Origin: Pseudalkalibacillus salsuginis
Lineage (GTDB): Bacteria; Bacillota; Bacilli; Bacillales; Fictibacillaceae
Direction of reading: 5' to 3'
Assembly (NCBI RefSeq): GCF_021646685.1
Contig: NZ_JAKJHW010000002.1
Span: 682,001 to 746,000, forward strand
Length of the DNA stretch: 64,000 nt
A program made the position numbers and the translations under genes. Below the pieces are notes generated by a model. That model did no database searches, was not told the DNA's origin, and saw nothing but the letters and a program-made list of their open reading frames with translations. This document shows, piece by piece, positions 1 to 64,000 of this stretch. Position 1 is the stretch's first letter. Each line of letters opens with the position of its first letter.

Positions 1-335
1 TGACTAAAGAATTGGATGGAAACCAATTGATCGTACTGATTTATGTAGGAAGTTTCCTGATTGGACTTTCCAATTCTTCGTTACGGATTATTATGAATAC
101 GATGCTCATGGAGATCGTACCGAAAAATTTAATGGGACGGGCGCTTTCTGTATGGATGGGAATTGCTTTGCTTTTACAGGGCGTCTTTGCCATTAGGCTT
201 GGTCTCCTGATCGATGTCTTTTCTCCAAGTGTCGGCTTTCTCTGCATGGGAGGATTGATAGTTGTAGGTGTAGCGGTACAGTTTTTTTTCACGAGTCATA
301 AAGAAAAACGAAAACTAAAGTATGAGGTGATCTGA
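1..335 (+). CDS. MFS transporter, C-terminal part (cut by window edge)
   Basis: The reading frame is already open at the first base of the window, so the 107 residues after the first TTG are only the end of a longer protein. They form about three to four hydrophobic segments separated by short basic loops and finish with a basic tail (HKEKRKLK), which is typical of the last helices of a 12-helix major facilitator permease. The substrate cannot be told. Its stop codon directly abuts the ATG of the next gene, so the two are probably co-transcribed and translationally coupled. Confidence 0.6.
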   Translation, partial: TKELDGNQLIVLIYVGSFLIGLSNSSLRIIMNTMLMEIVPKNLMGRALSVWMGIALLLQGVFAIRLGLLIDVFSPSVGFLCMGGLIVVGVAVQFFFTSHKEKRKLKYEVI

Positions 336-896
336 ATGGAAGTGACTATCATATACGGAAGTACCAGAAAGAACGGGAATACTGAATTATTAGCAGAGCA
401 TGTCATCCGAGACCTTCCCGCGAAAAAGATCTTTTTGAAGGACTTCCACATTAAAGATATCGTCGATCAACGACATGAGCCACAAGGATTCACGAAAGTT
501 GAGGATGATTATGATCGGATTATTGAGTCGGTAATGGGTTCGGATATTTTAATATTCGCTACTCCACTTTATTGGTATGGGATGTCCAGTGTTATGAAGA
601 CGTTTATTGATCGTTGGTCACAAACGATCAGAGATGAGGAGTTTCCGAGATTCAAGGAATTGATGGGAAAGAAAAAAGCTTACCTGCTCGTAGTTGGCGG
701 AGATGAACCTAGAATAAAAGGGCTCCCTTTAGTCGATCAGTTCAAATATATCTGCGAATTCATCGGGATGGAGTTCAAAGACTATATTATAGGTGAAGGT
801 GTAAAACCTCAAGAAATTTTAAATGATGAAGAGGCATTAGAAGAAGCTGATCAGCTTAATAGAAAACTTATAGTCAGTACTCCGTTGGAAACATGA
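336..896 (+). CDS. Flavodoxin-fold NAD(P)H-dependent oxidoreductase
   Basis: This 186-residue protein opens with a beta strand followed by GSTRKNGNTE, the phosphate loop that binds FMN in NADPH-dependent FMN reductases and flavodoxin-like quinone reductases. TPLYWYGMSSVMKTFIDR around residue 80 is the second flavin-binding segment of the same fold. The protein should be a soluble FMN enzyme reducing quinones or other small electrophiles. The start ATG lies directly after the upstream transporter's stop, with the ribosome site GAGGTG inside that gene's last codons. Coupling to an efflux-type permease suggests a joint role in handling a redox-active or toxic compound; that is inference. Confidence 0.8.
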   Translation: MEVTIIYGSTRKNGNTELLAEHVIRDLPAKKIFLKDFHIKDIVDQRHEPQGFTKVEDDYDRIIESVMGSDILIFATPLYWYGMSSVMKTFIDRWSQTIRDEEFPRFKELMGKKKAYLLVVGGDEPRIKGLPLVDQFKYICEFIGMEFKDYIIGEGVKPQEILNDEEALEEADQLNRKLIVSTPLET

Positions 897-905
897 GGTG
901 ATATT

Positions 906-940
906 AAGGGATAGACTGTATTCCGCAATCTATCCCTTTT
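906..940 (+). terminator. Rho-independent terminator, bidirectional
   Basis: GGGATAGA (908-915) pairs with TCTATCCC (929-936) and is followed by a run of T on the plus strand and preceded by A-rich sequence. It lies between two convergent genes and can end transcription of both. Confidence 0.8.
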
Positions 941-945
941 TTATG

Positions 946-1839
946 TTATCTACTTTCCAATACTTCGTGCAATCGATCAGGATAGTTGGTGAACATGCCG
1001 GTGACACCCCAGTCGAGGAGCTTTTGCATGTCTTCCTTTTCATTGACGGTGTACGGGTGGATCAATAGGTTATGCTCTCGGACCTTTTGTACATAAGCTT
1101 CATCGATCTGATTGTGGTTCATCCCGACACCGATAGCGTACTCTTTGTATTGGTCAAGCTCAGCGTCTGTGATGGTGGCAGGGCTTGTATACCATAACAA
1201 TTGGACAAGCGGGATCCTTGTGTTCAGATCATGAACCTTCTTTAAGCTTTCAGGGCTGAATGACTGGATGATCACTTTGCTTGAAGGAGCGTTCGGCCCG
1301 ATCAATTGATGTCTTTCAAGGGTTTCCAGGAGCTTCTCTTCCATGCCTGGATACACTTCAGGTGATTTCGTCTCGATGTAATAGTTGGCGCTTTTTCCGA
1401 ACTTTTCGATCACTTCATCCAGCGTCGGCACCTGCAAGCCTTTATATTCTTCCTTTGCCATTTCAGGGTTCATTTCATTAAACCAGCTGCCAGCATCCAA
1501 TTGTTTGATTTGCTCTAACGTATGATCTTTTACCAATCCGGTGCCGTTAGTCGTGCGGTCGAGGGTTTCATCGTGCATCGCGATCAATTCACCGTCTTTT
1601 GTCATCTGTAGGTCGACTTCGACATAATCGCCCTTCATCTGCTCACCGAGTTCATAAGAAGGAAGCGTATGCTCCGGTGCATGGCCTGACGCTCCCCGAT
1701 GAGCGACATTCAAGATCTTGTTCGGATTCAGACTTGGTGCAGTCTCGCTTTGAATTGCTGCCGTTGCCTGTGAAGCAAAACCTGTAACCATGCCAAAAAG
1801 TGCAGCAGCCATCAATCCATTCTTCCATCGTTTCTTCAT
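946..1839 (-). CDS. glpQ: Secreted glycerophosphodiester phosphodiesterase
   Basis: The 297-residue protein begins with a cleavable signal peptide (basic MKKRWKNG, hydrophobic stretch, cleavage near ASQATAA at about 23-28), so it acts outside the membrane. The GDPD catalytic signature is complete: HRGASG at 47-52, acidic metal ligands in VEVDLQ at 73-78, and [11 protein letters not shown] at 89-99. It should hydrolyse glycerophosphodiesters, such as deacylated phospholipids or teichoic acid fragments, to glycerol-3-phosphate and an alcohol. No glycerol-3-phosphate transporter is adjacent, and I saw no convincing Pho box upstream. The start has ribosome site AAAGGATGGAATAG. Confidence 0.93.
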
Positions 1840-1914
1840 CGTCTATTCCATCCTTTCGTTATGTACGTGCAATAAAAGGATAGAATAAAACTATGAAGCT
1901 ACTATTTTCGTATT

Positions 1915-2217
1915 TTAAAGACTCGGTAAGGTAAGTAAAATTTTTGCAAATACTAAATACGGGTGGACAAAAGATCTTCCTCCAAAACCAGTGTATGAAC
2001 TTTCTTCCCCTGAATATAGCTCTGCAACTTTTATATAACCAGGGATATTATTGATGTTTTGAATGGCAATAGGTGAATTGATCTTCATGTAATCTGGTGA
2101 AAGCGATGAAGATCCGGATCCATAACGGATGGTCTCCCTCCTGCTATGTGTAAACCATCCAAAATGAATTCTGACAGGCTCATTATGACCAGGAGTCCGA
2201 CTTATCATCAATAACAT
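1915..2217 (-). other. Doubtful 100-codon open frame in a 527-bp gap
   Basis: The gap from 1840 to 2366 holds only this frame and a hairpin. The putative product begins MLLMISRTPGHNE and resembles no family I know. Its start has no ribosome site, because the bases just upstream are the T-tract of the hairpin at 2221-2260. It may be a decayed gene fragment or chance. Confidence 0.15.
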
Positions 2218-2220
2218 ACG

Positions 2221-2260
2221 AAAAAGGGATGAACTGATTTAGACAGCCGATCCCTTTTTT
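2221..2260 (-). terminator. Terminator hairpin
   Basis: AAAAAGGGAT (2221-2230) pairs with ATCCCTTTTT (2250-2259), with an inner CTG/CAG pairing. It has T-runs on both strands. It lies about 105 bp downstream of the two minus-strand membrane genes and probably ends their transcript. Confidence 0.65.
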
Positions 2261-2366
2261 GATAGACCCGATCTGGGTAAGAGGTGAATATCCTTTTACT
2301 TTCTTTAAGTGCTTTTATGGATGTACTCTGATTGGCTGAAAATGAGCTACCAAACATTGAAGTGCA

Positions 2367-2861
2367 TTAACCTAACATTACTTCCTTTTTTGATTTAATG
2401 AACTCATAGTATAGGCCTGTAGTTGTCTGGATAATTAAAAATACCGCAAATGAATAGGGAAGTTCAAAACCCTTCTGAAACTGGATGATATCTAACCAAA
2501 TGAGGAGCCAATTCATCCCCACCGCAATGAAACTCCACCCTATTACATACCATATGAATGTCTTTTTATTAATACCGAGTGTTTCATAAAAATAGACAAA
2601 GAAATAACTAAATGGACTGAACAAAACATAATAAAGGAAGTCGAACAGTTCATATTTATGGGCATCATTAACCATATAAAAGTCCATTTGCCCTCCCCCT
2701 ATTGTAAAATCCAAAAACATACCACTCGCTAGCCCCCATAATAAACTTAAATATGCAATATTTGGAGGCAGCCTCTTAGGAAGAAGCCGGACGATGGTAA
2801 ATGTTATGACCATCAATAGTAAAATGCTGATTTCATTTTTGTCAAAATTTTCCCATAGCAT
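2367..2861 (-). CDS. Membrane protein, CBO0543-like
   Basis: This 164-residue integral membrane protein has about five hydrophobic helices and a central soluble-facing loop (HKYELFDFLYY). The overall pattern, with FDFLYYVLFSPFSYFFVYFYE between helices, resembles the CBO0543-type membrane proteins common in Bacillus; that family has no known function. Its ATG overlaps the stop of the upstream gene as TAATG, so translation is coupled. The family assignment is tentative. Confidence 0.6.
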   Translation of the reverse strand: MLWENFDKNEISILLLMVITFTIVRLLPKRLPPNIAYLSLLWGLASGMFLDFTIGGGQMDFYMVNDAHKYELFDFLYYVLFSPFSYFFVYFYETLGINKKTFIWYVIGWSFIAVGMNWLLIWLDIIQFQKGFELPYSFAVFLIIQTTTGLYYEFIKSKKEVMLG

Positions 2862-3334
2862 TATGATTCATTCACCTCACGATAGGATCGATTACGCAAT
2901 AATCGGTATGTATAGAATGCAATAAGATGCAAAACCAGGAAAAAAACCAAATCAAATCCTATATTCCAATTTTTATACGTATGAATATTGAAATAGATCG
3001 CTAATCCTCTGACAATGAGCAAAGTCCCTAAAGAACAAAGTGTTATTAAAAAAGTAGTTGCCGTTGACTTGTATTTATATATAAGGTGCAATTGCATGAC
3101 TAAAATCATAGGCGTAATGATTGTTCGGTTGATGATGAACGCTAAATAATTCATTGTTTCATCCGTCACCTCAATTAATTTCAATTCTTCAGTAACGATC
3201 CATGATACATTGATTGTGATAATGGACATCAATAAGTAGATAAATGTACTGTGAACGATGGATAATTTCTTTTCCATGATAATGAACAATGAGGAAACAA
3301 GATATGCAATAAAGAAAAAGACTGTAAAACCCAT
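2861..3334 (-). CDS. Integral membrane protein of unknown function
   Basis: A protein of about 157 residues with five predicted membrane helices and short charged loops; I do not recognise the family. Two starts are possible: ATG at 3334 (MGFTVFFF), 10 bases from the ribosome site AGGAGGG, or TTG at 3340, 4 bases from it; ATG is preferred. It forms a two-gene unit with the overlapping downstream membrane protein, suggesting that the two work as a pair. A TATAAT box at 3390-3385 on the minus strand is a plausible -10. Confidence 0.6.
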   Translation of the reverse strand: MGFTVFFFIAYLVSSLFIIMEKKLSIVHSTFIYLLMSIITINVSWIVTEELKLIEVTDETMNYLAFIINRTIITPMILVMQLHLIYKYKSTATTFLITLCSLGTLLIVRGLAIYFNIHTYKNWNIGFDLVFFLVLHLIAFYTYRLLRNRSYREVNES

Positions 3335-3576
3335 AATCAATCAACCCTCCTCTAACGTTTTATTACTATTTGTAAATTATCGTTATTATATACAGATTTG
3401 GAGACTATAAAAAGGAACCGCTCAGGTTATAGGCATTACAATGAACTTTGAAGTCATTCTTATCTTTATATTCAATCTAAGGATTTCTCTATGATTAAGT
3501 CCATATATATCATGTTGTCGATATCCTCACACATTTGAACAAAATTAGAACAACTCCGATAATGGATCCATTTTAA

Positions 3577-3616
3577 AATAAAAGACGTACCCATTTTTAG
3601 GAGTACGCCTTTTATT
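3577..3616. terminator. Stem-loop, probable terminator
   Basis: AATAAAAGACGTAC (3577-3590) pairs with GTACGCCTTTTATT (3603-3616), with one mismatch, around a 12-base loop. It stands alone in the gap between 3341 and 3827. Two frames overlapping it (3472-3672 minus, 3623-3835 plus) look non-coding. Confidence 0.5.
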
Positions 3617-3740
3617 CTAATAATGGAGCGATTTATACGATATAAACCACAACGTATTATTGAAACCCTCATTGGAGATAACAGGAAGTTTCCGGCTTTT
3701 ATAGAAATATATATTTATTCCTTTAAAAGGAGGATTCAGT

Positions 3741-3785
3741 ATGATAATCAAGTGGATACGACTAAAATCATTTATGCAAGCCTAA
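3741..3785 (+). CDS. Possible 14-codon leader peptide
   Basis: An ATG follows the very strong ribosome site AAAAGGAGG with 7-base spacing and opens a frame reading MIIKWIRLKSFMQA before TAA. It ends 42 bases before the alpha/beta hydrolase start. The ribosome site is the only evidence. It may be a leader peptide affecting translation of the hydrolase. Confidence 0.3.
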   Translation: MIIKWIRLKSFMQA

Positions 3786-3827
3786 AAAACGTGGGATTAG
3801 ATAATAAATATACGGAGGAGAAAAAGC

Positions 3828-4670
3828 ATGAATGAACAGACCCTGAAAATAAATGAAGTGGACATTTGTACTGAGAGTTTTGGAAATCCAAAAGACCCTG
3901 CTGTCCTTTTGATCATGGGTGCGATGTCTTCATTAGATTGGTGGGATGAGGAATTCTGTCTCCGCCTCGCTGATCAGGGAAGATTCGTTATACGGTACGA
4001 TCATAGGGATCTGGGACGATCAACTACTTATGATGCGGGTACTACAAATTATACAATAACTGATCTCGCTGAAGATGCAGCAGGGGTCCTCGATGCTTAT
4101 TCTTTAAAGCAGGCTCATATCGTTGGAATGTCTATGGGCGGTATGATCGGCCAGATTCTTGCCTTGAGGTATCCGGAGAGGGTATTAACACTTACGTTGA
4201 TTGCATCGAGTGTGTTCGGAACTGAGATGGAAAAACTGCCTCCTATGGATCAGAAAATTCTGGACCACCATGCGCAAAGTGCTTCTATAGACTGGTCTAA
4301 TCGGGAGGCTGTCATCGCCTATCTTGCCGATGGTTGGAAAACGTTATCTGGTTCCAAAACCTATGAGAAGGAAAGAATGTATAAACTGGCAGAAAGGGAG
4401 GTTGATCGTGCCAAACAGCTGCCGAGCAGATTTAATCATGCGATGCTGCAAGGTGGAGAAGCCTATTACGATAGAATGGGAGAGATCAGCGTACCTGTTC
4501 TCGTTATCCACGGTACGGAAGATCCTGCCCTGCCATACGAGCACGGACTTGCCCTTGCAAAATCCATCCCTCATGCCGAATTAATACCTCTTGAGGGATC
4601 AGGTCATGAAATTCATAGTGAAGACTGGGACCAAATTATAGAGTCAATTGTAAAGCTAAACAGCCGATAA
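3828..4670 (+). CDS. Alpha/beta hydrolase
   Basis: This 280-residue protein has the classic alpha/beta-hydrolase layout. There is an oxyanion-region MGAMSS near 30 and a DHRDLGRS loop near 58-65. The nucleophile elbow GMSMGG gives Ser102, HGTEDPALPYE near 228 holds the acid, and GSGHEIH near 256-262 holds the catalytic His. It most resembles cofactor-free esterases or the haloperoxidase-like (RdmC/EstT-like) branch, but the substrate cannot be named. The ATG has ribosome site GGAGGAGAAAAAGC. It is monocistronic, with a repeat-bearing 3' region. Confidence 0.85.
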   Translation: MNEQTLKINEVDICTESFGNPKDPAVLLIMGAMSSLDWWDEEFCLRLADQGRFVIRYDHRDLGRSTTYDAGTTNYTITDLAEDAAGVLDAYSLKQAHIVGMSMGGMIGQILALRYPERVLTLTLIASSVFGTEMEKLPPMDQKILDHHAQSASIDWSNREAVIAYLADGWKTLSGSKTYEKERMYKLAEREVDRAKQLPSRFNHAMLQGGEAYYDRMGEISVPVLVIHGTEDPALPYEHGLALAKSIPHAELIPLEGSGHEIHSEDWDQIIESIVKLNSR

Positions 4671-4720
4671 ATAGAACTTTGCATATGCCTATAGTTTTCC
4701 GTATTAAGGATCTGTTCCCC

Positions 4721-4815
4721 ATATAAGGTATTTAGAGGACTTTTCTGAGTACCTTACATGTTTTTCCGGCTTATAAGGTACTTAGAAACCTTCTCTGAGT
4801 ACCTTATAACCGTGT
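4721..4815. repeat. Two ~50-bp imperfect direct repeats with internal hairpins
   Basis: Two units start at ATAAGGTA at 4723 and 4773. Each carries an inverted pair, AAGGTAyTTAGA and TCTGAGTACCTT. They lie just after the hydrolase gene. The remainder of the gap (4816-5108) holds only unconvincing minus-strand frames. Confidence 0.6.
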
Positions 4816-5108
4816 TGGGTTTTAATTTTGAGATTAAAAATAGCATAGAGTATAGGAAAGAAAAACACGTTCCGGGTCTGCCGGATGTACAATGATCGCA
4901 TACGGCGTTTCCAGGGCAGATTTTATATAGGCCCATGTTTCCCCTTCCGTCAACGCTCCTCTACACGTTGAAATTGTTGAGAAAACCTTTATTGACCTTA
5001 TAAACAATGTTGGGACTGGTATGGAGAAGAAGCCAACAAATTGGGTATCGTTTCCTAAATACCCTTCGCGTCGATGCTTTTTATGGCGATAAAAACACCT
5101 TTTGCATT

Positions 5109-8100
5109 TCAATCGTTTCCAAAAAGATCTTTCACAATAAAATAGGATTGCTTCAAGCGTTCTTCATATTGCGGGGAATTCCAATTCTGCCACTTGTACC
5201 CATTCATTTCAACTAAAACATCATTCTTTATTGAAGGGAATGAATCGATCACTTGTTGATCTTCATCAAAGAATAATACGCCAATATTGATTTGTTCGAT
5301 TTTCGTGCTTGCCTCCAAACCGTCTGAATACAAATTCCCAGTAAACTCTTTTTGACTTGGGTCCTTTGCATGGAGCAATAGCCAAGGAATCCGAAGTTCA
5401 ATCAATCCATCCTCATTGACATGATAATCTGCCAGTGAATCATAATCGGCTGAATCAGGGTTTCCATTTCCAATCTTCAATTTCCCTGTTTCATAAGATT
5501 GGAAAGGAATGACACGGTTCTGTATAGTGATGGACAGTTCCTTATTCAAAGCATATCGCAGTTTTGAGAATATCCCGCTGTTTTTCTCAGGTAATGGCGG
5601 TTGCGGTTGAATCAACTCCAATTGATGACCATAATGATATGTAAATGCATCATAATACGCATCAACCAAGATGCTTGATTCCTTCTCAATTAGGTTGATA
5701 AGGAAATCAACACCATTCGAAAATTTCGTCTGTTCAAGTCCAACAATGAAATGATTTCCCTGATCCGGGATGACGTCCAAAAGAATCTTCGGGTAGCCCT
5801 CCCTTTCCTTGTCATAATCGATTCGAAGGTACAGATACCTTTCATCATGGTCAACATATAGTGCCTTCAGGTGTTCATCCATCTTGGCATAAAGCGCTTT
5901 TTCATTCCAATCGTCCGTCGCCCCGTCAACCTTGATTTTATGCCGATCGAAACTTAATAAACCGAATTGTTGTTCATTCGTTTGGGCATTGGACCAATAT
6001 GGTCTGCGCTCTGGATTGTCATAATCCTTCGTATTCCATGTCCGTTTGAACCACTCATCCTGCCAGGTAAAAATGAGTCCACCAAGAAGCTGTTCTGCCA
6101 TGATATCTTCATAAAGATGACGAATAATGACCCCTTGTTCTTTTTCTGACAAGAATCCTTGGTTCCAACCAAATGGATTTACATGTGTCAGCCCCCTTGA
6201 ACTCGGGACTCCGAATTCCGCCACCAGAATGGGAAGTCTATGGGCGTTATGCAAATCTGAAAGGTAGGCAGCATAGCTGTTCTTTTCACCACGATGATCG
6301 ACATAATTCTGATAAGATTCCTCGTAATTGAAAAAGTCTGGATAATACGGATAGACGTGGTAGGAAGCGAATTGATCTGTCAGATCCATATTGCCCTTCG
6401 TGTAGATGACATTAGGATCGACGCTGACCAGATCCTCGTTTTCATCAGGTTCGGATGGATGCTCCAGAATATCCGTCGTTACCCAATTCGTAAAGCTTAT
6501 CGGTCTGATCCAGTTATAATGATCAACTTCATATTTGACGAGCGTATCCATTTGTTGCGCGAGCCAAATTTCAAACGGCTGTGCATCCTTCGTTTGAAAG
6601 TACTGACCATGATAATCCTCCATCGTGGCGTGTACTTCGTTCGTATTCTTAACCATGTCCGGATACCATTCGATTCCCAGGATCCAACCTATTACATACT
6701 GGGATATATCTGCTTGATAAACACCTGAGGCATGTCCTCGTTCTACCTCCACGATTTTATTTCCGTGGACGACATCGACAATCTTCCTGATCTCATCCTG
6801 GAATTCCTCAAGATTTTCAGGCTTATAGGCATCTAGTGTTTCTTCCAGGTTTTTTTCATCAATCCAGACGCCATGAAAGATGTAGATTTTCTCTTCGTGC
6901 TTTTCATTGTATCGTTTCAAAGCCTTATAAAATCCTGGAGGATGAAGCGTATAGACACGTATGCTGTTCGCATTCATTTCCCCGATCTGTACAAGCCAGT
7001 CGTAATATTCCTCCTCGGTTATCGCTGCTTCACCTGGGAAATGACCCGGTTTTCCCATTCCCATATTGACGCCTTTGATAGGGAATGGAACCCATTTATC
7101 GTCTTTTAAGATTTCAAATGAATCGTTCTCGATCCGGGAAGTGTATTGAAGTTCCTCAGCCTTCGAAACGGATGGTGTCGATCTGCTTTCAAACCGTTCC
7201 AGGATCGCCTCCACCATTGGCACATAGGTTGACCAATAGAACGCATCATCCGAATATTTCTGAGCGATCTTATATACATGATCCAGCCCTTTCATCTGAT
7301 AAAAGCTTGGCACTTTCTCAATATCATTGAAATCTCCTGCAAAATAATAATTGGATGATGCACCATTTTCTTTTGTCAGCACAGCGGCAAACTCAAGAGG
7401 AATCTGATGATCATTCAACACTTGTTTTCCTCTGTTTGTAAGCTCCCAGTCATAGTTTGCCAGCACCTTGCTTCCATTTTTCGGGGTGACGATGTCAAAC
7501 CAATATTGATAATCAGGGCTTTTCTTCAGATTAAATTGTCCTTGTCCTTCTTCTGTAAAGGTTAGATTGATCCCGCTTCCTTTTACATGAGTATTCTTTT
7601 CAAGGACCACGACTTCATAGTCGATGTCATTCACTAAAATGAATCCTTCTCCGCTATAATCCCATGTCTCCTGGAATTCATCCAAAATCCACTGTGGAAT
7701 TTCCCTATTCTTAACAGGATCAAGCTCATTGAAATATCGCCCGATCCACCCTGACCAATCAACTTCAAGATAGTCTGTCACTGAATTTCTTACAGCTTCA
7801 CTTGTCGGAGAAGCGAATGTATTGAACTCCGCAATGAATAGACTTTTTTCATTTTCATTCAATCGCGCTACAATCGAGTGCCATTCTTTTTCTTCCAGTC
7901 CGCCATGAATCTGTTCTGAGCGGGAGCCTTCACGCTTTTTCTTAAACCATGGCAGGTCCTCTTCATATACACCATAGGTATCTGCCAAATAGATGACATC
8001 ATATTCAGATAGATCCGCCGGAAGCGGACGAGTCGTATAATCTTCTTTTTTTTCATTTGGAAAAAAGCCATAGTAATCCTCATTGGCATTGTATGACTCA

Positions 8101-8291
8101 TTCTCCTTCGTTACATAATTTAAATGATTCAGAACCCATGTAACTCCTTGGTGTTCCCGGTATGTTTCAGTCGGAACTGTCTTATCAAAAATAGCAACCT
8201 TTAAATTTTTCGCAGAATCTAAATGCCATACCACGATCGGTGTTAGGATAATGGATACGAGAAACAATCCTAGAATATAAAAACGCTTCAT
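5109..8291 (-). CDS. Large exported glycoside-hydrolase-like protein of a polysaccharide operon
   Basis: The start is ATG 8291 (MKRFYILGLFLV), preceded by AAAGGATC, giving about 1060 residues; the frame is open further upstream but the extension lies inside the glycosyltransferase gene. Residues 1-22 form a signal or anchor helix. The N-terminal region (about 25-330) resembles no enzyme I can name. A central part from about 390 to 790 looks like a TIM-barrel glycosidase, with GVNMGMGKPG, ILGIEWYP and VAEFGVPSS, the last placing a Glu where clan-A glycosidases have the nucleophile. The C-terminal region after DGATDDWNEKA resembles a family 9-type carbohydrate-binding fold. ATGA overlap with the glycosyltransferase implies coupling. 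It probably trims, hydrolyses or binds the polymer made by its partner. Confidence 0.7.
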   Translation of the reverse strand: MKRFYILGLFLVSIILTPIVVWHLDSAKNLKVAIFDKTVPTETYREHQGVTWVLNHLNYVTKENESYNANEDYYGFFPNEKKEDYTTRPLPADLSEYDVIYLADTYGVYEEDLPWFKKKREGSRSEQIHGGLEEKEWHSIVARLNENEKSLFIAEFNTFASPTSEAVRNSVTDYLEVDWSGWIGRYFNELDPVKNREIPQWILDEFQETWDYSGEGFILVNDIDYEVVVLEKNTHVKGSGINLTFTEEGQGQFNLKKSPDYQYWFDIVTPKNGSKVLANYDWELTNRGKQVLNDHQIPLEFAAVLTKENGASSNYYFAGDFNDIEKVPSFYQMKGLDHVYKIAQKYSDDAFYWSTYVPMVEAILERFESRSTPSVSKAEELQYTSRIENDSFEILKDDKWVPFPIKGVNMGMGKPGHFPGEAAITEEEYYDWLVQIGEMNANSIRVYTLHPPGFYKALKRYNEKHEEKIYIFHGVWIDEKNLEETLDAYKPENLEEFQDEIRKIVDVVHGNKIVEVERGHASGVYQADISQYVIGWILGIEWYPDMVKNTNEVHATMEDYHGQYFQTKDAQPFEIWLAQQMDTLVKYEVDHYNWIRPISFTNWVTTDILEHPSEPDENEDLVSVDPNVIYTKGNMDLTDQFASYHVYPYYPDFFNYEESYQNYVDHRGEKNSYAAYLSDLHNAHRLPILVAEFGVPSSRGLTHVNPFGWNQGFLSEKEQGVIIRHLYEDIMAEQLLGGLIFTWQDEWFKRTWNTKDYDNPERRPYWSNAQTNEQQFGLLSFDRHKIKVDGATDDWNEKALYAKMDEHLKALYVDHDERYLYLRIDYDKEREGYPKILLDVIPDQGNHFIVGLEQTKFSNGVDFLINLIEKESSILVDAYYDAFTYHYGHQLELIQPQPPLPEKNSGIFSKLRYALNKELSITIQNRVIPFQSYETGKLKIGNGNPDSADYDSLADYHVNEDGLIELRIPWLLLHAKDPSQKEFTGNLYSDGLEASTKIEQINIGVLFFDEDQQVIDSFPSIKNDVLVEMNGYKWQNWNSPQYEERLKQSYFIVKDLFGND

Positions 8292-9718
8292 AATGATGAT
8301 CCTTTCTTGGTAAACCCAGCTCGTTGCATATTTCCCCATTCTTTCCGTCTTAATAAGAAATGGAAGAACCCTTCTAATCTCCATAGCAACGTTAGAGGTC
8401 TAAACCAGAAAACCTCCGTCAGGGACATGAAAATCAGGTGTACGACATCGCTTGTCCGCGGGTAGATATCTTTACTCCATGCATCCAATAATACCGAAGC
8501 AGTGGAAAATACAGCTCCATATAAAATGAAGAGGAGGGTGAGCAGTATCGCAAATTCATAATACATCCCACCAAAGAAAAAGGCGATGATAATATAGACA
8601 TACCCTCCTAGTTCAATCAGTGGCCCTAGACATTCTACCAGCCAAAAGTATGGGAATGAAATCATCCCGATCGCTCCATATTTCGGATTGAATGTCATTT
8701 TTTTATGTTTCCAAAGACTTTCGACCAATCCTTGATGCCATCGTCTCCTTTGCCTCCTTAACACAGCGTAGCTTTGGGGAGCTTCAGTCCAGCAAACAGG
8801 GTCTGGTACGAATTGGATTTGCTTCTTCAGCTTCTTTTCTTTCAGAAGACGATGCAGTTTGACGACCAACTCCATGTCTTCTCCCATTGTATGTTTTGAA
8901 TATCCGCCAACCTCTACGACCCATTTCTTTGAAAACACACTGAAAGCTCCTGAAATGATAAGGACGAGATTGAATTTGCTCAATGAAATCCTTCCCATCA
9001 TGAAGGCCCGTAAATACTCGATGACTTGCATGACGACAAGATGATTTTTTGATAAATTAGCTTCAAAAACAGAACCAAGTTTAACGTGATGCCCGTTTGC
9101 AATACGGACATTTCCGCCAACCGCGATCACTTCATCATTGGAGGATACGATTGGATTCATGACACGCAAAAGGGATTTCTCATTAAGAATCGAATCTCCA
9201 TCAATCGAACAAAAATAAGGGTACCTGGCCAAGTTGATTCCAGCGTTCAGCGCGTCTGCTTTTCCACCGTTTTCCTTTTCAATCAACCATAAATTTTGAT
9301 TAACATTAGATTGGTATATATGACGGATCGGTTCTGTCGGAATCTCTTTTCGTACGACTTTCTCAACCCTATTCATATGGAATTCACTTATCAGTTTCTG
9401 TTGTGTATCATCTGTCGACCCATCATTCACAATGATGATCTCTGTTTGTGGGAAGCGAAGACTTAACAAAGAGTGAATCGTATCAAGTACTCCTGCTTCT
9501 TCGTTATAAGCCGGGACGATAATCGTCACTGGTTTCATTAAAGCCGCGTTGAGGTTCCCCTCATCTATCCCGTCTTTATCCAGCTGATAGTCCTTTCGTA
9601 TATGGAGGAAAGCAATCGTCAACATCACTGTATAGGATAGAATGACGACAACCATATAAATGATGATCACATTTCCGAAGAAGAGGCTAAGAAGCTCCAT
9701 TGGACGATCGATACTCAT
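8288..9718 (-). CDS. Membrane glycosyltransferase family 2, processive type
   Basis: The 476-residue protein has one N-terminal helix (about 15-38), a cytosolic GT-A domain, then three to four C-terminal helices, as in PgaC, hyaluronan and cellulose synthases. All motifs of processive GT2 enzymes are present: VTIIVPAYNEE (64-74), NDGSTDDT (98-105), SIDGDS with the metal-binding DxD (D173, D175), GED at 279-281 as catalytic base, and Q323-x2-R326-W327. It should polymerise a nucleotide sugar at the inner membrane face and export the chain. It is third in a four-gene operon, 8 bases after the HEAT gene and overlapping the hydrolase gene. The sugar is unknown. Confidence 0.88.
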   Translation of the reverse strand: MSIDRPMELLSLFFGNVIIIYMVVVILSYTVMLTIAFLHIRKDYQLDKDGIDEGNLNAALMKPVTIIVPAYNEEAGVLDTIHSLLSLRFPQTEIIIVNDGSTDDTQQKLISEFHMNRVEKVVRKEIPTEPIRHIYQSNVNQNLWLIEKENGGKADALNAGINLARYPYFCSIDGDSILNEKSLLRVMNPIVSSNDEVIAVGGNVRIANGHHVKLGSVFEANLSKNHLVVMQVIEYLRAFMMGRISLSKFNLVLIISGAFSVFSKKWVVEVGGYSKHTMGEDMELVVKLHRLLKEKKLKKQIQFVPDPVCWTEAPQSYAVLRRQRRRWHQGLVESLWKHKKMTFNPKYGAIGMISFPYFWLVECLGPLIELGGYVYIIIAFFFGGMYYEFAILLTLLFILYGAVFSTASVLLDAWSKDIYPRTSDVVHLIFMSLTEVFWFRPLTLLWRLEGFFHFLLRRKEWGNMQRAGFTKKGSSL

Positions 9719-9726
9719 TTATTCAT

Positions 9727-10773
9727 TCAAGATCCTTTCTTAAGGATTTCATTTACCATTTCAATGGCAAATTTATCCCTCGACGTTTGAATAAAGGCTT
9801 GCAGCTTTTCTTTTCCATTTTTGATGCTTCCGACTGTTTTCGCTGCCTGATTACGGACCCACCAAGACTCATCCTCCAATAGGATCTTGAAGCAGGAAAA
9901 AGTCTCATCCAAGGGTAATCGGCCTAATAGCTTGGTCACCATCAACCTTTCTTCCCATAAAGATGAATGGACAAAATGCAGATAAGTCTCGGGGTTTATG
10001 ATCCACCCACTCTCATAAATCGCTTTCAACAATCGGATACGTATTTCAGCTTCTTCATGATGTAACAGTCCTTCTAAGAAAGGGACATAATCCGTCTCTC
10101 GCTTCAGCCCTAACGTATCAATGATTGAAAATTGACAGGGTCTCGGTACTTCATCGAACACCTGCAGCAATCTTTCGAGATGGTCCTGCTCGAAATTGAG
10201 TACTAGTTTTCGATATTCATGTTCTGAAAATAGGACTGGTTCAATGATGATTTTCTCTATGCATGAGTTAATGTCGAATTTCGAATAGATTTTAAGTAAT
10301 TGTAACCACTCTTCCTTTGAACATTTTTTAAGTTCTTGTTTTTTGCAGTCGTCGAGAAGAATGTCAATTTGAAAATCAGAAATCCGGTATAATGCGTTCA
10401 TCCTTGCACTCCACTTTCTTCGCTTAAGCTGATCACCATAATAGTGACTCAGGTATTGATTTGAAAAACTTCTTATTTTTTTGTGGATATCTGGATTCGA
10501 TATATTCGCCAAATAGCTTGATAATATTTTCTCTATTACTCGAATCTCATCTTCATTTTCAGGAACCAATCTTTTATCTGCTCTTTCTCCTTTATTGATG
10601 AGATAGTGATACCAGCCATGTTGGATCTCCTTTAAATACTTCTCGTCACGTCTGATCTGTATGTTTTTTCTCTTATGCAGAATGATGACATATATGGCTA
10701 AACACATAAGGATCAACAGGTTGACGATAATTATTCTGCTTAATATCTCAATCGATAAGCCGATCATACCCAT
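9727..10773 (-). CDS. Membrane-anchored HEAT-repeat protein
   Basis: The 348-residue protein has one N-terminal membrane helix (about 7-31), followed by basic HKRKN, then a cytosolic helical region. The last 130 residues contain repeated helix pairs of HEAT type (for example DYVPFLEGLLHHEEAEIRIRLLKAI and the segment around SWWVRNQAAKTVGSI). HEAT repeats are protein-binding scaffolds, so it probably links the regulator encoded upstream with the glycosyltransferase downstream. The ATG lies 10 bases inside the upstream gene. No catalytic motif is visible. Confidence 0.75.
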   Translation of the reverse strand: MGMIGLSIEILSRIIIVNLLILMCLAIYVIILHKRKNIQIRRDEKYLKEIQHGWYHYLINKGERADKRLVPENEDEIRVIEKILSSYLANISNPDIHKKIRSFSNQYLSHYYGDQLKRRKWSARMNALYRISDFQIDILLDDCKKQELKKCSKEEWLQLLKIYSKFDINSCIEKIIIEPVLFSEHEYRKLVLNFEQDHLERLLQVFDEVPRPCQFSIIDTLGLKRETDYVPFLEGLLHHEEAEIRIRLLKAIYESGWIINPETYLHFVHSSLWEERLMVTKLLGRLPLDETFSCFKILLEDESWWVRNQAAKTVGSIKNGKEKLQAFIQTSRDKFAIEMVNEILKKGS

Positions 10774-11675
10774 AACCTTTCCAGTGTTCTTTTCAATTGT
10801 GCTTCAAGCAGGCGAATGTTGAATGGTTTTATGATGTAATGATCGACTCCGCTCTCGTATGCATAAATGATATCTTCTTCTGAGTTTCTTTTCGTCATCA
10901 TATAAATGATGAATCGTTTGTTATTCGGGAGCTTCCTGATCATATGCAAAACTTCCAAACCATTCTTTCTTGGTAAAATATCATTCATGATGATCAGGTG
11001 TGTATGACTTGTGGAAGACCAATCTGATTGAAGAAAGTCCTCCCCCTCTTGGAACATCCTTATAAGCAGCTGAAACTGATCCGAAGATATGTTATGTAGA
11101 GTAGCAGTCAGGATATTCGTAAGGATTTCATCTTCCTCGATGATACTTACCTTAACTTCCTCCATGTTCTTTTCTTTATAATCAATGACATACTCAATAA
11201 CCCAATCTCCTGTTCTTGAAGAATTGGCTAACGCTTGTTGTCCTTTGTCCAACAAATCTTCAAATTGTACATCGCCATTCCCGATCTCAGCGACACCCGA
11301 AGAAAATATCAGATCATAGATCAGGAATAAGCGATCATCACTATCTTTTACATCGTTAAATATACGTTCTAAGAACGCTTTTGCTTCTTCTTCTTTACTT
11401 TGTGATAAAATGACAGCCCATTGATAAGGTTTTGACAATTTGACGACTACGTCTGTCTGTCTGATCTTACTTACTAAATAGGATGTAATCCCTTGATCGA
11501 TGAAATCCTCGTCTTCCTTCCGGAAAATCGTCTGACTATGAACCGTCAGGAAAATGGCTGTCATGGAGGTTTTGGAACGTTCGACATTTGCCTTCAATAC
11601 ATCGAAGAATCGCACTGCCTGTCTCTCATCAAGCAACATGCCTCCTGATTGATTACTTTCCCGGATTTTGTCCAC
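10764..11675 (-). CDS. Degenerate GGDEF domain fused to an atypical receiver domain
   Basis: This 303-residue protein starts at GTG 11675 with ribosome site GAGGTG. Residues about 15-160 follow a GGDEF fold, but the signature GG[DE]EF is replaced by KPYQW (82-86) and the later SIGVA motif reads SSGVA (125-129), so it should not make c-di-GMP. Residues about 174-300 form a receiver domain with the acidic pocket (E180, E181, D182), T261 and K283 of PFN intact. The phosphorylated Asp position is Asn231 (IIMNDILP). It has no DNA-binding or output domain. It heads the polysaccharide operon and is probably a ligand-sensing or protein-binding regulator of the synthase. Confidence 0.8.
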   Translation of the reverse strand: MDKIRESNQSGGMLLDERQAVRFFDVLKANVERSKTSMTAIFLTVHSQTIFRKEDEDFIDQGITSYLVSKIRQTDVVVKLSKPYQWAVILSQSKEEEAKAFLERIFNDVKDSDDRLFLIYDLIFSSGVAEIGNGDVQFEDLLDKGQQALANSSRTGDWVIEYVIDYKEKNMEEVKVSIIEEDEILTNILTATLHNISSDQFQLLIRMFQEGEDFLQSDWSSTSHTHLIIMNDILPRKNGLEVLHMIRKLPNNKRFIIYMMTKRNSEEDIIYAYESGVDHYIIKPFNIRLLEAQLKRTLERLWV

Positions 11676-12366
11676 CCTTCATACACCTCATTTTCTCTTA
11701 TCTACGTTTATTGAAGAAAGACCATTTATAATTCTATCGGCATCCAGCTCTTTTCTTATAAAGTGACTTCATCCTCCCATTTTTACACCCAATCTGATGA
11801 CGGAACTGATAATAGGCTGTTGGGGCACATCAAGTCACCAACCTATATAAATTCGGAAGATTATGTATAATGTGTTTTATGGCTCTCACCCATTATTTCG
11901 GCTGGTTTGAATATAAATTCAAGCATGGACTATGCTGCTAAGACGAAAATGTCAACCAAATTAAAAAGGTTTTACCCTGGCTTGCCACCCATCGATTGCT
12001 TTTAACAAACCTCGCTGAAAAATAGGACTTTACTCACAGAACTAGATACTACTAATTATTACAATTTTTTTTATTCAATACAATCTTTATGTCTTTAAGA
12101 AAGGCAGTCTATCGTATAGATTGAATTCGGAAATATAATCGCTCTCTGCGGGCAATTTCTCGCCTATGTTATTTCATCATATCCCGCTAGCCTCGTATGT
12201 TACTTATCTACTTATTTTTCGTAACACTTCCTCTTAACTGATACAAGGGTCCTATGTTTTGTCCTCGAATTGGTATATTAAGGAACATGGTCGTATAGAC
12301 ATCTATACCAGTTGTTGCTACACTTTTCCATGTAAGCGTAATCCATTGAAAGGGAGTGGACACGAT
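11676..12366. other. 690-bp gap between divergent operons
   Basis: This gap must hold the promoters of the polysaccharide operon (minus) and the EEP-GH3 pair (plus). On the minus strand TAGAAT near 11735 could be a -10, but no good -35 accompanies it. A hairpin candidate pairs GTTGG (11819-11823) with CCAAC (11838-11842). I see no convincing gene or known riboswitch. Confidence 0.4.
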
Positions 12367-13272
12367 TTGAATGTTTTCAAGTTGATGCTACGTGTTGCTG
12401 TATTGGGAATGCTCATCTCCGGTATGGTCGGTGGATCCGGAACCGTATTCGCCAAAGAGGATTCCACCGGTACAGAGGTAAATATCCGTGTCATGACGTA
12501 CAATATCCATGCTGGAGCCGGGTCAGATGGTGTGTATGACACTGAACGGATCGCCAAGGTCATTGAGGAGTCCGGTGCAGAGATCATCGGCTTACAGGAA
12601 GTCGATGTACATTGGGGAGCACGCAGCAACTATGACAACATCGTCAAAGACATCGCCGAGCAGCTGGACATGCATTATTTCTTCGCCCCAATTTATGATT
12701 TCGATCCTCCTTCAGAAGATACCCCTAGAAGACAATTTGGAGTAGCTGTACTTAGCAAGTATCCGATTCTTCAAGCAACTAACCACGAGATTACGAGACT
12801 TTCTACACAAAATGCCGAACCTAAACCGACACCTTCACCAGGATTTGCTGAAGCCATCATTAATGTGAATGGAAAAATCGTCCCTTTTTACGTCACTCAT
12901 TTGGATTACCGCGGTGATCCGACCGTCCGAATGATCCAGGTCGATGATATGCTGAATATCTTTGAGGATCAGGCTGGTGACAAGATTCTTGTCGGTGATA
13001 TGAACGCCATACCTAATGCACCAGAGTTGTCGCCGTTATTCGATAATTTCACTGATGCATGGAGCATCAACCCAGATGATTCGCCTGGATTTACATACTC
13101 CGCCCTTTCACCAAGCAAGCGAATCGATTACATTTTTACATCCGATAAAATGACTATACAACATAGCGAAGTATTATCTACACTAGCTTCCGACCATTTG
13201 CCTGTCATTGCGGACATCACTTTGGCCCGAGGAAATAATGGACCGATTTTGAAAGGGGATGAATTACCTTGA
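12367..13272 (+). CDS. Secreted endonuclease/exonuclease/phosphatase (EEP) family protein
   Basis: The start is TTG 12367, 9 bases after AGGGAG; the upstream in-frame extension to 12259 has no ribosome site. Residues 1-29 form a signal peptide ending TVFA. The mature part carries the EEP-fold motifs in order: MTYNIHAG, LQEVD (metal Glu), THLDYRGD, VGDMNA (metal-binding Asp and Asn), RIDYIF and SDHLPV (catalytic His). Such enzymes cleave phosphodiesters or phosphoesters with Mg2+; substrates range from DNA to phospholipids and inositol phosphates. Its stop overlaps the start of the GH3 gene (TTGA), so both enzymes are made and exported together. Confidence 0.85.
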   Translation: MNVFKLMLRVAVLGMLISGMVGGSGTVFAKEDSTGTEVNIRVMTYNIHAGAGSDGVYDTERIAKVIEESGAEIIGLQEVDVHWGARSNYDNIVKDIAEQLDMHYFFAPIYDFDPPSEDTPRRQFGVAVLSKYPILQATNHEITRLSTQNAEPKPTPSPGFAEAIINVNGKIVPFYVTHLDYRGDPTVRMIQVDDMLNIFEDQAGDKILVGDMNAIPNAPELSPLFDNFTDAWSINPDDSPGFTYSALSPSKRIDYIFTSDKMTIQHSEVLSTLASDHLPVIADITLARGNNGPILKGDELP

Positions 13273-15041
13273 AAAAGTTCTTTGCTAGAGCGACACTTTT
13301 GATGATAGCCATGCTTCTCTTCGTACCAAGTTTTGCAAATGCATCCTGGGATGACCCGACCAAGCCGGGTTGGGATGATGAAGAAGCGCGCAGAGGTTGG
13401 ATCCAGAATAAAATTCAACACATGAGCCTAGAGGAAAAGGTCGGTCAATTGTTTATGATCCATGTCTATGGACAAACACCTACCGATCCGAGTTATGAAG
13501 AGACCAACTTAAGGCGGAACCGTGGCGTGAAAAACTTCAAAGAAGCGATTGAGAAGTACCACATCGGGGGTATCATCTACTTCAACTGGACGGACAATAT
13601 CGGAACACCGATTGACTTCGGACAGGTCAATGCCCTCTCGAACGGGTTGCAGGATATCGCGATGGAGCAACGGATGCCGATCCCGTTGATGATTGCGACG
13701 GATCAAGAAGGTGGTGTGGTGGCCCGTGTGACAGAACCTGCTACGGTTTTCCCGGGGAACATGGCACTTGGCGCAACCAGATCTGCCGAGTATGCACGGC
13801 AATCTGCTGAAATCATGGGACTTGAATTGAAGAGCCTTGGCATCAATATGGATCTCGCTCCTGTATTGGATGTGAATATGAATCCGGATAATCCGGTCAT
13901 CGGGGTTCGATCTTTTTCGGAGAATCCTGATCTAGTAGCAGAAATGGGTGCCGCTCAAGTAACCGGATATCAAAATGAAAACGTGATGGCGACAGCAAAA
14001 CACTTCCCTGGCCATGGCGACACGGATGTGGATTCCCACTATGGTCTCCCGATCATCAACCATGATCTTGAGACGTTACACGAAGTTGATTTAAAACCAT
14101 TCAAAGCTGCGATCGATGCCGGAATCGATGCGATCATGCCTGCCCATATCGTCGTCCCCGCCCTCGATGATTCTGGACTTCCTGCCACATTGTCCAAACC
14201 GATCCTGACGGACTTGCTTCGTAAGGAAATGGGGTTTGACGGTGTCATCATCACAGACAGCCTAGGAATGTCCGGAGCGAATGTCGTTCCTCCCGATCGT
14301 GTACCGGTCGAGGCTTTCATAGCTGGAGCAGACATTTTACTGAATCCGCCTGATGTCCCACTTGCCTACAATGCGGTTTTGGACGCGGTGAAAAGCGGTG
14401 AAATTTCAGGGAAACGATTGAATGAGTCGGTCTTCCGTATCCTGGAGTTGAAGTTTAAACGGGGGCTATTCCATGACCCAAAGACACCTGAAGACGCGAT
14501 TGAAAATATCGGTCAAGAGGGGAATCTGGCGCTTGCAGACCAAATGACGGAAGACAGCATCACACTTGTAAAAAATGATGATGTATTGCCGCTTGATACG
14601 GAAAAAGATGTCTTGATCACAGGTCCTTCGATCGGAAATCCAGGAATGCTAGCTGACTTATTGTCGAAAAAGGGATACTCCGCAGCAGCATATGCGACTG
14701 GAACAAGCCCGACCTCGACCCAAATTGCGAACGCTGTCCAGCAGGCTGCTGATAAAGATACGGTAATTGTGACCGCTTATAGCGCAAATCTCAACAATGC
14801 ACAACAGCGGTTCGTAAAAGAATTGATGGAAACAGGTAAGGAAGTGGTCGTCGCCTCAATGCGGAATCCCTACGATATCATCGCATTTCCTGACGTTCAC
14901 GCCAATGTGGTGACCTACGGATTTCGGGATGTCTCGGTTAAAGCGCTTGCGAAAGTCATCGCCGGCGAAGTGAATCCTACAGGCAAACTCCCTGTCACCA
15001 TCCCAGACCTTTACGAATACGGTCATGGACTATCTTACTGA
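13269..15041 (+). CDS. Secreted glycoside hydrolase family 3, NagZ-like beta-N-acetylhexosaminidase
   Basis: The start is TTG 13269, after GAAAGGGGATG, overlapping the previous gene's stop. A signal peptide (1-25, ending ANA) directs export; no lipobox is seen. The NagZ signature KHFPGHGDTDVDSH spans 244-257, including the Asp-His acid/base dyad (D254, H257), and ITDSLGM places the nucleophile at Asp330. A second domain of about 200 residues follows. The enzyme should remove terminal N-acetylglucosamine from muropeptides or chitin oligomers outside the cell. Bacillus NagZ homologues are around 640 residues; this one is 590. A terminator follows. Confidence 0.9.
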   Translation: MKKFFARATLLMIAMLLFVPSFANASWDDPTKPGWDDEEARRGWIQNKIQHMSLEEKVGQLFMIHVYGQTPTDPSYEETNLRRNRGVKNFKEAIEKYHIGGIIYFNWTDNIGTPIDFGQVNALSNGLQDIAMEQRMPIPLMIATDQEGGVVARVTEPATVFPGNMALGATRSAEYARQSAEIMGLELKSLGINMDLAPVLDVNMNPDNPVIGVRSFSENPDLVAEMGAAQVTGYQNENVMATAKHFPGHGDTDVDSHYGLPIINHDLETLHEVDLKPFKAAIDAGIDAIMPAHIVVPALDDSGLPATLSKPILTDLLRKEMGFDGVIITDSLGMSGANVVPPDRVPVEAFIAGADILLNPPDVPLAYNAVLDAVKSGEISGKRLNESVFRILELKFKRGLFHDPKTPEDAIENIGQEGNLALADQMTEDSITLVKNDDVLPLDTEKDVLITGPSIGNPGMLADLLSKKGYSAAAYATGTSPTSTQIANAVQQAADKDTVIVTAYSANLNNAQQRFVKELMETGKEVVVASMRNPYDIIAFPDVHANVVTYGFRDVSVKALAKVIAGEVNPTGKLPVTIPDLYEYGHGLSY

Positions 15042-15073
15042 TTGAGATTCGTGATCACCATTTGATACAAAAT

Positions 15074-15113
15074 GGGGCTGTCCACACAAAAAGTGATCAG
15101 ACAGCCCTTTCTT
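15074..15113 (+). terminator. Rho-independent terminator
   Basis: GGGCTGTC (15075-15082) pairs with GACAGCCC (15100-15107), followed by TTTCTT. It ends the EEP-GH3 transcript. Confidence 0.85.
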
Positions 15114-15139
15114 GAATAAAAATTTTGGTTATGGTGAAG

Positions 15140-15316
15140 AACTGTCCAGCTCCAACGACCAACCACTTGGATCACTTCAGTCCTCCTGGGGGGGTCGACA
15201 CATTGAAGTCCTACTTAAGAAGTTACCCACACAGAACCGAACTTTGTTTGGTTCGAGCCTCCTCGTCTGACTTCCTGTGACCTTCGTGGTTAACCAGGGC
15301 GTTTTCGCTTTTCTTC
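15140..15316 (-). repeat. Dispersed intergenic repeat, copy A
   Basis: Read on the minus strand, this stretch runs from AGAAAAGCGAAAACGCCC through CCACGAAGGTCAC and GACGAGGAGGCT to AAGTGATCCAAGTGGTTGG and GTTGGAGCTGGAC. The same ordered blocks occur on the plus strand at 39786-39972. This copy has about 60 extra bases in the middle, with their own inverted repeat GAACC...GGTTC. It has no coding potential and sits in a gap between convergent genes. Confidence 0.85.
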
Positions 15317-15317
15317 G

Positions 15318-15863
15318 TTATTTTAATACGTCGTTGATCTTGACTTTCCAAATCAAATGATCCAATCCTTCCCCCCAATAATCCTTAAGCGAATAATCAG
15401 GTTCACCGAATTTCTTTTTCCAGATTTTTTGAGCATTGTCATATCCGCTGTCTAAACAGAATTCTTCCATTCCTTTCTTCTTTAAAGAAAGAAACATCGC
15501 ATTCAACAAGGAATTGCCGAACCCCTTCCCCTGATAGTCTGGATGGACGAAGACTGTCCCTACCTCCACCAGGTCTTTTAAAGCTTCATTCGTACACGTT
15601 CGTATGAGATCACTTACGGGTCCATATTCAATCGACCCAATGACCTCGTCATCAGCCACAGCAATCAGAAAATACCGTTTCTGACCATTACTTGCTAGGT
15701 CGTAATCTAAATATTTTCTCTTACTTTCGATTTCTTCTTCCATATCTTCAATTTTCTGCTCTATACCTTCTTTCCTGAACGTGTCTGTAATCACTAACCT
15801 GAAAAATCGATTCACCTTTTGTATGTCACCATCTCTCGGCCGTCTAATTTCAAACGTCACCAT
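15318..15863 (-). CDS. GNAT family N-acetyltransferase
   Basis: The start is ATG 15863 (MVTFEIRRPRDGD), behind GGGGAGGGG; the frame extends 19 codons upstream without a ribosome site. The 181-residue product has the GNAT fold: an N-terminal RRPRDGD strand-loop, then VEVGTVFVHPDYQGKGFGN, in which V-x-P-x-x-Q-G-x-G-x-G is the acetyl-CoA pyrophosphate-binding motif A. The C-terminal EEFCLDSGYDNAQKIWKKKFG matches motif B. The acceptor substrate is unknown. Its 3' end abuts a dispersed repeat. Confidence 0.85.
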   Translation of the reverse strand: MVTFEIRRPRDGDIQKVNRFFRLVITDTFRKEGIEQKIEDMEEEIESKRKYLDYDLASNGQKRYFLIAVADDEVIGSIEYGPVSDLIRTCTNEALKDLVEVGTVFVHPDYQGKGFGNSLLNAMFLSLKKKGMEEFCLDSGYDNAQKIWKKKFGEPDYSLKDYWGEGLDHLIWKVKINDVLK

Positions 15864-16168
15864 CCTGTTCCCCTCCCCTAAACGATACAATGCATCCACC
15901 TTATGAAGCCACAATGACACGGTTTAAACAATAAGGTGTTGGTTATAACTCCAATTAATCACCATAATCATACCATTTAATGAGTTGTCACGATGGGAGA
16001 AACAAGTGTCCGGTTCTCCTTTTCCCTCCATTCGATCAATCAACAATTTCTTTATTTATGTCTTAAATATAGATTCATCTCCTATATGTGTTCGTTATGC
16101 AACAGATCGACGTATATTGTTTATGGTCGGATCGCTTGATATTGGATAGAATGACAGCGAACACATCG

Positions 16169-16195
16169 TTGTATTATCAACACAATGTTTATAAT
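16169..16195 (+). promoter_or_regulatory. Promoter -10 with overlapping palindrome
   Basis: TATAAT lies at 16190-16195. Upstream, 16169-16185 is a near-perfect inverted repeat, TTGTATT-ATC-AACACAA, covering the -35 position (TTGTAT). This arrangement fits a repressor operator for the downstream gene; its regulator is not identified. The gap 15864-16246 otherwise shows nothing. Confidence 0.5.
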
Positions 16196-16246
16196 TCAAT
16201 CCACAATCATCCGTAAAAAACGAATCGATCCGAAGGAGGAAGCGAA

Positions 16247-18916
16247 TTGGAAAAATATGTTCTTCACTTTGCTGAAATCGACAAAACACATTTACCCAAT
16301 GTAGGAGGAAAAGGTGCAAACCTTGGTGAAATGACAAAAGTTGGATTACCCATTCCTGATGGCTTCTGTGTTTCAACATCGGCTTACCGTACATTCATCG
16401 AATCAAGCACAGAGATGGAGGAACTATTCAATCAACTTGTAAAAGTAAGGGCTGACGACTTGGATGAAATCCGTAGATTAGGCCAAAGGATCCGGAACCA
16501 TTTGAAATCCCTAACTATTTCAGATTCGATCAAATCAAGCATTATAGAGGCATGGATCACTATAGGACAGGAAAAATCGTATGCCGTACGTTCTTCCGCT
16601 ACAGCTGAAGATTTGCCAAATGCTTCATTCGCGGGGCAACAGGATACTTATTTGAATATTCGGGGGCAGGAGGAGCTTCTTCAAGCTATCCAGAATTGTT
16701 GGGCTTCCTTATTCACCGATCGAGCCATCTCCTATCGAACGAAAAACGGGTTTGATCATCGGTCTGTCTTCCTATCCGTCGTCGTGCAGGAAATGGTCAA
16801 TCCCGACGTATCCGGTATCATGTTCACCGCTGATCCCATCACGGGCCATCGGGAGACGCTATCGATTGATGCCAGCTTCGGCTTAGGTGAGGCCCTTGTG
16901 TCTGGAGTCGTCTCTGCCGATTTGTATCATGTCCGGGAAAGCGAAATTATTAAAAAACAGATTTCTGAAAAGAAGATTGCGATTTTTTCCAAACCGGAAG
17001 GCGGAACCGTCACAGAGGAACTCCCTCCTGATAAACAGGGTGAACAAGCACTGAAGGATGACGAAATCATTCGTTTGGCGGAAATAGGAAAGGCGATTGA
17101 AGCACATTATGGCTCGGAACAAGATATTGAATGGTGCTTGGTCGATGGTGAATTTCACATTGTACAGAGCCGTCCGATCACATCCCTATATCCTTTACCT
17201 GAAAAGAAGGATGATAGGTTACATGCTTATGTATCTGTCAGCCATGCCCAAATGATGACGGATGTAATGAAACCTTTAGCTTCATCCTTATGGAAAACAT
17301 TATTTCCTTTCGGGAAAGAGACGGTCGCTTCTGAATGTCCTTATGTTCAGGAGATTGGCGGCAGAATTTATATCGATCTTACCAATGTCCTCTATCTGAA
17401 GGAGTCGCGTATTCTGTATACTTTCTTGATGAAGGCGATGGACGAAAAAATGGCGAATGCTCTATCAAACTTGGTCCAGCGTGATGAATTCATGAAGGAT
17501 GCACAGTCGAATCCCGCAATAAAAAGGGGTGCCATCAAACTTCTCAGCCCGGTCGGTACGAAAGTGATGAAAAACGTTCTATTTGCGAATCCTGAAAAAG
17601 CGGCTAGGGAAGCAGATCAAACCCTCGATCGCTTCGTAAAAGAAGCCAAAGAACAATTATCAGGATTCTCAAGTACTGATCGGATCAGAAAAATTCAAGA
17701 TAGCGTCGGGACATTGTTCCTCTCAATCCTACCCAAGTTATTCCCTTATTTTGTATCGGGAATGGTCGCAAATAAATTATTAAGGATGTTGTCGAACTGG
17801 TGGTTAGGGGATGACCAAGATGTGAAATTGTTACAAAAATCACTGCCAGGCAATGTGACAAGCGAAATGGGCCTTAAAGTCGGAGACCTTGCGGATATCG
17901 TGAGAGAACACCCTGAGCTATTCAAATATCTTGAAACTGCTGAAGATGAGACTTTTTACCAGGGGATGGACCGATTAAACGGGGGACATGCCTTCCGGGA
18001 AGAATTCGAGGACTTCATGGACAACTATGGCATGCGCTGTTCTGGGGAAATTGATATTACCAAACCTAGATGGCACGAAGCCCCTACCCAACTCGTCCCC
18101 TCTATCCTGACCCATGTCCGGAGTGTAGCACCTGGCCAACACCGGAAAAAATTCAAGCAAGGCCAGCTGGAAGCCGACAAAGCTGCTGAACGTTTGATCC
18201 AACGAGCCAAAGAATTGTCTGACGGTTGGTGGAAAGCCAGGATTATCAAACGGCTAGTCTCCGTCTCCCGCCATTTGATGGGTATGAGAGAACACCATAA
18301 ATATGTACTTGTCCATTATATGGATCAGTACCGGCAAGCTTTATTAGAGGGAGGAAGACGACTGGTCGAAGAAAACAGGCTTCAACAGACAGAAGATATG
18401 TACTATTTTTCATTGCATGATCTCCTTTCGATCATGCACGGGAACTTTGAAGGTGATATCGACTCAATCATCCAGGAGCGGAAAGAAGCTTATTCCCATT
18501 ATGCAAAACTTACGCCTCCTCGCATATTGACGAGTGATGGTGAATCAGTCACAGCTGTACTTTCTGATATCCATGCGCCTGAGGGAGCTTTGATTGGAAC
18601 ACCTGCCTCCGCAGGTAATGTTGAAGGTATTGCAAGAGTCGTTTTGAAACCAGAGGAATCCAATTTACAGGAAGGTGAAATTCTGATCGCTCCTTTCACT
18701 GATCCGGGCTGGACACCATTGTTCCAGTCAGCTAAAGCCCTGGTCATGGAGATTGGAGGTACGATGACGCATGGTTCGGTTGTAGCGCGTGAGTATGGGA
18801 TTCCTGCGGTCGTCGGAATAGATGGGGCAACTCAAAAAATCAAAAACGGACAGAGGATCCGGGTAAATGCTGAAGAAGGATATGTACAAATAATAGAAGG
18901 GGATCACAGTGAATAA
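16247..18916 (+). CDS. PEP synthase / rifampin phosphotransferase family enzyme
   Basis: Starting at TTG 16247 with ribosome site AAGGAGGAAG, the 889-residue protein has three parts. The N-terminal PPDK-type ATP-grasp domain includes VGGKGANLGEM (19-29), YAVRSSATAEDLPNASFAG and the QEMVNPDVSGIMFTADP segment. A long helical middle domain spans about 330-780. The C-terminal swivelling PEP-utilising domain has catalytic His842 in MTHGSVVAREYGIPAVVG. The HGSVVAREYG form, rather than the CHAAIIAREL form of PpsA, and the large middle domain favour a rifampin phosphotransferase-like enzyme, which moves the beta-phosphate of ATP to rifamycins. Bacillus Pps proteins share this architecture, so the substrate is not settled. 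Confidence 0.85.
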   Translation: MEKYVLHFAEIDKTHLPNVGGKGANLGEMTKVGLPIPDGFCVSTSAYRTFIESSTEMEELFNQLVKVRADDLDEIRRLGQRIRNHLKSLTISDSIKSSIIEAWITIGQEKSYAVRSSATAEDLPNASFAGQQDTYLNIRGQEELLQAIQNCWASLFTDRAISYRTKNGFDHRSVFLSVVVQEMVNPDVSGIMFTADPITGHRETLSIDASFGLGEALVSGVVSADLYHVRESEIIKKQISEKKIAIFSKPEGGTVTEELPPDKQGEQALKDDEIIRLAEIGKAIEAHYGSEQDIEWCLVDGEFHIVQSRPITSLYPLPEKKDDRLHAYVSVSHAQMMTDVMKPLASSLWKTLFPFGKETVASECPYVQEIGGRIYIDLTNVLYLKESRILYTFLMKAMDEKMANALSNLVQRDEFMKDAQSNPAIKRGAIKLLSPVGTKVMKNVLFANPEKAAREADQTLDRFVKEAKEQLSGFSSTDRIRKIQDSVGTLFLSILPKLFPYFVSGMVANKLLRMLSNWWLGDDQDVKLLQKSLPGNVTSEMGLKVGDLADIVREHPELFKYLETAEDETFYQGMDRLNGGHAFREEFEDFMDNYGMRCSGEIDITKPRWHEAPTQLVPSILTHVRSVAPGQHRKKFKQGQLEADKAAERLIQRAKELSDGWWKARIIKRLVSVSRHLMGMREHHKYVLVHYMDQYRQALLEGGRRLVEENRLQQTEDMYYFSLHDLLSIMHGNFEGDIDSIIQERKEAYSHYAKLTPPRILTSDGESVTAVLSDIHAPEGALIGTPASAGNVEGIARVVLKPEESNLQEGEILIAPFTDPGWTPLFQSAKALVMEIGGTMTHGSVVAREYGIPAVVGIDGATQKIKNGQRIRVNAEEGYVQIIEGDHSE

Positions 18917-18986
18917 GACACTCCCCTATATAGCGATACTTTTTGCAACTACAACCAACATATAGTAGAAACATCCACCGAAAGAA

Positions 18987-19020
18987 AATCGCCCCGACTT
19001 GAAGAGGGGCGATTAATTAC
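18987..19020 (+). terminator. Rho-independent terminator
   Basis: AATCGCCCC (18987-18995) pairs with GGGGCGATT (19006-19014). It lies between convergent genes; the T-tract is only moderate. Confidence 0.75.
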
Positions 19021-19099
19021 TTTGTTTCATTTTGGGACAAAAGAATAGGACACAATCCTTCATCCTGATACGCATTTTCTCAGCACTTTATCCCATTCT

Positions 19100-20800
19100 T
19101 TAAAATGCCCCTGATCCTCCTCCGCCCCCACCGACACCTCCGCCTGTTCCCGTGGAACTGCTTGAGGAGGATGGATTGGTTGATTCATTTGCTGTACTGA
19201 AGCTTGCGGAAGCCACTGAAGCGAGGATGATCATGGTGCTTACATCCATAGAATAAACGACTTCCGGGCTGCTTGTTTTTGAACCATAAAAAACCTTGGC
19301 AAGCTCTTCGTTTTTCTTAAGGATTTTTTTATCCCTCGTACCTAACCCGTAGATGAAGGCTCTCATCCGGTCATCCTCTAGCCATGATTGCCAGTCGTCG
19401 TCAGAAAGCTTTCGGAACTTTTCCTTGAACGCTTTCCATTCAAAAGCGATCAGTGCCCCCTTCCATGTAAGCGGATGGTAAGCGAAGGCATAGGTGATGG
19501 TCACGATTAGGACGATGATCGACATCAACATCCAGAAAAACAACCCGTATATCGGAAAAAGGATGATGAACGGTAGCACCAATAGACTTGACAGGCCAAC
19601 TCCTAAACGATACCTCACTTTACCCTCATACAGTTTCTGTTCTCTCACTTCTTCCTCCAGCGCTTGCTTCCATCTCGTCTGGTATATTTGGTAGGTTTCG
19701 TGGTTGCTTTTCTTTTTCGCATAACGGGTCAGGTCTTCGAAGCCGAATTTTTCGTTTTCACCGATTTCATCAAACAACCATTCCATGAGGACTTTTTCTT
19801 GTTTCATGGTACCTTCCCGTGTGACAATACGGAATCGGTTTTCCGAATCTTGTTTCACATAATCCTGCCTGACGAGATCCAACAAGGCTGCGGATAAGGC
19901 TTCAGGGGGGAGGAGTTTATAATTTGAAAAATAGATCGTCGCTGGTAAGCTTATCCACTGGTTCGGGATCCGATCTGAAAGGTTCGCTTCTCTTTCTACA
20001 GCACGTTTTCGAATCAGGCTTTTCACACCTGTCGTGAAAATCAATGCCAGGATGATGAAGGCAAAGATCGGAATGACGAATTGTCCGATCGTCTCAATTG
20101 TGTTCCGTCTTGCCGCTTTTGCAGCGGCTTCCTCATTTATCTTGCGTTGAGCGCCGAGGATCTCGTCTTTCATCGGTTGATCTGGTGTCATGTTTGCACT
20201 CGGAAAAAGTGTCTGGTCATAAGCGACCCGGATATCGCCGTTACGGCCATCCGGAACTTTACCGAACTTAAAAGTGACAGTACCGTCAGGCTGAATGGAT
20301 GCTTTATCAAAAGCTTCGTCATAACCGAAGGCGATCACATCATCTGTCTTGCTCGGCGGCTGGACCGTCACAGTCAGGTCTTCATAGGTGGATTCATTGC
20401 CTTCATCAAAGAATGGCCAGTAGAATTCCCCGACATCGGAATAAACGTCCACACCATTTTCGATCGTATAGGTGAGATCGATCGTGATCGTTTCGTCTTT
20501 TCCTTTCCGGTGGATTATATATATATATCCTTCTTTTTCAACTTGTAGTGGCTTTCCGTTTTCGTTTGCCTTAAAATCAGTTATCTCTGTGCCCTTTTTC
20601 GGAATCAATTCTCTCGTGATCCCATTGAACTTCCCTTCAAATTCATAGGTGTGTGTTTCCTCTACATTTACGCTACCGTTTTCCTGTAGATACGCATCGA
20701 TTTGTGTGCGGTTGATCGAATACTCCACCGCAAATGTCTGGAGAGGAAAGGTCACAAACGTCAATAGGATGATGAATATTGAGGTAAATCGTCTGAACAT
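19100..20800 (-). CDS. DUF2207 domain membrane protein with Gly-rich tail
   Basis: This 566-residue protein has a signal peptide (1-24, ending TFA), then an extracellular beta-rich DUF2207 region (about 25-215) beginning with YSINRTQIDAYLQENGSVNVEE. A membrane helix at about 240-265 and a cytosolic part follow, with two more helices near 405-445. The C-terminus is low complexity: a serine run, then GTGGGVGGGGGGSGAF. This order matches the DUF2207 (YciQ-like) family, of unknown function. It is probably monocistronic. Confidence 0.85.
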   Translation of the reverse strand: MFRRFTSIFIILLTFVTFPLQTFAVEYSINRTQIDAYLQENGSVNVEETHTYEFEGKFNGITRELIPKKGTEITDFKANENGKPLQVEKEGYIYIIHRKGKDETITIDLTYTIENGVDVYSDVGEFYWPFFDEGNESTYEDLTVTVQPPSKTDDVIAFGYDEAFDKASIQPDGTVTFKFGKVPDGRNGDIRVAYDQTLFPSANMTPDQPMKDEILGAQRKINEEAAAKAARRNTIETIGQFVIPIFAFIILALIFTTGVKSLIRKRAVEREANLSDRIPNQWISLPATIYFSNYKLLPPEALSAALLDLVRQDYVKQDSENRFRIVTREGTMKQEKVLMEWLFDEIGENEKFGFEDLTRYAKKKSNHETYQIYQTRWKQALEEEVREQKLYEGKVRYRLGVGLSSLLVLPFIILFPIYGLFFWMLMSIIVLIVTITYAFAYHPLTWKGALIAFEWKAFKEKFRKLSDDDWQSWLEDDRMRAFIYGLGTRDKKILKKNEELAKVFYGSKTSSPEVVYSMDVSTMIILASVASASFSTANESTNPSSSSSSTGTGGGVGGGGGGSGAF

Positions 20801-20923
20801 CTTTCAACACCTGCTTTCAGTGGTATTCTACGAAAACAGTGTGTGGAATGTTTCATGCTTTTAGTCTTTTTTATGACCTTGCACGTTGAACATATTGCTG
20901 TCCGATTTCTCGAATTTGTCCCC

Positions 20924-21406
20924 CTATTTATCCTCAATGAACGGGACGAGCAGCTCGACTGTCTCCTCTTCCACCCCTTCTTCGATATAGAAAATTTCAA
21001 TTGGGAATGATTGATCGAACCATTTCTGTTTGTATCTGTTATTTCTCATCCATTCGAATAGTTTCGTATACCCTTCTTCAATCGTCCTGTTCGTGCAGGT
21101 GATTTTGGCGTACTTCGTTGCTGGAACATGAAAACCGACCATGGCCGCTGGGATCGATTCGAGGTCCCTCACTTCAAGGCAACCGAAGTAGGTGGCAACG
21201 ATCTCGTTGCACATATAGGGAGCATAAATGACGTCACGATTTACAGCGTTCTTGATTTCATCTCTTCGTTGCTCAAATTTGTAATGGATATCCATCGCTG
21301 CTTGCGGAAAAGCATCCGGAAAATTGGCTGTCACACTTTGGCCAACTAGGTTGAACTCCTTCTCCATTACCTCACATTCAAATAAGGCTTTCGTTTTTTG
21401 TTGCAT
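20924..21406 (-). CDS. GyrI-like effector-binding domain protein
   Basis: The chosen start is ATG 21406 (MQQKTKALFECEV), with AGGAAGGATGAC upstream; an in-frame TTG at 21439 is less likely. The product of about 160 residues looks like a stand-alone AraC effector-binding/GyrI-like domain. It contains strands around VGQSVTANFPDAF, the central MVGFHVPATKYAKITCTN and a terminal FYIEEGVEEETVELLVPF. Such domains bind hydrophobic small molecules; no DNA-binding domain is attached. The ligand is unknown. Confidence 0.75.
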   Translation of the reverse strand: MQQKTKALFECEVMEKEFNLVGQSVTANFPDAFPQAAMDIHYKFEQRRDEIKNAVNRDVIYAPYMCNEIVATYFGCLEVRDLESIPAAMVGFHVPATKYAKITCTNRTIEEGYTKLFEWMRNNRYKQKWFDQSFPIEIFYIEEGVEEETVELLVPFIEDK

Positions 21407-21556
21407 GTCATCCTTCCTTCCAAACGTTTTTATGGACAAATGAAAAAGACCATACCTATTGTGAGGTTAAGGTCATAGATGTCCGGAATTTCACTAAACT
21501 AAATAAGGATTCTACGACGCCCAGATTTTTCCTTCTTGTTTTTGTAATGTTGCCGA

Positions 21557-21895
21557 TTAGATGATCCTCGTTAACCAGAGATACAGGAGGATGAAAAGAA
21601 TTTCGAAAAAAGCTAGCTTCCACAAACGTGATGTCTTCCCAGATTTATTGAATTCTATGAAAATCTCAATCAAGAGGACAGCCATGGTGACAAATAGAAT
21701 CGTCTCGATTAGGACAGCGACAAACATGAAAAGGTACCATCGCAAGAAAAAAGATAGGACGATTCCTGTTCCACAGATGAGGAACATCGGCAGCAGCTTC
21801 GCCTTTAATGATTTACGTTTCAGAAAAGCCCAGACCTGATAAAGGCCGAAAGCTCCAAATAATAATAAATATTCAATCATGAAAACCGGCTCCAT
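21557..21895 (-). CDS. Small integral membrane protein
   Basis: The 112-residue protein consists almost entirely of four hydrophobic helices separated by short basic loops (KRKSLKAK, KSGKTSR). Its start has ribosome site AAGGAG nine bases upstream. I do not recognise a family. It stands alone between a GyrI-like gene and the promoter region of the binding-protein operon. Confidence 0.6.
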   Translation of the reverse strand: MEPVFMIEYLLLFGAFGLYQVWAFLKRKSLKAKLLPMFLICGTGIVLSFFLRWYLFMFVAVLIETILFVTMAVLLIEIFIEFNKSGKTSRLWKLAFFEILFILLYLWLTRII

Positions 21896-22039
21896 AGTAA
21901 ATTCTCCTTATCGCTATTTTTATAATGTAATAGACGCTTCGAACCTGATTCGGTTTCACTTTTTCGAAAGCAACCTCCTTCAACCACTTCATGTTCAAAA
22001 CTTTGACATAAAAAAATCCCAAATATACTGAATATTCAT

Positions 22040-22109
22040 TTTACATTGACTGGTATGTCCGATATAATGGGTTTACACTTCATTTAATATATACTGTACA
22101 AACTGTACA
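22040..22109 (+). promoter_or_regulatory. Sigma-A promoter with palindromic operator
   Basis: TTTACA (22040-22045), a 17-base spacer and a perfect TATAAT (22063-22068) form a strong promoter for the binding-protein gene, leaving an untranslated leader of about 165 bases. Downstream of the start site lie two self-complementary hexamers, TGTACA at 22095-22100 and 22104-22109, separated by ACT-type spacing. They form a palindrome where a bound repressor would block elongation. Confidence 0.75.
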
Positions 22110-22240
22110 TATTGTATGAGTCATAAAAACGAATTCAAAACGCCTGACAATCCCTGAAGAAGTTTAATCCAGGTCATTATGCCCCTTCGATTTTGAAGTG
22201 GCAATGATAATAAATTTATCATTTAGGAGTTGGTTAAGGA

Positions 22241-23824
22241 ATGTTTAGAAGAGGCTTTCTGATCCTACTGATGTGTTTGATGCTTGCATTAGTGGGATGC
22301 TCGAACAATGGCGATGGGAAAGCAACTGACCAGAAGCCTGATACTTTGGTTATCGGGCTTGGAGGTGATGCGGTTTCCCTCGACCCGGCTGAAGTCACGG
22401 ATTCAGTCTCAGAAAATGTATCGCAAAGCATCTTGGAAACGTTGGTCACGTTCACTGAAGGGAAGACAAAAGTGGAACCTCTTCTTGCAAAAGAGTGGAC
22501 AGAGTCAGATGACGGATTGAGTTACACATTTACACTTCAAGAGGGTGTGCAATTCCATGACGGGACTCCATTCAATGCTGAGGCCGTCGTTTATAACTTT
22601 GAACGATGGATGAATGCAGATGAAGATAAATTCTTCATGTATGGATCTGTTTTCGGTGGTTACGAAGGCGATGAAAATCATGTCATCGAATCGGTGGAAG
22701 CTGTTGATGAACATACGGTCAAGTTTACACTGAAATATCCAAAGCCTACGTTCTTGAAGGATCTTGCATTGACGCCATTCTCGATCTCAAGCCCTGAAGC
22801 AATCGAAGAACATGGAGAGGAATATGGCAGTAACACGGTCGGAACTGGACCGTTCACATTTGAAGAATGGAAAAGGAAAAACAGGGTGACCTTGAACAAA
22901 AATGAAGATTATTGGGTAGATGGTCATCCGAAATTGGACCAGGTCATATTCCGGATCATCCCGGATAACAGCAACCGCCTGAATGCGTTGAAAAGCGGGG
23001 AGATTCACTTGATGGATGGGCTGAACCCAGAGAACATTGACGAGATCGAACAAAGCGAAAACTTTAAAGTCTTTTCAAGGCCATCGCTTAACCTAGGATA
23101 CTTAGGGTTCAACGTTGAGAGAGAACCGTTCGATGACAAGCTGGTTCGCCAAGCATTGAATCATGCCGTGGATAAGGAGGCCATCATCAAAGCCTTTTTC
23201 GCTGGCCAGGCAGAGCCTGCCAAAAATCCGATCCCGCCTGTCATCCAAGGCTATAATGATGAAATTGAAGCGTATCCGCATGACCCTAAAAAAGCAAAAG
23301 AACTACTTAAAGAAGCAGGTTATCCTGACGGTTTTAAAATGGAATTATGGGCAATGCCTGTAGCACGTCCTTATATGCCTGATGCAAATAAAGTAGCGGA
23401 ATCGATTCAATCCGATCTTGAAAAAATCGGTGTAAAGGCAGAAATCGTTTCTTATGAATGGGCGACCTACTTGGATAAAGTCAAAGAAGGCGAAGCAGAT
23501 TCATTTATTCTCGGTTGGACAGGAACAAATGGTGATGCCGATGATTTCATTTACAACTTATGGCATGAAGATAACATTGGCAGCTTGAATTCCACACGCT
23601 ATGCGAACGATGAACTGAACCGCTTGTTAAGTGAAGCCCGGACCATTACGGATCAAGATAAACGGGATAAGTTATATAAACGAGCTCAGGAAATCATGCA
23701 CGAGGACCCGCCGATCGTGCCTTTAGTCCATGCGACACCTGCTCTGGCTGGAAGAGCTGATCTAAAAGGTTTCGATCCACATCCTACAGGAAGGATCATC
23801 ACGACGGAAATTTCATTCGAGTAA
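22241..23824 (+). CDS. ABC transporter substrate-binding lipoprotein, peptide (family 5) type
   Basis: The 527-residue protein has a lipoprotein signal with lipobox ALVGC (Cys20), so it is anchored on the outer face of the membrane. The mature part follows family 5 solute-binding proteins (DppA/OppA/AppA): LVIGLGGDAVSLDPAEVTD, YTFTLQEGVQFHDGTPFNAEAVVYNFERW, a VGTGPFTFEEWKR motif and RQALNHAVDKEAI. Ligands in this family are di- and oligopeptides, but also nickel or glutathione. No permease or ATPase genes are adjacent, so it must work with components encoded elsewhere. It is followed by an amidohydrolase gene 49 bases away, suggesting uptake and hydrolysis of an N-acyl or peptide-like compound. 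Confidence 0.92.
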   Translation: MFRRGFLILLMCLMLALVGCSNNGDGKATDQKPDTLVIGLGGDAVSLDPAEVTDSVSENVSQSILETLVTFTEGKTKVEPLLAKEWTESDDGLSYTFTLQEGVQFHDGTPFNAEAVVYNFERWMNADEDKFFMYGSVFGGYEGDENHVIESVEAVDEHTVKFTLKYPKPTFLKDLALTPFSISSPEAIEEHGEEYGSNTVGTGPFTFEEWKRKNRVTLNKNEDYWVDGHPKLDQVIFRIIPDNSNRLNALKSGEIHLMDGLNPENIDEIEQSENFKVFSRPSLNLGYLGFNVEREPFDDKLVRQALNHAVDKEAIIKAFFAGQAEPAKNPIPPVIQGYNDEIEAYPHDPKKAKELLKEAGYPDGFKMELWAMPVARPYMPDANKVAESIQSDLEKIGVKAEIVSYEWATYLDKVKEGEADSFILGWTGTNGDADDFIYNLWHEDNIGSLNSTRYANDELNRLLSEARTITDQDKRDKLYKRAQEIMHEDPPIVPLVHATPALAGRADLKGFDPHPTGRIITTEISFE

Positions 23825-23873
23825 TAGATATACAATCAGTCATCATGTATAACTTGAGTTTGGAGGCGTTAAC

Positions 23874-25049
23874 TTGTTGTTACAAAAAGCATTTGATCTA
23901 TTAGAAAAAATCTATCCTGAAATGGTCGACATCAGAAGAGACCTTCACATGCATCCAGAAATCTCTTTCCAGGAGAAACGGACACCGGAAATGATCGCGA
24001 AATACCTGGAAGACTTGGGATTGGAAGTGAAAACGAAAGTCGGCGGCAATGGGGTCGTCGGTCGTTTAAAGGGTGGAAAACCTGGGAAAACACTCGCTTT
24101 GCGTGCGGATTTCGATGCATTACTCGTCAATGATGAAAAAGATGCCCCCTACAAATCAAAGGTCCCTGGTGTCAGTCATGCATGCGGACATGATATCCAC
24201 ACAGGAGCCTTGCTCGGAGTCGCGAAAGTGTTGAGCCATATAAAAGATGAACTTGAAGGGGAAGTCGTTTTCCTTCACCAGCATGCAGAGGAAATGGCCC
24301 CTGGTGGAGCAAAAGCGATGGTAGAAGATGGTTGCCTTGAAGGTGTTGATGAAGTATACGGAGCCCACGTGGAAGTGAATTTTCCGATCGGATCCGTTGC
24401 GCTTAATGATGGATATGTGCAGGCTTCGTCTGACGCATTCGATATTACGATCAAAGGAAAAGGTGGGCACGCAGCTGAGCCACATCGTTCAAAAGATCCT
24501 GTCATCATAGGAAGCCATCTTGTCGTTGATCTACAAAACATCGTCAGCAGACGTGTGGACCCCCTCCACCCTGCACTCGTGACGGTAGGCGCATTCCAAA
24601 GTGGGGACACTCATAACGTCATCCCGGATAAAGCTTATTTGAAAGGAACCGTCAGAACATATGACCAGGATGTCCGGGACCAGGTTGAAAACGAATTAAA
24701 GCTGATTTGTGAAAAAACAGGGGAAAAACATGGTGTAACGATCGATGTCAACTATAATAGAGGCTATATCTCGTTATACAATCACCCGGAACAAACCGAA
24801 TACATCAAAAAGCTTTCGACGGAAATCGTCGGTGAAGAGAACGTCACAGTCAAACCACCGGATATGGGCGGCGAAGACTTCGCTTATTATGTCGACGCTT
24901 TACCTGGTACATTTTTTTGGATCGGTGGAGGAAATCCTGAAATCAATGCATTCTATCCGCACCATCACCCGAAATTCGATGTCGATGAAAAATCGATGTT
25001 GATCGCCGGAAAGGTCTTCCTATCAGCGGTGATCAACCGATCTTCATGA
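23874..25049 (+). CDS. M20 family amidohydrolase / aminoacylase
   Basis: The start is TTG 23874 with ribosome site GGAGGCG; a second TTG follows immediately. The 391 residues match M20D peptidases such as N-acyl-amino-acid and hippurate hydrolases: LHMHPEISFQEKRT near the N-terminus, LRADFDALLV, SHACGHDIHTGALLG with metal-binding residues, and HQHAEEMAPGGAKAM with the catalytic Glu. Then come a dimerisation domain and GGEDFAYY near 345. It should be cytosolic and hydrolyse an amide bond, releasing an amino acid. It lies in an apparent operon after the binding lipoprotein, which would supply its substrate. Confidence 0.92.
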   Translation: MLLQKAFDLLEKIYPEMVDIRRDLHMHPEISFQEKRTPEMIAKYLEDLGLEVKTKVGGNGVVGRLKGGKPGKTLALRADFDALLVNDEKDAPYKSKVPGVSHACGHDIHTGALLGVAKVLSHIKDELEGEVVFLHQHAEEMAPGGAKAMVEDGCLEGVDEVYGAHVEVNFPIGSVALNDGYVQASSDAFDITIKGKGGHAAEPHRSKDPVIIGSHLVVDLQNIVSRRVDPLHPALVTVGAFQSGDTHNVIPDKAYLKGTVRTYDQDVRDQVENELKLICEKTGEKHGVTIDVNYNRGYISLYNHPEQTEYIKKLSTEIVGEENVTVKPPDMGGEDFAYYVDALPGTFFWIGGGNPEINAFYPHHHPKFDVDEKSMLIAGKVFLSAVINRSS

Positions 25050-25076
25050 TCGTTTAAGGGATTTTAGACGTTCAGG

Positions 25077-25107
25077 ATATACTTTACAAAATATTTGGTC
25101 TAGAATA
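25077..25107 (+). promoter_or_regulatory. Promoter region with a copy of the upstream operator half
   Basis: ATATACTTTACAAA (25077-25090) differs by one base from ATATACTGTACAAA at 22089-22102 in front of the binding-protein gene. TAGAAT (25101-25106) is a likely -10 for the regulator gene. The shared sequence suggests that the GbsR-like protein binds both places. Confidence 0.45.
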
Positions 25108-25153
25108 GAGTAAAAGATGAAGGACGAAGTAATTCTAGTTTGGAATTAAAGGT

Positions 25154-25711
25154 GTGTTTCGCTTGAATGAGAAATTTAAAGAAATAAGAGAACGGATCAT
25201 TGAGCAGAATTCAGAATCCCAGACATTATACAGCATGCATCATACCCTGAAGCGTCTGATGTCCATCATGTATTACTATGAAAAACCGATGACATTAGAT
25301 GATATGGCAAGCCTGTTGGGAATGAGCAAAGCAAGCATGAGCAATGCGGTCAGGGAACTGATTGAAATCGGCCTCGTTAAAAAGGTTTGGAAAAAAGGCG
25401 AACGGAAGGACATCTATCAGGTCGAAGAAGATAATTATGAAAGTTTCATCAAATTCTTTTGCTATCATTGGCGAAAACAAATAACCCCCAAAACCAGTTC
25501 GATGAGAAAATCTATCAGAGAGCTGAAGGAATTGGCTGAAGAAGACAATCTGGATGAAGAAACGAAAGCATTGATCGAGAAAGACCTTGAAAAGTTATAT
25601 GATGGATTGGACTATCTCTCTTGGGTCAGCGGAGTCATTGAATTATTCGAAACCCACGAGATCTTCGACTATGTTCCGAAGAAAAGCAGGGACAAAATGA
25701 GCAACAGATGA
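25154..25711 (+). CDS. GbsR/MarR-like transcriptional regulator
   Basis: This 185-residue protein has a winged-helix domain near residues 35-95 with the helix-turn-helix LDDMASLLGMSKASMSNAVREL and wing VKKVWKKGERKDIYQVE. A long helical C-terminal part follows. This is the layout of the GbsR/OpcR branch of MarR-like repressors, which in Bacillus control uptake or synthesis of compatible solutes. Its first codons read TTG or GTG in front of FRLNEKF; the likely translated start is at or just after 25154. It stands last in the binding protein-amidohydrolase cluster and probably regulates it. Confidence 0.8.
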   Translation: MFRLNEKFKEIRERIIEQNSESQTLYSMHHTLKRLMSIMYYYEKPMTLDDMASLLGMSKASMSNAVRELIEIGLVKKVWKKGERKDIYQVEEDNYESFIKFFCYHWRKQITPKTSSMRKSIRELKELAEEDNLDEETKALIEKDLEKLYDGLDYLSWVSGVIELFETHEIFDYVPKKSRDKMSNR

Positions 25712-25744
25712 TCATATTCCAGTAAATTCATCCATCATTCGGAG

Positions 25745-25770
25745 AAAATCGCTCACTGAGCGATTTTTTC
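25745..25770 (+). terminator. Rho-independent terminator
   Basis: AAAATCGCTCA (25745-25755) pairs with TGAGCGATTTT (25757-25767) and runs into TTTTTTC. It ends the regulator transcript. Confidence 0.85.
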
Positions 25771-25796
25771 TTTATTTAATTCGGTTGATAGATCGG

Positions 25797-25928
25797 AATT
25801 GCACGATTTCTGAGGATGATTGCACCGGAATTAAAATTAATTGCGCGGTTACAAAAAATCATTGCATCGGAACATTCTTAATTGCACGGTTTAATATGTA
25901 ATTGCACTTCTTTTTTTCAATAATTGCT
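25797..25928. repeat. Seven ATTGC elements at ~21-bp spacing
   Basis: ATTGC occurs at 25798, 25819, 25840, 25861, 25881, 25901 and 25923, the first five extended as ATTGCrysGG-like sequence (for example ATTGCACCGG, ATTGCGCGG, ATTGCATCGG, ATTGCACGG). Spacings are 21, 21, 21, 20, 20 and 22 bases. The rest of each unit is A/T-rich and poorly conserved. Confidence 0.7.
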
Positions 25929-25951
25929 TTATAATGGATCAACCAAAAAAA

Positions 25952-25985
25952 GTCGGTTACCTCTTACAGGTGGCACCGACCCTTT
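25952..25985 (+). terminator. Stem-loop, possible terminator
   Basis: GTCGGT (25952-25957) pairs with ACCGAC (25975-25980) and ACCT with AGGT inside, followed by CCTTTT. No gene lies directly upstream on either strand, so its role is unclear. The bases from 25986 to 26095 show nothing else. Confidence 0.35.
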
Positions 25986-26099
25986 TCCATGAACTATTTC
26001 CACTCTCCCAATCCATTTATTCAAATCAGCTAACGGACAGTCAACAGCCCTTTTCTTAAATTCGATATCATATGTTTTCCTGGTTTCCTTATAGAAAAA

Positions 26100-26141
26100 T
26101 CCCCTTCATTATAGACAGGTTTTTCTGCCTACTATGAGGGA
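26100..26141 (-). terminator. Imperfect hairpin downstream of the ybaK-like gene
   Basis: CCCTTCATTATAGaCAG pairs imperfectly with CTGCCTACTATGAGGG. It lies about 45 bases beyond the stop of the minus-strand deacylase gene and is a plausible terminator, though the T-tract is weak. Confidence 0.4.
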
Positions 26142-26185
26142 AGCATATCATGGTCGGATAGCGTCCTATTATACTTTGAATAAGG

Positions 26186-26698
26186 TCAATCCCTGTGGGC
26201 TGTAACAGTTTCCGCAACAAGTTCTTCAGTCCATCCTTTACACACATCAACCCACTCTTTGGCAAGCGAATACTCGAATAGCTCTTCTGGGGTCAGTTTG
26301 ATGGCAGAGTTGGTGCTTCCACATGCAGGGAAAAGAGTCTCGAAGCGTTTCATGGAAATATCGAGGTACACATCCATTTCGTTTGTCAATCCGAACGGGC
26401 AGACGCCACCGACGACATGGCCGGTTTGCTCCAATACTTCATCAGGCTTGAGCATGCGTGCCTTGATCCCTACCAACTCGCGGAATTTTTTGTTATCGAT
26501 TTTTGCATCCCCCGCCGCAACGATCAAGATATCTTTATCGTCCTGCCCCCTGAAAGAAAGCGTCTTTGCAATTTGCGCCGGCATGACACCAATCGTTTCA
26601 GCTGCTTCTTCCACCGTGGCACTTGATGTTTCGAACTCCATTACATCATTTTCGCGGTTCCACTGTTTAAAATGTTTTTTTACACTTTCCAACGACAT
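26186..26698 (-). CDS. YbaK/EbsC family aminoacyl-tRNA deacylase
   Basis: The 170-residue protein is a single YbaK-type domain: SSATVEEAAETIGVMPAQIAKTL, then ILIVAAGDAKIDNKKFRELVG with the catalytic-site Lys, and VVGGVCPFGL, the conserved GGVSPFG-like loop of the family. These enzymes hydrolyse mischarged tRNAs such as Cys-tRNA(Pro) or Ala-tRNA in trans. Its start ATG has AAGGAAGGA upstream. It is probably monocistronic. Confidence 0.88.
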   Translation of the reverse strand: MSLESVKKHFKQWNRENDVMEFETSSATVEEAAETIGVMPAQIAKTLSFRGQDDKDILIVAAGDAKIDNKKFRELVGIKARMLKPDEVLEQTGHVVGGVCPFGLTNEMDVYLDISMKRFETLFPACGSTNSAIKLTPEELFEYSLAKEWVDVCKGWTEELVAETVTAHRD

Positions 26699-26781
26699 AT
26701 CTATACATCCTTCCTTCCGATATTAAGTTAGATGATAACATCCTTTAATACAGCAGAGCAATATTCTTACTCCAACGCCTC

Positions 26782-28239
26782 TTAAAGGGTCAGTCCAGTC
26801 CAACGCCAATACGTGAAATAGAATACAAGCATTAACGCAATGTAGATGACGGAAAGCACTTTGCTCAATTTTTGTAATTCAGCTGCTTCAAATCCGCCCT
26901 TTTCTTCTGAAAAGATGAGGAGTGCTTTAGAACTTACAGGAAAAGTGATGCAATAATTCATTCCGACTGCCAACAGAAAAACGAATGGAACGGCGTTGAT
27001 ATTTTCTGTCAATGCCAATGATAAAAGCGGAGGCATCAGGATGACTACTCTCATTGTATGAGAGGTAATGTATAAATGGGAGGTAAGGCTGATGACCGAC
27101 AGTAGGAGCAGTGTGATGAATTCTCCTCGAAACAAGATCCCTTCTGTCATTATCAGCAAAGAATCCATAACCCATTCCGCGGCTCCCGTTTTGACCAATG
27201 CTTCACCAAGCGAGACAGCCGCACCCACAAAAAGGATCAGGCTCCACGATACCGATTCCATTCCCTTCCTCCAATCAAGCACTCCTAACCTAGGTAGAAC
27301 CAGAATCAATGCACCTGCCATGATGACTGTTGCAATCTCTATGCCATGCAGTTTTTCTGTCATCCAAAGGGCCACCATCAAGCTGAATACAGATAAAACC
27401 ACTTTCTCCTTATCGGACAGTTTTGCCTTTCTACCATCTCGATCCGCCATCTTGGGAGTCACCTTACCTCGTGTGTCAGGATCCAGAAATATGTACAGGA
27501 TGACGCTGCAAGCTAGGAAGCTTGCTATCAGTACGAATGGAACACCCCACACCATCCATGTAAGAAACGATATCTTATCATGACCGAACTTCTCTAGATA
27601 ATCATTAGCAATAAGATGGGAACTAGCCCCGATCAATGTAGCACTAGTAGCAATCAAAATAATGACAGGTATCAGAATGGACAAGCCTTTTTCAACTTTC
27701 CTGTTCCCCACCACGTTCGCAAGATGCCGATAGATCGGCAGCATGACCGATGCACGGCCCGATGTTGATGGTATGAAAAACGTAAGCAACTGAATCAAAA
27801 TGGTCAACAAAAAGAACAGTCCTGAAACAGTATTCGCTTTTGAAAGCAACAAGGTGACAAGCCGGGTCGCGAGCCCTGTGCTTTGCATCGCCGCTCCAAC
27901 AATGAAAGCGCCTATCATCAGCCAGATCACGTCTGATGACAAGGAAGAATAGAACAATTCCTGATCTACAGCCCTTGTTACGGTCAAAAACAAGACCGCT
28001 CCAATAGCTACAATGGCCGGCGGGACGGATGTTACAACCCAACAATACGTCGCCACTATGAACGTGATGATCGCCAGTTTTCCATCGAACTCCAATTCAG
28101 TAGGAAGGATTAAAAAGAATATACTTAAGACGACTAATATTATCCAGGAAAGGGGGATATTACTGATATTATTCAGCCATCCAATTTTCACTTCTTTCCT
28201 TTTTGCTCTTCTATCTGATCGGGTAATAGCGGTATTCAT
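26782..28239 (-). CDS. SLC13/DASS-type anion permease
   Basis: The 485-residue protein has about 12 membrane helices. It carries an ArsB/SLC13-like repeated core, with STSGRASVMLPIYR and ATSATLIGASSHLIANDYL in the first and SHTMRVVILMPPLL in the second half, where helical hairpins bind the carboxylate and Na+ in divalent-anion symporters. Its ATG overlaps the stop of the glycerate kinase gene (ATGA), with ribosome site GGAAGGG. Coupling to glycerate kinase makes glycerate or a related hydroxy-acid the best substrate guess; that is inferred from context only. Confidence 0.85.
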   Translation of the reverse strand: MNTAITRSDRRAKRKEVKIGWLNNISNIPLSWIILVVLSIFFLILPTELEFDGKLAIITFIVATYCWVVTSVPPAIVAIGAVLFLTVTRAVDQELFYSSLSSDVIWLMIGAFIVGAAMQSTGLATRLVTLLLSKANTVSGLFFLLTILIQLLTFFIPSTSGRASVMLPIYRHLANVVGNRKVEKGLSILIPVIILIATSATLIGASSHLIANDYLEKFGHDKISFLTWMVWGVPFVLIASFLACSVILYIFLDPDTRGKVTPKMADRDGRKAKLSDKEKVVLSVFSLMVALWMTEKLHGIEIATVIMAGALILVLPRLGVLDWRKGMESVSWSLILFVGAAVSLGEALVKTGAAEWVMDSLLIMTEGILFRGEFITLLLLSVISLTSHLYITSHTMRVVILMPPLLSLALTENINAVPFVFLLAVGMNYCITFPVSSKALLIFSEEKGGFEAAELQKLSKVLSVIYIALMLVFYFTYWRWTGLTL

Positions 28240-29432
28240 GATATTCCCTTCCTATTCAATACGAATGATGGCACGCTGGCTGCAAGTTCAAAGCCTACCG
28301 AAAGCATCCTCATCGTGGTTTCTGTACAGTCGATCACCCATTCCTCAGTTTTCTCCATCGCTTGTTCAAGACTCGATGGCGATTGGAGAATGCTTGTGAA
28401 CACATCGATACCATGATGATAGTTCACTTGTGCGTCCTTACCGATTGTGCCTGCTATCGCGATTACAGGTTTACCGAATGCTTTTGCTTTATCCGCCACT
28501 AATGCTGGTATTTTCCCACGCGGTGTTTGAAAATCAATGCTGCCTTCTGCCGTCAAAACCAAGTCTGCCTTCTGAAGGTGATCATTGATATCCATATAAT
28601 CCATGATCAGATCGAATCGGGGATGGAGGACCGCACCGAGCAAAGCTTGCAGACCTGTTCCGAGGCCACCGGATGCTCCCCCTCCCGGTATTTCGCGGAC
28701 ACAATACCCTGCCGTTTCTTTGATTTTAGCTGCATAGTGTTCGAGCCCTTCTTCAAGTAAAGCGATCTGCTGATCTTTTGCTCCTTTTTGGGGTCCAAAG
28801 ACTCTCGCCACTCCGTTCACTCCACAAAGGATATTGTGCCAGTTGCATGCAACATCAAGTTCAGTTCTGTTCAAGCGGGGATCACGAAGGGACAAATCGA
28901 TCGAATCGATTTCCTGAAGGCTGACAGCCCCCTTTTTTACATCAATCTGATTCATGTTTTGATCGAAGAAACGAATTCCAAGAGCCTCTGCCATGCCGAT
29001 CCCCCCATCGTTTATCCCAGAGTCTCCACATCCTATCAAAATCCGCTCCGCCCCAAGATCCAGAGCAGCTTGGATAAGTTCTCCGACACCATATGAAGTC
29101 GTAAGCAACGGATTCCTTCGATATCTAGGTACCAGTTTCAATCCAGCTGCAGAAGCCATTTCGATGACTGCAGTCCTGTTTTGTGTATCACCGAGAAAGC
29201 CGATCAATGCTTCCACTTTTTTGCGGAGAGGACCCGTGACCACGACTGTATGCAATTCTCCGTTCGTCCAATTGACCATCGTCTCCGTAAAGCCTTCTCC
29301 TCCATCTACTAGAGGTAGGGTGGTAACCTTGGCCCCAGGGATGACATTCAAGATTCCTTTTTTCATACATGTTGCAATTTGATCCGCTCCCAAGCTTTCT
29401 TTAAAACCGGATGGTGCCACTAATATATTCAT
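28236..29432 (-). CDS. Glycerate kinase
   Basis: The start is ATG 29432 (MNILVAPSGFKESL), with ribosome site GGGAGGAAAATGAA; the frame extends six codons upstream over that site. The protein of about 398 residues follows the GlxK/GarK family: APSGFKESLGADQIA at the N-terminus, LPLVDGGEGFTETM, GCGDSGINDGGIGMAEALG near residue 135 and GGGASGGLGTG near 250. It phosphorylates D-glycerate (to 2-phosphoglycerate in this family), feeding lower glycolysis. The coupled SLC13-type permease probably imports the substrate. No CdaR-type regulator is adjacent. Confidence 0.92.
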   Translation of the reverse strand: MNILVAPSGFKESLGADQIATCMKKGILNVIPGAKVTTLPLVDGGEGFTETMVNWTNGELHTVVVTGPLRKKVEALIGFLGDTQNRTAVIEMASAAGLKLVPRYRRNPLLTTSYGVGELIQAALDLGAERILIGCGDSGINDGGIGMAEALGIRFFDQNMNQIDVKKGAVSLQEIDSIDLSLRDPRLNRTELDVACNWHNILCGVNGVARVFGPQKGAKDQQIALLEEGLEHYAAKIKETAGYCVREIPGGGASGGLGTGLQALLGAVLHPRFDLIMDYMDINDHLQKADLVLTAEGSIDFQTPRGKIPALVADKAKAFGKPVIAIAGTIGKDAQVNYHHGIDVFTSILQSPSSLEQAMEKTEEWVIDCTETTMRMLSVGFELAASVPSFVLNRKGIS

Positions 29433-29699
29433 TTCATTTTCCTCCCTCAATGTTCTATAAAAAGATTAACCCGCCCACTTTAAGGAACCATGAAAGGAAG
29501 ATTAGAAAATCATTAGAAAGCTTTTTAAAACAAAAAAAGACATACCCATCTTCTTCATACTCGAACATGTCTGTTACTGTGTCGCCGGTTTTACTGTTTT
29601 CCAAAACCTCAGTACTCATTTCATATCGCCCACAAAGGAATAATTGATGTTTTTATAGAAAAAGAAAAGCAGGTACTTTTTAAAAAAGGAGCAGATAAT

Positions 29700-30665
29700 A
29701 TGATTACAATCCAGGATATACGAAAAGCACGTGAGAACATTCAAGACACGATCAACGCTACTCCCATCCTTCAATCCGGACAGCTTTCGCAGCTTTGCGG
29801 AAACCAGATTTTTTTCAAATGCGAACATCTTCAAAAGACAGGCTCATTCAAAATCCGTGGTGCGACGAATAAAGTAAAACAGGTCATGAAAGAAGGTGCG
29901 GAGCTAGTTACGGCTGCCTCGTCAGGGAACCATGGACAGGCGGTTTCCTTCATCGCCAAAAAGCTCGGTGTCCCAGTGACAATCGTGGTTCCAACAGATG
30001 TAAACCCATGTAAAATGAATGCAATCGAGGCGTACGGTGGAAAAATCGTAAAATGCGGTACAACCTCTGCTGAACGGATTCCGAAGGCGATTGAGATTGC
30101 TGAGGAACAAAATGGTGTCTTCATCCCTCCCTATGACGATCCATATATCATGGCTGGCCAGGGGACGACCGGACTTGAAATCCTTGAACAAGTACAGGAC
30201 GTGGATGCAGTGGTCGTCCCGATCGGCGGCGGTGGGCTGATCTCGGGCATTTTGACCGCCATTAAGGAAACCCATCCGGACATCAAGGTATATGGTGTTG
30301 AACCTGAAACCGCAAATGATACGTTTTTATCGTTGCAAAACGGGCAGATCACATCGATTCCTCCGACTTCCACGATTGCAGACGGACTCCGTGCAACCCA
30401 ACCGGGAGACATGACGTTCCCTGTCATTCAGAAATATTTGGATGATCTTGTTCTAGTGACGGATGAGGAAATCCGCCTTGCATTCAGCTTTGTGATGGAA
30501 CGGATGAAACAGGTCATCGAACCGTCAAGCATGGTGACGATTGCCGCTTTAATGAACAAAAAACTCCCAATCGAAGGAAAAAAGGTCGTGACGGTGATCT
30601 CAGGCGGGAACGTCGATCTTACTAGGATCAATAAACTGGTGATCGGAACAGAAAGGATTTGCTGA
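29700..30665 (+). CDS. Threonine/serine dehydratase-like PLP enzyme
   Basis: The 321-residue protein is fold-type II PLP-dependent. KTGSFKIRGATNK near residue 45 includes the Schiff-base Lys, SSGNHGQAVSF binds the cofactor phosphate side, and PIGGGGLISG near 178 is the glycine loop. There is no C-terminal ACT regulatory domain, so it resembles catabolic TdcB, serine racemase or hydroxy-aspartate/EutB dehydratases rather than full-length IlvA. It should deaminate a beta-hydroxy amino acid to a 2-oxo acid. The ATG has ribosome site AAGGAG with 8-base spacing. The gap 29433-29699 shows no gene. Confidence 0.88.
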   Translation: MITIQDIRKARENIQDTINATPILQSGQLSQLCGNQIFFKCEHLQKTGSFKIRGATNKVKQVMKEGAELVTAASSGNHGQAVSFIAKKLGVPVTIVVPTDVNPCKMNAIEAYGGKIVKCGTTSAERIPKAIEIAEEQNGVFIPPYDDPYIMAGQGTTGLEILEQVQDVDAVVVPIGGGGLISGILTAIKETHPDIKVYGVEPETANDTFLSLQNGQITSIPPTSTIADGLRATQPGDMTFPVIQKYLDDLVLVTDEEIRLAFSFVMERMKQVIEPSSMVTIAALMNKKLPIEGKKVVTVISGGNVDLTRINKLVIGTERIC

Positions 30666-30749
30666 ATACGATTTCGATGAATAGTCCCATCCTATTTCAA
30701 CAACACTAAAACAGCTTGGAAAACTATTGTTCATTCAGGGGAGATTTTT

Positions 30750-31955
30750 ATGTATAAACTGTTGACTCATAATGATTTGGATGGAGTTGCCTGTGGGATC
30801 GTTGCCAAAATCGCATTTGGTGATCGTGTGGATGTCCGATATAATTCAGTGACTGGGCTGGATTTTCAGGTAGAGCGGTTCCTTGAACGGAAAGATGAGA
30901 AACAGAATAAAGACACGACGTTATTCATCACGGATTTATCCGTCAACGAAGAGAATGAAAAAGCGCTTGATGCTTATGCAAAAGAGGGCGGACTCGTACA
31001 GTTGATCGATCATCATAAGACCGCGGTCCACTTTAATGATTATGATTGGGGACATGTGAAAGTGGAAAATGACGATGGTCGACTGGCTTGTGCTACTTCC
31101 CTTTTATATGAGTATCTTGTCCATCATCAACTTTTGGAACCATCGGCTGTTCTCGAAGAATTCGTCGAGCTTGTCCGTCAATATGATACGTGGGAATGGG
31201 AACAGAATGATAACATCAAGGCAAAACAGCTGAACGACCTGTTCTACATGGTATCGATCGAGGAGTTTATCGAGAAGATGATACCGAGGTTTGAAGATAA
31301 GGACCATTTTGAATACGATGAATTCGAGCAAAAGCTCCTTGAAATGGAAGAGGATAAGATTGAACGCTATATTAGAAGGAAGAAACGGGAACTTGTCCAG
31401 ACGTTCGTCGGAGATTATTGTACAGGCATCGTCCATGCTGAATCTTATCATTCAGAACTCGGCAACGAACTAGGTACGGCGAATCGCCATTTGGATTACA
31501 TCACAATCCTGAACATGGGCGGAAAGAAAATCAGTTTTCGTACAATCCATGACGATGTGGATGTCTCCGCGGTTGCGGGCTATTATGGAGGAGGAGGACA
31601 TGCGAAAGCGGCAGGCTGCTCAATGAATAAAGAATCCTATGAACTGTACGCTAAAGCAGCTTTCCTCATCGAACCGATGCGGCAGGACGCATTCCGAAAT
31701 CATTATAATTTGAAAGAGACGCCTCAAGGTACCCTTTATGAAAACCGGAATGAAGATCGTCTCTGGATCTATGAAGAGGAACCGGAAAGCTGGGTGGTTG
31801 AACTTAATCTGGAAAGGATTAAGCATCGTTTTTCGGATTTTGAAGCTGCAGAACGATATGTCAAACGCCACCATTTCGCATGGCTCGCCCGTGACGAGCA
31901 TTATGTCGACTACTTGAGAAAGTTCATGATGAAGAAAAAGAAAGGAACTGACTAA
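30750..31955 (+). CDS. nrnB: DHH-family oligoribonuclease NrnB
   Basis: The 401-residue protein opens HNDLDGVACGIVAKIAFG and continues with FITDLSVNE, LIDHHKTAV (the DHH motif) and, near residue 275, YYGGGGHAKAAG, the DHHA1 GGGH motif. Length, order and wording match Bacillus NrnB (YngD), which degrades short RNA oligomers and pAp-like nucleotides with Mn2+. Ribosome site GGGGAG precedes the ATG. Its last codons form one arm of the hairpin at 31944-31969. Confidence 0.92.
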   Translation: MYKLLTHNDLDGVACGIVAKIAFGDRVDVRYNSVTGLDFQVERFLERKDEKQNKDTTLFITDLSVNEENEKALDAYAKEGGLVQLIDHHKTAVHFNDYDWGHVKVENDDGRLACATSLLYEYLVHHQLLEPSAVLEEFVELVRQYDTWEWEQNDNIKAKQLNDLFYMVSIEEFIEKMIPRFEDKDHFEYDEFEQKLLEMEEDKIERYIRRKKRELVQTFVGDYCTGIVHAESYHSELGNELGTANRHLDYITILNMGGKKISFRTIHDDVDVSAVAGYYGGGGHAKAAGCSMNKESYELYAKAAFLIEPMRQDAFRNHYNLKETPQGTLYENRNEDRLWIYEEEPESWVVELNLERIKHRFSDFEAAERYVKRHHFAWLARDEHYVDYLRKFMMKKKKGTD

Positions 31956-31969
31956 AAAGAGTCAGTTCC
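31944..31969 (-). terminator. Terminator, overlapping the nrnB stop
   Basis: GGAACTGACT (31944-31953) pairs perfectly with AGTCAGTTCC (31960-31969). On the minus strand the stem is followed by TTTCTTTTTC, so it fits best as the terminator of the minus-strand CitMHS-AtuA operon. Confidence 0.75.
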
Positions 31970-31982
31970 AAAAATATTTCAG

Positions 31983-32288
31983 TCAAGTTGTTAGCTCTAT
32001 TTCAAGAAGAAAGGAGCTTAAGCTTTTTCCATGCCGATCAAGAGATAGGGAACGTGTCACACCACCACCTAAGGCGTTGGTCATTACAAAGTTCAATGCT
32101 CCCAAGCTCGGTATTTCATAACGGATCACCTCACCTTTCACGACATTCTGAAACCATTCTTCTACTTTTATAGCGGTGATTTGTTCTTTCACTAACTCAT
32201 AGTCGTCCATATTATAAACAATCAAGGAGATATTTGATATATTCCCTTTATCGCCTGTTCTTGAATGAGCAATTTCACGTAATTTCAT
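31983..32288 (-). CDS. AtuA-related small subunit
   Basis: The 101-residue protein begins KLREIAHSRTGDKGNISNIS and later has FVMTNALGGGVTRSLSLDRHGK. Both blocks are hallmarks of the short AtuA-C-type protein that accompanies, or is fused to, DUF1446 AtuA proteins. The ribosome site GAGGAGG lies inside the last codons of the atuA-like gene, only 3 bases before whose stop it begins, so the pair is made together and probably forms one enzyme. The reaction is not established for this family. Confidence 0.85.
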   Translation of the reverse strand: MKLREIAHSRTGDKGNISNISLIVYNMDDYELVKEQITAIKVEEWFQNVVKGEVIRYEIPSLGALNFVMTNALGGGVTRSLSLDRHGKSLSSFLLEIELTT

Positions 32289-32291
32289 CGC

Positions 32292-33644
32292 TTATACCTC
32301 CTCAAAAATCACGTGGGTTTCTATATCCTTTATCGGTATAAGGATGGAAGCAATCGATACGATTTCATTTACGTTTATTCTGACGCCACCTCCACCAGCA
32401 GGACCATTCGTATATAAAGCTTCTACTTCATTTCCAATCATAATACCCTCTTCTTTTAACTTTGTTCTTCCAGCTACTCGCAGCCGGACTTCATTACAAC
32501 TGGAACCTTTTCCAGATAAGTCTGGGGCACTGGAAAAGAATAGCGAATTCACCCCAATATAATCTATTTTTAATTCTTGAAAAGATAAGTCGGTATGTCG
32601 GATTCTCTTTTCGACGATATCACATGCTAATTTAGCTTTTTCAAATGCTCCAGACCCTCCATAACTTATTTCTGCTTCAACGATATAACAATCCTTATAC
32701 CCTATGCTTGTTTTGTAATAACCGCTTTTTTCCCTACCTGTAGCTCCAGTAATCAAAACCTTGTCAGGCTCGATTTCTTTTACAGTGACCTGTGAAAAAT
32801 CCGCATTAACGTCAGGTGTCATATAATTTGAAGGATCGTGTATTTCGTATAGAATTTGTTCTTTAACAGTCCCTGTGGTAACTTTTCCACCAGCCCCTGT
32901 AAGCTTTGTAATGATTATGTCGCCATTTTCATATACTTCCCCAATCGGGAATCCAACGTTCCATAAGTCCGGAACATCTTTATACCCTGGTTCTGCGAAA
33001 TATCCTCCTGTTACTTGAGCCCCACATTCGAGTAAATGACCTGCCAATGTGGCTTTTCCGAGCAGGTCATAATCGTCTATTTCCCATCCGAACTCATATA
33101 ATAAAGGTCCGATGACTAAAGAAGGATCTGTCACTCTTCCTGTAATGACGATATCTGCCCCATTCTGAAGAGCCTGCTGGATCCCCTCTGCCCCTAAATA
33201 AACATTGGCTGAGATGATTTGTCCATTTATTTCCGATAGTTTATTTCCATACTCCAATGTGGTGAAATCTTTATAATCATCAATAACTGAAAAAATATCA
33301 TCCCCTAAAACAGCTGCAATTTTTAAATTCTTTATACCTAGAAGTACTGCAATATCTTTGACCAATCTTGCTCCTGATACTGGATTTGCTGCACCCATAT
33401 TTGTGATTACTTTTATCTTTTTTTCAGTACAGATAGGTAAGACTTTTTCCATGCGATACTCAAGTAATTCGTTGAACCCTTTATCAGGGTCTGCTAACTT
33501 TTGTTGTTGGGCTAGTGCAATCGTCCTTTCAGCCAGACATTCGAAAATGATGTAATCGAGGTCTCCCTTTTTCATAATTTCTAAAGCTGGTTCAATTCGG
33601 TCTCCACTATAACCAGCTCCTCCACCAATTCTTATCTTTTTCAT
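32292..33644 (-). CDS. AtuA family (DUF1446) protein
   Basis: The start is taken as ATG 33644 (MKKIRIGGGAGYSG), with AAAGGG 10 bases upstream; a GTG three codons earlier is possible. The protein of about 450 residues shows the DUF1446 pattern: IRIGGGAGYSGDRIEPA, TNMGAANPVSGARL, GADIVITGRVTDPSLVIGP and KLTGAGGKVTTGTVKEQ. AtuA is named from acyclic terpene utilisation in Pseudomonas, but in this family most members sit beside organic-acid transporters, as here. The neighbouring CitMHS carrier suggests a di- or tricarboxylate or hydroxy-acid substrate. The enzymatic step is unknown. Confidence 0.85.
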   Translation of the reverse strand: MKKIRIGGGAGYSGDRIEPALEIMKKGDLDYIIFECLAERTIALAQQQKLADPDKGFNELLEYRMEKVLPICTEKKIKVITNMGAANPVSGARLVKDIAVLLGIKNLKIAAVLGDDIFSVIDDYKDFTTLEYGNKLSEINGQIISANVYLGAEGIQQALQNGADIVITGRVTDPSLVIGPLLYEFGWEIDDYDLLGKATLAGHLLECGAQVTGGYFAEPGYKDVPDLWNVGFPIGEVYENGDIIITKLTGAGGKVTTGTVKEQILYEIHDPSNYMTPDVNADFSQVTVKEIEPDKVLITGATGREKSGYYKTSIGYKDCYIVEAEISYGGSGAFEKAKLACDIVEKRIRHTDLSFQELKIDYIGVNSLFFSSAPDLSGKGSSCNEVRLRVAGRTKLKEEGIMIGNEVEALYTNGPAGGGGVRINVNEIVSIASILIPIKDIETHVIFEEV

Positions 33645-33663
33645 CCTATCCACGCCCTTTAAG

Positions 33664-34950
33664 TCAGATGACTCTTATGATCAAAGCAACAATTGTCATG
33701 ATAATAGTAGTTCCGAACGCCCATTTGAAGATAAATTTCTGATGGTCACCTAATTCAACGTTAGCTAACCCAACCAATAAAAATGTAGATGCTGTTAAGG
33801 GACTCAGCGGAAAACCTGTTGTCATTTGTCCAAGTATTCCAGCTCTTGCAATTTCTACTGATTCAACGCCATACGCAGCTGCAGTTTCACTCAGAACTGG
33901 CAAAACACCGAAATAAAATGCATCTGGAGTAAAGAGCAAACTGAATGGCATACTTGTTATAGCGACAATCACAGCAATGATATTGCCCATACTTTGAGGG
34001 ACAAGCGCTACAAGTGCGTTCGCCATTTCTTCAATCATCCCTGTGCCATTCAGAATTCCAGTAAATATTCCGGCTGCAAATATAATCGAGACAACGGTAA
34101 TCATTCCAAATGCTTGCGTTTTTATTTGATTTTGCTGATCATCAGGTTTTGGATAATTCACTAAGAGAGCAACTGCGAATGATACCATAAAAACAACTGG
34201 CAAAGGAAGCCATACTTTAATCAGGGCAATGATTGTAATAATGGTCAGTCCTAAATTAAACCAGAATAACTTAGGCCTTCTCATATCTTTTTCCTCATCA
34301 GTCAGTTCCTGATGAAAATCATATTGGATATCCTTAATGCCTACACGTTTTCTCTCTTTTTTTCCCATCATATAAGCAGCGAAAAGGACCCAAAGCAAGC
34401 CAACGATCATTGCCGGTAAAAGAGGGTTGAAAATTTCTTCTGGAGTCAGTTCTAAAGCACTTGCAGCTCGTGCAGTCGGACCACCCCACGGAACCATATT
34501 CATTGTACCTGCTCCTAACGCAACGGTACCTGCTAAAACCAGCCTGCTCATACCCATTTTTTCATATAAAGGCAATAAAGCTGGAATCGTGATTAAAAAG
34601 GTGGAAGCCCCCGATCCGTCTAAATGCGTGAGCATGGTAATGACTGCTGTCCCTATAACTATTTTCAATGGATCACCTTTAACAAGCTTAAGGACATTAC
34701 GGATCACCGGGTCAAATAATCCAGCATTGTTCATCACACCAAAATAGAGAATGGCAAATCCCAGCATGATACCAGTTGGGGCAACGCCGGTTATTCCTTC
34801 TAACATTAAGGCCCCCAACTCTTTCCCGAATCCTCCGATTAACGCGAATATCAAAGGAACAAGGATCAATGCTACAATGACTGAGACTCTTTTCGTTAAA
34901 ATCAGTGCTAAAAATAAGAAAATCGTTAAAAACCCAAGTAACGCAATCAT
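33664..34950 (-). CDS. CitMHS family organic-acid transporter
   Basis: The start is ATG 34950 (MIALLGFLTIF) behind GGGAGGAAG; the frame extends five codons further over that site. The product of about 428 residues has some 11-12 helices and the CitMHS features TKRVSVIVALILVP, LTHLDGSGASTFLITIPALLPLY and NMVPWGGPTARAASAL. Characterised members (CitM, CitH) import citrate complexed with Mg2+ or Ca2+ with protons. It leads the operon CitMHS-AtuA-AtuA-C and lies downstream of a sigma-54-type promoter. Confidence 0.9.
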   Translation of the reverse strand: MIALLGFLTIFLFLALILTKRVSVIVALILVPLIFALIGGFGKELGALMLEGITGVAPTGIMLGFAILYFGVMNNAGLFDPVIRNVLKLVKGDPLKIVIGTAVITMLTHLDGSGASTFLITIPALLPLYEKMGMSRLVLAGTVALGAGTMNMVPWGGPTARAASALELTPEEIFNPLLPAMIVGLLWVLFAAYMMGKKERKRVGIKDIQYDFHQELTDEEKDMRRPKLFWFNLGLTIITIIALIKVWLPLPVVFMVSFAVALLVNYPKPDDQQNQIKTQAFGMITVVSIIFAAGIFTGILNGTGMIEEMANALVALVPQSMGNIIAVIVAITSMPFSLLFTPDAFYFGVLPVLSETAAAYGVESVEIARAGILGQMTTGFPLSPLTASTFLLVGLANVELGDHQKFIFKWAFGTTIIMTIVALIIRVI

Positions 34951-35048
34951 ACATCTTCCTCCCAACCCATATGTTTTATTGAAAACGTTTACATTTTCAC
35001 CGTTTGTATCCTATCCCCCTCTCTTGTAGGTTGATTCCCTATACTATA

Positions 35049-35066
35049 ATGCAAGAAATATGCCAA
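35049..35066 (-). promoter_or_regulatory. Sigma-54 (-24/-12) promoter
   Basis: On the minus strand 35066-35049 reads TTGGCATATTTCTTGCAT. This matches the -24/-12 consensus TTGGCAC-N5-TTGCW with one difference and exact spacing. It lies about 100 bases before the CitMHS start and downstream of a PAS-AAA+-Fis activator gene. Confidence 0.88.
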
Positions 35067-35071
35067 TTTAA

Positions 35072-35093
35072 AAACCCTCAATGATGAGGGTTT
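35072..35093 (-). terminator. Terminator of the activator gene
   Basis: AAACCCTCA (35072-35080) pairs with TGAGGGTTT (35085-35093). On the minus strand the stem is followed by TTTTAAATT. It separates the activator gene from the sigma-54 promoter, which begins 6 bases further on. Confidence 0.8.
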
Positions 35094-35115
35094 GAACTGA
35101 ATTCCTAATTAATTT

Positions 35116-35131
35116 TTCTAAAAAATTAGAA
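35116..35131. promoter_or_regulatory. Upstream activating palindrome, proximal
   Basis: TTCTAA-AAAA-TTAGAA is a perfect inverted repeat. Its centre is about 57 bases upstream of the -24 element, near -80 relative to the expected transcription start, the usual place for an enhancer bound by a sigma-54 activator. Confidence 0.65.
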
Positions 35132-35197
35132 CTTTCAAAACAAATATCGGCCATGATAAACTCTTCCTCAATGCTAGGTATAAGGATTTCTCATAGT

Positions 35198-35213
35198 TTA
35201 GAAGGGTTTCTAA
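35198..35213. promoter_or_regulatory. Upstream activating palindrome, distal
   Basis: TTAGAA-GGGT-TTCTAA uses the same hexamer pair as the proximal element, in opposite order, about 82 bases further upstream. A third half-site TTAGAA lies at 35218-35223, at the activator stop codon. Confidence 0.65.
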
Positions 35214-35223
35214 CATATTAGAA

Positions 35224-36582
35224 TCAAAAAGGAATATCGAGTCTGGAAATTTTGTTATACAAGGTTGCTAAAGAGATGTTCAGCTTTTTTGCTGCAAGCT
35301 TTTTTCCTTTCAAGTCAGTTCCTGTTTTGTTGAGTACATCCAAAATTGCATCTCTTTCAGTCTCTTCAATGATCCGTTCTAAGGTTTTTTCACCCGACCT
35401 TTGTCCATTTCTGTTTATCGTATCAGGAAGGTCTCCAGCTTTCAGCCGTGAGGACTCTGTCATATTCATTGCATAATGGATTGTGTTTTTCAGTTCTCTA
35501 ATATTACCTGGCCAATCATAACTCATCAATAAATCAATAAATGATTCATCTGGAGAAAGGGAATGGAGGTTAGCATTCTGTAAAAAATAATCTACCAAAA
35601 GAGGGATATCATCCTTCCGAGATTTTAAGGAAGGTATCTTGATTTGGAAAGTGTTCAACCTGTAATAAAGATCCGCCCGAAACCGCTCCTTTGAAATCAT
35701 TTTTTCCAGGTCTTTATTCGTAGCAGCAATCACTCGTACATTCACTTTTCTTTCATGAAGGCTGCCAACCTTTCGTATTACCCCATCCTGCATTACCCTT
35801 AATACCTTTGCTTGCATTTCAAGTGGCATGTCCCCTATTTCATCCAAAAATAGCGTTCCATTGTCTGCTAGGTCAAACAAACCTGATTTTCCACCTTTTT
35901 TTGAGCTGGTAAAAGCACCTTCTTCGTAGCCAAATAATTCGCTCTCTAATAATGTAGAAGGTATAGCGGCGCAATTAACCGGAACAAATGGGTGGCTATT
36001 ACGGCTACTAATGTGGTGGATGGCCTGGGCAAACAATTCTTTCCCAGTACCGCTTTCACCTAAAATAAGGATGTTAAAATCGGTTCCTGCTGCCTTTTTG
36101 GCAGTATGGATGGCATTGAGCAATCCTTTATTTTGGCCGACAATATCTTCAAAGGAATATGTGGTTCGATGAAAGCTCTCCACCATTTCCTCAAGCTGTT
36201 TTAAACGTTTTTTACTCCTATTTAGCTCTTGTGTAAGATGGTGAACTTCCTTTAAGCTTTTACAAACAGAAACTGCACCTATTATTTTATTTCCATTATA
36301 GATTGGAGCCATGTCAACAATATAATTGTTCTTTCCCTCTTTACGGAATACTCCAGACCTAATCTTTCCATCAAGTAAAACTTCAGGTAGTTCAGCACCA
36401 GGCCTCACATCTCTTAGAAGCTCACCAACAATTTCACTTTCTGTCACGCCGGTGATGTTTGTATATTCTTTATTAATTATTTGGACCACTCCATAAAAGT
36501 CGATTACAAGTATTCCGTCATTAACTGCTTGGATAATACTTTTATACCAATTCGTATCATTATCATCTATTAACAATGACAT
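35224..36582 (-). CDS. PAS-AAA+-Fis sigma-54-dependent activator
   Basis: The 452-residue protein has an N-terminal PAS domain (about 12-110), a short coiled linker, a sigma-54 interaction AAA+ domain (about 145-375) and a Fis-type helix-turn-helix at the end (KLAAKKLNISLATLYNKISRL). Walker A is GESGTGKE (175-182) and Walker B is LFLDEIGD (244-251). The loop that contacts sigma-54, normally GAFTGA, reads GAFTSS (222-227). ATG 36582 follows GGGGGTGGG. The PAS domain should sense a small molecule, probably the substrate of the adjacent operon. Confidence 0.92.
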   Translation of the reverse strand: MSLLIDDNDTNWYKSIIQAVNDGILVIDFYGVVQIINKEYTNITGVTESEIVGELLRDVRPGAELPEVLLDGKIRSGVFRKEGKNNYIVDMAPIYNGNKIIGAVSVCKSLKEVHHLTQELNRSKKRLKQLEEMVESFHRTTYSFEDIVGQNKGLLNAIHTAKKAAGTDFNILILGESGTGKELFAQAIHHISSRNSHPFVPVNCAAIPSTLLESELFGYEEGAFTSSKKGGKSGLFDLADNGTLFLDEIGDMPLEMQAKVLRVMQDGVIRKVGSLHERKVNVRVIAATNKDLEKMISKERFRADLYYRLNTFQIKIPSLKSRKDDIPLLVDYFLQNANLHSLSPDESFIDLLMSYDWPGNIRELKNTIHYAMNMTESSRLKAGDLPDTINRNGQRSGEKTLERIIEETERDAILDVLNKTGTDLKGKKLAAKKLNISLATLYNKISRLDIPF

Positions 36583-36661
36583 CTTATACCCACCCCCTAT
36601 TCATGAAAGTGTTTATTCTTCCATAATTCTAGATAAGTACTTTTAGTTCCTTTAGCATTTT

Positions 36662-36691
36662 TTAGTAGAAGTTAGTAGAAGTTAGTAGAAG
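36662..36691. repeat. Three tandem 10-bp units
   Basis: TTAGTAGAAG is repeated three times without interruption upstream of the activator gene. Nothing else is visible in the gap 36583-36771. Confidence 0.8.
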
Positions 36692-36771
36692 GCATGAGGA
36701 AAGTAAAATAGACACTTTCTTTATAAAAGAAAATGCCCATAATGATGGATTAGCTAAAGATTCAAGGCTTT

Positions 36772-38124
36772 TCACTTCAATTCTTCATCCACTTTTGTCA
36801 GCAATACCTCATCAGGGTCCTGGCTCAGCTCCCATATCATTGCGCCGCCAAGTCCCTTCGCTTTTATATAATCGGTTTTATGACCGATTGATTCAGTGTC
36901 ATCATAGCTGATGATTGTGTCCCCGTTCCAAAGCAATGGCACTTGGGATTCGTCATCCCAAATTCGAGTATACCCATTTTTATCAATATATTGAGCCTCA
37001 AGTACGGCAAAACTGACTGATTTTCCGCCACCGGAGAAAGGTTGGTATAGACCATTCCCAGAATCATTGACCTGCTTGAACATTCTTCCGTAGAAAGGGA
37101 GACCCATAACAAGCTTTTCAGCTGGAACTCCTTGCCCGATGAACGTTCGGACAGAATCATGTACACTCCAGTCTTTAAAAAATCCGCTCTCCGGATCCTG
37201 ATACAAAGGTGCATTTAATCCCGTGAGCTCATCCCATTCACCATGGATATCATATGTCATCAGTTGGATATAATCGACATATTCATGGAGCTTGTCCAAT
37301 TCCAAATTTCGAGCATGATGTTTACTAGGGCCTGCTGTAATCGCCAGAATATACTTTTCTCCATCTTTTTTGGTTTGGGCATTGAATGTCTCTCTGATCT
37401 TCTTTAATAACAGTGTGTAATTACGTGCATCTTCAGGACGGTTGATATTGTCAGGCTATCCCCCTCTTACTGGATATTCCCAATCCAGATCGACCCCATC
37501 GAAACCATATTTCTGTACAAATTCAAGAACGCTTTTCGCAAAATTGGTACGTGATTCCGCTGTAAGCGCAACATCTGAAAAATTCTCAGACCAAGTCCAG
37601 CCGCCGACAGAGATCAGGGTCTTCAGATGGGGGTTTTGTTCCTTCAGCTTTTTCAACTGATTGAAGTTCCCTTTGATTGCTTGATTTTCCGTATCACCTG
37701 GATATGGATACTCTATATCCACCCAAGGATCTCCTACTGCTATTCTTCCGTCCTCCGAAATGTTGGCAAAAGCATAGTTGATATGTGTCAGCTTACTGGC
37801 ATCAATGTCTTCCACATTAAACCCTGAATAAGCAGACCAACCTGCGTAATAGCCAATCCGTCTGTATTCATTCTCTGTGACTTCTGCACGCTTCTCGTAT
37901 TGAACAGATTTTGGGACAAGACTTGTCTGTTTGTCACTTAAACCCTCTGTTACCCGTGGTTCTTCTGCTTCGTCGGATGCCGGCAAGCTATTGCCAGTGT
38001 ATGTATAAATCCCTATGAATAATAAAAAAATCACCGAAATGAAAAATGGCTTATGATCAAGATGATTCCTCGCTTGGTGCCCCATTACTGACTTGATCCC
38101 CCTATCAATTTCCCTGTCTTCCAT
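36772..38124 (-). pseudogene. GH18 chitinase-like gene interrupted by one amber codon
   Basis: Two frames, 38124-37456 and the continuation to 36772, are in the same reading frame and are separated only by TAG at 37458-37456. Read through, they give a 450-codon GH18 protein. It has an N-terminal anchor helix (about 27-45), then YRRIGYYAGWSAY and catalytic DGVDLDWE with the acid Glu216. VRGG is followed by the stop, then PDNINRPEDARNYTLLLKKI, IQLMTYD and AMIWELSQD near the end. The catalytic Glu lies seven codons before the stop, so the short product would lack half the barrel. Everything after the stop still looks conserved, so the mutation is recent, or a sequencing error, or the stop is read through. 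Confidence 0.85.
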
Positions 38125-38326
38125 TCTAATAGGAAGGAGAAGCGGAAGATAGAAGTAATTTCTAGAACAAAAAAAAGATGGCTACCCGCATCTGATCGCT
38201 GCACCAATCAATTTGCGAATAGCCTCAAGATATAGAACAAAGTTCCAAATATTTAGGCGGAGGTTAAGCGCCTGATATAAGTATACGAACAAATGTTCTT
38301 GTTGTCAATAATTTTTTTAAAATATT

Positions 38327-38776
38327 TTATGATGTGCAATTTCGTCTTATTACGTTTTGCTTACGCGTAACGCCACTAAAATTGAAATCGATGATCTCTG
38401 TCCTGATCGTAAGCGAAATCATGATGTCACCATTTGAATTCTCAACCAAAAGCAAATTATAGTCGGCAGCCCTGTCAGCAACATGCCCTTGTCCATAGGC
38501 ATCTATATAATTGGACTGGCTTGTTATCCCTTTAAGCTGCTCTCCAACATAATTGTAAGCAAAATCTCCGTGAACCCGTGCATTGAATTTGCTTCCTGCA
38601 CTTTTGCATGCGGGACAAAGCGTTCCAGTAAGGGTTAGATAACCGGAACCCAGGCTTTTTCCAGATGCTTCGATTTCAACAGGGGCATTCATGATCTTCA
38701 GCTGAAGTTCGCACGGACATGCTGGATTAAAAGGAGAATTTACCGGTCGGTTAGCATGTATACTATTCTTTTTCAA
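38327..38776 (-). CDS. Hypothetical Cys-containing protein
   Basis: The start is TTG 38776, eight bases after AAGGAG, giving 149 residues. I recognise no family. The sequence has CPCEL near 20 and CPACKSAG near 54, no signal peptide or membrane segment, and an acidic-polar beta-like C-terminal half (ISLTIRTEIIDFNFSGV). The cysteine pairs could bind a metal or form disulphides. It is monocistronic. The gap 38125-38326 shows no gene. Confidence 0.6.
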   Translation of the reverse strand: MKKNSIHANRPVNSPFNPACPCELQLKIMNAPVEIEASGKSLGSGYLTLTGTLCPACKSAGSKFNARVHGDFAYNYVGEQLKGITSQSNYIDAYGQGHVADRAADYNLLLVENSNGDIMISLTIRTEIIDFNFSGVTRKQNVIRRNCTS

Positions 38777-38839
38777 AGTATCAACTCCTTGCTGATAGAT
38801 TATGCTCTACCAGCAGGGAATGTTTGTGCGGTTGAACTA

Positions 38840-39682
38840 CTAGTTTACTAGATTATCTTCTGGAATGAATATCTTCCCATAAGGAAGAACATTTTCAGTC
38901 ATAAGGTGAAAAGTCTGGTCGTTGTTGATCTCTTTGCTTAGTTTCTCCAACAGTGTCACAGTTGCTCTGAATGGTGCGGATCCGGTACTGACCCTCTCAA
39001 TGCCTATTTTGGAAAGCTCTTCAAGCGATGGCAAATCAGAATTGACCAACAGGTTGATTGGGCAAGAAATTTCAGCTCTCAGATTTTTGATAGTTTCTTT
39101 ATTATGAAGGCCAGGTATGAAGATGCAATCAGCCCCTGCTTCTTCATAAGCTCTTACACGCTCTAGCGTTTTTTGGAAACGGCTTGAAGGATCTCCGATA
39201 TCCAACCAATAGATATCGGTCCTTGCATTGATGAACAACCCTGATTCAGAAGTAATTGAACGTTCTTTGATGGCAGCGATTTTCTCGGTTTGTGATGATA
39301 TATCCCCGATAGGTTCATTAGCATCCCCTGTCCCATCTTCAATATTGATGCCGACAGCTCCTGTTTGGATGATTCTCTGGACATTTGTTTCAATCTCTTC
39401 CACGGTTATTCCATATCCTGCTTCGATATCTGCGCTTACAGGGACGTTCACAGCCTTGACGATACGTTCTAGAACAGTAAGCATCTGGTCAAAAGGAATT
39501 TGTTCACCATCCTGATACCCTAACGATGCTGCAATGCCTGCACTGGTTGTCCCGATCGCCTTGAATCCATTTTTTTCGAATATTTTGGCGCTCATCACAT
39601 CCCAGGCATTCGGCAATACGAATGTAGATGACAGCTGGTGGAATTTACGAAAGTCCTCCAATTTTGTATGATACGTAACCAT
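38840..39682 (-). CDS. Isocitrate lyase / PEP mutase family enzyme
   Basis: The 280-residue protein is a single TIM barrel of the PEP mutase/isocitrate lyase superfamily: FVLPNAWDVMSAKIFEKNG, IGTTSAGIAASLGYQDG, VSADIEAGYG (metal-binding Asp), GINIEDGTGD and FINARTDIYWL. It lacks the KKCGH motif of isocitrate lyase. Its length fits the PEP phosphonomutase, oxaloacetate decarboxylase or 2-methylisocitrate lyase-like branch. The substrate is a 2-oxo or tricarboxylic acid, not further defined. ATG 39682 follows AGGAGGAG. Confidence 0.85.
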   Translation of the reverse strand: MVTYHTKLEDFRKFHQLSSTFVLPNAWDVMSAKIFEKNGFKAIGTTSAGIAASLGYQDGEQIPFDQMLTVLERIVKAVNVPVSADIEAGYGITVEEIETNVQRIIQTGAVGINIEDGTGDANEPIGDISSQTEKIAAIKERSITSESGLFINARTDIYWLDIGDPSSRFQKTLERVRAYEEAGADCIFIPGLHNKETIKNLRAEISCPINLLVNSDLPSLEELSKIGIERVSTGSAPFRATVTLLEKLSKEINNDQTFHLMTENVLPYGKIFIPEDNLVN

Positions 39683-39785
39683 TCATTACTCCTCCTCTTT
39701 TTGTCATTATAACCGAGGGACACTTCGACTTTCATCGAAATATAGAATGCAATAGATGGGTCGGTGGGTTCTTTTTTGTACGATC

Positions 39786-39972
39786 AAGAAAAGCGAAACG
39801 CCCGATCAGCCACGAAGGTCACTGGAAGTTCGACGAGGAGGCTGTCGCCGCCGCAGGAGGGCTGAAGTGATCCAAGTGGTTGGGCGTTGGAGCTGGACAT
39901 CAAGAAAAGCGGAAACGCCCTGGTTAACCACGAAGGCCACTGGAAGTCCGACGACTTGGCGAAGGCTGAGCC
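39786..39972 (+). repeat. Dispersed intergenic repeat, copy B with truncated tandem copy
   Basis: One full unit, 39786-39899, runs from AAGAAAAGCGAAACGCCC to GTTGGAGCTGGAC. It is followed at once by the first part of a second unit (39901-39972), beginning AAGAAAAGCGGAAACGCCC and stopping after GGAAGTCCGACGACT. The blocks match the inverted copy at 15140-15316. The remainder of the gap 39683-40131 holds a terminator only. Confidence 0.85.
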
Positions 39973-40062
39973 TTAGCTACACTTATACTTCGTTCGTAAA
40001 CTTTTTGCTACATCGGTTAGCTACATCGCTGAAAAGTTATTTTTCTTAACGTATAAAAAGAA

Positions 40063-40093
40063 CTGGCCAAAAGAAAAGGTTTTTTCCGGCCAG
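40063..40093 (-). terminator. Terminator downstream of wrbA
   Basis: CTGGCC (40063-40068) pairs with GGCCAG (40088-40093), with A-rich/T-rich inner pairing. On the minus strand it is followed by TTCTTTTTATAC. Confidence 0.75.
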
Positions 40094-40131
40094 CTCCTCG
40101 CTTTTATTTGCTCCTATTTATACACAGCCGT

Positions 40132-40743
40132 TCAGCTTTGCCCTTGTTTCACCCAAGAAGCGATGGTGACCGTACGTTTCGCCTGATGCTTGACAGCTTC
40201 CTGAACATCTTCTTGCATATTGCCATCCTGGTCGACAGTGACACTCGTTCCATAAGGATTGCCGCCTGAGGTGAATGTTACAGGATCAGTATAACCAGGA
40301 GCAGCGATGATTGCGCCCCAATGCATCATGGTCGTATATAGAGCTTTGACTGTCGCTTCCTGTCCACCATGGGGGTTGTTCGCGGACGACATACCGCTCA
40401 CTACTTTGTTGACGAGTTTTCCATTAAACCACAGCCCGCCCGTCGTATCAAGAAATTGTTTCAACTGTGCCGGCAAGTTGCCAAACCGAGTCGGCATACT
40501 GAAAATCATTGCATCCGCCCAATCAAGATCATCCAGTCGTACTTCTGGTACATCCTTCGTTTCCTCCAGATGGGCTTGCCAGGCCGGATTGGATTCAACT
40601 GCTTCTCTTGGAGCGAGTTCAGGTACTTTCAACACTTTCACTTCCGCACCTGCTGCTTTTCCACCTTCTTCAGCCCATCTTGCCAGTTGATAATTCGTCC
40701 CTGTGGAACTGTAATAGATGATTGCCAATTTTACGTTATCCAT
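40132..40743 (-). CDS. wrbA: NAD(P)H:quinone oxidoreductase type IV (WrbA)
   Basis: The start is ATG 40743 (MDNVKLAIIYYSS), with GAGGAG 11 bases upstream; TTG one codon earlier is an alternative. The product of about 203 residues has the FMN loop YYSSTGTNYQLARWAEEG, MPTRFGNLPAQLKQFLDTTGGLW, and the late GGNPYGTS motif typical of WrbA. It should be a tetrameric FMN enzyme that reduces quinones by two electrons, protecting against redox cycling. Confidence 0.9.
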   Translation of the reverse strand: MDNVKLAIIYYSSTGTNYQLARWAEEGGKAAGAEVKVLKVPELAPREAVESNPAWQAHLEETKDVPEVRLDDLDWADAMIFSMPTRFGNLPAQLKQFLDTTGGLWFNGKLVNKVVSGMSSANNPHGGQEATVKALYTTMMHWGAIIAAPGYTDPVTFTSGGNPYGTSVTVDQDGNMQEDVQEAVKHQAKRTVTIASWVKQGQS

Positions 40744-40814
40744 CAATGAATCGCTCCTCTGTGTATTTTTGCACACATTTAGGATAAGCCATTGGCAATC
40801 GCATTATTCCATGT

Positions 40815-41432
40815 TCATAGGTAAACGTTTATGAATTCCTTTCCAATATATAAAGCAACAATCCAAATGATGATGGCAGATATTTTGTTGAGACGGTTCA
40901 TCCAAGTCCCTTTCCTATCAACCCGGCCAACCATCCTGCCCGCAACCGCCAATCCGAAAAACCAAAGCCAGGATACAATGATGCACGTTAGAGCGAAGGC
41001 AAGTTTCTCCTGCCCTGAATAACGAATCGCATTTGTGCCTATTACCCCGACGGTATCGAGGATTGCATGTGGATTCAACAACGAAACGGAAATCGCGAAG
41101 GTGATTTGTTTTTTGACAGACATCTTGTCTAATAAATTCTCCCTGGACAATCGGCTGTTCCATATCGACCACCCCATGTATATTAGAAAAATAAAGCCTA
41201 TCCCCAAAATGGTCAATTGTAACCATTGGAAAGTCAATACGATGAGAGAAACACCCAAAACAGCAATGGCGATCAGGATCGTGTCACAGATCGAGGCTGT
41301 CAGAATAACTGGAAGTGCCCGTATAATAGTAGGCTGCAATGCTCCCTGGTTAAATACGAAAATATTCTGTGCCCCGAGAGCGATGATAAGGCCGATAGCT
41401 AAAACGAATCCGTGAATAATCGCTTCACTCAT
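40815..41432 (-). CDS. LysE/ArgO family amino-acid exporter
   Basis: The true start is ATG 41432 (MSEAIIHGFVLAIG), directly after GGAGGAGAAA; the frame is open 51 codons upstream, overlapping the DinB gene, without coding character. The 205-residue protein has six helices and the LysE signature ALGAQNIFVFNQGAL near the N-terminus. A hydrophilic loop NSRLSRENLLDKM and SLLNPHAILDTVG follow. Relatives export basic amino acids; the substrate here is not shown. Confidence 0.9.
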   Translation of the reverse strand: MSEAIIHGFVLAIGLIIALGAQNIFVFNQGALQPTIIRALPVILTASICDTILIAIAVLGVSLIVLTFQWLQLTILGIGFIFLIYMGWSIWNSRLSRENLLDKMSVKKQITFAISVSLLNPHAILDTVGVIGTNAIRYSGQEKLAFALTCIIVSWLWFFGLAVAGRMVGRVDRKGTWMNRLNKISAIIIWIVALYIGKEFINVYL

Positions 41433-41529
41433 TTTCTCCTCCACTCTATTGAAAATGTCAGTCGTTGATCTTGCTTTATCCTGAATGCTTCTTGAGCTGG
41501 GTCCAGCTTGTGCATTTGTTTGAACTGAA

Positions 41530-42033
41530 TTACTTGGAAGGAGCTTCCATCCCCATTTTTGCCCATTCTTCCTTCGAAGGGCCATAGATCCCCGGGACAG
41601 CCAACCCTGCTTGCCGCATAAGAACAGTCATTTGACCACGATGGTGGCATTGGTGCTGAAGCAGGAACATCAACAGGGAACCATTCGGTATTTCACGCCC
41701 AAAGAAATCAATCCGTTCTTCTAAAGTCTGATCACTCCATTGGTCTTTTAAAGCCTTGATGAATGTCTCTGTCGTCTGTTGATAACACGCTGATATGAAC
41801 TGTGCTGATTTTGGGACTGGATGACCTTCAGCCGGTGATTCAAATTTCAACTCCGTATTCGAAGTGATGATTGAGATCGATTCAATGATATGCCAGGCAA
41901 TCCGTCCTAAATTCCAGTTCTCAGAAGTGATTTTCTGGTCAAGAGCTTCGTCCGTCAAATGATTCAGCAGCTTCTGTGTACCTTCATTTTCGAACTCCCA
42001 GGATCGCAAAAAATGGTTCAAGGACTGAAACAT
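41530..42033 (-). CDS. DinB family protein
   Basis: The 167-residue four-helix protein has the DinB metal-site histidines: one in RIAWHIIES near residue 48 and two in QHQCHHRGQM near 130. The N-terminus MFQSLNHFLRSWEFEN is typical of the family. DinB/YfiT-like proteins bind Ni2+ or Zn2+; many are thiol (bacillithiol)-dependent transferases. ATG 42033 follows AGGAGGGATG. It stands 97 bases upstream of the exporter gene on the same strand, so they may be co-transcribed. Confidence 0.88.
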   Translation of the reverse strand: MFQSLNHFLRSWEFENEGTQKLLNHLTDEALDQKITSENWNLGRIAWHIIESISIITSNTELKFESPAEGHPVPKSAQFISACYQQTTETFIKALKDQWSDQTLEERIDFFGREIPNGSLLMFLLQHQCHHRGQMTVLMRQAGLAVPGIYGPSKEEWAKMGMEAPSK

Positions 42034-42300
42034 GATACATCCCTCCTAATAATTGATCAATCATACATTCTCTGAATCCTTCATTTTTCCTTCCCTATGA
42101 TTTTTCCCCATTTCGATCAATTAGTGAATATATTCCAGATTAAGGTGAAAAATACGTACATACATATGTGTTTCGGGCTTAATTTTTAGTCTGTGGTAAA
42201 AAATCGCTCAAAAAAGTAGTAAAACCTTCAGTGTGATCCTAAGGGCGGACGATCTTCCAAGTCCGATGACGCAGTTACGTTTGCGACGAACTCAAAGGTC

Positions 42301-42441
42301 TCGCCATTTTCCGATAAACTTGATTGCATTAGAGGTCGGCATTTATGGAACGAGTATTTCTTTCAATATGTAACAGTTCAATCTGATCGGCTGTCAGAAG
42401 ATGGAGCGAATATTCTGATTTCATATGGATGGATGGAAGAA
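42301..42441 (+). pseudogene. Remnant of a second DUF3231 gene, C-terminal end
   Basis: Translation in the frame of the following gene gives SPFSDKLDCIRG near the start and LSEDGANILISYGWMEEPP at the end. The intact gene downstream ends with APFSDKLMMF and, later, FAEDGANIMIENGWMEEPP. The intervening residues have diverged. This is the decayed last portion of a paralogue, most of which has been deleted. The bases 42034-42300 show nothing else convincing. Confidence 0.65.
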
Positions 42442-42525
42442 CCACCTATACGATTGATTGGGACGAATGAGCGGATACTTGATCATATTGATTTAGATAA
42501 ACTATATAAGATAGAGGTGTCTGGA

Positions 42526-43539
42526 GTGACGATCAAACATAATGCGAAATTGACTTCATCCGAAATAGCCAATCTATGGACGACTTATCAATACAGCACA
42601 ATGATCATTTGCGGAGTTGAGTATTTCTTAAGAACTGTGGAAGATGAAGAGATTCTTAAAATCTTACACTATATTTTGGATTTCTCAACTAATCGTATCC
42701 AATCGATTTCCGAGATTATGCACGGAGATAATTATCCGCTCCCAGTTGGTTTTACAAAAAGTGATGTGAATCCTGATGCACCCAGGCTATTCTCGGATGC
42801 CATGGTTCTTTTGTATATATTGAATATGGGTAGGCTAAGCCTGTCAGGGGAAAGCATGATGTTTTCCTTATCAGCAAGGGATGATGTGGCTGGATTCTAT
42901 TCACAAGCATTGAATGAATCAGAAGAACTTACAACCATGAGTAGAAAACTTGCACAAGAGAAAGGCATCTATACTCGTACACCACACATCCCAATACCTG
43001 AAAAGGCCGATTTTGTTAAAAAACAACAGTTCTTATTCGGTTGGTTCGGTGATCGACGCCCTCTTGTCGGCACTGAAATATTGAATCTTGTTTTCAATGC
43101 GGAAAGGAATGCACTTGGTGAGGCTTTGATCACAGGATTCAGCCAGGTTGCCCAATCTAAGAAAGTAAGAAAATTCATGGAGAGAGGCAGAGAAATTTCA
43201 TCAAAACATTATGAAGTTTTCAGTTCGATCTTGAATGAGGAAGACCTTTCATCCTCACAGAAAATAACATCGGAAGTCAGTGAATCCACAACGGCACCTT
43301 TTTCTGATAAATTGATGATGTTCCATATTGCGGGGTTGGTTGCGTCAGGGATCGGACAATACGGTGTAAGTGTTTCTGTAAGTCCCAGACGTGATCTAGA
43401 GGTACATTATGCACGACTTGTAGGTGAACTCGCAAAATTTGCTGAAGATGGGGCCAATATCATGATTGAGAACGGCTGGATGGAGGAACCGCCAAAAGCG
43501 GCAGACCGTGACGAATTAATGAAGAGAAAAGGGAATTAA
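42526..43539 (+). CDS. DUF3231 family protein
   Basis: I place the start at GTG 42526 (giving MTIKHNAKLTSSEIANLW), with ribosome site GAGGTG six bases upstream. The longer frame from ATG 42433 begins inside the remnant of a paralogue and lacks a ribosome site. The product of about 337 residues has two similar four-helix halves, each starting with an (N/S)AKLT- or GTEILN-like segment. The family is common in Bacillus, found with sporulation-associated genes, and of unknown function; ferritin-like folding has been suggested for it. It is followed one base later by a membrane protein gene. Confidence 0.8.
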   Translation: MTIKHNAKLTSSEIANLWTTYQYSTMIICGVEYFLRTVEDEEILKILHYILDFSTNRIQSISEIMHGDNYPLPVGFTKSDVNPDAPRLFSDAMVLLYILNMGRLSLSGESMMFSLSARDDVAGFYSQALNESEELTTMSRKLAQEKGIYTRTPHIPIPEKADFVKKQQFLFGWFGDRRPLVGTEILNLVFNAERNALGEALITGFSQVAQSKKVRKFMERGREISSKHYEVFSSILNEEDLSSSQKITSEVSESTTAPFSDKLMMFHIAGLVASGIGQYGVSVSVSPRRDLEVHYARLVGELAKFAEDGANIMIENGWMEEPPKAADRDELMKRKGN

Positions 43540-43540
43540 G

Positions 43541-43987
43541 ATGGAAAAACTCCTTTGGAGCATTGCCCTTCCTGGCTTTGGCCAGTTATTGAATGGCCAA
43601 TATCTAAAAGGGATCGTGTTCATCGCTCTAGAATTCATCATCAATGTGCAATCGAATTTTAATGAAGTCATCCTATTAAGTTTCAATGGTGAAATTGAAA
43701 CCGCGATTCAACATACAAATTTTGGCTGGCTGATGTTTTACCCGTGTCTCTATTTCTTTGCGATGTGGGATGCTTATAAAAATGCTGGTGGAGATAGAAA
43801 CCCCTATTCATATCTGCCTTTTGTCTTTATGGCCTACTGGGTCACCGTTGGCTTGATGTTTTCAGCGAAGGTCTCTTTATTTGGTGTGGTCTTAGGTCCC
43901 GTTTGGCTGCCTATGCTGTTTGTCATTCCAGGTTTGCTTACCGGATTCCTGATCCAAGTTCTATTATTGAAATTTATAACCCGCTAA
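43541..43987 (+). CDS. Small membrane protein, DUF5683/TM2-like
   Basis: The 148-residue protein has four hydrophobic helices. Its N-terminus ALPGFGQLLNGQYLKG is the P-G-x-G-Q-x-x-N-x-x-x-x-K-G motif of small membrane proteins related to TM2/DUF5683. The ATG is one base after the DUF3231 stop, with ribosome site AAAGGGAATTAAG, so the genes form an operon. The function is unknown. Confidence 0.7.
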   Translation: MEKLLWSIALPGFGQLLNGQYLKGIVFIALEFIINVQSNFNEVILLSFNGEIETAIQHTNFGWLMFYPCLYFFAMWDAYKNAGGDRNPYSYLPFVFMAYWVTVGLMFSAKVSLFGVVLGPVWLPMLFVIPGLLTGFLIQVLLLKFITR

Positions 43988-43989
43988 AA

Positions 43990-44030
43990 AGTACGAAAGG
44001 CCCTCTCATTCTTTGAGTGGACCTTTTTCC
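43990..44030. terminator. Bidirectional terminator between convergent genes
   Basis: AAAGG (43996-44000) pairs with CCTTT (44022-44026) with an inner CTCA/TGAG pairing, followed by TTCCTTTT on plus; A-rich sequence on the other side serves the minus strand. Confidence 0.6.
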
Positions 44031-44032
44031 TT

Positions 44033-45373
44033 TTAATCTGTATATGGGGGGATGCTTTGTCGGAAGCGGAAAGCATTCCTTGGATCCAGCTTCGTTTTTA
44101 CTTTTCTCAAACGATCGAAATTTTCCCCGTAATACGACTCGGGCCAATTTTTTATCGATAAATCAGGCCAGTTGACGTAATCACCTTTCGTATATGGTTC
44201 CATATGTTTTCGTAACGCGAGGACCCACTCGATATTTATACGTGCCTCATCACCGTCTTTCCATGTCGTGTTATATTCTTGTGCGATCAGTGCGTTCCGA
44301 TGACAATAGGCCGTGTCAGTCGGACGGACTTTTTGGACTGCCCCTGAAAGTGCCTGTTGCCAGATCTGAGCATCTTCGTTCGGTGCTAGTTCAAGGAATT
44401 TTTTCATGATTTTGATCCCTTTTTCGGGGATTGGTTCATACACGAATGAACCAGAACGCTTGAAATAAGAAGGAATGTTTCCGGCTGGGTAATTGAAATA
44501 GTCGAATGCTTTGTTGAATGGCAGCTCGGCGACTTGTACTTTCCGGGGTTCGGTCACTTTAATCAATGGCCGGATCAATTCGATCAGTTCTTCCTTCGGG
44601 CCAACGTATTGTCCTTCTGCAAGGATCAGGTTCTGACTCTTTGCTTTCAGCTCAATTGATGAAGTCAATTTGTTATCTGTAAACGGTGCCCAATTCTGCC
44701 ATACATCATAGACGGGTTCCAATTGGTCGAAGTCCCATTCCACTCGGAAGAGCGATACATCCTTGATCCGATGGACGCGGAACTTGAACAGGGTGACGAT
44801 TCCGAAGTTGCCCCCGCCACCTCCACAGCACGCCCAGAAAAGTTCTCTGTTTTTATATTTCGTTGCTTCGATAATTTCAGCTTCAGACTCTCCTTTCGGG
44901 ACGATCATACGGACACCGAGGAGGTTATCGCAGGTGAGACCGTGCAACCTTGATAAGTATCCGATCCCTCCCCCTAAGGTCAAGCCGGCTACTCCTACAC
45001 TGTACTCTGTACCAGCTGGTAATGCGAAACCATGCTCCCATAAGCTGTTATATACATTTCCTAAATCAGCCCCAGCCTCAATGAGAGCCGTTCTTTGAAA
45101 TCCATTCACCGAAACAGAGTTCATTTCACTGATATCAATGACAATCCCCTTGTTCAGAATCGAGAAATTTTGATAACTATGCCTGCCGCTCCTTACTCGG
45201 AAAGGGATATCATTTTCCCGTGCAAACTTCAATGCATTTAAGACATCTTTTTCCTCCTGACAAAATACGATTACCCCAGGGAATTTCGACTTGAACAGGT
45301 TAAGGTTCTTTCGGGCTTTTCTGTAGTCCGGATCATCCGGCAATACGATCCGCCCAGTCAATTCATTCTCCAT
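44033..45373 (-). CDS. FAD-linked oxidase, berberine-bridge type
   Basis: The 446-residue protein has an N-terminal FAD_binding_4 domain and a C-terminal BBE domain. RSGRHSY near residue 62 holds the His that binds FAD covalently (usually RSGGHSY). GLTCDNLLG near 145 holds the Cys that forms the second flavin bond in bicovalent members, so both links are available. The C-terminus YYGENFDRLRKVKTKLDPRNAF is the BBE motif. Relatives oxidise sugars or alkaloid-like substrates with O2. The ATG follows AAAGGAGAGAGAGG. The substrate is unknown. Confidence 0.9.
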   Translation of the reverse strand: MENELTGRIVLPDDPDYRKARKNLNLFKSKFPGVIVFCQEEKDVLNALKFARENDIPFRVRSGRHSYQNFSILNKGIVIDISEMNSVSVNGFQRTALIEAGADLGNVYNSLWEHGFALPAGTEYSVGVAGLTLGGGIGYLSRLHGLTCDNLLGVRMIVPKGESEAEIIEATKYKNRELFWACCGGGGGNFGIVTLFKFRVHRIKDVSLFRVEWDFDQLEPVYDVWQNWAPFTDNKLTSSIELKAKSQNLILAEGQYVGPKEELIELIRPLIKVTEPRKVQVAELPFNKAFDYFNYPAGNIPSYFKRSGSFVYEPIPEKGIKIMKKFLELAPNEDAQIWQQALSGAVQKVRPTDTAYCHRNALIAQEYNTTWKDGDEARINIEWVLALRKHMEPYTKGDYVNWPDLSIKNWPESYYGENFDRLRKVKTKLDPRNAFRFRQSIPPYTD

Positions 45374-45528
45374 CCTCTCTCTCCTTTAACTTGTCTTACA
45401 GCAGTATATGAAACCAGATTAGATGTGAAACGGCAGTAAAGATCGAACTTGAAAATAGGCACGTGGTATGGGAAATGTTGTTAATACATTAAAGAAACTT
45501 TATGATGGATATAAAGGAGGGATGTATA

Positions 45529-46437
45529 TTGATAATGAAACCGCGTGAGGAATCATTAGAATTAAAGATTATGAGGTCTTTACTTATCCGAATGGGTTTG
45601 CCTGGCCCAGATGAACTCTACTATTTGAACCTCAAGCAAGGATTTGAGGGCGAGTCAGAGTTCGATGATCGGATCGTACCACTTTTAGACGGACGGCTGG
45701 TCATCAATGATTTATTATTGGAGCACCATAACACCTTGTTCCAAATCGATTCGTTGATGATATCCACAAAGAGCATTTACCTTTTCGAAGTGAAAAATTA
45801 TTGTGGTGATTTTTATGTCGATGGAGAGAGATGGTACTCTATAGCCGGAAATGAAATAAAGAATCCGTTGCTGCAAGTTCAACGAAATGAATCGCTATTG
45901 CGACGGCTGCTTCAGGATCTAGGATGTAATATCCCTGTTGAAGCCTATCTTATTTTTGTCAACCCCGAATTCCATCTTTACCAAGCCCCCCTCAACCAGA
46001 ATATTATTTTTCCAACACAGCTTAATCGATTCCTTGAAAATACCAAGAAAAAAACCTCGCGATTGCAGGGTAACCATAAAAAAATTGCAGAGCAATTGTT
46101 GTCCCTTCATTTAACCGAAACCCCAAATTTCCGATTACCCGACTATCGTTATGAACAACTGAAAAAAGGGATTTATTGTCCTAGTTGTTTCGGGTTTTAT
46201 CAACAGAACACCAGACTCTACTTCTTTTGCGCTAAATGTGGAGAGAAAGAAGACTATGAAACTGCAGTTCTAAGATCTGTCCAAGAGTTCAAGCTGCTTT
46301 TTCCGGACGATAAGATCACGACAAACCAAATACATGAATGGTGTAAAATCACTAAGGAAAAAAAGAGCACCCGTAAAATTCTTTATAAGAACTATAAACA
46401 GGTAGGGCACGGAAAATCTTCTTATTATGTAAAGTGA
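45529..46437 (+). CDS. NERD domain protein with C-terminal zinc ribbon
   Basis: The start is taken as TTG 45529, seven bases after GGAGGG; ATG 45535 is an alternative. The protein of about 302 residues has a NERD (nuclease-related) domain: HHNTLFQIDSLMIS followed by LFEVKNYCGDFYV gives the D...E-x-K pattern of this nuclease fold, and QVQRNESLLRRLL follows. Near residue 205 a CxxC pair (YCPSC) and a second pair (FCAKC) form a zinc ribbon. Stand-alone NERD proteins are common in Bacillus; their role is unproven, possibly DNA processing or sensing. Confidence 0.85.
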   Translation: MIMKPREESLELKIMRSLLIRMGLPGPDELYYLNLKQGFEGESEFDDRIVPLLDGRLVINDLLLEHHNTLFQIDSLMISTKSIYLFEVKNYCGDFYVDGERWYSIAGNEIKNPLLQVQRNESLLRRLLQDLGCNIPVEAYLIFVNPEFHLYQAPLNQNIIFPTQLNRFLENTKKKTSRLQGNHKKIAEQLLSLHLTETPNFRLPDYRYEQLKKGIYCPSCFGFYQQNTRLYFFCAKCGEKEDYETAVLRSVQEFKLLFPDDKITTNQIHEWCKITKEKKSTRKILYKNYKQVGHGKSSYYVK

Positions 46438-46531
46438 ATTTTCATGAGTACATTATATTAAACTTTTTCCTTAATCATGGATCCTATGAGGCTATAATGA
46501 GTACCTTAACTCCGATATTGTTGCCCTTAAG

Positions 46532-46791
46532 GGTTCCATAAAGCCTGGTTGGGGATTTTATACCCGGTTTTGCTTCCCTTAAGGGTTCCATATAGCCTGG
46601 TTGGAGACCTTATACCCGGTTTTGCTTCCCTTAAGGGTTCCATATAGCCTGGTTGGGGACCTTATACACGGCTTAGCTTCCCTTAAGGGTTCCATATAGC
46701 CTGGTTGGGGACCTTATACCCGGTTTTGCTTCCCTTAAAGGTTCCATATAGCCTGGTTGGGGACCTTACACCCGGTTTTGCTTCCCTTAAG
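46532..46791. repeat. Five tandem 52-bp repeats
   Basis: Five units begin at 46532, 46584, 46636, 46688 and 46740, each exactly 52 bases and nearly identical. Each contains GGTTCCATA, GCCTGGTTGGGGACC, ATACCCGGTTTTGCTT and the palindrome CCCTTAAGGG at the junction. The array is flanked by related sequence: TACCTTAACTCCGAyATTG occurs before it (from 46501) and after it (from 46812). Confidence 0.92.
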
Positions 46792-46896
46792 GTTTCCATA
46801 AAGCTATTTGTATACCTTAACTCCGACATTGAAAACCCGTCTGCCCGTTCCTGATCATTTAGATCATAGTTGTTCCTCAGCTATAAAAAGACTAAA

Positions 46897-46924
46897 AAAA
46901 CTGAGAGGATTCCCCCTCAGTTTT
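46897..46924 (-). terminator. Terminator overlapping the FusB-type gene end
   Basis: AAAACTGAG (46897-46905) pairs with CTCAGTTTT (46916-46924), with a minus-strand T-run after it. The stem includes the stop codon region of the minus-strand gene. Confidence 0.75.
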
Positions 46925-47570
46925 GGTTCAGCAACGACACAAAATCGTTTAGTTTGGTTCTTGTCGTCATATTGTGGTTACATATTTGACTGTCCTTACA
47001 GATATAGTTCCCTCGGCTCAGATAGGTTTCTTTCCCGCTCTTTACTTTACACATGAACAGGCCGACTTCTTCATATCCGCCGCATAATGTGCAAATGCTT
47101 TTCCGATTGCTATCCTGGAAGGTTCCTTGAAATCCCTTCAGTTTCCCATCCACTTCAACGATAAGATACTTTCTGTTGGAACGGATATCATACCACCCTA
47201 TATAGGAAAGCTCTTTAAAATTGAATTCCTCGTGTGAAGGCATCTTTAGTTTTTTTGCCTTAGGAAACAATTTCTGAACGGTTTTTTCTGATATATTCCG
47301 AAATGGAATGACATACGCATTCAGTTCGTCAAGAAACCTCTCCGCTTCCGTTGCTTTTTCGATCTCAACCATCTCGTCAAGAAGTGGCTCCACTTTTTTA
47401 TCGATAGCAGAAAAAAGATTCAGTGATTTTTCCAACGAGCCATATTTCAAAGCTTTGAGGACATCCTTGTCTTTGACAGATGCATGTGCGCTTACCAGAT
47501 TCCGGACTTGAGCCCTGATAAAATTGAATTGATCAGGTCTGATGAATGGTTCATTATTTGTTTTGTTCAT
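46917..47570 (-). CDS. FusB/FusC-family EF-G-binding protein
   Basis: The 217-residue protein has an N-terminal helical bundle (1-80) and a C-terminal treble-clef-like zinc domain. SYIGWYDIRSNRKYLIVE, then CTLCGGYEEVGLFMC and GNYICKDSQICNHNM give the four-cysteine pattern of FusB-type proteins. These bind elongation factor G and free it from ribosomes stalled by fusidic acid. Chromosomal Bacillus homologues occur widely, so it need not be an acquired resistance gene. ATG 47570 follows AAGGAG. Confidence 0.88.
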   Translation of the reverse strand: MNKTNNEPFIRPDQFNFIRAQVRNLVSAHASVKDKDVLKALKYGSLEKSLNLFSAIDKKVEPLLDEMVEIEKATEAERFLDELNAYVIPFRNISEKTVQKLFPKAKKLKMPSHEEFNFKELSYIGWYDIRSNRKYLIVEVDGKLKGFQGTFQDSNRKSICTLCGGYEEVGLFMCKVKSGKETYLSRGNYICKDSQICNHNMTTRTKLNDFVSLLNQN

Positions 47571-47631
47571 TTCAGTTCAGCTCCTTATTTTTAATCGGAC
47601 AATCAATAAAATAAGGCGCAAAACCATGTTA

Positions 47632-47757
47632 TCAGGATCGACAGGCGATTAGTTCAAATTCCATCCCATACAAAGTATCGCCTTTCCCATAACAGGCTTT
47701 GCATGAGCTGCTGCAAATTCTGGCAAATGAATGCTGCTGTTCGCCATTATTTACCAC
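47632..47757 (-). CDS. Possible small Cys-rich protein
   Basis: A 41-residue frame starting at GTG 47757 contains ARICSSSCKACYGKG and ends IACRS; its C-x3-C-x2-C...C spacing looks like a small metal-binding or disulphide protein. A different frame, ATG 47747 to 47649, has the better placed ribosome site (GGGAGGTGG, six bases) but an unremarkable product. One of them may be real, or this may be a gene with a frameshift. The rest of the 390-bp gap 47571-47961 shows nothing. Confidence 0.35.
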   Translation of the reverse strand: MVNNGEQQHSFARICSSSCKACYGKGDTLYGMEFELIACRS

Positions 47758-47961
47758 CTCCCTAACTAACCATTATTATACAATAAATGAATTGAAAAGT
47801 GGAAACCCTGTCTTGAAACCTCGGTACTTGCGATTTTTAGAATAGGCATTCATGCATTGTACGTCACCAAATAATTGTTTGCATCCTAAAAGTGCAATCT
47901 CTTTTCTTTGTATTTATTTTTCTATAAAGTGGAATTAACTAATTTGTTAGGAGGAATCGTA

Positions 47962-48735
47962 ATGGACGCATTGTTCCGAAAAAGGATCGGGTTGTCTGAC
48001 GAGGAACCGATCACATTTGAGAAGCTGGATGAGATACTTGAAAAAACTGCACGGACCATCCCTTTTGAAAATCTACGGATCACCAATCAGGAAAAGTTTG
48101 ATATTACGAATGAATCGTTGATCGATAAAATGCTTGCCAGAAATGAGGGCGGGTTGTGCTACGAGTTGAATGGGCTGCTCTATCTTTTCCTGCTTGAAAA
48201 TGATTTCGATGTCACACTGGTACGCGGTGACGTATTCAATAGCGAAACTGGTGAATGGACGAATCTCGGCAGGACTCATGTTGCGATCATCCTCCGTCAC
48301 GGAGGCCAAGATTATCTTGTCGATACCGGATTTGGAGGCAATCTGCCATTAAAACCTGTTCCGATGAATGGCGTAGTCGTGACTTCATCCAACGGTCAAT
48401 TCAAAGTCGAAGCATCTACGAGTGATTACGGTGACTATGTTCTTATGTTAAAGCTCGCTCATAAGGACAATGACTGGCGCATCGGTTACGTGATCGACTC
48501 CAAAAGATCAGTGACAAGTCTGAGTGAATTCAATGAAATCCAAGAAGTGCTTATGGAAAACGAACGTTCACCATTCAACAAGGGACCGCTTCTTATGAAG
48601 TTCACCGACGAAGGAACGGTGTCTTTGACAGATAAGACCCTTACCCGCTGGATCAATGGAAAAGTCCACAAAGATAAAATATCGGAAAAAGCCTTCCTGG
48701 AGCACGTCCGAAAGATGTTTGGCATCATCAGCTGA
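47962..48735 (+). CDS. nat: Arylamine N-acetyltransferase
   Basis: The start is ATG 47962 (MDALFRKRIGLSDEEP), with AGGAGG seven bases upstream; the frame extends 18 codons upstream without reason. The 257-residue enzyme has the NAT catalytic triad: Cys66 in NEGGLCYELN, His106 in GRTHVAII and Asp121 in YLVDTGFGG. The N-terminal IPFENLRI is also diagnostic. It transfers acetyl from acetyl-CoA to arylamines and hydrazines in the cytosol. Confidence 0.93.
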   Translation: MDALFRKRIGLSDEEPITFEKLDEILEKTARTIPFENLRITNQEKFDITNESLIDKMLARNEGGLCYELNGLLYLFLLENDFDVTLVRGDVFNSETGEWTNLGRTHVAIILRHGGQDYLVDTGFGGNLPLKPVPMNGVVVTSSNGQFKVEASTSDYGDYVLMLKLAHKDNDWRIGYVIDSKRSVTSLSEFNEIQEVLMENERSPFNKGPLLMKFTDEGTVSLTDKTLTRWINGKVHKDKISEKAFLEHVRKMFGIIS

Positions 48736-48783
48736 ATCCTGGCAACCATTTCTCTCTAGCCCTTCTACACTCTTCTTCAAATT

Positions 48784-48833
48784 TTTACAATTTTCTAACA
48801 TTACCTTCAAACTCATTTGCTACGTTTGTTACA
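48784..48833 (+). promoter_or_regulatory. Pho-box array
   Basis: Hexamers resembling the PhoP consensus TTAACA repeat with exact 11-base periodicity: TTTACA (48784), CTAACA (48795), TTCAAA (48806), TTGCTA (48817, weak) and GTTACA (48828), each separated by 5 bases. They lie 39-88 bases upstream of the phosphatase start, and no good -35 is present, as expected for a PhoP-activated promoter. Confidence 0.75.
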
Positions 48834-48871
48834 TATTAGATGAATGGGAAAATAACGAAGGAGGAGTTACA

Positions 48872-50362
48872 ATGGGCAAACAAAGAGAACAAATGCTTAT
48901 GGGTAGGAAAGACTTTCTTAAGATGAGTGGGATGGGTATGGCTGCCCTGGCACTTGGTTCTGCAGGGATGACTGGTAACGCGACTAACGTCCTTGCAAAT
49001 ACGAAAGGTACATCACAATCCCCATACTCATTCAATGGTTTCGGTCCCCTAGTCAAAGATCCGGGTGGCGTGATCGACCTGCCGAAAGGATTTCAATACC
49101 GGATCCTCTCTGAGGAAGGGAAATCAATGACGAATGGTGCACCAATACCAGGTGATTTTGACGGAATGGCTGCCTTTCAAGGTCCTCAAAGTTCTACCAT
49201 TCTTGTACGAAATCATGAATTGAGCGGAACAGAGTCTGCAGTACCAGGTAAAAATCCATACAATCGTCTAGCACCAGGTGGGACGACTGCCTTGATCATC
49301 GGACCGGATCGCAAAGTACATAAAGAGTATGTCACCTCATCTGGTACGATGCAAAACTGCGCTGGAGGAGCAACTCCTTGGGGAACATGGCTCACATGTG
49401 AAGAAACACGTACCGATGGCCATGGGTATGTATTTGAAGTCATGCCCGACGATCCGGAAAACAAACTATCAAAAACACCGATCCGTGAGATGGGTTTCTT
49501 TTCACATGAAGCGACAGCCGTCGATCCAGCAACAGGAATCGTTTATCTTACAGAAGATGATTTCCGTGGAAAGATCGATCCAGACGATCCAGCTAATGAT
49601 GAGCGATCCAGCTTTCTATACAGGTACATTCCGAATGATCGGAGTCCAAAACCAGGCGCCCTGCAAAAAGGCGGGAAACTACAAGCTCTCGCGATTGAAG
49701 AAAAAACGAATCCAGATGCTGACTTCATGAACCCGGGGCAAAAATTCGGGGTAATCTGGAAAGATGTCAATAAAGAAGAGCCGCATGATGATGCGCTTAA
49801 TAGCGGATGTGTTCGGTTCAATCGTTTAGAAGGTGCTTATTTTGCAGGCGGGGTTTTCTGGTTTGATGATACGGCTGGAGGAGAAAAACGTCTCGGTCAA
49901 ATCTACCGCTATTTCCCTTCTACTGAAACGTTGGAGTTGTTTTACGAAGGGACTGAAGCAAATAAAATGGAAAGCCCTGATAATATCGTCATCACCCCTT
50001 GGGGCGACCTCATGTTTGCAGAGGATGGCCCTGGCGGTAACCGGGTGATGGGTATTACACCTGAAGGAGAAGTATATGCTTTTGCCAACAATCGGATAAA
50101 CAATTCCGAGTTTTGTGGACCGACCTTTTCACCAGATGGAAAAACCCTTTTCCTTAATATCCAGTCTCCTGGCCTCACCTTTGCCATTTGGGGTCCATTC
50201 GATTACAGAAACGCTGGACGCCAACGGCAAATGGGATACGCCGCTCCTCCAAGGAATTTCGCACCGAAATTGTCCCCTGAAATGTCTGAGATTGCAAGAC
50301 GAAGTGGTATATCGGAACTTGAAGCAGCCGCGTTCCTTCGACATGGGGTGAATCTGACATAG
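48872..50362 (+). CDS. PhoX-like alkaline phosphatase (DUF839), exported
   Basis: The start is ATG 48872 behind GAAGGAGGAG; the frame runs upstream into the nat gene without a signal. The 496-residue protein has a Tat-like signal, MGRKDFLKMSG followed by a hydrophobic stretch and a cleavage site near NVLA. The PhoX features are RNHEL, CAGGATPWGTWLTCEE, FSHEATAVDPATGIVYLTEDDF, and SPDNIVITPWGDLMFAEDG near the end. PhoX enzymes are monomeric Ca2+/Fe3+ phosphatases that release phosphate from organic esters outside the cell. The Tat motif has RK in place of RR. The Pho boxes upstream agree with a phosphate-starvation role. Confidence 0.9.
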   Translation: MGKQREQMLMGRKDFLKMSGMGMAALALGSAGMTGNATNVLANTKGTSQSPYSFNGFGPLVKDPGGVIDLPKGFQYRILSEEGKSMTNGAPIPGDFDGMAAFQGPQSSTILVRNHELSGTESAVPGKNPYNRLAPGGTTALIIGPDRKVHKEYVTSSGTMQNCAGGATPWGTWLTCEETRTDGHGYVFEVMPDDPENKLSKTPIREMGFFSHEATAVDPATGIVYLTEDDFRGKIDPDDPANDERSSFLYRYIPNDRSPKPGALQKGGKLQALAIEEKTNPDADFMNPGQKFGVIWKDVNKEEPHDDALNSGCVRFNRLEGAYFAGGVFWFDDTAGGEKRLGQIYRYFPSTETLELFYEGTEANKMESPDNIVITPWGDLMFAEDGPGGNRVMGITPEGEVYAFANNRINNSEFCGPTFSPDGKTLFLNIQSPGLTFAIWGPFDYRNAGRQRQMGYAAPPRNFAPKLSPEMSEIARRSGISELEAAAFLRHGVNLT

Positions 50363-50380
50363 TTTCATATTGATTTGATA

Positions 50381-50414
50381 AAAGGTTTGCTGAACTTGTC
50401 TTCAGCAAACCTTT
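50381..50414 (+). terminator. Rho-independent terminator
   Basis: AAAGGTTTGCTGAA (50381-50394) pairs perfectly with TTCAGCAAACCTTT (50401-50414) and continues into TTTCT. It serves the phosphatase gene and possibly the convergent SRPBCC gene. Confidence 0.9.
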
Positions 50415-50432
50415 TTCTATAGATGCGAAGCA

Positions 50433-51320
50433 CTATTTTGTTTGTCTAACCATTTTTTCCAGCTGTGCCTCGAGACGATCCAAGTTCTCTTCATTTGCCT
50501 TGTAGCAAAATTCTTTGATCTTTTTACATTCATCGGCTGATTCGAAGAGCATTCGCCAGGTCAACTCGGTTTTATCTTCCCTTTCCTCAAGGGTAACCGA
50601 TAGCAGGAATACATGAACCGGCTCCAAATGGCGAAGAACGATCCGTTCAGGTTCCACAACCTCGATAAAGACACTCTTATTTTCATAATCTACCCCGTTT
50701 GGACCGTGCATCGTATAACGCCAAACACCATCTGGGCCTATATCGAATTCGTGGAACGTATTCGTAAAATCCTTCGGCCCCCACCATTGCGCAAGATGTT
50801 CCGGGTCAGTGAACGCTCGGAACATCCTTTCGCGTGATACATCGAAAATTCGTGTATTCACGATTTCCCGGTCTGAAATCTCCGCACGTTGCAGCTCTTC
50901 ACCCAGATTGTCCAGCATGATCCTTGTTCCATGCTCACGAGAAGCTGCAGAATCATGGCCATCCAGAAACGCCCCCTGCTCGGTGTAGATCAGTTTTGTC
51001 CCTGATCCGGCAGGCTTGAACTCAACAGTTGATACTGATACGGAGATCCTCGTTTCTTCTTGATCCATCGTATAGGAGTAGACAATACGCTCATCCTGTA
51101 CGATCTCTTGATATTGGGCTTTAAAAGTGTAGACCGGTCCCCCTGATGGCCCGCCATGGTTCGTCTCCACTCCACCAACCTGAAAATCGAATTCATCTGC
51201 CCCTGCAAACCATTTTGCTTTGAAAGCAGGATCTGACCATGCGGCAAAAACTTGTGCAGGTGGAGCATTATAATTTTTTTCAATGACAAAGGTGTCATGG
51301 GTTGCAAATCGTTCACTCAT
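50433..51320 (-). CDS. Tandem SRPBCC (AHSA1-type) domain protein
   Basis: The 295-residue protein is two AHSA1-like START-fold domains in tandem. The first (about 8-145) opens FVIEKNYNAPPAQVFAAWSD; the second (about 150-292) opens RIFDVSRERMFRAFTDPEHLAQWWGP. Each forms a hydrophobic cavity. Single-domain relatives are common partners of ArsR or MerR regulators, and their ligands are mostly unknown. Its ATG overlaps the MerR gene stop (ATGA), so the two are co-translated. Confidence 0.88.
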   Translation of the reverse strand: MSERFATHDTFVIEKNYNAPPAQVFAAWSDPAFKAKWFAGADEFDFQVGGVETNHGGPSGGPVYTFKAQYQEIVQDERIVYSYTMDQEETRISVSVSTVEFKPAGSGTKLIYTEQGAFLDGHDSAASREHGTRIMLDNLGEELQRAEISDREIVNTRIFDVSRERMFRAFTDPEHLAQWWGPKDFTNTFHEFDIGPDGVWRYTMHGPNGVDYENKSVFIEVVEPERIVLRHLEPVHVFLLSVTLEEREDKTELTWRMLFESADECKKIKEFCYKANEENLDRLEAQLEKMVRQTK

Positions 51321-51826
51321 GATTGTTCCTCCTTTGGACCTGGATCTTTTACAAGGAAATCCTCCAAGCGATCCAAGTGGTTTTCCATATTTGTTTTTCG
51401 TCCAGTGAAATATTTTTCATGACTCTTTTTCATCATTCCGAACAGTTGCGTAAAATTTTCGACTGTCAACGGTTCCTTCATTTTCATGAGGTCTGACACA
51501 TTTTGTAATTCCTTCAACAACTTCTGCTGGATCCTGATATTTTCTTTAAGCCGGTCGATTTGAAGGGAAACGGCTTTTGCTGGATCATAACTTTTATCAG
51601 AGAGAATCGTTTTGATCTCCTCAAGTGACAGCCCTAAATCTTTCAAGGATAAAATCTGCTGCAGATGTGATAAATCGGTTTCGTCATACAGCCTATATCC
51701 TGAATCTGAATAACAGGATGGCGAGAGCAAACCGATCTGATCATAATATCTTAGTGTTCGAACCGTTATACCCGTCAACTCTGCCAGTTCCCCTACTTTC
51801 CAAACTACGTTATCTCCAATGATCAT
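51317..51826 (-). CDS. MerR family transcriptional regulator
   Basis: The 169-residue protein has an N-terminal MerR winged helix: KVGELAELTGITVRTLRYYDQIGLLSP, then GYRLYDETDLSHLQQI and LKDLGLSLEEIKTIL. A long dimerisation helix (about 90-125) and a short C-terminal tail without conserved cysteines follow, so it is not a metal sensor of the classic type. It probably controls the promoter ahead of itself and the coupled SRPBCC gene. Confidence 0.9.
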   Translation of the reverse strand: MIIGDNVVWKVGELAELTGITVRTLRYYDQIGLLSPSCYSDSGYRLYDETDLSHLQQILSLKDLGLSLEEIKTILSDKSYDPAKAVSLQIDRLKENIRIQQKLLKELQNVSDLMKMKEPLTVENFTQLFGMMKKSHEKYFTGRKTNMENHLDRLEDFLVKDPGPKEEQS

Positions 51827-52083
51827 CCCCTCATTTCGCGCGCTGGATTTACCGGTGATTCAACTATAAACCATTACGTCACGTAAGGCTCAAGCCATAT
51901 TTTTTCTGGTAAAAAAGGAATCGCGTCTATATTGGAGAATAGACTTTAATACCAAAAAACGATGGAAGGAGTGATGACTAATGTTCTATAAAAAAATCTG
52001 TACCAATGCTGATTATAAAATAACGAGTGAGGGTCATTCTTCCTGATCATGTCATTGATCCTCACAATACCAGGAGGATGAAA

Positions 52084-52455
52084 ATGAATTATCAATCCGT
52101 TATAAAAAAACATTTAAAAGCTATACAACAGAAGGATCTAGCGTCCTTTTCAAGGACATTATCCAAAATCGTAGATGTCAGCGTCGTCATGCCAAACGGA
52201 CATTTTGTTGAGGGATATGAAAAAGTGATCGATTTCCATAAAGATTGGTTTCAAGATCCTGACTGGACCTTTCAATACACCATGGTGAGAGAAGAAATAT
52301 CCAGAGATATGGGGTATAGCGTAGTGAAAGTCAATTATGATGACCGGGACCAGAACGGCGAACCCTACAACAAACAGTATTATCTGACATTAGTATTTCG
52401 CAAAATGACTGACTCATGGTATTTGGTACATGATCAAAATACCTTTATGAATTAA
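52084..52455 (+). CDS. NTF2-like (SnoaL/DUF4440-type) protein
   Basis: The start is taken as ATG 52084 (MNYQSVIKKHLKA), six bases after AGGAGG; ATG 52078 lies too close to that site. The product of about 123 residues has the cone-shaped NTF2-like pattern: a helix pair HLKAIQQKDLASFSRTL, VVMPNGHFVEGYEKVIDFHKDWF, and the terminal strands YYLTLVFRKMTDSWYLVHDQ. Such proteins may be isomerases or binding proteins. It stands alone. Confidence 0.75.
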   Translation: MNYQSVIKKHLKAIQQKDLASFSRTLSKIVDVSVVMPNGHFVEGYEKVIDFHKDWFQDPDWTFQYTMVREEISRDMGYSVVKVNYDDRDQNGEPYNKQYYLTLVFRKMTDSWYLVHDQNTFMN

Positions 52456-52460
52456 AAGGC

Positions 52461-52497
52461 GGGGCGGAACAACAATTACAGTTGTTTCTGCCCCTTC
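52461..52497 (+). terminator. Terminator between convergent genes
   Basis: GGGGCGGAACAAC (52461-52473) pairs with GTTGTTTCTGCCCC (52481-52494) with a short bulge, followed by TTCT. Confidence 0.8.
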
Positions 52498-53024
52498 TAA
52501 ATATACTTGTACATCAAAACATCATCTACATATTCATTTTCACTGAACTTGAATTCCTTTACTTTCCGCCCTTCTTCGACAAATCCCATACTTTTGTATA
52601 TTGCGATTGCCCGGTGATTCGTCGAAAATACGCCTAAACTGACTTTTTCGATCAATGGATTGTTCTCTGCCCAGGTAATCATCTCTTGTAACAACAACCT
52701 CCCAATCCCTCTGTTTCTGTACTGTTCTTCAATCATGATTCCGAAAGAGCCAGTATGGGACAACCTTTTTCGTTCTTGTGAGATAAACACGATCCATCCA
52801 ACCACTTTTCCATCTACTTCTGCTACGATCATGGTATCCCTATCGTTCTTTAAAACCTTTTCAATCCACTCCCGCTGTTGCTCAGCCGTCCTATCGAACT
52901 CTTCCGGAATGTTGATAAAATATTCCCCTTCTCCAATCACGTCACGTTGAATCGTCAAAACTTCCATCGCATCTTCTACACGGACGGTACGGAGGGTAGC
53001 GTTATCATTCTGTTTTACGGCCAT
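52497..53024 (-). CDS. GNAT family N-acetyltransferase
   Basis: The 175-residue protein is a RimI-like GNAT: an N-terminal TVRVEDAMEVLTIQRDV, GMIVAEVDGKVVGWIVF-like strand near 65, then GSFGIMIEEQYRNRGIGRLLLQEMI with the R-x-x-G-x-G acetyl-CoA loop. NHRAIAIYKSMGFVEEGR is the C-terminal motif that follows in Bacillus YkkB/YnaD-type proteins. The acceptor is unknown. Confidence 0.88.
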   Translation of the reverse strand: MAVKQNDNATLRTVRVEDAMEVLTIQRDVIGEGEYFINIPEEFDRTAEQQREWIEKVLKNDRDTMIVAEVDGKVVGWIVFISQERKRLSHTGSFGIMIEEQYRNRGIGRLLLQEMITWAENNPLIEKVSLGVFSTNHRAIAIYKSMGFVEEGRKVKEFKFSENEYVDDVLMYKYI

Positions 53025-53180
53025 GAATTCACCCCAACATTAATGTGACTGCTTTAAAAAGTTCTCCACTTTCCGTACTAACCCTTCTTTTTGTGATGTT
53101 TGCTTTTTCAAAATAAAAAGGTTCATTTTCCGATTAAATCGATTAAAATAGAAGTACCAATAAACGAGGAGGTCTTTTAC

Positions 53181-53237
53181 ATGAGAAACATGAAAAGTCG
53201 GAAAGTCCAATTATATAAGGGAGGAACACTCACGTAA
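53181..53237 (+). CDS. 18-residue leader peptide upstream of ABC transporter
   Basis: An ATG with ribosome site AGGAGG eight bases upstream opens MRNMKSRKVQLYKGGTLT and stops at TAA 53235-53237. The stop lies in the loop of a strong hairpin that follows. A short peptide gene overlapping a hairpin 54 bases before a drug-exporter gene resembles translation-attenuation leaders such as bmrB of B. subtilis. Confidence 0.6.
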   Translation: MRNMKSRKVQLYKGGTLT

Positions 53238-53256
53238 TTTGTGTACCCCCTTATAT
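53213..53256 (+). promoter_or_regulatory. Hairpin, probable attenuator
   Basis: ATATAAGGGAGGAACAC (53213-53229) pairs almost fully with GTGTACCCCCTTATAT (53241-53256) around an 11-base loop containing the leader stop codon. It is followed by the T-rich GTGTTTTG. The arms overlap the last codons of the leader, so a ribosome there would disrupt it. Confidence 0.65.
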
Positions 53257-53290
53257 GTGTTTTGCGAATGAACACTAAAAGGGGTAAAAC

Positions 53291-55033
53291 ATGCAATTTC
53301 CAATCAAAAAATTTTTATCTTATTATAAGCCATACCAGGCAATGTTCTTAACCGTTTTAGGCTGTGCATTCTTTACATCCACTCTCGTCCTCGTGTTTCC
53401 TTTGCTCGTGCGATACGTAACGAAGGAGTTGCTGGCAAGCGACCTCTCCACCGTTTTGGAAGAGGTGTACTCGATCGGCGCACTTATGCTCATCCTGGTT
53501 GCAATCCAGAACATCGGAAACTATATTGTCGATTACAAAGGACACGAAATTGGAGCGCGGATGGAAAGGGACTTGAGAAGCGAGCTGTTTACGCATATGC
53601 AGAAACTTTCCTTCAGCTTTTATGACAAGGAAAAGACCGGTCAGTTGATGTCCCGGATCACCAATGACTTACTGCTCCTTTCAGAACTGTATCATCACGG
53701 TCCGGAAGACTACACCAAGTACTTGGTCCGTTTCATCGGTGGATTCGTCATCCTGTTTTTCATCAATGCGCCATTGACGATTACCGTTTTTTGCTTCTTA
53801 TTTGTCCTTGTTGTAGCGTCCGTGTACTACAATAAGCTGTTGAACACAGCCTTAAGAAGGAATAAAGAACGGATTGCAGATGTAAACGCACAGGTTGAGG
53901 ATAGTCTTGGCGGGATCCGTGTCGTAAAATCGTTCGCCAATGAAGGAATCGAGATCGGTAAGTTCAATCAAGAAAATGATCGTTTCCTTGAAAGTCGTAA
54001 AAAAACCTATCGGACAGAAGCTGTTTTCTACAATATTGCAGAGACACTCATCCAGTTGATCACTGTCACGGTAGTAATCATCGGCAGTACAAGTATCATC
54101 AATCAAAAACTGGATTTGGCTGATCTGATCACCTTTCTGCTGTATATTGGTTTCATGGTCGAGCCGATCCAACGTCTGACACATATGAGCACACAGTTTC
54201 AAGAAGGGATCACCGGTTTCCAACGCTTTATGGAAATCATGAATCTGAAGCCGGCGATCGAGAACAGTGAAAGTCCTATCATTCTTGAGGAGGCAAATGG
54301 TGATATTAAGTTCCAACAGGTCACTTACCGCTATGATGATCATTTGGACAATGTCCTGGGAAACCTCTCACTGCATGTCCAACCTGGAGAGTATGTGGCA
54401 TTAGTCGGTCCGTCGGGTGTCGGGAAAACGACGTTATGCTCGTTGATCCCGCGATTTTATGATGTGACAGATGGAGAAGTGCTGCTTGATGGAGTGAATG
54501 TGAAGGATATTGAGTTGTCTTCTTTAAGGAAAAACATCGGCATCGTCCAGCAGGATGTGTATCTATTCACAGGCACAGTAATGGAAAACATCCGTTACGG
54601 GAAACCAAACGCGAAAGACGAAGAAATCATAATGGCTGCAAAACACGCCAATGCCCATGATTTCATTATTAGTTTGCCGAACGGTTACCACTCAGAGATT
54701 GGCCAAAGAGGCGTCAGACTTTCTGGAGGTCAGAAACAACGACTCAGTATTGCCCGCGTCTTCTTGAAAAATCCGCCAGTTCTTATTTTAGATGAAGCAA
54801 CAAGCGCACTCGATAATGAGAGTGAGAGCATTGTGAAGGAATCACTGGAAGTATTGGCAAAAGGCCGTACGACACTTGTTATCGCCCACCGACTTTCCAC
54901 GATTCGTAATGCACAGCGGATCATCGTTCTGACTAAAGACGGGATCGCTGAACAAGGCACCCACGATGAATTGATCGAACGTAGTGGAACATATGCACAG
55001 CTCTACTCTAAGCAATTTGAATATCAGGTATAA
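53291..55033 (+). CDS. ABC exporter half-transporter (multidrug/lipid type)
   Basis: The 580-residue protein fuses a six-helix membrane domain (1-320) with an ATPase domain (about 335-575). Walker A is GPSGVGKTTL, the signature is LSGGQKQRLSIARV, Walker B is VLILDEATSALD and the switch His is in IAHRLSTIR. It would act as a homodimer of the BmrA/MsbA/LmrA type, exporting drugs or lipids. ATG 53291 follows AAAGGGGTAAAAC. It is preceded by a leader peptide and hairpin, so expression is probably induced by translation-blocking compounds. Confidence 0.92.
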   Translation: MQFPIKKFLSYYKPYQAMFLTVLGCAFFTSTLVLVFPLLVRYVTKELLASDLSTVLEEVYSIGALMLILVAIQNIGNYIVDYKGHEIGARMERDLRSELFTHMQKLSFSFYDKEKTGQLMSRITNDLLLLSELYHHGPEDYTKYLVRFIGGFVILFFINAPLTITVFCFLFVLVVASVYYNKLLNTALRRNKERIADVNAQVEDSLGGIRVVKSFANEGIEIGKFNQENDRFLESRKKTYRTEAVFYNIAETLIQLITVTVVIIGSTSIINQKLDLADLITFLLYIGFMVEPIQRLTHMSTQFQEGITGFQRFMEIMNLKPAIENSESPIILEEANGDIKFQQVTYRYDDHLDNVLGNLSLHVQPGEYVALVGPSGVGKTTLCSLIPRFYDVTDGEVLLDGVNVKDIELSSLRKNIGIVQQDVYLFTGTVMENIRYGKPNAKDEEIIMAAKHANAHDFIISLPNGYHSEIGQRGVRLSGGQKQRLSIARVFLKNPPVLILDEATSALDNESESIVKESLEVLAKGRTTLVIAHRLSTIRNAQRIIVLTKDGIAEQGTHDELIERSGTYAQLYSKQFEYQV

Positions 55034-55038
55034 AATTC

Positions 55039-55077
55039 GGCTGCTTACCTACTTGCACAAGGTGAGCAGCCTCTTGT
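55039..55077 (+). terminator. Rho-independent terminator
   Basis: GGCTGCTTACCT (55039-55050) pairs with AGGTGAGCAGCC (55060-55071) and is followed by TCTTGTTC. It ends the ABC exporter transcript. Confidence 0.85.
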
Positions 55078-55132
55078 TCATCGAGTTATCCGAAACATAG
55101 GAAATGGGGCTTCCCATTCAATTCAGGTTTAT

Positions 55133-55693
55133 TTAGTTATTTCGCAGCACACTTAATGCATCGCTCCAGGCAATTACCTGGTCGATCATCGCATCCACTG
55201 AAGTCACCTGATGAGAGGCAGGTTTGAAATCACTAAAGTTTTCAAAATCGGTAAAGAGCGAAAGTCGAACTTGAGCCTTTACGTCAGCAACCTGAAGTTC
55301 ACCCATGATCGTCCTGAGATTCTCAACGGCACTGATTGCTCCTGCAGCCCCATACCCTACAAAACCAGCAGCCTTATTGGTCCATTCATTATATAGAAAA
55401 TCGATTGCGTTCTTAAGTGCAGCGGAAGTAGCATGGTTATACTCAGGTGTCACGAAGATATAACCATCGAAGGAAGCGATTTTCCTGGACCATTTCTTTG
55501 TATGCGGCTTTGTGTATTGACCTAAAGCCGGAGACATTGGTTCATCCAGCAACGGAAGATCATAGTCCGCAATATCGACAATCTCAAACTCAGCATCCGT
55601 ACGCTGCTCCGCAATACTGTACACCCAGCGGGCGACTGCTTCACCGTTTCGTCCTGGTCTTGTGCTCCCGATAATGATTGCTATTTTTTGCAT
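55133..55693 (-). CDS. NADPH-dependent FMN reductase
   Basis: The 186-residue protein has the FMN_red fold: IIGSTRPGRNGEAVARWV near the N-terminus binds the flavin phosphate, DEPMSPALGQY follows, and FVTPEYNHATSAALKNAIDFLYNEW is the second signature of azoreductase/chromate-reductase-type enzymes. It should reduce quinones, azo dyes or chromate using NAD(P)H. ATG 55693 follows GGGAGG. It is the third flavodoxin-fold reductase in the window. Confidence 0.9.
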   Translation of the reverse strand: MQKIAIIIGSTRPGRNGEAVARWVYSIAEQRTDAEFEIVDIADYDLPLLDEPMSPALGQYTKPHTKKWSRKIASFDGYIFVTPEYNHATSAALKNAIDFLYNEWTNKAAGFVGYGAAGAISAVENLRTIMGELQVADVKAQVRLSLFTDFENFSDFKPASHQVTSVDAMIDQVIAWSDALSVLRNN

Positions 55694-55770
55694 AATGTAT
55701 TCCTCCCTGAAATCATTTGAATTTTTTTAAAGATCATTTTGTGATTGTTCTTTTACATTACAATCATGAT

Positions 55771-57171
55771 TCACTTTTCATTGACTGTCTGATCTTCCCC
55801 GACAATTTTAGAACGAATGATTATTCCTCTGTTGAACTGGATGACGTAAAGAGACAGGATGGCTACATGCAGAACAGCGAGAATGAGAAAGATATTGCTG
55901 TATATTGCACCGTCCGAGTAGTGATGTACCGGATTCCAATGGCCTGCAGACCCCAGATCCACCATCTTCCCGTATACCCCTGTAGCCATTCCACCTCCAA
56001 TAAAATTCAACATCGTTAAAAGCCCCATCCCCACTCCAGCCTGTTTTTTCGATAAGGTCATTGATACTGAATTGGACATCGCGATCATCATGAACGTTTG
56101 CCCAACATTACCAAGTATCAGAAAGATCGCTATGAGCACGGGTGACACCCCTGTAAAGGTGGATAGTAAAACAAAACATGATACAAGTAACATGGAGGCT
56201 ATGAAAAACAAATACGAATTGCCTTTCAAGTCTGCCAGTCTTCCCCCGCTTCGCCCCAGGATGGCTGAGGCTGCTGCCCCTGGAACAAGGGCAAAACCAA
56301 TCCAGCTGGGTGGGAGCTGATGGATATCTGCCAAAAGTAATGGGCTAAGGTAATAAAGGGAAAAACCGATTCCGCTTATCAGAAAAGTGATGATCAGCCC
56401 AATGGTATAGTTCTTAATACTGAAAAGACCAGGTTGTATGAAGGGCTCTTGGACAGAACGTATCCGTACAATGAAAAGTACGAGAGACAACAATCCTCCA
56501 ATAACGAACAACCATGCTCCAACCGTAACGCCCAGTAACAGTAGAGTCACTGAAGCAGCCAGCAGTCCTCCTCCCATCCAGTCAAGTTTTGTATGATTCC
56601 CACGCTCATCTCCCAAATATTTTTGGTAGAAAGGCAACGTAATCAAGATGAACAACGGTATGCAGAATAACCATCGCCAATGAACAACACTTAATATCAA
56701 AGCAGACATGACCGGACCAAGTGCACTACCGAGGGCCAGCCCGACGAATGCCAGCCCCATGGCAGATCCACGTCGTTCAGGTGGGAAATAGCGGATGGGA
56801 ATAAGCATAGCTGTTGCAGGGATTGCTGCTGCTCCCATTGCCTGCATACACCTCCCGACAAGGACCATCCAAAAGGTCTGGGAAGTGAGCCCGATCAGTG
56901 AACCTACCGCAAAAAGTAACAATCCGAATGTCAGAAGATCCTTAAGCTTGTAATGGTCTGCGAGTTTCCCATAAATGATCGTCCCAATACCGTAAATCAA
57001 GGCATACGATGATGTAACCCAGCTTACTTGGGCATTCGTGAGACCAAACTCTTCACTTATTTGCGGGAGCACGAAATTGAACATCAACACGCTCATCGCC
57101 GAGAGGACAAGAGTGAACATCACGATCCTCATCAATTTCTCTCCAGTTTGTTGCTGGACATCTAACTCCAT
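55771..57171 (-). CDS. MFS drug efflux transporter, 14-helix TetA(L)-like
   Basis: The start is ATG 57171 (MELDVQQQTGEKL), seven bases after AAAGGAG; an ATG two codons earlier is too close. The protein of about 466 residues has 14 predicted helices. Its motif A, YGKLADHYKLKDLL, and motif C region FVGLALGSALGPVMSALI resemble the DHA2 branch. The order and wording of MQAMGAAAIPATAMLI and GVGMGLLTMLNFIGGGMATGVYG resemble TetA(L)/TetA(K). It is an H+-coupled exporter; tetracycline specificity cannot be claimed. A TetR gene and two operators precede it. Confidence 0.88.
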   Translation of the reverse strand: MELDVQQQTGEKLMRIVMFTLVLSAMSVLMFNFVLPQISEEFGLTNAQVSWVTSSYALIYGIGTIIYGKLADHYKLKDLLTFGLLLFAVGSLIGLTSQTFWMVLVGRCMQAMGAAAIPATAMLIPIRYFPPERRGSAMGLAFVGLALGSALGPVMSALILSVVHWRWLFCIPLFILITLPFYQKYLGDERGNHTKLDWMGGGLLAASVTLLLLGVTVGAWLFVIGGLLSLVLFIVRIRSVQEPFIQPGLFSIKNYTIGLIITFLISGIGFSLYYLSPLLLADIHQLPPSWIGFALVPGAAASAILGRSGGRLADLKGNSYLFFIASMLLVSCFVLLSTFTGVSPVLIAIFLILGNVGQTFMMIAMSNSVSMTLSKKQAGVGMGLLTMLNFIGGGMATGVYGKMVDLGSAGHWNPVHHYSDGAIYSNIFLILAVLHVAILSLYVIQFNRGIIIRSKIVGEDQTVNEK

Positions 57172-57238
57172 ATTCATTCTCCTTTCTTTTATAAATCCAA
57201 TTTGCACCATCACCCCCTTGATTACACCAAACAATGTC

Positions 57239-57256
57239 TGTCATTACTTACTGACA
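57239..57256. promoter_or_regulatory. TetR operator before the MFS gene
   Basis: TGTCATTACTTACTGACA is an 18-base inverted-repeat element (TGTCA...TGACA). It has the same length and ends as the copy upstream of the tetR gene. Confidence 0.75.
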
Positions 57257-57275
57257 TAATCGTCCAAAAAATGTA

Positions 57276-57866
57276 CTAGGGTCTTAATGCCCTAGTAAAG
57301 ATCGAAACACTCGCTTCAATGAAGGATTCGATAGGAGTACCAGCGAATATTGGATCATTGTTCATCCTGCCCATCGCCGCACCAAAATTCATGTACAAAA
57401 AAGCTTTGGCGTTGCTTTCAAAATCTGTTTCAATGATCTTTTCCTTTTTATACATTTCTTCAAAGTATCCAGTTAAGAATTCTTTTAACTGTTGAGGATG
57501 TTGGTGTGTTCGTTCACGAAATCCTGGGAGGCTATCGCCTACCTTAGTGCTTATTTTAATCAATTTCCGATTCTGATACATGATCCTGTGGTAGCTGCGG
57601 CAAACCATCAGCAAGTCCTTTTCAAGATCCCATTCGATTTTTTTGAGAAACAGGTCTTTCATTTCTTCAGCATAATGATAACGATTAAAGGCGGATTCTA
57701 ATAAGTTCTGTTTGCTTTGGAAGTGACGAAACAATGTTTTTTCACTAAATCCTGCCCTAGTCGCGATTTCTTGCGTTGACACTCCATTGTAGCCGTGTTC
57801 AGCCATTAGATCGATAGCTGCCATCATAATCTTTTCAGAAGTATCCAATTTCTTATTACCATTCAT
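57276..57866 (-). CDS. TetR/AcrR family repressor
   Basis: The 196-residue protein has a typical TetR N-terminus: KIMMAAIDLMAEHGYNGVSTQEIATRAGFSEKTLFRHFQSKQNLL is a helix-turn-helix within residues 12-56. A helical ligand-binding domain follows. It is encoded immediately upstream of the MFS exporter on the same strand. Identical-type operators lie upstream of both genes, so it represses itself and the exporter until a drug-like ligand binds. ATG 57866 follows GTGAGGG. Confidence 0.92.
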   Translation of the reverse strand: MNGNKKLDTSEKIMMAAIDLMAEHGYNGVSTQEIATRAGFSEKTLFRHFQSKQNLLESAFNRYHYAEEMKDLFLKKIEWDLEKDLLMVCRSYHRIMYQNRKLIKISTKVGDSLPGFRERTHQHPQQLKEFLTGYFEEMYKKEKIIETDFESNAKAFLYMNFGAAMGRMNNDPIFAGTPIESFIEASVSIFTRALRP

Positions 57867-57887
57867 AGCATTACCCTCACCTAGAAA

Positions 57888-57905
57888 TGTCAGTTATTAC
57901 TGACA
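57888..57905. promoter_or_regulatory. TetR operator before tetR
   Basis: TGTCAGT-TATT-ACTGACA is a perfect inverted repeat 22 bases upstream of the tetR start. Further half-sites (ATGACAT, AATGTCA) follow to about 57935. Confidence 0.8.
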
Positions 57906-58116
57906 TAACTGTATGACATCTTATTCATAATGTCAACAAAAAGTACCCGTGTTTTTTAAAAAAATTATCCGGGTTTTAAACAAGACACATAACCATCAAT
58001 CCTGCTTCGGCAATTTATGATGATAGGTCCGTCACGAACTCAAGCATTAATTCATCTATAAGAAGTTCAAAACTGAGGTTAAATCACCAAATTGACTGGC
58101 AATCCTCTCAATTCAC

Positions 58117-58317
58117 TCAACTGCCCAAAATTTGAAATAGTCCATATAAAACGGCAATGGCAGGACCTACGATGCAGATCCCTACCAACAGGGATTTGAC
58201 TATATCGATAAGGATCGATGGCTGCTTCACTTCATTATTTTTTTCAGTAAGTTTTTGTAACGATTGATTGATGCTTTTCAGTTCATCTAATATTTCTTTT
58301 TCTAAATTTCTTTCCAA
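58117..58317 (-). CDS. Small coiled-coil/membrane protein
   Basis: The 66-residue protein has an N-terminal heptad-like helix (EKEILDELKSINQSLQKL) and one C-terminal membrane helix (about 40-62). The start is TTG with a weak ribosome site, so expression is uncertain. The composition looks genuine. I recognise no family. The gap 57906-58116 shows only operator half-sites. Confidence 0.5.
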   Translation of the reverse strand: MERNLEKEILDELKSINQSLQKLTEKNNEVKQPSILIDIVKSLLVGICIVGPAIAVLYGLFQILGS

Positions 58318-58423
58318 TTATAAAATCCCATTTTTCTAAGTAGACTGTAGAATCTTCATTACATATATGATTGTAAACCCGATCATTCTTTTATTCATCA
58401 TGTCATCACCTATGAATTCTTCA

Positions 58424-58744
58424 TTATGTAAAATAAGGAAAGTAATAAACGACTGTCGCAATGCCGCTTATCAAAAGGTAAATGATGGTTCCGAGGATAA
58501 AAGGATTGAATGTGAGTGTGAATGGTTTGATTTCACCAGTTGTTACACCTGTGGTCCCTTTCAAACTAGCATTCACAGTATTGTTGGATATACTCCCATT
58601 AAGCATTGTCATCCAAATGATGATAAAAAGAAGCAATCCGCATAAAAAGATTGATTCGATGAAGCTCCATCCTACTATCTTTGAAAACGCATACGATAAA
58701 CCTGTGTTAAACATGATCGTCGCGATAACCAATAACCATTTCAT
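58424..58744 (-). CDS. Small membrane protein
   Basis: The start is ATG 58744 (MKWLLVIATIMFN), with AAGGGGTGG upstream; the frame is open 24 codons further without a site. The product of about 106 residues has three membrane helices (about 2-20, 28-48 and 80-100), with a polar Ser/Thr-Gly-rich loop (NASLKGTTGVTTGE) between the last two. The family and function are unknown. It is divergent from the arsR-like gene. Confidence 0.55.
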   Translation of the reverse strand: MKWLLVIATIMFNTGLSYAFSKIVGWSFIESIFLCGLLLFIIIWMTMLNGSISNNTVNASLKGTTGVTTGEIKPFTLTFNPFILGTIIYLLISGIATVVYYFPYFT

Positions 58745-58825
58745 CTGACCACCCCTTGTAAAAACTGTTGATATGTTATTTACGGGAAGAATTGAAAAAA
58801 GTTCCGTGATTTTCATTAATATTCC

Positions 58826-58862
58826 TTGACAAGAATATTCCGTATAGAGTATATTTATGACA
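58826..58862 (+). promoter_or_regulatory. Sigma-A promoter placing the start site at the ATG
   Basis: A perfect TTGACA (58826-58831), an 18-base spacer and TATATT (58850-58855; GTATAT with 17) form a promoter. The predicted first transcribed base is about 58862, the A of the arsR-like ATG. The spacer region also has an AATATTC/GAGTATATT near-palindrome that could be an autorepressor site. Confidence 0.65.
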
Positions 58863-59191
58863 TGGAGAAAATATTGAGTGCGCTTGCCGAACCTAACCGC
58901 TTTCAGATCGTCGAACTTCTACGTGATGAACCTTATACTGTCGGGGAAATCGCAGACCAACTTCGGCTTCGCCAGCCTCAAGTATCCAAACATCTCCGAG
59001 TTCTCAGTGAGGCAGGACTTGTAGAGGTGCAGCCAATCGCAAACAAACGTATTTACAAGCTACGTCAACAGCCATTTTTACAACTTGATGATTGGCTGGA
59101 ATCATTTCAGAATGTCTGGGATGAGCGTTTTGACAGGTTGGATGAGTATTTGGAGGAACTGAAAGGTAAACAGAAGGAACATGGCGAATAA
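58862..59191 (+). CDS. ArsR family repressor, probably leaderless
   Basis: The start is ATG 58862 (MEKILSALAEPNRFQIVELL); the frame is open 12 codons upstream, but those codons are the promoter. The product of about 109 residues is a single winged helix: YTVGEIADQLRLRQPQVSKHLRVLSEAGLVEV is the ArsR helix-turn-helix, with wing QPIANKRIYKL. No metal-binding CxC is present, so it belongs to the non-metal branch that accompanies SRPBCC genes. It is followed 80 bases later by such a gene. Confidence 0.88.
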   Translation: MEKILSALAEPNRFQIVELLRDEPYTVGEIADQLRLRQPQVSKHLRVLSEAGLVEVQPIANKRIYKLRQQPFLQLDDWLESFQNVWDERFDRLDEYLEELKGKQKEHGE

Positions 59192-59271
59192 GGGCATGAG
59201 GTCATGCTTTTACGAGAGGAGGATCGTTGGTTTTCGTATTTGATTGATATTTTAAATTAGGAGGTTTTAAA

Positions 59272-59796
59272 ATGTCTGAAAGTAAAGTAACCAACAGTGT
59301 TAAAACAAACGTAGAAGGACGGAACCTGATTATTGAAAGAATCTTTGATGCACCGTGTGAACTCGTTTTCAAAGCCTTTTCGGAAAAGGAACATTTGGAG
59401 AATTGGTGGGGGCCAAAGGGCTGGAAGACTACGGTTCACCAATTCGAATTCAAGCCTGGTGGTGTGTGGCATTATTGCATGCTTTGTGAAGATAAAAACC
59501 AGGGAGACTTTTACGGCATGGAATCCTGGGGGTTAGCCGTCTATAAAGAAATCGTTGAGTCTGAAAAAATCGTCTACACCGATGCGTTCTCGGATGCAGA
59601 GGGCAATAAAGCGGATGGGATGCCCGAGACTCTCATAACGATGACTTTCCTCGATCATGATGGAAAGACGAAACTGATCAGCAGTACTGAGTTTGCTACC
59701 GAAGAAGCCCTTAAGCAAGTCAAGGACATGGGTGTAGTCGAGGGAGTCACTTCCCAATACGAACGATTCGACGAATATCTTAAACAACTCCAGTAA
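59272..59796 (+). CDS. SRPBCC (AHSA1-type) domain protein
   Basis: The 174-residue single-domain protein opens LIIERIFDAPCELVFKAFSEKEHLENWWGPKG, the hallmark start of AHSA1-like START-fold proteins. It ends with the long helix SQYERFDEYLKQL. ATG 59272 has AGGAGG seven bases upstream. Together with the preceding ArsR gene it forms the common ArsR-SRPBCC operon. The ligand is unknown. Confidence 0.88.
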   Translation: MSESKVTNSVKTNVEGRNLIIERIFDAPCELVFKAFSEKEHLENWWGPKGWKTTVHQFEFKPGGVWHYCMLCEDKNQGDFYGMESWGLAVYKEIVESEKIVYTDAFSDAEGNKADGMPETLITMTFLDHDGKTKLISSTEFATEEALKQVKDMGVVEGVTSQYERFDEYLKQLQ

Positions 59797-59862
59797 AGCC
59801 AAGGCTTGGTCATACGCTGATCATAGCTTTGCGTTTACGGAAGAAAGTATTCGGGAAAAGGA

Positions 59863-59900
59863 AACAACGAGCTTGAACTTCAAGCTCGTTGTTTTTTTAT
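59863..59900 (+). terminator. Strong rho-independent terminator
   Basis: AACAACGAGCTTGAA (59863-59877) pairs perfectly with TTCAAGCTCGTTGTT (59879-59893), followed by TTTTTATTT. Confidence 0.92.
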
Positions 59901-59968
59901 TTGACTACATAGCTTCCTTTTGTGTATGAATCATAAATCGGCACTGAAATTATTGTGGTCTGAGCACG

Positions 59969-59998
59969 TTGTTTTGAGTGGTTCACCCTCGATATAAT
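59969..59998 (+). promoter_or_regulatory. Promoter candidate for putB
   Basis: TTGTTT (59969-59974), an 18-base spacer and a perfect TATAAT (59993-59998) lie about 90 bases before putB. The weak -35 fits a gene needing an activator such as PutR. Confidence 0.5.
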
Positions 59999-60086
59999 TT
60001 TCTTAACAGATGAAATAGTCAAACAAATTCTTCGTTTACTTACCCTGAGCTGCAGGGAAAAATCAATATAAGGAGGTGTGGTGATC

Positions 60087-61004
60087 TTGGAAGCCATAAG
60101 CAGGCGCTTTTTCTTGTATCTCTCTAACAATAAAGTCCTGGATCGACTAGCCAAACGTTGGGGATCAAGATTTGGGGCTGACAAGATTATAGGGGGGGAA
60201 AACTTCTCTCAGGCAATTCCATTGATTACTCAATTGAACCAGGATGGATTCCGGGTTACAGTCGATCATCTTGGTGAGTTCGTCAATTCCGTTGAGGTTG
60301 CACGAGAACATGCTCAGGAATGCATCCAACGTATACGAGCGATCGGTTATCATCAATTGAACACTGAAATCTCTGTAAAACTGACATCCTTAGGATTGGA
60401 TATCAGTAATGACCTTGTGATGGAGCATATGGAATTGATTCTATCCGCGGCGAAGGAGAGTGGAATCACAGTAACCATCGATATGGAAGATTCCTCTAGA
60501 TGCCATGCCATCCTTGAGATTTTTAAAACACTTCGGCGGAAGTACGAAAATTTGGGGACGGTGATCCAATCCTACCTGTTTCGATCTGAGAAGGATATGG
60601 ATGATCTTCAACAATTTTCTCCCTATTTAAGGCTTGTAAAGGGAGCATATAAGGAATCTGGTAAAGTCGCATTCCTGGACAAACAAATGGTGGATGAGAA
60701 TTTGAAACATCTCATCAAAAAGAATCTCTTGAACGGTCATTATACAGCTGTAGCAAGCCATGATGATGCGATGATCGATTACACTATCAAATTAGTTGAA
60801 GAACACAAAATCCCGAATGACCGTTTCGAGTTTCAAATGCTTTATGGAATGAGGAACCAATTGCAGTCTGATCTTATGGAAAAAGGGTATACTGTCCGTA
60901 TTTATCTGCCTTACGGGGAGGATTGGTATGGGTACTTCATGAGACGTCTTGCGGAAAGGCCTGCAAATGTTGCGTTTGCTTTGAAAGGAATCTTTAGCAA
61001 GTAA
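60087..61004 (+). CDS. putB: Proline dehydrogenase
   Basis: I chose TTG 60087 (MEAISRRFFLYLSNN), 10 bases after GGAGG; GTG 60078 and 60081 are nearer than usual. The product of about 305 residues is a monofunctional PRODH: WGSRFGADKIIGGENF, TVDHLGEFVNS, TIDMEDSSRC, LRLVKGAYKES and the C-terminal RVYLPYGEDWYGYFMRRLAERP-like block (here RIYLPYGEDWYGYFMRRL) with the residues that bind FAD and proline. Length and sequence closely follow B. subtilis PutB. It oxidises proline to pyrroline-5-carboxylate, which the next gene's product converts to glutamate. Confidence 0.95.
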   Translation: MEAISRRFFLYLSNNKVLDRLAKRWGSRFGADKIIGGENFSQAIPLITQLNQDGFRVTVDHLGEFVNSVEVAREHAQECIQRIRAIGYHQLNTEISVKLTSLGLDISNDLVMEHMELILSAAKESGITVTIDMEDSSRCHAILEIFKTLRRKYENLGTVIQSYLFRSEKDMDDLQQFSPYLRLVKGAYKESGKVAFLDKQMVDENLKHLIKKNLLNGHYTAVASHDDAMIDYTIKLVEEHKIPNDRFEFQMLYGMRNQLQSDLMEKGYTVRIYLPYGEDWYGYFMRRLAERPANVAFALKGIFSK

Positions 61005-61161
61005 ATTTTATTGAAAAAATTCATAAGTCTTATCATCGATAAATAGTAATGACAAGTAGAAATCCGTATTCGTAAGAGGAAAAAAGCGCAAGAATAGAAA
61101 GATTATGTTACAATTTGTCGATATAAGCTAATTATATTTATATAGAAAGGAATGTGAAAGA

Positions 61162-62793
61162 ATGAGTAACGGAATGTTCAAAATCCCAACACCTAAAAAT
61201 GAGCCTGGCAATACCTATGCTCCAGGTACAAAAGAAAGGGAAACATTAAAGGCAGAATTAAAGCGCCAATCTGATAACGTAGTCGATATCCCTGTGATTA
61301 TTAATGGAGAAAATATTAAGACAGATACAGTGAAGCAAGTGGCTATGCCGCATGATCATCAACATGTTTTGGCAAACTTTTCGCAAGCTGGAGAAAAAGA
61401 GTTGCGTGATGCTGTAGAAGCGGCATTGGCTGCAAAAGAATCATGGGCAAATATGCCATGGGAACACCGTGCATCCATTTTCTTAAAAGCTGCTGATTTA
61501 ATCTCTGGTCCATACCGTGACGTAATGAATGCTGCTACGATGTTAGGACAATCCAAAACAGCTTTTCAAACTGAAATTGATGCTGCACAAGAATTAGCAG
61601 ATTTCTTACGCTTTGGCGTTGATTATGCTAATCAAATTTATCAAATTCAACCGGAGAATGTGAAGAATATTTGGAATCGCTTAGAATACCGTCCATTAGA
61701 TGGTTTTGTATTAGCAATTTCTCCATTTAACTTCACAGCAATTGGTGGGAACTTACCATCAGCTCCTGCAATAATGGGGAACGTAGTCGTTTGGAAACCA
61801 GCAACTACTGCTATACTATCAAACTACTACTTCATGCGTATTTTAGAAGAAGCAGGATTGCCAAAAGGCGTAATCAACTTCGTGCCTTCTCGTGGTTCAC
61901 AAGTATCGGAAGTAGTGTTAACAGACCCTCGTATGTCTGGATTCCATTTTACTGGATCAACTAGTACGTTCCAAACAATTTGGAAAACAGTAGGAGAAAA
62001 CATTACAAACTATAAATCATATCCTCGTTTGGTTGGGGAAACTGGTGGAAAAGACTTTGTATTTGCTCACGAAACTGCACAAGCAGATAAAGTAGCAGCT
62101 GCCCTTGTTCGTGGTGCGTTTGAATACCAAGGTCAAAAATGTTCAGCAGCCTCTCGTGCTTACATCCCTGCAAGCATGTGGGAAGAAGTGAAGGCTGGGG
62201 TAGTAGAAGAAACTGCTAAGCTTAAAGTAGGGGATATCCAAGACTTTACAAACTTCATGGGTGCTGTAATTGATAAAGCAGCTTTTGATTCAATCACAAG
62301 CTACATCGACTATGCTGCCGCTTCTGAAGAAGCAGAAATCATTGCTGGTGGTACTTATGATGATTCTGTTGGATATTTCGTTCAACCGACAATCATTGTG
62401 ACAACAAATCCAAACTTCAAAACAATGGTAGAAGAAATTTTTGGACCAGTATTAACGATTTATGTATATGAAAATGACAAATTAGAAGAAACATTGACTG
62501 CAGTAGATACAGCGTCTATGTATGCATTAACAGGCGCGATCTTTGCACAAGATCGTGAAGCAATTATGCACTTAGAACGCCGCTTATCTGGTGCAGCTGG
62601 AAACTTCTATATCAATGATAAACCAACTGGTGCGGTAATTAATCAACAACCATTTGGCGGTTCTCGTGGTTCTGGCACAAACGATAAAGCAGGTTCTGTA
62701 TTTAACATGATTCGTTGGACAAGTCCTCGTATTATCAAAGAAAACTTTGCTCCAACGACAGAAATTGCATATCCATTTATGGATGAGGAATAA
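61162..62793 (+). CDS. pruA: 1-pyrroline-5-carboxylate dehydrogenase, long (ALDH4-like) type
   Basis: The 543-residue aldehyde dehydrogenase has ISPFNFTAIGGNLPSAPA, FHFTGSTSTF, catalytic Glu293 in VGETGGKDF and catalytic Cys327 in YQGQKCSAASRAY. Near the end are GNFYINDKPTGAVINQQPFGGSRGSGTNDKAG, the tail of L-glutamate-semialdehyde dehydrogenases. The long N-terminus (FKIPTPKNEPGNTYAPGTKER) and overall wording match the eukaryotic/Bacteroidetes-type P5C dehydrogenase, not the 515-residue RocA/PutC usual in Bacillus. Codons are noticeably more A/T-ending than in putB. ATG 61162 follows GAAAGGAATGTGAAAGA. The symbol follows the family, not a specific orthologue. Confidence 0.9.
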   Translation: MSNGMFKIPTPKNEPGNTYAPGTKERETLKAELKRQSDNVVDIPVIINGENIKTDTVKQVAMPHDHQHVLANFSQAGEKELRDAVEAALAAKESWANMPWEHRASIFLKAADLISGPYRDVMNAATMLGQSKTAFQTEIDAAQELADFLRFGVDYANQIYQIQPENVKNIWNRLEYRPLDGFVLAISPFNFTAIGGNLPSAPAIMGNVVVWKPATTAILSNYYFMRILEEAGLPKGVINFVPSRGSQVSEVVLTDPRMSGFHFTGSTSTFQTIWKTVGENITNYKSYPRLVGETGGKDFVFAHETAQADKVAAALVRGAFEYQGQKCSAASRAYIPASMWEEVKAGVVEETAKLKVGDIQDFTNFMGAVIDKAAFDSITSYIDYAAASEEAEIIAGGTYDDSVGYFVQPTIIVTTNPNFKTMVEEIFGPVLTIYVYENDKLEETLTAVDTASMYALTGAIFAQDREAIMHLERRLSGAAGNFYINDKPTGAVINQQPFGGSRGSGTNDKAGSVFNMIRWTSPRIIKENFAPTTEIAYPFMDEE

Positions 62794-62803
62794 TTTAAAA
62801 TGT

Positions 62804-62842
62804 AAAAAAGAGGTTGAAATGTTTTGTTTCAACCTCTTTTTT
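62804..62842 (+). terminator. Strong rho-independent terminator
   Basis: AAAAAAGAGGTTGAAA (62804-62819) pairs perfectly with TTTCAACCTCTTTTTT (62827-62842) and continues in T. It ends the proline operon. Confidence 0.92.
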
Positions 62843-62875
62843 TTATAGATTTGTCCATCTCTTTCTGACAGGTGA

Positions 62876-63168
62876 ATAGGGAAACTTACAATACCTTATA
62901 AGCACGAACCATTTCAATCGCAGAAAATAAAGGCATTACAACAAGTAAAGGCAGAATTAGGACAAAAACACGATCTTCTTGTCAACAATGAAAGGATTCG
63001 TACCGAAGAAGAGATCGCTCTCGCAATCAGGCAAACACAAAGCAAGTTGTCGGCTATCTCTCAAAAGCGTACCAAGGAATTGCCGATCAAGCTATAGAAG
63101 CAGTTGCAGAAGCCATTTCGTCGTATCTGCTTTCAGCTTCTCAGGAGACCATTTCCGAAAAATATTAA
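62876..63168 (+). pseudogene. Frameshifted gene remnant, family unknown
   Basis: One frame, open from 62876 without a start codon, reads through LQQVKAELGQKHDLLVNN and RIRTEEEIALAIRQTQSK to about 63035. A +1-type shift there continues in QVVGYLSKAYQGIADQAIEA and SYLLSASQETISEKY, ending TAA 63168. Both halves are strongly helical, charged and protein-like, while the continuation of each in its own frame is not. The start is missing, so this is a 5'-truncated, frameshifted remnant. Confidence 0.5.
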
Positions 63169-63198
63169 TTTGGATAGTGAATTCAAGCTATTTCTGAC

Positions 63199-63232
63199 AA
63201 AGCTCTCCCGACAAGGGGGAGCTTTTCCCTTT
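63199..63232 (+). terminator. Stem-loop terminator
   Basis: AAAGCTCTCCC (63199-63209) pairs with GGGGGAGCTTT (63215-63225), followed by TCCCTTTTC. It probably served the gene whose remnant lies just upstream. Confidence 0.7.
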
Positions 63233-63296
63233 TCTTTTCGTAATAAAACGCTATAATAAGGGATAATAAAGCTCTCTCGGAAAGGTAAGGATTCCT

Positions 63297-64000
63297 ATGG
63301 AAGCAAAAGAATTGATCCTACAGGCAGAAGATATCCATAAAGCAACAGAATTGATCAGTTCAAAATTAGGCAACCCCGTGATTATTGAAAACAAAAATTT
63401 TGAATTGATTTCCTATAGTTCCACTTTCGATAAATTCGATCAAACACAGCAAAAGACGATCCTATCAAAAAAATGTCCGATCTTTATCATCGATCGACTC
63501 AAAAAAGAGGGCATTGTACACCGCCTGGAAAAACATTCTGATCCGATCCGGGTCCAACCTATGGAAGAGTTAGGGTTCCACCAGCGTGTCGTCATTGCAG
63601 CAAAGTACCTTGGGAATACCATGGGATATATTTGGATCCAGGAATCCAGACATCTTCTTCAAAATGAAGAGCTTGCTTTCCTTGAGGAAATCTCCCCTCA
63701 CCTTGGCAATTTGATCAATGATGCTTACGCAAGGGTCAATGTCAAAAAAGGCAAAAAAGAAGAAGTATTATGGCGGCTGCTTCAACATGAATATGGAAGT
63801 GAAAGTCAATTACGCCATGATGCATCCCTGGCTAAACTGACATTGCCGGAACGGTTCACAGTCGCAGTTTATTCGATAACATCCCCTCACTATAAGCCTA
63901 TACTCGATCATCTTGAGAGGCTGGTGCACGATTCCCGTCTCCATGCGAACATCTATACATTGAAAACGGAATATCAAATGATCCTCGTTCTATATGGGAA
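63297..64000 (+). CDS. putR: PucR-family activator, probable PutR (cut by window edge)
   Basis: ATG 63297 follows AAGG six bases upstream, and the frame stays open to the end of the window (about 234 residues seen). The visible part has an N-terminal sensor-like region (ILQAEDIHKATELISSKLGNPVIIEN) and GYIWIQESRHLLQNEELAFLEEISPHLG, then the start of the GGDEF-like middle domain of PucR/CdaR regulators (ERFTVAVYSITSP). In Bacillus, PutR of this family activates the putBCP operon in response to proline; its position just after putB-pruA makes that role likely. A TATAAT at 63252-63257 is the probable -10. Confidence 0.75.
   Translation, partial: MEAKELILQAEDIHKATELISSKLGNPVIIENKNFELISYSSTFDKFDQTQQKTILSKKCPIFIIDRLKKEGIVHRLEKHSDPIRVQPMEELGFHQRVVIAAKYLGNTMGYIWIQESRHLLQNEELAFLEEISPHLGNLINDAYARVNVKKGKKEEVLWRLLQHEYGSESQLRHDASLAKLTLPERFTVAVYSITSPHYKPILDHLERLVHDSRLHANIYTLKTEYQMILVLYG

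Follow-up and report, generated by a model that had tools for sequence, protein, structure and literature searches.

Gene content of the locus

The window analysed here is a stretch of 64,000 nt from Pseudalkalibacillus salsuginis (GCF_021646685.1; NZ_JAKJHW010000002.1, positions 682,001-746,000 of the forward strand), and all coordinates are positions in this window. A cluster of four minus-strand genes, overlapping or nearly touching each other, had been predicted here, and all four ORFs were confirmed in their claimed places. The first gene (10764..11675, minus strand, GTG start) encodes a degenerate GGDEF half (about residues 11-165) and a pseudo-receiver half (about residues 176-303), and is proposed as an I-site c-di-GMP receptor with R33, R72xxD75 and R104. 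It overlaps by 10 bp the gene of a membrane-anchored HEAT-repeat protein (9727..10773, minus strand), proposed to connect receptor and synthase as a relay or scaffold. After a gap of 8 bp follows the gene of a GT2 synthase (8288..9718, minus strand), the proposed polymerase and transporter. The last gene (5109..8291, minus strand) encodes an exported, N-terminally anchored protein of 1060 aa and overlaps the GT2 gene by 4 bp, provided that it starts at 8291. This start gives MKRFYILG..., which aligns with the starts of the relatives; the start assigned mechanically, at 8384, probably makes the ORF too long.

The HEAT protein was matched by PF13646 with 38 bits (best stretch at residues 270-330) and has a single hydrophobic segment (residues 14-32), which agrees with its earlier description as a one-helix HEAT protein. 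The catalytic motifs ascribed to the GT2 protein were also found, as NDGS98, DGDS173, GED279 and QRRRW323, with hydrophobic segments near both ends of the protein. Like the PNAG synthase PgaC/IcaA it is a GT2 protein with TIGR03937 as best NCBIfam match, yet the score is far under the cut-off (138.7 against 422.3 bits), and membership of PgaC/IcaA was rejected on this ground. Membership of BcsA was rejected with TIGR03030 (35.5 against 699.1 bits) and with no Pfam match for a PilZ domain in the GT2 of the operon. In locus L120, HEAT repeats, GT2 and the N-terminal domain of the exported protein (N-domain) are fused in a single protein, whose gene is overlapped 4 bp by a GGDEF-family gene; the HEAT part of this fusion is detected by Pfam and missed by the HEAT-family profile of this analysis. 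A role of the HEAT protein as link to the synthase, as predicted from sequence, fits the gene order and this natural fusion.

The exported protein comprises the N-domain (about residues 30-370), a predicted clan GH-A-like TIM barrel (about residues 405-745) and a beta-rich C-terminal region. There was no Pfam match in this protein, and a PDB profile search with its family gave nothing at E 1. Its structure model has a pLDDT of 84.1 and is poor at residues 414-423 and 744-775. Foldseek placed GH157 at the top (E 7e-10) and also matched GH2 and GH5-type enzymes, so the suggested kinship of the large protein with glycosidases stands, and the reading of the Pfam silence as lack of a glycosidase was rejected. 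The barrel class is approximate because the TM-scores are low (0.23 by query and 0.44 by target for the top match) and the rmsd of the alignment exceeds 20 Å. Clan GH-A enzymes carry a Glu after strand 4 and another at the end of strand 7. In the model E541 comes after the strand 533-539 and E692 lies within the strand 688-693 (the strand numbering is our own), and both residues were kept in 112 of 112 exported proteins, namely those longer than 900 aa at 130 loci with HEAT and GT2, duplicates included. Model and conservation point to a TIM barrel with approximately the clan GH-A placement of glutamates, and the protein is predicted to be glycosidase-like.

Alternatively, the operon might make or modify a glycan of the cell wall or capsule that has nothing to do with biofilm matrix, and the exported protein would be a transglycosidase joining chains to the envelope. 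The N-terminal hydrophobic anchor and the glycosidase-like barrel of the exported protein are compatible with such a role, as is the occurrence of the N-domain without the barrel, because of which the N-domain may handle the chain itself. However, no wall-anchoring model scored above its cut-off (Firmicu_CTERM 15.3 against 50 bits), and where receptors with a dead GGDEF and RxxD are known, they act on the synthesis of exopolysaccharide, as described in PMC7064775, PMC4125290 and PMC7112168. We regard a wall or capsule glycan as unlikely and take exopolysaccharide as the more probable product.

The degenerate GGDEF half and its predicted I-site quartet

Though Pfam gave no GGDEF match in the first protein, the degenerate GGDEF domain recognized in it earlier was borne out in three ways. 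The profile A7 of the receptor family matched solved GGDEF domains (best E 1.1e-10), hhalign aligned the GGDEF half with active relatives (probability 99, E 7e-18), and the structure model (pLDDT 90.9) had GGDEF proteins among its Foldseek matches, with CheY-like receivers in majority. As judged from profiles and model the GGDEF fold is present, and absence of the domain on account of the Pfam silence was rejected. At the aligned site GG[DE]EF is replaced by KLSKPYQW. The original prediction described the GGDEF-REC fusion and overlooked that the protein is related, as a short form, to a cyclase with the architecture HPt-like-REC-GGDEF-REC. Searched with ten long forms by tblastn, the DNA ahead of the gene gave no convincing remnant of the lost HPt-REC part (best match E 0.014 over 19 residues), and such a remnant was rejected. 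A hydropathy scan found no membrane helix in the protein.

There were five GGDEF matches above cut-off in the genome of P. salsuginis (three of them with GG[DE]EF), four EAL and one PilZ. The receptor-half profile matched 16 of 378 genomes of the phylum at E 1e-8; except in the own genome and in G582, its scores of about 36-45 bits were like what ordinary GGDEF domains give, for which reason we did not take the profile as a marker. Alignment A5 held the window and 33 of 34 candidates (L214 was dropped for length), A6 held the window and 31 of 32 references (the active long form L205 was left out), and A8 held 22 of 34 references.

In the alignment of 32 short relatives, invariance in the GGDEF half was confined to R33, R72, D75 and R104, the mean column conservation of this half being 0.44. 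The I-site of PleD is described as RxxD with R390 and R313 (PMC7288161), and the four residues match this c-di-GMP quartet, which makes them the predicted binding site. R33 as counterpart of PleD R313 is the weakest of the matches because in DgcR, as described in PMC8041772, the counterpart of R313 has no sequence homology. In B. cereus PelD, Ala variants of R363, D366 and R395 had undetectable c-di-GMP binding (PMC7112168), and the spacing from R363 to R395 is 32, the same as from R72 to R104. Sequence conservation of the quartet strengthens the idea that the first protein is the sensor. Forms with [GAS]G[DE][EQ]F were classed as active; there are 37 of them, and 35 have GG[DE]EF. The full quartet was present in 50 of the 53 short forms with a dead GGDEF, in 8 of the 13 long dead ones and in 25 of the 37 active ones. 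Sensing of c-di-GMP is not universal, because I-site residues are missing in the short dead forms L111 and L136, in five of the 13 long dead forms, and in the dead GGDEF of L120, which by eye has no RxxD; the third short dead form with an incomplete quartet, L140, lies on a truncated contig.

The GGDEF-pseudoREC protein could instead be a structural adaptor only; the quartet would then be kept for folding or for binding a different partner, and expression or substrate would control the synthase. RxxD is missing in some dead forms, E97, L102 and E130 are conserved as strongly as the quartet in the larger set of 53 rows, and in Ruoffia (L198) a receiver alone precedes HEAT, all of which would suit an adaptor. 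But it is exactly the ligand-binding quartet that is invariant among the 32 rows, it is complete more often in short dead than in active forms, and the RxxD-bearing dead GGDEFs PssE (PMC4125290), YdaK (PMC7064775) and B. cereus PelD (PMC7112168) are reported to bind c-di-GMP. A mere adaptor seems improbable to us, and we keep the receptor as the preferred reading. The Ruoffia genome retains two GGDEF proteins, and this one case speaks against the idea that the GGDEF part vanishes with the loss of c-di-GMP from a genome.

The receiver named in the original prediction is real (PF00072, 51 bits), but it is a degenerate pseudo-receiver, which had been overlooked: the acidic pair DD is changed to EE and the phospho-Asp to Asn, with an Asp next after the Asn. 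At the phospho-Asp position all 37 active forms have Asp, and 47 of the 53 short dead forms have Asn. Because the lineage of the window has a pseudo-receiver, this half is unlikely to be a phospho-sensor. Three of the 109 rows were dropped from this tally as GT2 duplicates, and three ORFs that were fragments or REC-only were set aside.

Distribution of the gene set and its kinase wiring

The exported N-domain was found in 127 of 397 genomes of the order (about one third), and 123 of the 127 also had the HEAT protein, counted as genomes and uncorrected for kinship. With the exported protein or its N-domain as entry point, we retrieved 170 stretches: 10 first loci (window included), 80 places hand-picked for spread over families, and the best 80 of 281, with some genomes in two sets. 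HEAT and GT2 occurred together in 130 of the 170. A GGDEF-family ORF lay just upstream of HEAT in 109 of these and was not found there in the other 21, some of which are at contig ends. The set is present at loci of Lysinibacillus, Sporosarcina, Halalkalibacterium, Pontibacillus and Paenibacillus. This gene-neighbourhood search revealed conserved synteny widely in relatives, so the proposal of a functional set was not refuted. In some genomes the exported gene lies away from HEAT-GT2, or it is on the other strand, as at Planococcus-type loci, and this separation is what an accident of genome organisation with no functional linkage would allow. Against such an accident stand the co-occurrence in 123 of 127 genomes (with kinship uncorrected), the natural fusion of three parts and the overlaps of a few bases, and we give it hardly any credence; we read the genes as functionally linked.

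At sister loci with an active cyclase, a response regulator and a kinase directly follow the exported gene in 28 of 29 cases, while 0 of 59 dead-GGDEF loci have that regulator after the exported gene; the original prediction had missed this difference. The tally takes only regulators of 200 aa or less within 300 bp, at loci with the exported gene in place, on the same strand and with at least 4 kb of flank. Three dead loci (L092, L111, L119) have other receiver or GGDEF-like ORFs downstream in the stretch. The link of cyclase class with kinase wiring amounted to 2 to 4 independent pairs on starred branches and was not significant; L140 and rows with GT2 shorter than 400 aa were left out of this analysis. 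The change presumably ran from active to dead GGDEF; the tree was only midpoint-rooted. On the whole the earlier interpretation was partly supported: synteny and the glycosidase-like large protein held, the sensor role was strengthened, and the receiver details did not hold.

Known systems and the proposed mechanism

YdaK, YdaM, PssE and PelD were compared by their published residue numbers and descriptions only. The yda genes encode BcsB-like (YdaN) and DUF2334 proteins, whereas the four proteins of the window operon gave no match to either in Pfam or NCBIfam. Pel uses PelF and PelG, whereas the synthase of the window is a GT2 that has hydrophobic segments of its own, and no PelG-like gene is present in the operon. 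A scaffold protein is a point of likeness, in Pel the TPR protein PelE and in the window, as proposed, the HEAT protein. PF16963 (PelD_GGDEF) weakly matched 4 of 32 members (best E 0.029), and the window protein not at all.

The window receptor resembles YdaK of B. subtilis ydaJKLMN, a degenerate GGDEF that has kept RxxD; its putative exopolysaccharide operon also encodes the synthase components YdaM/YdaN, and R202A in YdaK abolished c-di-GMP binding and interaction with DgcK (PMC7064775). YdaK is described there with four TM helices. The window receptor, by contrast, lacks such helices and carries a pseudo-receiver as fusion partner, and the membrane link would be the HEAT protein. PssE of Listeria pssA-E is likewise a dead-GGDEF I-site receptor, with an apparent Kd of 0.79 uM for c-di-GMP, and is essential for exopolysaccharide (PMC4125290). 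The excerpted account of pssA-E in that source does not mention a HEAT protein, a pseudo-receiver or an anchored GH-A-like protein of 1060 aa, which the window has. PelD of Pel (P. aeruginosa and B. cereus pelDEADAFG) is also a receptor with a degenerate GGDEF; in B. cereus its R...D...R spacing (R363, D366, R395) equals that of the window protein, and a hydrolase is linked to the Pel locus (PMC7112168), as the glycosidase-like protein is to the window operon. Membership of Pel was rejected (no PF16963 match, a GT2, no PelG-like gene in the operon), and so was membership of ydaJKLMN (receptor without membrane helices, no BcsB-like match). A literature search of open-licence papers found no description of the four-gene set. 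The best reading is that it works like the PelD, PssE and YdaK systems yet is none of them.

We think it probable that the four genes form a c-di-GMP-gated, HEAT-scaffolded exopolysaccharide machine, as proposed. The cytoplasmic GGDEF-pseudoREC protein would not synthesize c-di-GMP and, as conservation suggests, would bind it at the retained I-site. The receiver half, probably not phosphorylatable any more, would dock on the membrane-anchored HEAT protein, which may convey the change caused by the ligand to the GT2 synthase, HEAT repeats and GT2 being fused in one relative. As expected from its family, the synthase would make a sugar chain and extrude it through its own membrane pore, and outside the anchored exported protein might cut, remodel or hold the chain by a clan GH-A-type site at E541/E692. 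At related loci the HEAT-GT2-exported core would be driven by an active diguanylate cyclase that is encoded in the operon, has HPt-like and receiver domains and adjoins the response regulator and histidine kinase. The window version, without the phosphorelay, would read c-di-GMP produced elsewhere in the cell.

We also lean, with less assurance, to a wider reading, in which this is a widespread, unnamed exopolysaccharide system of Gram-positive bacteria with a HEAT-GT2-glycosidase core wired in two ways. In one, a phosphorelay-driven cyclase would make c-di-GMP on site. In the other, that of the window, a cyclase descendant without catalysis, phospho-acceptance and kinase would be a pure c-di-GMP receptor with its pseudo-receiver docked on HEAT, so that a signal producer became a reader at the same genomic position. 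If true, a biofilm-type polymer pathway could be named for many environmental bacilli, and the c-di-GMP receptors would gain a new class, for which a predicted binding site of four residues is specified. The active cyclase, the dead cyclase and the receiver alone would then offer a natural series for studying the change from enzyme to sensor.

Control by a c-di-GMP riboswitch was rejected, as no Rfam family reached its gathering score anywhere in the 64 kb window. A plasmid search matched three records, none of which covered 80% of the query. Promoter-like sites numbered 36 against 22.0 (sd 4.4) in shuffles, and terminator-like sites 10 against 5.0 (sd 2.5).

Arrangement and conservation of the gene set

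The set is formed by four minus-strand genes, joined by two overlaps (10 and 4 bp) and one 8-bp gap. The first (10764-11675) encoded a GGDEF-like/receiver protein of 303 aa with no membrane segments, the second (9727-10773) a HEAT protein of 348 aa with a single hydrophobic segment at its N-terminus, the third (8288-9718) a GT2 of 476 aa carrying the motifs NDGS98, DGDS173, GED279 and QRRRW323, and the fourth (5109-8291, start at 8291) an exported protein of 1060 aa with an N-terminal anchor. The closest flanking genes with Pfam matches, at 3828-4670 and 12259-13272, were both on the plus strand. The plus-strand region 12259-15041, divergent from the set, encoded an endonuclease/exonuclease/phosphatase-family protein and a GH3 enzyme, and both products had N-terminal hydrophobic stretches that looked signal-peptide-like by eye.

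The exported protein or its N-domain was encoded in 10 of 34 Fictibacillaceae genomes (the window's own counted), in 127 of 397 Bacillales genomes (49 of 135 genera) and in 15 of 398 genomes of a draw across Bacillota. The HEAT profile matched 146 of 397 Bacillales genomes at a threshold of E 1e-30. Judged by genome handles, both counts apparently come from one and the same draw, in which 123 genomes had the two matches together (Fisher test 1e-72, kinship among genomes disregarded). Four genomes (G067, G075, G108 and G271) had an exported match without HEAT at this threshold; the matches of G075 and G271 were weak and partial, and G067 had a HEAT match under the threshold. Among 170 stretches fetched solely via the exported protein, HEAT and GT2 were present in 130, and a GGDEF-family gene lay directly upstream of HEAT in 109.

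The best evidence that the products of the set act together is a fusion in stretch L120 (4986-9122, genome G464), where one protein of 1378 aa comprises HEAT repeats (Pfam match at 262-340), GT2 (484-947) and N-domain (1006-1372). The HEAT part of this fusion had no match with the HEAT-family profile built here. The GGDEF-family gene upstream overlaps the fusion start by 4 bp, and its product is of the dead form (GGDEF motif lost), with RxxD absent by eye.

Other layouts were also observed. In L189 and in Planococcus/Planomicrobium loci like it, the strand opposite GT2-HEAT carried the exported gene, and no GGDEF-family gene adjoined HEAT. In L091, three receiver- or GGDEF-like ORFs (317, 328 and 154 aa) replaced the single GGDEF-REC gene upstream of HEAT (12222-13256, minus strand). 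A literature search of open-licence PMC papers found no paper on the four-gene set by title or abstract.

Synthase and exported protein

Among curated models the GT2 was nearest to PgaC/IcaA, but far under the cut-off, and its identification as BcsA was rejected on the same comparison. No PilZ match was found in it with Pfam. Chondroitin and hyaluronan synthases were also among the solved structures matched by the GT2 profile. Elsewhere in the own genome (G000:C4:9942-10469, L029) lay another GT2, similar in length (481-aa frame).

The predicted model of the exported protein (pLDDT 84.1, poor at 414-423 and 744-775) comprised three parts: the N-domain, a TIM barrel, and a C-terminal region rich in beta structure. 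Foldseek placed GH157 at the top (E 7e-10); GH2 and GH5-type enzymes came next, and the deacetylase Agd3 ranked 18th. The TM-scores were low, being 0.23 by query for the GH157 match. E541 follows just after strand 533-539 and E692 lies inside strand 688-693, and Glu occupied both positions in 112 of 112 full-length relatives.

Three loci of the window's genus (L025:9391-12288, L026:1231-4122 and L024:8915-11847) encoded an N-domain of about 365 aa and a protein of 593-595 aa, and the L024 pair was without GT2 or HEAT. In genomes G029 and G031, both of this genus, the stand-alone N-domain came after GT2 and was followed by the protein of 594 or 593 aa, while in G027 the N-domain had a 595-aa neighbour, with GT2 and HEAT both absent from the fetched stretch. 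Because the N-domain occurs barrel-free in these three genomes, the exported component that stays constant is this domain and not the barrel. The L025 copy of the 593-595-aa protein gave weak PAP2 and tyrosine-phosphatase matches, both below the Pfam cut-off.

Degenerate GGDEF half, predicted I-site and receiver half

Pfam recognised the receiver alone in the first protein, and found GGDEF in 8 of 32 relatives (E up to 1). A profile of N-terminal halves from 32 short forms (GGDEF-REC) matched GGDEF domains among solved structures (best DosC, E 1.1e-10), and aligned to those of 22 long relatives whose GGDEF is active (probability 99, E 7e-18). The predicted model of the protein (pLDDT 90.9) matched GGDEF proteins and CheY-like receivers. 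In the 32-member alignment the sole invariant columns of the GGDEF half, whose mean column conservation was 0.44, were R33, R72, D75 and R104. Across 106 non-duplicate loci, with three fragments left uncounted, the complete quartet was carried by 50 of the 53 short dead forms, 8 of the 13 long dead ones and 25 of the 37 active ones; E130, E97 and L102 were conserved to the same level in the 53 short forms.

As described in an excerpt of PMC7288161, the c-di-GMP I-site of PleD consists of an RxxD pair (R359, D362), R390 and R313 from the neighbour molecule. The DgcR equivalent of R313 is, in an excerpt of PMC8041772, not sequence-homologous. For B. cereus PelD, an excerpt of PMC7112168 reports that alanine variants of R363, D366 and R395 made c-di-GMP binding undetectable, and the spacing of 32 residues between R363 and R395 is shared by R72 and R104. 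The own genome had five GGDEF matches above cut-off (GG[DE]EF in three loci, SGDEF in one more), four EAL and one PilZ protein, and from this content we infer that c-di-GMP is probably made and degraded in the cell.

The phospho-Asp was kept in 37 of 37 active forms; in the 53 short dead forms its position held Asn (47), Ser (3), Asp (2) or Glu (1), and the acidic pair was often EE. In the 32 short forms, conservation of the receiver half exceeds that of the GGDEF half (mean 0.65 vs 0.44), so the receiver half appears to be kept for a role other than phosphorylation. In Ruoffia halotolerans only a receiver-like protein of 137 aa (L198:7145-7558) stood ahead of HEAT-GT2-exported, and two GGDEF proteins were still encoded in that genome. 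The receiver half would dock on the HEAT protein.

In the YdaK, PssE and PelD systems, according to excerpts of the reports on them, polymer synthesis is switched on by a dead GGDEF whose I-site is intact, and the window set would work in the same manner. It differs from them in a soluble GGDEF-pseudoreceiver, in a HEAT membrane protein as separate component, in a putative anchored GH-A-like enzyme, and in sister loci that possess a catalytic cyclase and its phosphorelay.

Active-cyclase and dead-GGDEF loci

Long relatives such as that of L018 were REC-GGDEF-REC proteins that carried GGEEF, and their N-terminal region was HPt-like (18 bits, below the Pfam cut-off). Past the exported gene, these loci encoded a response regulator of 121 aa and then a histidine kinase of 958 aa. 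Of the 29 active loci that were testable, 28 had regulator and kinase immediately downstream; among testable dead loci the regulator was directly downstream in 0 of 59 and a kinase in one, the regulator rule being narrow (at most 200 aa, within 300 bp). Further receiver- or GGDEF-like ORFs lay farther downstream in the dead loci L092, L111 and L119.

In the midpoint-rooted GT2 tree (99 rows), the window fell within a group of 48 short and two long dead forms with support 100, and its nearest neighbour was the G190 locus (L187). More dead forms were placed elsewhere, outside this group. Because the comparison of class and wiring holds just 2 to 4 independent pairs, the link between cyclase class and kinase wiring is a pattern and no statistical proof. 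L137, a close relative labelled Arthrobacter beigongshangensis REN13, fell among Bacillota rows on this tree, and its genome is possibly mislabelled.
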